Of a stretch of 21,738 nt of DNA, positions 1 to 21,738 are shown piece after piece. The stretch is from the IMG/VR virus record IMGVR_UViG_3300035698_018208, positions 1 to 21,738 of that record; one strand, 5' to 3'. The stretch's first letter is position 1; every line of letters begins with the position of its first letter. The notes under the pieces are model-generated. The model saw only the letters and a list, made by a program, of their open reading frames with translations, was not told the origin of the DNA and ran no database searches. The DNA comes from a virus. The translations under genes and the position numbers were made by a program.

Positions 1-1
1 A

Positions 2-109
2 GAAGGTCCTTCAATGAGTGGAAGTAAATGTAAAAAATTTGTTATGGAAGAAGGTGATAAAAAACAAATGGAAAAACATGAACAAGAATTAAAGAATATG
101 ACAAAATAA
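2..109 (+). CDS. Partial small hypothetical protein (C-terminal end)
   Basis: The window opens inside a reading frame that runs 35 codons to a TAA at 107-109; the start lies upstream. The visible residues are very Lys/Glu-rich with one Cys. Its tail (Gly-x-Lys-Cys-x-Lys, then a charged Glu/Lys helix) resembles the C-terminus of the next gene (Gly-Glu-Cys-Val-Lys, then a charged helix), so the two may be tandem relatives; that is inference from a short match. No function can be named. Confidence 0.5.
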   Translation, partial: EGPSMSGSKCKKFVMEEGDKKQMEKHEQELKNMTK

Positions 110-132
110 TTATATATTTGAAAGGGGAAATT

Positions 133-456
133 ATGCGGAAGAATCAAATGAAGATATGCAAAATATGTAAGTTTTTTTTTGAAGATACTAGAGAAGGTTA
201 CTATTGTGTTTTCCTTGAAGGAAAGAAACACCCTGTAACAGGAAAAGAATTATTTCAACCTTGTCACAGGGGTAATTATGACAATATTGATTATGATGAA
301 TTAAGACATTATCCAAAATGTGAAAGTATTAATCCGTTCGGTGAATGTGTGAAACATGAATTAGACGAGGAAGCATTAAAAAAGATGGAAGAGGAGAGAG
401 AATTTGAAAAAAAATGCTTAAAAGAAACGAGGGAATTATATGATAAATACAAATAG
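133..456 (+). CDS. Small Cys-rich hypothetical protein
   Basis: This is a 107-aa protein of unknown function. The ATG at 133 is preferred over an in-frame TTG at 118 because a clear AAAGGGG ribosome site (121-127) lies between them, correctly spaced for the ATG. Cysteines fall at residues 9, 12, 25, 44, 63, 72 and 95; the first pair is CxxC followed by aromatic residues, which suggests a small metal-binding or zinc-ribbon fold. The last 35 residues are a highly charged helix rich in Glu and Lys. It follows the partial gene ending at 109 with the same strand and style, as in a run of small early phage genes. The metal-binding idea is inferred from cysteine spacing only. Confidence 0.7.
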   Translation: MRKNQMKICKICKFFFEDTREGYYCVFLEGKKHPVTGKELFQPCHRGNYDNIDYDELRHYPKCESINPFGECVKHELDEEALKKMEEEREFEKKCLKETRELYDKYK

Positions 457-466
457 TAAAAATCAA

Positions 467-626
467 ATGACAATAGAACCAGGTGGATAGCATTTGACCG
501 GCACTTTATCGGTTATTTATTCTTAAGACGAAGAGCAAACAGGGGATAAATATAACAGATATAATATACAATTTAGGAATCTGTCAAGAATGCGCGGATA
601 GAATTAGAAAGAATTTGAAGTTTTAA
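467..626 (+). pseudogene. Possible frame-disrupted small ORF
   Basis: The stretch between two intact genes contains peptide-like pieces in different frames. ATG at 467 gives only seven residues before TAG. A second frame without a start codon reads RWIAFDRHFIGYLFLRRRA before TAA near 556. A third frame, open from 498 to the TAA at 624-626, ends in YNLGICQECADRIRKNLKF. This last piece has a CxxC and stops just ahead of the AGGAGG of the next gene, as a real gene end would. Joining the pieces needs two frameshifts. It may be a decayed gene, or the match to protein-like sequence may be chance. No strong ribosome site precedes the ATG. Confidence 0.2.
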
Positions 627-640
627 AAGGAGGAAAGATA

Positions 641-790
641 ATGAACGACGAAAACCACTTCATGAAAGAAATTGCGTATATTTTTGCCATGTATCTTCAA
701 ACTAACGAAGTAACCTTTTTTGACCAAGGCAAACGATTTCAAATAGTATTAAATGAAATAGAAATAGAAGGATTTGGGAATAAAGAATGA
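641..790 (+). CDS. Small hypothetical protein, 49 aa, upstream of the WbqC-like gene
   Basis: A 49-codon frame starts with ATG at 641 behind a strong AGGAGG (629-634) and ends in a TGA that overlaps the start of the next gene as ATGA (787-790). The protein begins MNDENHFMKEIAYIFAMYL and ends in an acidic stretch with Ile/Glu repeats. The good ribosome site and stop-start overlap argue that it is translated and coupled to the WbqC-like gene. No family is recognised. Confidence 0.7.
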   Translation: MNDENHFMKEIAYIFAMYLQTNEVTFFDQGKRFQIVLNEIEIEGFGNKE

Positions 791-1494
791 AAATATCAAT
801 ACACCAACCAAGTTACTTGACGTGGCTCGGATTATTACAACGGATTAAAGACTCAGATATCCATATTTTTCTTGACCATGTGCAATTTGAAAAGAATAGT
901 TTCGTTAATCGCAACAAAATCTTAACTCCCGATGGTCCTATATGGCTATCAATACCAACCGAAAAGGGAAAGCCGATATGTGAAACACAGATAACAGACA
1001 GCCGATGGATTAAGAAACATTTGAAATCTATTGAGAATTCTTACAGCAAGCAGCCGTTTTTTGATAAGTATTATCCAGAACTTAAAACATCACTTGAATT
1101 TTACGCATCAACTAACCTCGGAGAGTTGAATTTGTCTATCATGAGACTGTTTTTGAAGTGGTTTGGGATTGAAACTACATGTTTCAAATCTAGCCTCTTT
1201 AAATACGCTACCAAGAAGAGTGACCTTGTATTAGATATTTGTTGCCAACTTGAAGCTGATACTTATTTTAGCGGGATCAACGGAAAAGATTACTTGAATT
1301 TGAAATCATTTGAGGCTGCTGGAATCAAAGTTGAATTTCAGGATTATGAACACCCGATTTATTATCAGACTAAGACAAGGAAATTAAAAGTTGACTCGTT
1401 GGGAGTTCAGCAAGAAAATTTATTTATTCCGAATTTAACAGCACTTGATTTATTGTTCAGAGAAGGCGAAGAAAGCAGGAGGTATCTTAATTGA
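787..1494 (+). CDS. WbqC-like family protein
   Basis: This 235-aa protein matches the WbqC-like family at its N-terminus: the HQPSYLTWLG segment (residues 6-15), then a DSDIHIFLD segment and QFEKNSFVNRNKI. The length is close to the usual family size. WbqC-like proteins occur mainly in O-antigen and other surface-polysaccharide gene clusters; their reaction is not well defined, though a role in decorating nucleotide sugars or polysaccharides is generally supposed. The start overlaps the 49-aa gene by ATGA, and the end overlaps the PIG-L gene by TTGA, so the three form one translationally coupled unit. In a phage the likely targets are host surface glycans or a modified base; neither can be decided from sequence. 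Confidence 0.85.
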   Translation: MKISIHQPSYLTWLGLLQRIKDSDIHIFLDHVQFEKNSFVNRNKILTPDGPIWLSIPTEKGKPICETQITDSRWIKKHLKSIENSYSKQPFFDKYYPELKTSLEFYASTNLGELNLSIMRLFLKWFGIETTCFKSSLFKYATKKSDLVLDICCQLEADTYFSGINGKDYLNLKSFEAAGIKVEFQDYEHPIYYQTKTRKLKVDSLGVQQENLFIPNLTALDLLFREGEESRRYLN

Positions 1495-2156
1495 AACAAA
1501 AAATCTTAATAATAGCAGCACATATGGACGACGAAAGTTTAGGTTGCGGCGGCTACATAAGTAAGATGGTAAAATTAGGGCATGAAGTTACGGTCAGAGT
1601 TTTGAGTGAAAGCGTGAGCAGTAGGAAAGACGACCAGTTTTTAGATTTTGAACCTGAACATTTGAAGCGTTATAAATGTTATGAGAAAGCGTGCAAAATT
1701 CTGAAAATAGATTCTTATTATCCAGAAAGATTTACGGATAACAGATTCGACCAACATTATTTATTAGACATTATCAAAATCATAGAAGACTACATTGAAG
1801 AACACCAACCAGATACCATCCTCACCCATTACGAGCATGACTTGAACATTGACCACCAGTTGACAGCAAGAGCAACAATGACTGCATGTAGACCTGGGAA
1901 AAACCCTGTTAAAAAGATTCTTCAGTATGAGGTTTTGAGTTCAACTGAACTTTCAGAAATACCATTCAAGCCGAATTACTTTGTTGACATCAAAGAGAAC
2001 ATTGAGGACAAGGTTAATGCTTGCGTGGCATATGAAACAGAACTGAACGAAACGAGATCAAGAGAGAACATTGTTAACCTTGCCAAATACAGAGGAACAC
2101 AAGCGGGCGTTGAATATGCGGAAGCGTTTGTGTTGAAGAGGGATGTGGTAGAATAA
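1491..2156 (+). CDS. PIG-L/LmbE-family de-N-acetylase
   Basis: This 221-aa protein belongs to the PIG-L (LmbE) zinc hydrolase family, which removes acetyl groups from N-acetylglucosamine-type sugars or related amides. The zinc-site signature AHMDDE lies at residues 10-15 (usual form AHPDDE; Met replaces Pro), and the second ligand region reads THYEHDLNIDH at residues 112-122. The fold spans almost the whole length, with no signal peptide, so it should act in the cytoplasm. The start is TTG at 1491, chosen because AGGAGG sits about seven bases upstream and the TTGA overlap couples it to the WbqC-like gene. The pairing suggests consecutive steps on one sugar-like substrate; the substrate is unknown. 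Confidence 0.9.
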   Translation: MKQKILIIAAHMDDESLGCGGYISKMVKLGHEVTVRVLSESVSSRKDDQFLDFEPEHLKRYKCYEKACKILKIDSYYPERFTDNRFDQHYLLDIIKIIEDYIEEHQPDTILTHYEHDLNIDHQLTARATMTACRPGKNPVKKILQYEVLSSTELSEIPFKPNYFVDIKENIEDKVNACVAYETELNETRSRENIVNLAKYRGTQAGVEYAEAFVLKRDVVE

Positions 2157-2175
2157 ATATATTTTTTGAATAACC

Positions 2176-2205
2176 TTGAACTTTTATATATTTATTTGAT
2201 ATAAT
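2176..2205 (+). promoter_or_regulatory. Extended -10 promoter for the helicase-dnaN-rtcB operon
   Basis: TTGAAC (2176-2181) is followed after 18 bases by TATAAT (2200-2205), with the TG of an extended -10 at 2197-2198. It sits in the only sizeable gap before the helicase gene. The stretch from ATTTGATATAATT through AGTATA recurs at 7074-7095 in the second promoter. The match to the sigma-70/sigma-A consensus is strong. Confidence 0.8.
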
Positions 2206-2254
2206 TGGAGTATAGAAAGTAAAAAAAAACAGAATTAATGAAAGAGGGGAATTA

Positions 2255-4498
2255 ATGGATTATAAGGATTTCATCAAAAACAAAAAGAGGATAGACCCAT
2301 ATACCGGATTACCTGAAATACCAAAACTTAATACAATGTTATTTGATTTTCAACATGATATTGTAGCATGGGCGTTAAAAAGAGGAAGAGCATGTATATT
2401 TGCTGATTGTGGATTAGGAAAGAGTCCAATGCAATTAGAATGGGCGAAACATATACCCGGAGATGTATTAATAGCAGCACCATTAGCGGTTGCGCAACAA
2501 ACGATAAGAGAAAGCGAAAAATTTAATATTGGAGAAACTATTGGTTATTCAAGAACAGGAGAAAAAAAGGGGAAAATAACTATAACTAATTATGAAATGC
2601 TTGATAATTTTAATCCAGACGATTTCAAAGGAATCATTCTGGATGAAAGTTCTATTTTAAAATCTTATACTGGAAAATTTAGAAACATGATAATAGATAC
2701 TTTTAAAACAGTTCCTTTTAGACTTGCATGCACAGCAACACCAGCTCCTAATGACTTTATGGAATTAGGAAACCATGCTGAATTTATGGGAGTTATGAGC
2801 AGAACTGAAATGTTATCAATGTTTTTTGTTCATGATGGAGGGGAAACTCAAAAATGGAGAATTAAAGGACACGCTGAGGATACTTTTTGGAAATGGGTAT
2901 GTTCATGGGCGGTTATGATAAGAAAACCATCAGACTTAGGTTATCCAGATAATGATTTTTTATTGCCTAAATTAAATTTAAAAGAAGATGTTTGTATGGT
3001 ATCAGAAGATCAAAGTGAAGAAGGATTGCTTTTTAGACTTCCTGCTTCAACTCTTGCAGAAAGAATAGTCGAAAGACGTTTGACAGTTGGCATAAGATGT
3101 GAAAAAGCAGCGAAAAAAGCAAATGAATCAGATGAAACGTGGCTTTTGTGGTGCAATAGAAATGATGAAAGCAGTTTGTTGCATAGATTAATTCCCGGTT
3201 CTGTTGAAGTGAACGGAAGCATGAAACTTGAACAAAAAGAAAAAGCCATGCAAGATTTTTCAACCGGTAAAATTAGAGTAATGATAACTAAGCCATCAAT
3301 AGCTGGTTTTGGGATGAATTGGCAACACTGTTTTAATATGGCTTTTGTTGGTCTATCTGATAGTTATGAACAATTTTATCAAGCGGTTAGAAGATGTTGG
3401 AGATTTGGACAGAAAAAAGAAGTTAATGCACACATAATAACAGCAAATACAGAGGGAGCCGTTGTTCAGAATATAAAGAGAAAAGAAAAGGATTCAATAA
3501 TTATGGCTGAAAAAATGGTTAAAAATATGAAAGTTTATAATTCAGAAAATGTAAAAGGTTTGAGTCGTGAAAATGCGGAATATAAAAGAGATGTCGAAAC
3601 AGGAGAAGCGTGGGAACTCCATCTTGCTGATTGTGTTGAGTTGGCTTCTGAAATAAAAGACAATAGTATAGGTTATACTATATTTTCTCCACCATTTGCT
3701 TCACTTTACACTTATTCAAACAGTGATAGAGATATGGGAAACTCTCAATCGAATGAGGAATTTATGCAGCACTTTAACTTTTTAGTTAAAGATATGTATA
3801 GAATAACTGCACTCGGCAGATTATTAAGTTTCCATTGCATGAATTTACCAACATCGAAAAGTCATCATGGATATATTGGAATCAGAGATTTTAGAGGTCA
3901 TTTAATAAAAATGTTTGAAGATGCTGGTTGGATTTATCATTCTGAAGTTTGTATATGGAAAAATCCAGTCGTTGCTATGCAAAGAACTAAAGCACTTGGA
4001 TTGCTCCATCGTCAAGTTGTGAAAGATTCTGCTATGAGTCGTCAAGGTATCCCTGATTATTTAGTGACAATGAGAAAACCTGGAGAAAATGAAAACCCAG
4101 TAGCCGGTCGATTAGAATATTTTTGTGGAGATCAAAACACATTTCAGCAAACAAAGGATATGTCTATTGATGTTTGGCAAAGATATGCGTCACCAGTATG
4201 GATGGACATAAATCCTAGTAGAACTCTTCAACATAGATCAGCAAGAGAAGAAAAAGACGAACGTCATATTTGTCCACTTCAGTTAGATGTTATTGAAAGA
4301 GCCATGCAGTTATGGTCCAAAAAAGGTGATAAAGTTTTCAGTCCGTTTGCAGGAATAGGTTCTGAAGGTTATGTTGCTTTGAAAATGGGGAGAACTTTTA
4401 TTGGTTCAGAATTAAAAGACTCATATTTTGAACAAGCAAAAAAGAATCTTCAAGCCGCATGGAATGAAACACACGAACTAACTTTATTTGATATGTAA
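2255..4498 (+). CDS. SNF2-like helicase fused to a DNA methyltransferase
   Basis: This 747-aa protein joins two enzymes. Residues 25-430 form a superfamily-2 (SNF2-like) ATPase: Walker A ADCGLGKS (50-57), Walker B DESS (130-133), motif III TATP (160-163) and motif VI QAVRRCWRFGQ (376-386). Residues 450-735 form an N4/N6 amino-methyltransferase of the N6_N4_Mtase type. The catalytic SPPF (478-481) precedes the SAM-binding FSPFAGIGSE (695-704), the permuted order of beta-class enzymes; SPPF is more typical of N4-cytosine than N6-adenine enzymes. Its likely role is remodelling or unwinding phage DNA while methylating it, for replication or protection from restriction. AGAGGGG precedes the ATG. 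It is first in an operon with dnaN and rtcB. Confidence 0.9.
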   Translation: MDYKDFIKNKKRIDPYTGLPEIPKLNTMLFDFQHDIVAWALKRGRACIFADCGLGKSPMQLEWAKHIPGDVLIAAPLAVAQQTIRESEKFNIGETIGYSRTGEKKGKITITNYEMLDNFNPDDFKGIILDESSILKSYTGKFRNMIIDTFKTVPFRLACTATPAPNDFMELGNHAEFMGVMSRTEMLSMFFVHDGGETQKWRIKGHAEDTFWKWVCSWAVMIRKPSDLGYPDNDFLLPKLNLKEDVCMVSEDQSEEGLLFRLPASTLAERIVERRLTVGIRCEKAAKKANESDETWLLWCNRNDESSLLHRLIPGSVEVNGSMKLEQKEKAMQDFSTGKIRVMITKPSIAGFGMNWQHCFNMAFVGLSDSYEQFYQAVRRCWRFGQKKEVNAHIITANTEGAVVQNIKRKEKDSIIMAEKMVKNMKVYNSENVKGLSRENAEYKRDVETGEAWELHLADCVELASEIKDNSIGYTIFSPPFASLYTYSNSDRDMGNSQSNEEFMQHFNFLVKDMYRITALGRLLSFHCMNLPTSKSHHGYIGIRDFRGHLIKMFEDAGWIYHSEVCIWKNPVVAMQRTKALGLLHRQVVKDSAMSRQGIPDYLVTMRKPGENENPVAGRLEYFCGDQNTFQQTKDMSIDVWQRYASPVWMDINPSRTLQHRSAREEKDERHICPLQLDVIERAMQLWSKKGDKVFSPFAGIGSEGYVALKMGRTFIGSELKDSYFEQAKKNLQAAWNETHELTLFDM

Positions 4499-4514
4499 TT
4501 AAGAAAGGCAATAA

Positions 4515-5612
4515 ATGAAATTCACAATTAAAACATCAGAATTTTTAAAGGAAATTAAAACATGTAAGAACATAATGGGAGGTTCTTCTATATCTCCCAT
4601 ACTTACTAACATTCTCATCGAAGCAAAAGAAACAGGAGAATTAACATTAACATCAACTGACTTGGAACTCTACTACCAAGGCACTATAAAGGCAGACGTT
4701 GAAGAAAAAGGAATCATAACAATTCCAGGTGCTAATTTGCTAGAAATAATTTCAACATTTTCAAGTGACGAGCGACTGATAATAGAAGTGGAAGAGGGAC
4801 TATTCTATATCAAGACGGACAAAGCCGAATATAAACTATTCGCCAATGATCCCGCTGATTATCCGTCACTGCCAGACAAGACAGAAGACCCGAAGATAAT
4901 AAAGATTAAAACTGAATTGTTTCAGACAATCATCAACAAAACCATTTACGCAGTATCAACTGATGATGCTAAGAGGGAACTCCAAGGCTTACTCTTCAAC
5001 TCAGACGGTACTAATCTTTCCATCTGTGGAACTGATGGCAGACGATTAGGAATAGTTAATATTGAACTTGAAGGCATAGAATCATTTGAAAATGTTATCA
5101 TTCCTGCCAAAGTTCTAAGAGAAGTAGCAAAGATTGATAGTGAAGAATTAACTATTAAGATCTCAAAAACTGACATAACATTTGAAACGGAAAACAAATC
5201 ATTCCTTTCAAGATTGATAGAAGGGAAGTATCCGGCTTATAAAAATGTTATTCCAGATTCTAAAATGGCAAATATTGAGATTAATAAAATCGAATTATTC
5301 AAGAACTTAAAAGGTATCATGCCAATAGCGAAAGAAATAGCTTTTACTGTTAAATTTGCATTTACTCAGGAAGAATTAACATTGTCAGCATTATCCTCAC
5401 GAGTTGGCAGAGGAAGCCGTAAGATGGCGATAAAGAATGATGGTGGAGATTTCGCCATCTCTTATAACTCAAGATACATGTTAGACTGTATTAACTCGAT
5501 TGATAGCGACGTGGTGATATTTGAACCGATGTCAGCGGTGAAAGCAACTAGGATAACATCGACAGAAGATGAAACACATATTAATATAATAATGCCGGTT
5601 AGAACGGCTTAG
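4515..5612 (+). CDS. dnaN: DNA polymerase III beta subunit (sliding clamp)
   Basis: This 365-aa protein is a full-length bacterial-type beta clamp, which encircles DNA as a dimer and tethers the polymerase. The N-terminus carries the familiar SISPILTNILIEA and LTLTSTDLEL segments of domain 1, the domain 1 end reads FANDPADYPSLP, the middle has LQGLLFN and GTDGRRL, and the C-terminus ends in the characteristic IIMPVRTA, the strand that forms part of the partner-binding pocket. It lies 16 bases after the helicase-methyltransferase gene behind an AAAGG site and is followed 15 bases later by rtcB. A phage clamp next to a helicase suggests a phage-encoded replisome, with other parts probably outside this window. 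Confidence 0.95.
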   Translation: MKFTIKTSEFLKEIKTCKNIMGGSSISPILTNILIEAKETGELTLTSTDLELYYQGTIKADVEEKGIITIPGANLLEIISTFSSDERLIIEVEEGLFYIKTDKAEYKLFANDPADYPSLPDKTEDPKIIKIKTELFQTIINKTIYAVSTDDAKRELQGLLFNSDGTNLSICGTDGRRLGIVNIELEGIESFENVIIPAKVLREVAKIDSEELTIKISKTDITFETENKSFLSRLIEGKYPAYKNVIPDSKMANIEINKIELFKNLKGIMPIAKEIAFTVKFAFTQEELTLSALSSRVGRGSRKMAIKNDGGDFAISYNSRYMLDCINSIDSDVVIFEPMSAVKATRITSTEDETHINIIMPVRTA

Positions 5613-5627
5613 GAGGAAAGAAAAGTC

Positions 5628-6845
5628 ATGGAAATTAGAAAATTATTTGTAGCAGAAGAAAAGGAACTTCATATCTTTGACAAGGGGAATGAATTAATAG
5701 AACAAAAAACAATCGATCAAGCTATGGAAACTTTGAGCCTTGAGGGGGTTAGAGGTTTGGCTTTAATGCCTGACGCTCATGTTGGAATGGGTGCGTGTAT
5801 AGGTTCTGTTATCTATACAAAAGATATTGTAATTCCCGCCGCTGTTGGTTCAGATATAGGTTGCGGTGTGTTGGCAGTTAAACTTGATTTACAAAAACAC
5901 GAGATACCCGCAGAAAAATATCAAGATATTTATGCAAAAATAAAAAACTCAATTCCTACGGGTTTCTTGGCTAAGAAAAATAAGCAACCAAACAAAGATA
6001 ATGCGGGTGTTGATATATGGAAAAGAACTCCGCAAAGAATAAGAGATGTTTGGGCTGAAGAATTAGAAGATAAATATAAAAAGATATGTGGCAAAAATGC
6101 TAAAATAAAAAACGGATATGCACTTGAACAATTAGGAACTCTTGGTGGTGGCAATCACTTTATTGAATTGTGTCTTGATCAATCCGATATTTTTTGGATT
6201 CTAATTCATTCTGGGAGCCGTGGAGCTGGTTCTAAAATAGGATCATTCTTTACTAAAAAAGCAAAGAAAATGCCATGGAATAAAAATCTAGTTAATAAAG
6301 ATTTATCTTTTTTATACATTGACTCTGAAGAAGGCAGAGGTTATTTAAGCGCAGCAAGATGGGCGCAAAAATATGCAGAATTAAACAGGAAATTAATTGC
6401 GGAAAACGTTTTAAAGTGTTTAGGTTTCAACGTTGAAAGTGATATTGAGTTTGAAACTATTTCTTGTCACCACAACTTTATTGAGCAATATTCAAAAGGA
6501 TGGTTGACGAGAAAGGGGGCTATTTCAGCAAGAGAAAACCAATTAGGATTAATCCCTGGTTCAATGGGCGATACTTCTTATATAGTTAAAGGATTAGGCA
6601 ATATAAAATCTTTCCATTCCAGTTCTCACGGTGCTGGTCGTTTAATGAGTAGAACCCAAGCGAAAAACGAAATATCTACAGAATGCCATGAGAATTCTTT
6701 GAGCGGTATAGTTTGCGATAATTCGGTAACAACTCTTGACGAAACACCAACTGCTTACAAAGATATAGACAGGGTAATGGAAGCACAGAAAGAATTGACA
6801 ATGCCTATTAATTCTTTAACTCAAGTTTTGTGCGTGAAAGGGTAA
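5628..6845 (+). CDS. rtcB: RtcB-type RNA-splicing ligase
   Basis: This 405-aa protein is a complete RtcB, the GTP- and Mn-dependent ligase that joins RNA 3'-phosphate (or 2',3'-cyclic phosphate) ends to 5'-hydroxyl ends. Visible family motifs are PDAHVGMG (residues 48-55), VGSDIGCG (73-80, metal-binding Asp76 and Cys79), GGGNHFIEL (173-181), HSGSRGAG (194-201), SCHHNF (279-284) and HGAGR (334-338). His334 matches the family position that becomes guanylylated. The length is like that of the E. coli enzyme. AGGAGG overlaps the dnaN stop codon. The ends it joins are those left by many anticodon nucleases, so tRNA repair during infection is a reasonable inference, helped by the tRNA-like gene immediately downstream. 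Confidence 0.95.
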   Translation: MEIRKLFVAEEKELHIFDKGNELIEQKTIDQAMETLSLEGVRGLALMPDAHVGMGACIGSVIYTKDIVIPAAVGSDIGCGVLAVKLDLQKHEIPAEKYQDIYAKIKNSIPTGFLAKKNKQPNKDNAGVDIWKRTPQRIRDVWAEELEDKYKKICGKNAKIKNGYALEQLGTLGGGNHFIELCLDQSDIFWILIHSGSRGAGSKIGSFFTKKAKKMPWNKNLVNKDLSFLYIDSEEGRGYLSAARWAQKYAELNRKLIAENVLKCLGFNVESDIEFETISCHHNFIEQYSKGWLTRKGAISARENQLGLIPGSMGDTSYIVKGLGNIKSFHSSSHGAGRLMSRTQAKNEISTECHENSLSGIVCDNSVTTLDETPTAYKDIDRVMEAQKELTMPINSLTQVLCVKG

Positions 6846-6854
6846 CCGTCAACC

Positions 6855-6883
6855 TTGACAAAAACCTTTAATTAGTTTAAGAT
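6855..6883 (+). promoter_or_regulatory. Promoter for the tRNA-like gene
   Basis: A perfect -35 TTGACA (6855-6860) is followed after 17 bases by TAAGAT (6878-6883), a 4-of-6 match to the -10 consensus. The tRNA acceptor stem begins 11 bases after the -10, so transcription could start at or just before the mature 5' end. TATATT at 6883-6888 is an alternative -10 but would give a 22-base spacer. Confidence 0.6.
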
Positions 6884-6893
6884 ATATTTATCA

Positions 6894-6977
6894 GCCTCTT
6901 TGATCTAATAGGAATAAGATCTTGCCGCATTAAAAACGCAATAGGCGAGCATGAGAGTTCGAATCTCTCAAGAGGCA
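6894..6977 (+). tRNA. tRNA-like gene with irregular anticodon arm, possibly Leu(UAA)
   Basis: The acceptor stem is a perfect 7 bp (GCCTCTT, 6894-6900, with AAGAGGC, 6970-6976), discriminator A, no encoded CCA. The T arm is GAGAG-TTCGAAT-CTCTC (6953-6969). The D arm is ATCT/AGAT around a ten-base loop with GG. The middle fits two models. In the first, stem TTGCC/GGCGA (6922-6926/6944-6948) closes a 17-base loop, ten bases too long, with a normal four-base variable loop. In the second, TTGC pairs with GCAA (6938-6941) with a bulged C and a C-A mismatch, giving loop ATTAAAA with anticodon TAA (Leu) and an 11-base variable region. TTA is a common codon in the neighbouring genes, which would suit Leu(UAA). 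It could also be a decayed or non-decoding tRNA. Confidence 0.7.
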
Positions 6978-7024
6978 TTATTTATACAACATTATCACAT
7001 TATACCACATTCCCTTATACTTTT

Positions 7025-7050
7025 AAACTCCCTATTGATGGGAGTTTTAT
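7025..7050 (+). terminator. Intrinsic terminator after the tRNA-like gene
   Basis: An 8-bp stem AAACTCCC (7025-7032) and GGGAGTTT (7040-7047) encloses a seven-base loop, followed by a T-rich TTTTATCATTT tail. It lies between the tRNA-like gene and the next promoter, where it would end the helicase-dnaN-rtcB-tRNA transcript. Confidence 0.75.
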
Positions 7051-7057
7051 CATTTAC

Positions 7058-7086
7058 TTGACTTATATATTATTATTTGATATAAT
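7058..7086 (+). promoter_or_regulatory. Second extended -10 promoter
   Basis: TTGACT (7058-7063), a 17-base spacer and TATAAT (7081-7086) with an extended TG at 7078-7079. The core ATTTGATATAATT plus the AGTATA five to ten bases downstream match the promoter at 2176-2205, so the two probably respond to the same sigma factor or early regulator. Confidence 0.85.
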
Positions 7087-7123
7087 TAAAGTATAAAGGT
7101 AAAGAGAGAAAAGGGAGAATAAC

Positions 7124-7420
7124 ATGACAAATACAAAATTCAACTCAACAATAAATCAGTGGAACATGACAAAGGCAACTTTCAAAACACTTTCCAACCT
7201 CCACAAAAAAGTAAAATCATTAGGCAGAAAAATAGAAAAATCTTTAGATGCTGATGGATATTATACATGTGACATGAAAGACTGTGAAGAATACGGTCAG
7301 GAAATAAAAGAATTAATAAATGAATTAATGGACGCAGCAAATAGAAAAGAAATTACTGATTTTAGATTTCATCCTCTTAAGGAAGAATTAGAATCAAAAG
7401 AATATAAAATATTTTTATAA
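7124..7420 (+). CDS. Hypothetical protein, 98 aa
   Basis: ATG at 7124 follows AAGGGAGA at a normal distance and is the first gene after the second promoter. The protein is mostly charged and helical, with a likely coiled-coil stretch around residues 20-70 and two cysteines (Cys49, Cys54). No signal peptide, membrane segment or known family is seen. Its place behind a strong promoter at the end of the early arm fits a small phage takeover or accessory protein, but that is position-based inference. Confidence 0.75.
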   Translation: MTNTKFNSTINQWNMTKATFKTLSNLHKKVKSLGRKIEKSLDADGYYTCDMKDCEEYGQEIKELINELMDAANRKEITDFRFHPLKEELESKEYKIFL

Positions 7421-7426
7421 AATTAC

Positions 7427-7446
7427 AGAGGGGTGCATTCCCCTCT
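7427..7446 (+). promoter_or_regulatory. GC-rich intergenic hairpin
   Basis: A perfect 7-bp stem AGAGGGG/CCCCTCT with a six-base loop lies between the 98-aa and 170-aa genes, seven bases after the stop of the first. There is no T run, so it is unlikely to be a terminator. It stands just before the GAAGGAA ribosome site of the next gene and contains a sequestered SD-like AGAGGGG, so a role in RNA stability, processing or translation is possible. Confidence 0.5.
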
Positions 7447-7460
7447 TGAAGGAAATATAA

Positions 7461-7973
7461 ATGAAAGCATATAATTTAAAATTAGACGAAGAGTATCATG
7501 ATATTTTTAACAACATGAAAATATATTTATGCAATAAATGTTTACCTGAAATATATATAAAAGAATATAATAAAACTCACAAGGTAAAAATAAAAGGTGT
7601 AAGAGAATATTGCAGTCATAAAGTAAATAATACTGAATGTTCACAATGTGGACTTGTTTATAAAATAAAAACAAAAATAAAAATAAGGTGCAGCATTCAT
7701 GCTCTTTATGGAACTAGAGGTTTTTTCATGCAACTTTCTGAAAAATTATATAACCATGTTAGATGCTTCAAAAATATAAATAAAGACAAAGTAATAGGCT
7801 TAACTATCCATCCCCCATTTTTTGACCAGTTTCATTATTTCATTGAAAACATGTCAGATGCTAATAAGAAAAAATTAAAAAGAATGAGGCATGACGAAGA
7901 TATTTCTCTTGTTATTCCGATGGATAATTTGAATGTTTTTTATCCATTTGACATAACAAAAAATTATAATTAA
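7461..7973 (+). CDS. Hypothetical protein with Cys/His clusters, 170 aa
   Basis: ATG at 7461 is preceded by AAGGAA. The N-terminal half holds CxxC at Cys24/Cys27, Cys51 and His53, CxxC at Cys60/Cys63, then Cys77 and His80, a spacing that suggests one or two zinc-binding sites. The C-terminal half has no obvious motif apart from an aromatic HPPFFDQFHYF segment. No family is recognised. It is the last gene of the + strand arm and is followed by a strong terminator, so it is probably co-transcribed with the 98-aa gene from the promoter at 7058. Confidence 0.75.
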   Translation: MKAYNLKLDEEYHDIFNNMKIYLCNKCLPEIYIKEYNKTHKVKIKGVREYCSHKVNNTECSQCGLVYKIKTKIKIRCSIHALYGTRGFFMQLSEKLYNHVRCFKNINKDKVIGLTIHPPFFDQFHYFIENMSDANKKKLKRMRHDEDISLVIPMDNLNVFYPFDITKNYN

Positions 7974-8008
7974 AAAAACAAATTCAAAATAAAAGAATCA
8001 TAATAACA

Positions 8009-8045
8009 AAAACACCCGCTCTTAATTGAGCGGGTGTTTTCTTTT
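8009..8045. terminator. Bidirectional terminator between converging arms
   Basis: A perfect 13-bp stem, AAAACACCCGCTC (8009-8021) and GAGCGGGTGTTTT (8028-8040), with loop TTAATT. On the + strand the stem runs into TTTTCTTTTT; on the - strand it is followed by a T-rich GTTTTTGTTATTATG. It stands between the last + gene (ends 7973) and the last - gene (ends 8045), so it serves both transcripts. Confidence 0.9.
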
Positions 8046-8200
8046 TAAAACTTCCAAGTTACCTTAAAACCTTTGCCAATGTCACCAAAGGTGCCAAGGA
8101 TAACTTTTTTGTTTCCAACATTAAAAGAATAATGAGCCTTTTTTATATCTAATTCATACTTAAATTTCAATATAATTTGTTCTTGACTCATTTCCTCCAT
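8045..8200 (-). CDS. Small hypothetical protein at the end of the late operon, 51 aa
   Basis: A 51-codon frame on the - strand runs from ATG at 8200 to TAA at 8047-8045, where the terminator stem begins five bases further on. An in-frame ATG at 8191 would give 48 aa; GGAGG sits only two bases before it, which is too close, while the first ATG has only a weak A-rich leader, so the exact start is uncertain. The upstream holin-candidate gene stops at 8203, two bases before this start. The protein is basic with a Gly-rich middle and ends in KVTWKF. No family, signal peptide or membrane segment is seen. The open frame and tight packing support a real last gene of the lysis module. Confidence 0.6.
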   Translation of the reverse strand: MEEMSQEQIILKFKYELDIKKAHYSFNVGNKKVILGTFGDIGKGFKVTWKF

Positions 8201-8202
8201 TA

Positions 8203-8616
8203 TTACTTTTTTGCTTCGTCAATTTTTCTCTCAATCAAATCTGAACAAAAATCTTTCACTTCGGCAAGAGTTGATTTCATCACTTTTTGAAGAGGATCAC
8301 CAATTGAACTAATGAGAGAACTAACAGCTGTGTCTTTTGCTAGTTTTAGTAACTTCAGATATTCTACTTGTGTTATTTTACCATCTTTCAAATCAATCTT
8401 AGCCTGTTTAACTACTGTCTGATAAGTAGTTTCAATTACTCCCGATGTCATATGTTCAGCTTTTTCAATTACTTTTTTGATAATTGAATTAGAAGTTTTT
8501 CCCAGAATAAAGTTGAAAATTGCTTTAGCGAAAAAAGTTAAAACTGCAACTAAAAACCCTATACCACCAATAATAAGCTGGTTGTAATCAATTAAATTTG
8601 TAATGTAGTCCATCAT
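8203..8616 (-). CDS. Putative holin (LL-H-like)
   Basis: This 137-aa protein has one N-terminal membrane segment (about residues 13-37) followed by a roughly 100-residue charged, helical domain. That layout and length resemble the LL-H type of phage holin, which forms membrane lesions that let the endolysin reach the cell wall. The start ATG overlaps the amidase stop as ATGA, with AAGGAG about seven bases upstream; a second ATG follows directly, so one or two Met residues are possible. The evidence is topology plus position next to the amidase; no catalytic motif exists to confirm it, and the XhlA-like gene upstream of the amidase could share the holin role. Confidence 0.65.
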   Translation of the reverse strand: MMDYITNLIDYNQLIIGGIGFLVAVLTFFAKAIFNFILGKTSNSIIKKVIEKAEHMTSGVIETTYQTVVKQAKIDLKDGKITQVEYLKLLKLAKDTAVSSLISSIGDPLQKVMKSTLAEVKDFCSDLIERKIDEAKK

Positions 8617-9302
8617 AATAAACTCCTTAATTTATTCATATCTAAATTTTTTCCAGGACAATCTGTATTAGTTCCCTTTATTTCATTATGCCCCAAAATT
8701 TTATATTTTTTATTTGTTTCTTTTTCAATTAATTTTATTGTTTGTGTGATCATGCCATATACTTTTTCTGGAACTTTTTCTACTTCAAAATTTGCACTCA
8801 CACAAATATGGTAAGTATAAGAATTATTATTTCTTACACCATAACCTTTGTCTTCGTAATTCAAGCATCTGTAAATTATTTCTTCTCCGAAATCAATTTC
8901 AAAATTATAACTTATTCCGGCACCCCATTTTTCTAAATGATATTTAGCGTTGAACTCTGGCGAAGTTTCACCATTTTTTCTAGGGAATACTGAACTTAAA
9001 ACCGATGTATGATGAATGACAATTGTGGTTACATTCTTCATATATCTTTTCTTGAAAGTACCTCTAGCGAGTTTGTCAATAATATCAATTATTTTTGTTT
9101 CGCCCTCATTTGTAACTGTTTTAATAGGTTCAATAGGTTTTGTAATGATTTTTAGTTTCCCTATTGCTAAATAAGTTTTCTCTCCGAAGTATCCATCTTC
9201 ATCAAGATTAAAACCAAATTCCTCGTTTAAAAACATCTGAAAGATCTTTATCTTGTCACCAACGTGACCATAAAGAATTTTGTTATCTTTCACCCACTTC
9301 AT
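8613..9302 (-). CDS. Endolysin: N-acetylmuramoyl-L-alanine amidase
   Basis: This 229-aa protein should cut the amide bond between N-acetylmuramic acid and L-alanine in peptidoglycan. Residues 12-50 resemble a PG_binding_1 wall-binding domain (FGFNLDEDGYFGEKT...A). Residues 90-225 are an Amidase_2 domain with TTIVIHHTS (zinc His97 or 98), the GISYNFEI strand, and the ligand pair His205 (GHNEI) and Cys215 (TDCPG). Wall binding before the catalytic domain is less common than the reverse order. The ATG at 9302 is chosen because AGGAGGT lies eight bases upstream and the ATGA overlap fits; a longer frame back to 9371 would only add an unlikely Cys/Arg-rich leader over the previous gene. There is no signal peptide, so export depends on the holin. 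Confidence 0.92.
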   Translation of the reverse strand: MKWVKDNKILYGHVGDKIKIFQMFLNEEFGFNLDEDGYFGEKTYLAIGKLKIITKPIEPIKTVTNEGETKIIDIIDKLARGTFKKRYMKNVTTIVIHHTSVLSSVFPRKNGETSPEFNAKYHLEKWGAGISYNFEIDFGEEIIYRCLNYEDKGYGVRNNNSYTYHICVSANFEVEKVPEKVYGMITQTIKLIEKETNKKYKILGHNEIKGTNTDCPGKNLDMNKLRSLL

Positions 9303-9535
9303 AATATACAACCTCCTAATCCGAATGCGGTAGCAACAACAGAGCCAATAACTCCCGCTATTATCCACCATTTAGAAAAGTGAATGAGCGTATTGTTTTC
9401 GTGTTTTGCTAAATTTTCTTTTAAGTTGTCAACGTCTTTTGAAAGAAATAAGGCAGCATCTAATTTGCTTTCAATTAAGTCTAGTTTGCCTGTAATGTCA
9501 CTCATAAAAACGTCATGCTCGTTACATTTTGTCAT
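9299..9535 (-). CDS. XhlA-like small membrane lysis protein
   Basis: This 78-aa protein has an N-terminal half predicted as coiled coil (residues about 12-48, with regular Leu/Ile spacing) and one C-terminal membrane helix (56-75, starting at a Trp pair). That is the layout of the XhlA/haemolysin family encoded next to amidase and holin genes in Bacillus-type phages, where XhlA works with the holin to cause lysis. GGGGAG, formed by the last codons of the hub gene, serves as its ribosome site. Its stop overlaps the amidase start. It could also be an anti-holin; topology and context cannot tell these apart. Confidence 0.7.
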   Translation of the reverse strand: MTKCNEHDVFMSDITGKLDLIESKLDAALFLSKDVDNLKENLAKHENNTLIHFSKWWIIAGVIGSVVATAFGLGGCIL

Positions 9536-9538
9536 TGT

Positions 9539-12500
9539 TTACTCCCCTGAAATATCTATAAAATAATTGTCCCCATCAACCGCACTTGTTCCCATGCGTT
9601 GATTGAATTGAACGTCGATAAAAAATGGCATAGTCTGAATTAATTCCATACTCAATTCAGGCTGAACCGTAAAACTAACTTCACTTGTATTCTGAACACT
9701 CGCGTTCCCTTGCAAATTCTGCCCGTAAACTGTTGTTCCTGTATAGGTAGGATAATTAGGATGTCGCCCACTTGCTGGCATAAGTCCCACTTCTACAACT
9801 GTCCCAAATGGCAAATCATTTCTAGGAGTTATTCTGTAATTAGCGTTTGATAATTTTATCACGCTTATTGGAATCTTATTATTTCCTGAATATTTCATAT
9901 AGAAAAAATTACTTACATTTTCCTTGAACCACTTTACATCACGAGGATTACCACTGCTAGGATAAGTCGAAGAATTCATGTCATGCGATAATACAACGTC
10001 AAAACTAACGCCCTGATATGGAATAACATTGCCATTTTTCAAACTCGGTTTTATACTGCTTATCAAAATAAGATTTGCAAATGGTCTTGTTCCCGTTGGG
10101 ATCTGTTCACTTGTTCCGTCTGGACCTGTATCATCAAGTTGATCTTCCCAATCTTCTCCAGTTTCATCATCTGGTGGAAGTAACTCTTCAAACTCCGTGT
10201 TAGTGAAGGATGGTCTAATTATTTCAATTATTACATAAGAGCCAGCTGCACTCTGAACAATTGCCACTCTGTCATCCGCTGCTACATTCTTAACTCTTGA
10301 AATAACGTATTTGACTTCTTCGCCTGAATCGAGTTTTATTCTATACATTCCACGATATTTTTGCGCTTGAACTGTTCCGAATTGAAATTGCTGCAGTTCC
10401 GGTGCTATTTGTTTTATCATGTCTGAAAGATTAAATGATACGTCGGGAGCATAAGGTTCAACCGTTGTTTCATTCACTTTTACTCTTCTTGCAAGAATCA
10501 GAGTCGCCCTATTTTGTTCGCCGGAAGGTTCAACGTTTTGAATATAATAATAAGTATCGTATGAAGTTTCTGCTTGTTGTGAAAATATCCTAAGCAATTG
10601 TCCTGCTTGCATTTCTGCTGTTCCTGGAAGTAATACTTCTGATACAACATAAGGCTGACTTGCTGCTGTAACCATTCTTTTTAATTTCTCTTGCGCTTGG
10701 TCACTTGAAGAAACGAAACCTGAAAGAACTGCTCCACCATTTATTGTCGCTGGTTCTTTCCCTTTGGCTGTTCTGTCATTAACCGAACTTTCGGCCGTGT
10801 AATCTATATTTATATTCTGGTAGTCTTCCCATGTTCCGGCGTTAATGAATTTTCTTCCCCATATTGAGAACTTAATAGCGATTGTGTCACCTAAATTAAT
10901 TTTACTCTTGAATTTAAAAGCCACTTTGTCCGCTCTTCTTACCGGAGAATTAGGTTGATGCGATTTAATACCATATAAGTATTCTGAGCCATTAAGTAAA
11001 GCATTATCCTCAGTGATAATTTCAGCATTAATTAAATGAACTTCTGATCCTGTGAATTGATCAGCATTCTCTATATCTAAAACCATTGTCTGAATAACTG
11101 CATCATCCACATCTGCTTCAAGATAATATTCATACGAAATGCCATCAGTATTTTCATCATACCTCGCATAAAATACGCCTTCCTCTAAATCATTAGGACC
11201 TTCTTCTGCTCCGTCTGTAGGAGTCCAAGATTGTTCAATGGTTGCCAATAACTGAGGTTCACTTAGTTTAATGTCGAACTGAGTCAATATCTGTTCAAAG
11301 TTGGCAGCCGTTACGCCGCCCGTTAATGTGATAGTATCCGCTGTATTAGAATCACCAATATAGACTCCATCATTATCAATAACTACCCATTGATAGAAGA
11401 TAACAACGCCATTAAGTAAATGGTTCTGTCTGAGGTCATAATAAGCCGTTGCCATTCTTTTATCTGCATGGATGTCTAAATCTATAGGATATTTTAAAAG
11501 ACTTCCACCTGTATTGTTTTCGCCTGTTGTTGAAGTATTATTAAACCAGATTGTTAATCTAGCTTTTTTTATATTATCCCAATCAAGTTCAGTTGCTTCT
11601 CCATTATCAAGAGTTTTTGATCCTACATTTCCCCAACACCCAAAGAATAAAACATCATCAGGAGTGAATGCTGTTCGTTCTTGTTGAAATAAATCACTCT
11701 TGAAGAATGAACTTTCCTGCTCTGTTTCTTCTGATTTATCTGGAATATTATCTTCTGAATCATAATTAATATTTAAGTCATCTTCGAGCGGTTCATATGC
11801 CAATCTTAAACGATTATAAATGAAACTTGAATCTGATGTTTCGCTTAATTCCTGAATGTGTTCGTCCTGAAATGTAAACGATACAAATTTATTCGCATAA
11901 CTTGGTAAGATAATAATGTAGTCATCTTGATAGAATAAATTCCATGACTCAATAAACATTATCTTTTGCATTATGTCTTCAAATGGTTTTGCGTTCGCTG
12001 TTGTTCTTGGTCCAACATATTTATTCCCTTGTGGGATGAATATTTTATCAGCGTCGAAACCTGCACCGACACAAATTCTGTTTAATATATCGCCATTATG
12101 TGAGCCATCAAGAGAAAGATACTTAGGGGAATACCTTGGCAGAGAATCATTAGTCGATTGTGCAGTTATTTCTTGGTATCTGTTTCCATCATTCCCGAAG
12201 AATCTTCTAATTTTAATGACAGGTGTTATATATTCTTTGCTCACTAACCCATCATTGACTGTATAAGTTATAGTATCGTCATCAGTTAGTAATGGAGCAT
12301 CAATCCCCATCATTGTAAATGTCATCTGAATGATTCCATCATCCCTATTAATATCTAGTGCAGGATCAGAAATAAGATATTGTGTAATATCTTCAGCATT
12401 TCTCAAAATAGTTTTAGTCCTGTATTTTCTTAAATCTCTATGAATCTTTGTGATGGTATGAGTAACCTCAGAAGAATATTCAGTGGAGAAATTCTTTGCT

Positions 12501-12751
12501 CTGAACTTGAATTCATTTGCTCCCTCTTTGACGATGGCAGGATAAAAGAATCGACCATTAATTAAATAACAGTCATCAGGTAAATCAATCCATGCTGCAT
12601 CTTCATATACCTCAATAAAATCCTCTTTATTACGATAACCGTATATAAAAGAAGTTTCTTTAATAGTTGTTGTGTCATACAAAACAAGAGTTGGTGTTGC
12701 TATAACTATATTATTTTCAGGGTTTGAAATTCCCGAATATTGAATAGTCAT
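9539..12751 (-). CDS. Tail-tip hub protein with Ig-like domains
   Basis: This 1070-aa protein is the largest tail-tip component. Residues 1-105 look like an Ig/FN3-type beta domain (EGANEFKFRAKNFSTEYSSE). Residues 110-350 have the character of a baseplate-hub or tail-associated (Tal/gpD-like) domain, with DITQYL, MTFTMMGIDAPL and YNRLRLAYEP. The middle is beta-rich. From about residue 890 there is an SbsA-type (Big_5) Ig-like domain: PSLKNGNVIPYQGVSFDVVL then SHDMNSST. A second copy begins near 1035 (FNQRM) and stops after about 36 residues, so it looks cut short. The ATG shares one base with the upstream stop (TAATG), behind GGAAG. It probably forms the tail tip that contacts the host; the hub assignment rests on weak motifs plus gene order. 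Confidence 0.75.
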   Translation of the reverse strand: MTIQYSGISNPENNIVIATPTLVLYDTTTIKETSFIYGYRNKEDFIEVYEDAAWIDLPDDCYLINGRFFYPAIVKEGANEFKFRAKNFSTEYSSEVTHTITKIHRDLRKYRTKTILRNAEDITQYLISDPALDINRDDGIIQMTFTMMGIDAPLLTDDDTITYTVNDGLVSKEYITPVIKIRRFFGNDGNRYQEITAQSTNDSLPRYSPKYLSLDGSHNGDILNRICVGAGFDADKIFIPQGNKYVGPRTTANAKPFEDIMQKIMFIESWNLFYQDDYIIILPSYANKFVSFTFQDEHIQELSETSDSSFIYNRLRLAYEPLEDDLNINYDSEDNIPDKSEETEQESSFFKSDLFQQERTAFTPDDVLFFGCWGNVGSKTLDNGEATELDWDNIKKARLTIWFNNTSTTGENNTGGSLLKYPIDLDIHADKRMATAYYDLRQNHLLNGVVIFYQWVVIDNDGVYIGDSNTADTITLTGGVTAANFEQILTQFDIKLSEPQLLATIEQSWTPTDGAEEGPNDLEEGVFYARYDENTDGISYEYYLEADVDDAVIQTMVLDIENADQFTGSEVHLINAEIITEDNALLNGSEYLYGIKSHQPNSPVRRADKVAFKFKSKINLGDTIAIKFSIWGRKFINAGTWEDYQNINIDYTAESSVNDRTAKGKEPATINGGAVLSGFVSSSDQAQEKLKRMVTAASQPYVVSEVLLPGTAEMQAGQLLRIFSQQAETSYDTYYYIQNVEPSGEQNRATLILARRVKVNETTVEPYAPDVSFNLSDMIKQIAPELQQFQFGTVQAQKYRGMYRIKLDSGEEVKYVISRVKNVAADDRVAIVQSAAGSYVIIEIIRPSFTNTEFEELLPPDDETGEDWEDQLDDTGPDGTSEQIPTGTRPFANLILISSIKPSLKNGNVIPYQGVSFDVVLSHDMNSSTYPSSGNPRDVKWFKENVSNFFYMKYSGNNKIPISVIKLSNANYRITPRNDLPFGTVVEVGLMPASGRHPNYPTYTGTTVYGQNLQGNASVQNTSEVSFTVQPELSMELIQTMPFFIDVQFNQRMGTSAVDGDNYFIDISGE

Positions 12752-14526
12752 TAAATCTTCCCACTATCAATTTGAGTATCAACCGATTCAATAGTTACCG
12801 CTTGATCAACTGTGGTCGAAAGACCTGAAACAACATAAGTATCAACAAAATCTGTTATATAAGCCACTGAGTTCACAAGGTCTGTTGTTCTATTGACTCT
12901 CGCATACTTGGCTGTTATATTAGCTGTTGTTGGTGCTCCTGCGCCGAAGTAATCATCAACATCTGCTCCCGTAGTTAAACTATCATTATTTAATGTTACA
13001 ACTCCATCTTCTTCAGCGTGAACCTGCCATATTCTTTGGATTCCTACATCTTGAACGATAACAATGTCATCTGTTAAGATAGTTGAATTATAATAATAAC
13101 CTGTCGCTGTTGTAGCACCTGCATAACTGCCATTAGTTAATTGTGCATAATCAACAAGATAAACATTGTAACCACCACTCGGAGAAGTCCCCGACATTGT
13201 AGCACCGCCCATTTCATCATAGAGATGTCGATTGAGTTCAAGTGCAGCAATTACCGTTCCCGTTGCTGTGATGTTTTTATAATTTATTTCCATGTCAGTT
13301 CCTGAAAGAATTGAACTTAATATTTCAGCCTGTCCTGGATAACATGTAACCCATGCCGAAGCATCTGCATTAGATTCATTTGCGCTCGCTGCTGTGTCAA
13401 GAGTAGTAAGGGAAAAATACCAAGTTGAACCATCAAAAAAAGCATTGCTTGCTTTGAAATTATAATCAAGTGATCCATCCGTTTGAACTGAATAATCCGA
13501 ATCAGTTGTCAAAATGTTCTTTAGCAAATCACCACGCTCTGTATTACTTGTAACGGCTGAAGAATAATAAAGATTATAAGAGCCAATTTCATTTGCTGTT
13601 AATGCTTTGGTTGATTCAATATCTCCAATTGCCATTGACGGATATTCAAGAAATGTTCCACTTTGATAAAGCCATACTTCCGACCCTGAAGCGAAAGAAC
13701 CGCTTAAAGTTGTATTGATCGTCACCGTTGAAGTTGTTACAATGGTTGCTGTATAATAAGTTGAAAACTCGTTGCCGAGTGCAAAATTAGAATTAACCGC
13801 TATTCCTTGAGAAGCCGGGTCAGAATCCATAGGGATAATAACTCCGCCTTGAACAACGTTTCCCTCAACCGTTAAAGTTGTGTAATCAACATGATAAGAA
13901 AGATTATCGTTATCAATTATTCCAGTTATAAAATTTAAATCTTCCCATTCGGCGATTTCAACGCTTGAAACTGACCATCCAAGTTCCTCGGTTCCGAATT
14001 GAGCCGTCACTGAAATCGGGTCGCCATCTTGAGCATTCACTCTTAATTGTCTTGAGCCTGATGGACATTCTTCTATTTTTTCAATTAGTTTTAATTCTGC
14101 ACCTGAAGCCACAATATCATTCAACAATCCATATTCAATAGTCAAAACATTTGAAGTGATAGAATTAACAATGTATCTTATTCCGTCTGCCCCTATATAA
14201 ACTCTGTCGGCTGCTATTACGCTTGTCGTAGCCGTTGCCTCCATTGTAAACGTGGTATCATTTGTAGAATAAGTGCCAGAAAGGGAACCAAATAAAGTGC
14301 CGCTATCATATACATCATCAGTTAATGCGTCGGTTGTTGTTAAATCTCTTGTTGTTGGTGCGAACCAATTAAAGTTAATCCTTGCTAATTCATCAGGTTT
14401 CCCCGTTGTAGTCAATCCCCATTCGTCAATCTGGAAAGTAGTTGTTTGTGTTGGTGCCGCCGTTTCCGATGTTAGATTTGTATTTGCAGGGTCGGAAAAC
14501 CCTGATCTTTTTACTTCGCCCGCCAT
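12751..14526 (-). CDS. Beta-rich structural tail protein, 591 aa
   Basis: No named family is recognised. The protein is rich in Thr, Ser, Gly and Asn, with few Lys and Cys, as is typical of virion fibre and tail-tip proteins. Around residues 106-137 it has a beta module, RVYIGADGIRYIV then LTIEYGLLND, that also appears twice in the neighbouring 459-aa protein. A related segment may occur near residue 490 (DIVIVQDVGIQRIWQV). The start ATG directly abuts the upstream TAA, and AGGT from the last codons of that gene acts as ribosome site. Its place between the tape measure and the hub gene fits a tail-tip or side-fibre component. Confidence 0.7.
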   Translation of the reverse strand: MAGEVKRSGFSDPANTNLTSETAAPTQTTTFQIDEWGLTTTGKPDELARINFNWFAPTTRDLTTTDALTDDVYDSGTLFGSLSGTYSTNDTTFTMEATATTSVIAADRVYIGADGIRYIVNSITSNVLTIEYGLLNDIVASGAELKLIEKIEECPSGSRQLRVNAQDGDPISVTAQFGTEELGWSVSSVEIAEWEDLNFITGIIDNDNLSYHVDYTTLTVEGNVVQGGVIIPMDSDPASQGIAVNSNFALGNEFSTYYTATIVTTSTVTINTTLSGSFASGSEVWLYQSGTFLEYPSMAIGDIESTKALTANEIGSYNLYYSSAVTSNTERGDLLKNILTTDSDYSVQTDGSLDYNFKASNAFFDGSTWYFSLTTLDTAASANESNADASAWVTCYPGQAEILSSILSGTDMEINYKNITATGTVIAALELNRHLYDEMGGATMSGTSPSGGYNVYLVDYAQLTNGSYAGATTATGYYYNSTILTDDIVIVQDVGIQRIWQVHAEEDGVVTLNNDSLTTGADVDDYFGAGAPTTANITAKYARVNRTTDLVNSVAYITDFVDTYVVSGLSTTVDQAVTIESVDTQIDSGKI

Positions 14527-15906
14527 TTATTTACCTGCTTTCCAACCTGGTTGAGAAGGTTGCTCAAATTCTGGACCGTCTGAAACGCTCTGAATACCGA
14601 AAACATCTGTTACGCCCGTCATAAGAACTTGGAAAGTTCCTGAAGGTGTGAGAGTTCCGGCATGATGTAATCTAAATTTATTGTCGCCTAAATCTTCAAC
14701 CGTTACCTGTGGAGAACATCTGTGAATGAAATAAGTGTAATCTGTGCTGGTCGCCGCTGATTCGTTTAAATATAATCTTATTACTAATTTTTGTAATCCT
14801 GTGCCATTATTAATAACAGCCGGTAAAATAACTCTTGAACGATGCCGCCAGAGCGTGCTTTTAATATCTTGTGGCGGCATATAAAGAGCGTAAACATTAT
14901 CATTCTCGAATACGTCTGACATTAAACCGCCTTCGATAACAAGACTCGTAAGACTTGAACCAGAAGCCACTTGATAACTAATTCCTCTTATCTGAACCCA
15001 TGCACCCTCTACTAGTGTTTCAGTTCCTGACATTATCGGAATAGTATCATTGTGAGTATTCATTGGATGTGTATGTGATGTGATGTCATGATGATGGTCA
15101 AAGTTGACTCCGCTTGTAAGTCCTGTTCCACCACCTGAAGTATAAGCGAAATCGTGGCTGTGGTCGGTAGATTGATCAGTTGAAGAAAAAGTGCCACGTT
15201 CTGCTGTTGTATTGCTTGTATATTCATATGCTCCGCCTGTAGCGACCTTCGCTATTTCCCAAATAGGAATTGACCCTCTGACTGTGGCGTTTGCTCCATT
15301 TACTTCTTGAATAATAAAATCATTGTCATAAAATTCAAACTGAACTTTATGACCTGCTGCAAGTGTGCCAGAAAAAGTAAAGGTTCTATTGTCCGCTCTG
15401 AGATCGGTTGTAAGAGTTGAAACAGCTGCAGTCGCATATGTGGAAACCGCTGATTCACTCACGTATCCCATAGCAAATGTTTCGGAGTATTCTCTATTGA
15501 TTGTTCCCGAAGTTTGAACTAAACAGGTTAAATCATCAACATCAAATCTATCCGCTGTAATATCAAGAACTAAGTCCAGTGAATTCTGAGAGATAACATT
15601 AGAAATATAAACATCTGTCAATTCAGGTGCGTCGTCAAGTAAGCCGTGATCTAATTCAATGTAATTGAAACTGATACCATTTTTTTTTCTTGTGCCTGCT
15701 GCTATTACTCTATAAGCTTCTGTGCCGTCAATTCCTAATACTACAGACTTATCGAGTTTCTCGTCACCAATATATGATGTGAAAGAATCCTTAACATAAA
15801 TTATAGTATCATCTTCCTCTGCAATTTTTATTAAGGATGTTACAGCCGCAGCAGGTTGCCAGTCAAAATTAAGTATGTCTAATTGTATTGTTTCTTCGTT
15901 TGCCAT
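14527..15906 (-). CDS. Tail fibre-like structural protein with HxH cluster, 459 aa
   Basis: This beta-rich Thr/Ser/Gly protein carries two copies of the module shared with the 591-aa protein: VVLGIDGTEAYRV to IELDHGLLDD (residues 55-92) and WVQIRGISYQV to VIEGGLMSD (303-331). Between them is a His-rich stretch (249-285): HSH, HHH, HTH and further His in a Gly/Thr/Ser background. HxH repeats of this kind in T4-type fibre tips bind metal along a trimer axis, so a metal-braced fibre segment is plausible. The start at 15906 has no strong ribosome site; the 21-base gap to the upstream gene is A/T-rich. It may be a receptor-binding or upper tail-tip protein; the exact role is unknown. Confidence 0.7.
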   Translation of the reverse strand: MANEETIQLDILNFDWQPAAAVTSLIKIAEEDDTIIYVKDSFTSYIGDEKLDKSVVLGIDGTEAYRVIAAGTRKKNGISFNYIELDHGLLDDAPELTDVYISNVISQNSLDLVLDITADRFDVDDLTCLVQTSGTINREYSETFAMGYVSESAVSTYATAAVSTLTTDLRADNRTFTFSGTLAAGHKVQFEFYDNDFIIQEVNGANATVRGSIPIWEIAKVATGGAYEYTSNTTAERGTFSSTDQSTDHSHDFAYTSGGGTGLTSGVNFDHHHDITSHTHPMNTHNDTIPIMSGTETLVEGAWVQIRGISYQVASGSSLTSLVIEGGLMSDVFENDNVYALYMPPQDIKSTLWRHRSRVILPAVINNGTGLQKLVIRLYLNESAATSTDYTYFIHRCSPQVTVEDLGDNKFRLHHAGTLTPSGTFQVLMTGVTDVFGIQSVSDGPEFEQPSQPGWKAGK

Positions 15907-15927
15907 AATTATTTTATACCATATTTT

Positions 15928-16305
15928 CTAAACTTCTGATACTGAAAACGTATAATTTCTTTGCTCCCATAGTGAAGCGTCATTAGGAAATTTTAAATCT
16001 TGTGTTACATAAACTTGATATTCGTTCCCTTGAGCATCACGAAAATATATATTTCCTGCAGTTTCAAGTTCCACTTGAATAAGTTCTATTTGTTCTTTGT
16101 CATTATCTTCGCCTTGAATAGTGAAAGATTTCTTACGCATTATTTTAGTAGTATCACCAGATTTCGGGATATAAGAACTTTGCAGAGTTCCGTTAATGCT
16201 TCTTGTGGTAGTTTGTAATAATTCCGGATCGTTATCAACGACGGTTGGATTTGTTACAAATTCATAAGTTCCTATTTTTACTTGCGCAAATGTATAAGCA
16301 GCCAT
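15928..16305 (-). CDS. Small tail protein, possibly Dit-like, 125 aa
   Basis: This 125-aa protein is all-beta in character with no membrane segment. It starts by the TAATG overlap with the tape measure stop. Features include YEFVTNPTVVDND near the start, a KKSFTIQGEDNDKEQIELIQ stretch, and a C-terminal half reading AGNIYFRDAQGNEYQVYVTQ. Position directly after the tape measure gene is where the distal tail protein (Dit) or another tail-tip ring protein is normally found. It is shorter than most Dit proteins, so only the core ring domain would be present. The assignment rests on gene order and beta content. Confidence 0.6.
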   Translation of the reverse strand: MAAYTFAQVKIGTYEFVTNPTVVDNDPELLQTTTRSINGTLQSSYIPKSGDTTKIMRKKSFTIQGEDNDKEQIELIQVELETAGNIYFRDAQGNEYQVYVTQDLKFPNDASLWEQRNYTFSVSEV

Positions 16306-19300
16306 TATCTAACTGTCACCCCATTTTTCTGCATGTATTGTTGAGCAGCCTGAGCAAATGTGATGCCAGCCTGTCTGTTTTCTGATGGTGTCCCTGTTCC
16401 ATTAACGTTGACATTAAATTTCATTTCGTTCTTGGTGCTGTTAGAAGTGTTTTGATTAACATTTCTATTTTCAGTAATCGCGGAATCGTTAATAATACCT
16501 GTTGACCCCATTCCACCAGATACCCCTTCTCTTGAACCTCCGGGATTCCCCAATGTTGAAAGTGCCGATAAACTACCATTCAATTGGGAAAAAATAGGTT
16601 GAACCGCAGGAACAACGCCTTTTAATGTAGAAACAAAATTTTCAGACCATGCAAGTGCTACATTTTGACCACCGATGTCGATATTTTTTAAAGGTCCCTC
16701 GTCCGGTGGAGAATGTCCATCTATGATTGCCGCTATGTCGGAGGTTACATCCGAAATTTGTCTATATCCCTGCTTCATACCATCAGCGAATTTTGTAGCA
16801 TAACTTAAACCAACCGCTTGTCCGCCTTTTGCAAATTCTTCACTGAAGGCTTGTGTTTCTTCAAACTGAGTTTTCATGCTCGCTATGTGTTGATTGTAAG
16901 CATCTACTGAGTCTCCTTGCATACTTGCAATACTCGCTTTATACGCAGCTATATCTGAGTCTGCCGACGTTGCGAAGTTATTCATTGACTCAGTAGATGC
17001 ACCCCAAGAAGCCGTGGTTTTTGTTTTGAACTCTTCTGATGTTTGTGCTAATGCTTTTATAGCTATATCGGTTGTAGTCATTGACGTCGGAACCTTAACA
17101 CCTAAATTTTCTTCGGCAGACTCTCCAAATAAATCAAGCCTATTTGCAGCGCCTTCCATTGCTTTCGATGTCATCGGTGCCATTTGCTTAAACATAACTT
17201 GAATTCCCAAAAATGCTACTCTAATAGGTAATACAATTTTTTTTAATCCGGCTTTTACTTCTACTTCAGCTTTTGAAAAAATTTCTCTAATACTCGGCCC
17301 AACTACTTTGTCAACGGCTGCCACCCATTCTTTTATTTTTTGCGGTGTTTCTTTTATTAAATAATCCCACGCATCAATAAAATGCTCTTTTGCTTTATCT
17401 TTAAATATTCCAAACGCCGCATCCCAATCATTATCATTGAGTGCCGTTCTTATTGGTGTAGATAAATCAGTGAAATGTGTAGCTATAAATGGACCAATCT
17501 GAGATAATCCACTTTCGAGAGTTTTCTTAGCATCACCCATTATATATGTTTTAGCATCCTGAAAAGTTTTCTTTAATCCGCCAACTATATCAATTTCAAA
17601 ACCAGAGTTTTTAGATAATGTTATAAAATTTTGAGCAATTTTCAAAACACCTGAAGCAACGGAACCAGCAATATTTCCTATTGATGAAATCATTTCGTAG
17701 AATTGTTTTCCTATGCCAACCGCTGTATTAAATGCAGATTCAAGATTGCCTGTATTAGTTACCCATTCAAGAAATGAAGAAAGATAAGTTGCAAGCGTTG
17801 CACCAACTGATTTGAGTATTGAATTAAATGAACTTGAAGCCGTTAATGCCGTGCTTGCACCGTCAACCCATTTTGACCACGATTCCGTTGACATTGTCAT
17901 GTAACCACCAAAAGCCTGTAGAACTTCGAGAACAGGATCAATGGCAGGTTTAAAAAGATTGAATATTTCAACCACTTCTTTTGATGCTGCTGTTATCAAA
18001 TTTGTTGCACCTTCAAGTAACCCTGATTCAGCTATAAAATTTTTAAAAGCGTTAGTCGCTAAGATTGCTTCATCGACTATTAATTTAAACCCTTGTTGTG
18101 CTGTATCACCGATTGAAATATTTAAAGATTCAACTGAACCTTCTAAACTAATCATGCTTTTAGAAAGATTATCAACTTGAATTTCAAACATCTTTGCACC
18201 TGTGCCTGCCGAATCTTTCAACGCTGTTTCTAATTCTCTGATAGATGCTGACCCCTGTTTTATGGCTGCCCCCAATTGAGGTCCCGCTCTGATACCAAAT
18301 GCGGAAATTGCATCAGCGGAATTAATTCCTGCATTTTCTAATTTTTCTAATATGTCAATAAAATTATTTGTTTCAGGATTAAGTTCCTCAAACTTGCCTG
18401 TCATTGTATTTAGTTTGAAACCCAAATCAGAAAACATCGCATTTATTTTAGCAGTTGGACTTGCCAATTTTAAAAGAATCTGATTTAATCCGGTTCCTGC
18501 TCTTGAACCTTTGAACCCAGCATCCGCCAATTTACCGAGAACAGCGGCACCAGTTTCTAAACTCTGATTCATAGCGTCTAAAGTTGGAGCAACGAACGAC
18601 ATACCCATGCCGAGCCCCTCCATTGAAGTCGCTGTTTTGGTGGTAGTAGTTAAAAGAATATCTAAAGTTTTAGCAGTATTTTCAAAACCTAATCCCATTG
18701 CGTTAGTAATACTAATAACTGTTTCTGAAACTGCTGCTAAATCTGAACCTGAAGCAAGCGCAGCATTTACAGATGGAGCAAGAGAAGCAATTGCTTCCTC
18801 TGCACTCAAGCCCGCTTTTGCAAAGTTCAACATTGCCTCCGCCGCTGTGGTCGCAGCAAGTGGTGTATCTCTACCAACTGCAAGAGCCGCTTCTCTTATC
18901 TTATTTATATCTTCGGCTGTTGATAATGATACTGCTTGAATGTTTGATATTTGAACTTGAAAATCCGCACTGGTTGTGACAGCACCCTGAAAAGCATTTA
19001 TTACGCCTTGAACAGCATTCCCGATAGGAGCTAATGCTGACATTAATCCCTGAATAGATAAACTTAGATTTGCAAAGAATTGCAAGCCAGATTGAACAGC
19101 ACTAAACAAACTTGAAAAAGCACCCATTGCAACACTTACAACACCTTTTAAAATATTGAAAGCAGCCGATAAAAGATTCAAAGGATTGAGAATTGAAACA
19201 ACAAAACCAACAACGTTTTTCAATCCTTCAAAAGCCATAAAGACTAAATTGACCGCCGATTGCAAAGCCGTTAAAGGATTCAATAACCCGACAACATTAG

Positions 19301-19511
19301 AAGTAATTTTTTTTAAGAATCCTAATAATCCAGCTTCTTGTGCTATAAAACGTCCGAATTCATCACGAGGTTTTGCAGCCGCTTCTCCAAGACTTGTCAT
19401 GGCAGATACAGCTTTTGCTGCACCTGCCACGATTCCTTTGAATGCGTTTCCTACTGCTTTTGCTCCTTCTATTGCCGCTCTTGCGTCTATTCCTATTTTG
19501 AGATTTGCCAT
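16305..19511 (-). CDS. Tape measure protein
   Basis: This 1068-aa protein sets tail length and is ejected with the DNA. Residues 41-60 include KPRDEFGRFIAQEAG, and 70-175 hold several hydrophobic helices. Residues about 180-370 match the TP901/PhageMin_Tail core (QISNIQAVSLSTAEDINKIR, NFAKAGLSAEEA, TGLNQILLKLASP). The C-terminal part contains the familiar GHSPPDEGPLKNIDIGG segment. At about 0.15 nm per helical residue the length suggests a tail near 160 nm. The start at 19511 shares a base with the stop of the frameshifted T frame (TAATG); AAGGAG lies 11 bases upstream. It follows the chaperone genes, the standard order in siphoviruses. Confidence 0.95.
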   Translation of the reverse strand: MANLKIGIDARAAIEGAKAVGNAFKGIVAGAAKAVSAMTSLGEAAAKPRDEFGRFIAQEAGLLGFLKKITSNVVGLLNPLTALQSAVNLVFMAFEGLKNVVGFVVSILNPLNLLSAAFNILKGVVSVAMGAFSSLFSAVQSGLQFFANLSLSIQGLMSALAPIGNAVQGVINAFQGAVTTSADFQVQISNIQAVSLSTAEDINKIREAALAVGRDTPLAATTAAEAMLNFAKAGLSAEEAIASLAPSVNAALASGSDLAAVSETVISITNAMGLGFENTAKTLDILLTTTTKTATSMEGLGMGMSFVAPTLDAMNQSLETGAAVLGKLADAGFKGSRAGTGLNQILLKLASPTAKINAMFSDLGFKLNTMTGKFEELNPETNNFIDILEKLENAGINSADAISAFGIRAGPQLGAAIKQGSASIRELETALKDSAGTGAKMFEIQVDNLSKSMISLEGSVESLNISIGDTAQQGFKLIVDEAILATNAFKNFIAESGLLEGATNLITAASKEVVEIFNLFKPAIDPVLEVLQAFGGYMTMSTESWSKWVDGASTALTASSSFNSILKSVGATLATYLSSFLEWVTNTGNLESAFNTAVGIGKQFYEMISSIGNIAGSVASGVLKIAQNFITLSKNSGFEIDIVGGLKKTFQDAKTYIMGDAKKTLESGLSQIGPFIATHFTDLSTPIRTALNDNDWDAAFGIFKDKAKEHFIDAWDYLIKETPQKIKEWVAAVDKVVGPSIREIFSKAEVEVKAGLKKIVLPIRVAFLGIQVMFKQMAPMTSKAMEGAANRLDLFGESAEENLGVKVPTSMTTTDIAIKALAQTSEEFKTKTTASWGASTESMNNFATSADSDIAAYKASIASMQGDSVDAYNQHIASMKTQFEETQAFSEEFAKGGQAVGLSYATKFADGMKQGYRQISDVTSDIAAIIDGHSPPDEGPLKNIDIGGQNVALAWSENFVSTLKGVVPAVQPIFSQLNGSLSALSTLGNPGGSREGVSGGMGSTGIINDSAITENRNVNQNTSNSTKNEMKFNVNVNGTGTPSENRQAGITFAQAAQQYMQKNGVTVR

Positions 19512-20202
19512 TATTTATTTTTCTCCTTTTTTTTAAGGATTTTGAAACGCTCATTATCCAACATCTGAATCAATGTAATAAAATAACGCTTCTGCTCGAT
19601 TGTTATGTTCGTTTTAAAGTTCTGAAAATAAAAATTGTAATGATCAGGCTGAATTGAATTATCTGCCATCCCTCTCAAAATATTGTAGCCATCCCAAATC
19701 CATATTAAATCTAAATATAAATCAGGTGGAATCTTACCTAATGTTTCTGATACGCCGCCCCACTCAATCTGCCAGGTAAGACGGTCTATTAGTTTTTTGA
19801 GTCGTCCTCGATATCGAAAGCAAGAAATTCATCTTTTTCGCCAGCGTTTTGAAGTATCCATTCCATAATATATAATCCCGCTTGTTTATCTTTAAGAATC
19901 ATCATGCAATTTTCTTTTGTGAATTCAAGAGGCTTATCTTTAGGACCCCATTCTACACCTTCCCAACCTTTGATGATTGTTTCGGTCAGCACTTCTGCGA
20001 GTGCGTGTTGCTGTGATGCTGTTTTGATTTTACCCTTGCGGAATCTTTTGGCTAACTGGTTCTGTTTGTCTATCAAAGCGTCTTTGTATTCGTCACTTGA
20101 AGCCATTGACAATTTGAACTTACATGTTTCGTCATAGTCAAACCAGATTCCTTCTTTTACTTTTTTGTCATCTACTGCATTTTCTTTAAATAAATTAGCC
20201 AT
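19511..20202 (-). CDS. Tail assembly chaperone G-T, -1 frameshift product
   Basis: The G gene ends at 19789, but a -1 shift at A AAA AAC (19798-19792) opens 93 further codons that run, without a stop, to a TAA at 19513-19511 that overlaps the tape measure ATG. The resulting fusion is about 230 aa (137 of G plus 93). The extension begins LIDRLTWQIEWGGVSETLGK and has many Trp and aromatic residues (LIWIWDGYNILRGM), then ends in a Lys-rich tail. In lambda-type phages the minor G-T product binds the tape measure and tail tube while G coats the tape measure. The frame has no start of its own and is only reached by frameshifting. Confidence 0.85.
19789..20202 (-). CDS. Tail assembly chaperone G
   Basis: This 137-aa protein (MANLFKENAVDDKKVKEGIW start) sits between the tail tube and tape measure genes, the usual place for the lambda gpG-type chaperone. 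It is charged, with a KFKLSMASSDEYKDAL segment and an acidic end (FDIEDDSKN). ATG at 20202 is chosen over an in-frame TTG six bases earlier because GGAGG lies six bases upstream of the ATG. Its last sense codons contain the slippery heptamer that yields the G-T fusion, so most ribosomes make G and a minority continue. It follows the terminator-like hairpin at 20219-20269. Confidence 0.85.
   Translation of the reverse strand: MANLFKENAVDDKKVKEGIWFDYDETCKFKLSMASSDEYKDALIDKQNQLAKRFRKGKIKTASQQHALAEVLTETIIKGWEGVEWGPKDKPLEFTKENCMMILKDKQAGLYIMEWILQNAGEKDEFLAFDIEDDSKN
19792..19798 (-). promoter_or_regulatory. -1 programmed frameshift site A AAA AAC
   Basis: Read on the - strand in the G frame, the heptamer is A AAA AAC, the X XXY YYZ form, placed one codon before the G stop (TAA at 19791-19789). 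Both tRNAs can re-pair after slipping back one base. The -1 frame then stays open for 93 codons. Confidence 0.85.
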
Positions 20203-20218
20203 TCCCAACCTCCATTAG

Positions 20219-20269
20219 AAAAACGCCGACCCGCGGGTCACCACCGAAGCGGATGACCGTGAGGTTGGC
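20219..20269 (-). terminator. UUCG-capped hairpin with T run after the tail tube gene
   Basis: In the - strand transcript, an inner stem GGUCA/UGACC continues as CCGC/GUGG capped by a UUCG tetraloop, with one bulged U. An outer GCCAACC/GGUCGGC stem (one A-C mismatch) precedes GTTTTTC. This is a good intrinsic terminator shape on the strand being transcribed, standing between the tail tube and the chaperone gene. It probably lets only part of transcription through, keeping tail tube output above downstream genes. The segment is much more GC-rich than its surroundings. It also contains the 12-base palindrome GACCCGCGGGTC. Confidence 0.75.
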
Positions 20270-20287
20270 ACTAAAAATTTGTTATTG

Positions 20288-21493
20288 TTAAGCGTCGAAT
20301 CTATCAATCTGCATTGTATAGCCAACGGTCCCTGAGTCCATGATGAACTGAAGTCCACCCTCGAACATAATATCTTGACCAATTGCGCCCGCTACTAAGT
20401 TAGGGTCTGAAATTTTAGTTTTGTAGAAACTAAAAATATAAATATTTCCAGCACCATCAGTTAATTTGAAATCAAATCTGAAAGCTGTGTTATTTATCAT
20501 ATTGTTATATACAGCGGCAGTAGCAGAAGCCATATAAATACTTATTGTCCCTTTTGTATTAGAACGACCTGCACCAATTCCTACTGCTCCAAGAGTCCCA
20601 ATAGCTTTCTGTTGTCTGAGCCCATTATCTAATTCAATAGATAAACTCATGATTTTATAATCAGGACTTGCACCGTCTACATTAATGCTATCAATATCTG
20701 ATACAGCATTCATAACTTCATTAGTAATTGTGGCAGTTGTTCCTGTTCCAACTGATGCGCTTGTTACTTCGCCTGTTGAACCTAACCCCATGAATTCAAA
20801 TGACCCACCGAGAATTGAACCAGCTTTAAAATCCATTGATAATTTCCCGACTCTGCAACCCTGGAAAGCCTGATACATTCCAATGTCTGACATGTATTTT
20901 TCGAATGTGAAACTTCTCTTAGTTACACCATTCTGAAGCATACCGTCATTGATCATTGTAACGCCAGCGCCTGATGCTTCGGTGCCGATTGTTTCTTCGT
21001 AAATGGCTAATGAATTACTTGTTGGAAGACTTCTTACATGAAATAATCCGTTATTTGCTGCTGATGCGAAACCCGCAACATTAATCCACATACCAGAAGC
21101 GATAGCGCCACCACCCGATGTTATAAAATCAGTTGTTGTGGAAAGAAATTCTGGATAGCCCGATGCACCTGTTGCCGTGCAAGATATATCTGTAGATGTA
21201 GCAATAGAAACTGAACTGGTCCAAAGACCGAATAAAGCTGCTTGTAATATGTCATCATGTGATCCGTAGGAAACTTCATAGTTTGCTGGACCTGCAACTG
21301 AAGCGTCAACCTTAACCAAATCCGGAACCTGTCTATCTGATCTTAATTCTACTGATTCTGTGAAGTCAATTGCATAGTTAATTCCTTCGCCTGTTGTTCT
21401 AAACTCTGTCATTTTTGAACTTGTCGGTGTTGTTCCGAAAGTTGCTTCTTCAACGTAATAAAGTTGAAATAAACTTGTGTCTGAGAAACTCAT
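20288..21493 (-). CDS. Major tail tube protein
   Basis: This 401-aa protein fits the Phage_tube_2 type of tail tube protein, which stacks in rings to make the tail tube. The N-terminus reads YYVEEATFGTTP, then TGEGINYAIDFTESVELRSD and the ANYEVSYGSHDDILQAALFG stretch. Residues about 105-185 look like an inserted beta domain (GMWINVAGFASAANNGLFHV), which may be surface-exposed; the C-terminal third resumes the tube fold (SIELDNGLRQQKAIGTLGAV and LVAGAIGQDIMFEGGLQFI). The ATG at 21493 has GGGTG about eight bases upstream and AAGG further out. A hairpin-T-run follows the gene, consistent with it being the most expressed tail gene. Confidence 0.9.
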   Translation of the reverse strand: MSFSDTSLFQLYYVEEATFGTTPTSSKMTEFRTTGEGINYAIDFTESVELRSDRQVPDLVKVDASVAGPANYEVSYGSHDDILQAALFGLWTSSVSIATSTDISCTATGASGYPEFLSTTTDFITSGGGAIASGMWINVAGFASAANNGLFHVRSLPTSNSLAIYEETIGTEASGAGVTMINDGMLQNGVTKRSFTFEKYMSDIGMYQAFQGCRVGKLSMDFKAGSILGGSFEFMGLGSTGEVTSASVGTGTTATITNEVMNAVSDIDSINVDGASPDYKIMSLSIELDNGLRQQKAIGTLGAVGIGAGRSNTKGTISIYMASATAAVYNNMINNTAFRFDFKLTDGAGNIYIFSFYKTKISDPNLVAGAIGQDIMFEGGLQFIMDSGTVGYTMQIDRFDA

Positions 21494-21514
21494 TTTTTAG
21501 CACCCGCCTTTTAA

Positions 21515-21738
21515 TTAATTTTTATTTATTGTTTTAAAATTGTAGTCTTTTACTTCGTATGTTTTCCATTTAGGAAATATAGACGAAGCAACTGACTTAT
21601 AATTATTGTATGGTCCGTATAATTTCTTGTAGTTTCCTATGTGATAATAACTGTTATTCAGTTTCACTAGGCAAACAACGTGACCTTTTTTTATTAAGTT
21701 TTCCGAATCCTCTAATACTGCGAAATAAAAAGATTCAA
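21515..21738 (-). CDS. Partial hypothetical protein at the right edge
   Basis: A - strand frame enters from the right edge and runs 73 codons to TAA at 21517-21515, 21 bases before the tail tube start. Its start is outside the window. The visible part (FYFAVLEDSENLIKKGHVVC then YYHIGNYKKLYGPYNNYKSV) is rich in Tyr, Lys and Asn. It is basic and aromatic; no family is recognised. Its place directly before the tail tube gene is where tail terminator, head-tail joining or small unknown late genes usually lie. Confidence 0.6.
   Translation of the reverse strand, partial: ESFYFAVLEDSENLIKKGHVVCLVKLNNSYYHIGNYKKLYGPYNNYKSVASSIFPKWKTYEVKDYNFKTINKN

Follow-up and report, generated by a model that had tools for sequence, protein, structure and literature searches.

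A G/G-T-type tail assembly chaperone gene with a predicted programmed −1 frameshift in a divergent, AT-rich phage contig

Introduction

Between the tape measure gene and a short upstream gene on the minus strand of the IMG/VR record IMGVR_UViG_3300035698_018208, conventional start-to-stop reading leaves a stretch (19512–19788) with no gene. Does this stretch encode the second half of a tail assembly chaperone, which is reached only by ribosomes that change frame? An earlier note on this DNA (positions 1 to 21,738 of the record, hereafter the window) had proposed so, reading the locus as a lambda-like pair of a G protein and a frameshifted G-T protein. We examined this proposal using gene order, homology, the conservation of the slip site in relatives, selection on the −1 frame, RNA folding, and structure prediction.

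Results

Layout of the two-frame gene

The G gene, which encodes the zero-frame product of the tail assembly chaperone, occupies positions 19789–20202 on the minus strand (137 aa) and starts from an ATG at 20202 that is preceded by a GGAGG ribosome-binding site. Its final codons are GAC TCA AAA AAC TAA, in which the slippery heptamer A AAA AAC (19792–19798, minus strand) directly abuts the zero-frame stop TAA (19789–19791, minus strand) and is phased as tandem −1 slippage requires. Base 19792 would be re-read upon such slippage, and the T extension can be read only thereafter. This −1 frame stays open for 93 codons (19514–19792, minus strand), its translation beginning with LIDRLTWQIEWGG and ending with KKKEKNK, and closes at a TAA (19511–19513, minus strand) that overlaps the tape measure ATG (19509–19511) as TAATG. 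The heptamer, the 93-codon frame, and the stop–start overlap described in the earlier note were all confirmed in the sequence, and ORF inspection bore out its view of 19512–19788, where no other plausible gene was found and only the ends of short ORFs (126 aa or less) reach the low end. The first 38 codons of T hold no start codon; the earliest start-like codon is a TTG at codon 39, and an ATG lies at codon 42. The T frame closes with an A-rich tail containing an A8 run (19527–19534, minus strand), where a read error or slippage could alter the last T residues.

Chance is a poor explanation of this layout, since an in-frame X XXY YYZ heptamer occurs at 64 of 6353 codon positions in the window (~1%) and a stop-free run of 93 codons has a probability of ~8e-4 in first-order Markov sequence of the region. 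A heptamer and an open frame occurring jointly, at the G stop and beside the tape measure gene, are not expected by chance. Scoring T by codon usage gave a weakly positive value (6.9 bits).

Neighboring genes and homology

The two-frame gene sits directly between the genes of its two expected partners, both on the minus strand. The partner expected for T is the tail tube protein (20288–21493), which matched PF18906 Phage_tube_2 (E 8.1e-40) and phrog_290, and that expected for G is the tape measure protein (16305–19511), which matched phrog_1533 (E 6e-47) and PF10145 (E 2.9e-29). Downstream of the latter, four genes (125, 459, 591, and 1070 aa; 9539–16305, minus strand) gave no PHROG or Pfam match above noise.

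G itself matched phrog_313 (E 8.3e-23) and phrog_8233 (E 8e-9), both of which are tail assembly chaperone families. T alone matched phrog_8233 weakly (E 0.016), while the fused G-T aligned with this family in a single stretch (positions 5–251 of 271, E 4.9e-13), which is a gain of 14 bits over G alone. We further built an HMM from the −1 extensions of relatives (36 distinct sequences, the window excluded) and searched all 588 stop-to-stop frames that the window contains. Only the T frame matched significantly (E 3.5e-6), the next best frame having an E value of 1.4. The comparison with T domains of other phages that had been suggested earlier thus showed the extension to be homologous to them. 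A tblastn search of phages with T alone gave no match, and a Pfam Syd match to T (E 0.012) was disregarded as it fell below the family cut-off.

Conservation of the slip site

When G, T, and the tape measure protein were used as single queries against IMG/VR, no close relative emerged, and the nearest relative found shares at most about 30% amino-acid identity with the window. An alignment-based scan using two peptide patterns provided 44 further loci, nearly all of which combine a heptamer in the zero frame with a −1 T frame. The junction-spanning pattern cannot match, owing to the one-base overlap at the slip, so these hits came essentially from the pattern inside G; we infer that the sampling did not preselect for a conserved heptamer. 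The same arrangement was found in the isolates PaMx25, AMA2, ctUnS216, Loki, W9, PA16c, RcTitan, MAR10, and YuA, and RcSimone-Hastad also keeps both heptamer and T frame. The RefSeq record of YuA lists no T gene, though its −1 T frame is intact. In a phage collection, PaMx25 G-T matched 320 records, 279 of which cover at least 80% of it; among the matches listed, the full-length ones align in two pieces, as two frames predict. The T frames of PaMx25, AMA2, and ctUnS216 matched phrog_3817 ‘tail chaperonin’ with E values of 6e-19 to 7e-37.

After near-identical contigs were merged, 32 distinct relatives (PaMx25, AMA2, and ctUnS216 included) were tallied, and each of them has, close to the end of G, a slippery heptamer in frame, followed by a −1 frame of 90–148 codons. 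Loss of the heptamer, which in close relatives keeping the region would have spoken against the frameshift, was not observed among these 32. The heptamers were GGGAAAC in 13, AAAAAAC in 12, AAAAAAG in 3, GGGAAAA in 2, and GGGAAAT in 1; the remaining relative, L012, was scored with GGGCCCG, yet, like its sister L024, it also has a GGGAAAC located 39 nt ahead of the stop, a position shared by the GGGAAAC of YuA. The heptamer touches the stop in 25 of the 32 (L012 counted here), and in the others the two are separated by 3 nt (5 relatives) or 12 nt (2 relatives). A AAA AAC, which the earlier note had regarded as less usual, is thus one of the two dominant forms; none of the relatives surveyed has the G GGA AAG of lambda. 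One contig (L036) was excluded from the tally, as its T homolog is reached from TTTTTTG located 84 nt upstream of the stop; another (L030) appears broken, and a third (L037) ends before the G stop. Aurca01 (H2) was left out because it is too distant (E 0.5) and has no in-frame X XXY YYZ heptamer.

The tally bears on the possibility that RNA polymerase, instead of the ribosome, slips on the run of six A to produce mixed mRNAs. The slip site of the window is indeed such a run. Six A residues are short for transcriptional slippage, however, and 13 of the 32 relatives have G GGA AAC at this place, where the homopolymer is gone and tandem tRNA re-pairing is kept, making a transcriptional origin exceedingly improbable.

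Alternatively, T might be an independent gene that initiates by itself, which is how annotation frequently presents it (‘tail chaperonin’). Several records do list T as an ORF of its own, and in some relatives the T frame has an early start codon, in a few cases at codon 1 or 2. Initiation at the TTG or ATG of the window would drop the conserved first helix of T, however, and the conservation of T begins at the heptamer itself, with Leu as the first residue. Together with the family-wide conservation of the heptamer position, this leaves independent initiation very unlikely.

Selection on the T frame

Pairs of relatives with 67–77% nucleotide identity were used for estimating selection on the T frame. 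They gave dN of 0.14–0.28 and dS of 1.0–1.9, which correspond to dN/dS of about 0.1–0.2, and third-position changes dominate. Purifying selection acts on T in these relatives, in which alone it was measured; for T of the window, a direct dN/dS is impossible since no close relative was found. Absence of such selection, named earlier as an observation that would contradict the proposal, was accordingly not what we found. These data also concern the idea that an assembly error split one long G-T gene, or that T is a noncoding spacer. As a metagenomic-type fragment of a viral contig (IMG/VR), the window could in principle hold such an error. The identical break position nevertheless recurs in isolate genomes and in dozens of other contigs, and the strong purifying selection on the relatives’ T frames speaks against both an error and a spacer, so that we give this idea almost no credence.

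RNA signals around the slip site

A candidate stimulatory stem-loop was predicted a few bases 3' of the heptamer (19755–19784, minus strand), with z of −0.7 to −1.8 depending on the stretch folded, which is not significant alone. Across the family, the 50 nt downstream of the heptamer folded better than shuffled sequence, with a mean z of −2.0 versus 0.0 in controls, which is consistent with a stimulatory stem-loop at this position. Pairing with the anti-Shine-Dalgarno sequence was stronger upstream of the heptamer than elsewhere in G (in the top tenth for 16 of 33), because of acidic residues. A conserved upstream Shine-Dalgarno-like stimulator is not claimed, as the pairing did not exceed that of synonymously recoded sequences (mean p 0.47). 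In the A AAA AAG contigs L010 and L013–L016, AGGAGG lies ~13 nt upstream, resembling the layout of the dnaX stimulator; these contigs are the best candidates for an upstream stimulator of this kind.

In E. coli, A AAA AAC is reportedly less shift-prone than A AAA AAG (PMC5009743), though the host of the window may differ. Its repeated use in the family suggests that this heptamer suffices for slippage. The stop codon that touches the heptamer in most relatives might itself be part of the signal, slow termination aiding the slippage of the two tRNAs, and the ratio of G to G-T would then be set partly by release-factor competition; we consider such a role doubtful. More simply, the abutting stop may reflect the conserved Leu (CTA/CTG) at the first position of T, which favors AAC followed by TAA or TGA.

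Predicted structure

AlphaFold2, run on alignments that combined the window with its relatives, gave confident models of G and T. The G model had a pLDDT of 87, and T was modeled as four helices with a pLDDT of 93. In a viral library, the best fold neighbors of T include proteins of PBPA162 and MAR10, with probabilities of 0.97–0.99 and all E values >0.1; both phages belong to the homologous set matched by PaMx25 G-T. The F20 tape measure chaperone was also among the neighbors. Fold and sequence searches of the PDB with G and T gave no significant match.

Other genes in the window

Several genes on the plus strand were also assigned. A WbqC-like protein (PF08889, E 1.8e-61) is encoded beside a PIG-L type deacetylase (PF02585, E 3.9e-21) at 787–2156, a sugar-metabolism pair that is unusual on a phage contig. 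A single 747-aa ORF (2255–4498) fuses a helicase C-terminal domain (PF00271) with an N6/N4 DNA methylase (PF01555), and it is followed at 4515–6845 by a DNA polymerase III beta clamp with three Pfam domains and then an RtcB RNA ligase (PF01139, E 1.9e-98).

Discussion

Judging by the order of the genes, the slip site with its open −1 frame, and the homology and conservation observed here, the locus almost certainly encodes a G/G-T tail assembly chaperone with a programmed −1 frameshift in a siphovirus-type tailed phage. The central claim of the earlier note is thereby supported by the homology of T, the conserved arrangement of heptamer, stop, and T frame, and the purifying selection in relatives. 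The majority of ribosomes would terminate at the TAA and release G of 137 aa. A minority would slip back by one base on A AAA AAC, where the Lys and Asn tRNAs would re-pair with AAA AAA, and would continue through the T frame to make G-T of 230 aa. Slippage, with whatever rate or efficiency, and binding of T to the tube protein are presumed here. By analogy with lambda, G may coat the tape measure protein, the T part of the rarer G-T may recruit the tube protein, and both may leave before the tail is completed. This reading recovers a gene half that ordinary annotation missed.

The arrangement resembles lambda G/G-T in its location before the tape measure gene, in −1 slippage near the G end, and in the C-terminal T extension (PMC5009743). 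Lambda slips on G GGA AAG, whereas the window would slip on A AAA AAC with an abutting stop; the two are likened here by their arrangement. A homologous G and a homologous −1 T frame are found in Pseudomonas phage PaMx25 (Nipunavirus; gp18/gp19) and in Yuavirus relatives, and are represented by phrog_313, phrog_8233, and phrog_3817. PaMx25 uses A AAA AAC followed by a stop like the window, but it shares only ~28% identity with the window and its T has 119 codons. Acinetobacter phage vB_AbaS_Loki (gp12/gp13) has T of the same family (T HMM E 2.2e-35), and the last bases, TCAAAAAACTAA, are identical in Loki and the window, with the heptamer abutting the stop in both. AAAAAAC adjacent to the G stop has been published for Loki, whose G-T is annotated as a join (PMC5313236), and this heptamer had already been reported in Loki/IME_AB3. 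Loki differs in that its T has 116 codons as against 93 in the window. Alignment with relatives shows that T of the window has a shorter linker behind its first helix. PaMx25, Loki, RcTitan, and YuA carry a tail completion gene between T and the tape measure gene, which is absent in the window.

Among other phages, the pre-tape measure chaperones of the Caulobacter phiCbK group use AAAAAAC in phiCbK and GGGAAAC in Colossus (PMC3556154), and the CcrSC pre-tape measure chaperone of this group was among the viral fold neighbors of T, with a weak fold match (E 0.72, probability 0.69). Haloarchaeal viruses likewise have AAAAAAC in HCTV-2 and GGGAAAC in HCTV-1 (PMC5009743). The window is a distant, ordinary member of a chaperone family found in many known phages, and it extends this family to a divergent, AT-rich phage in which a shortened T is joined directly to the tape measure gene.
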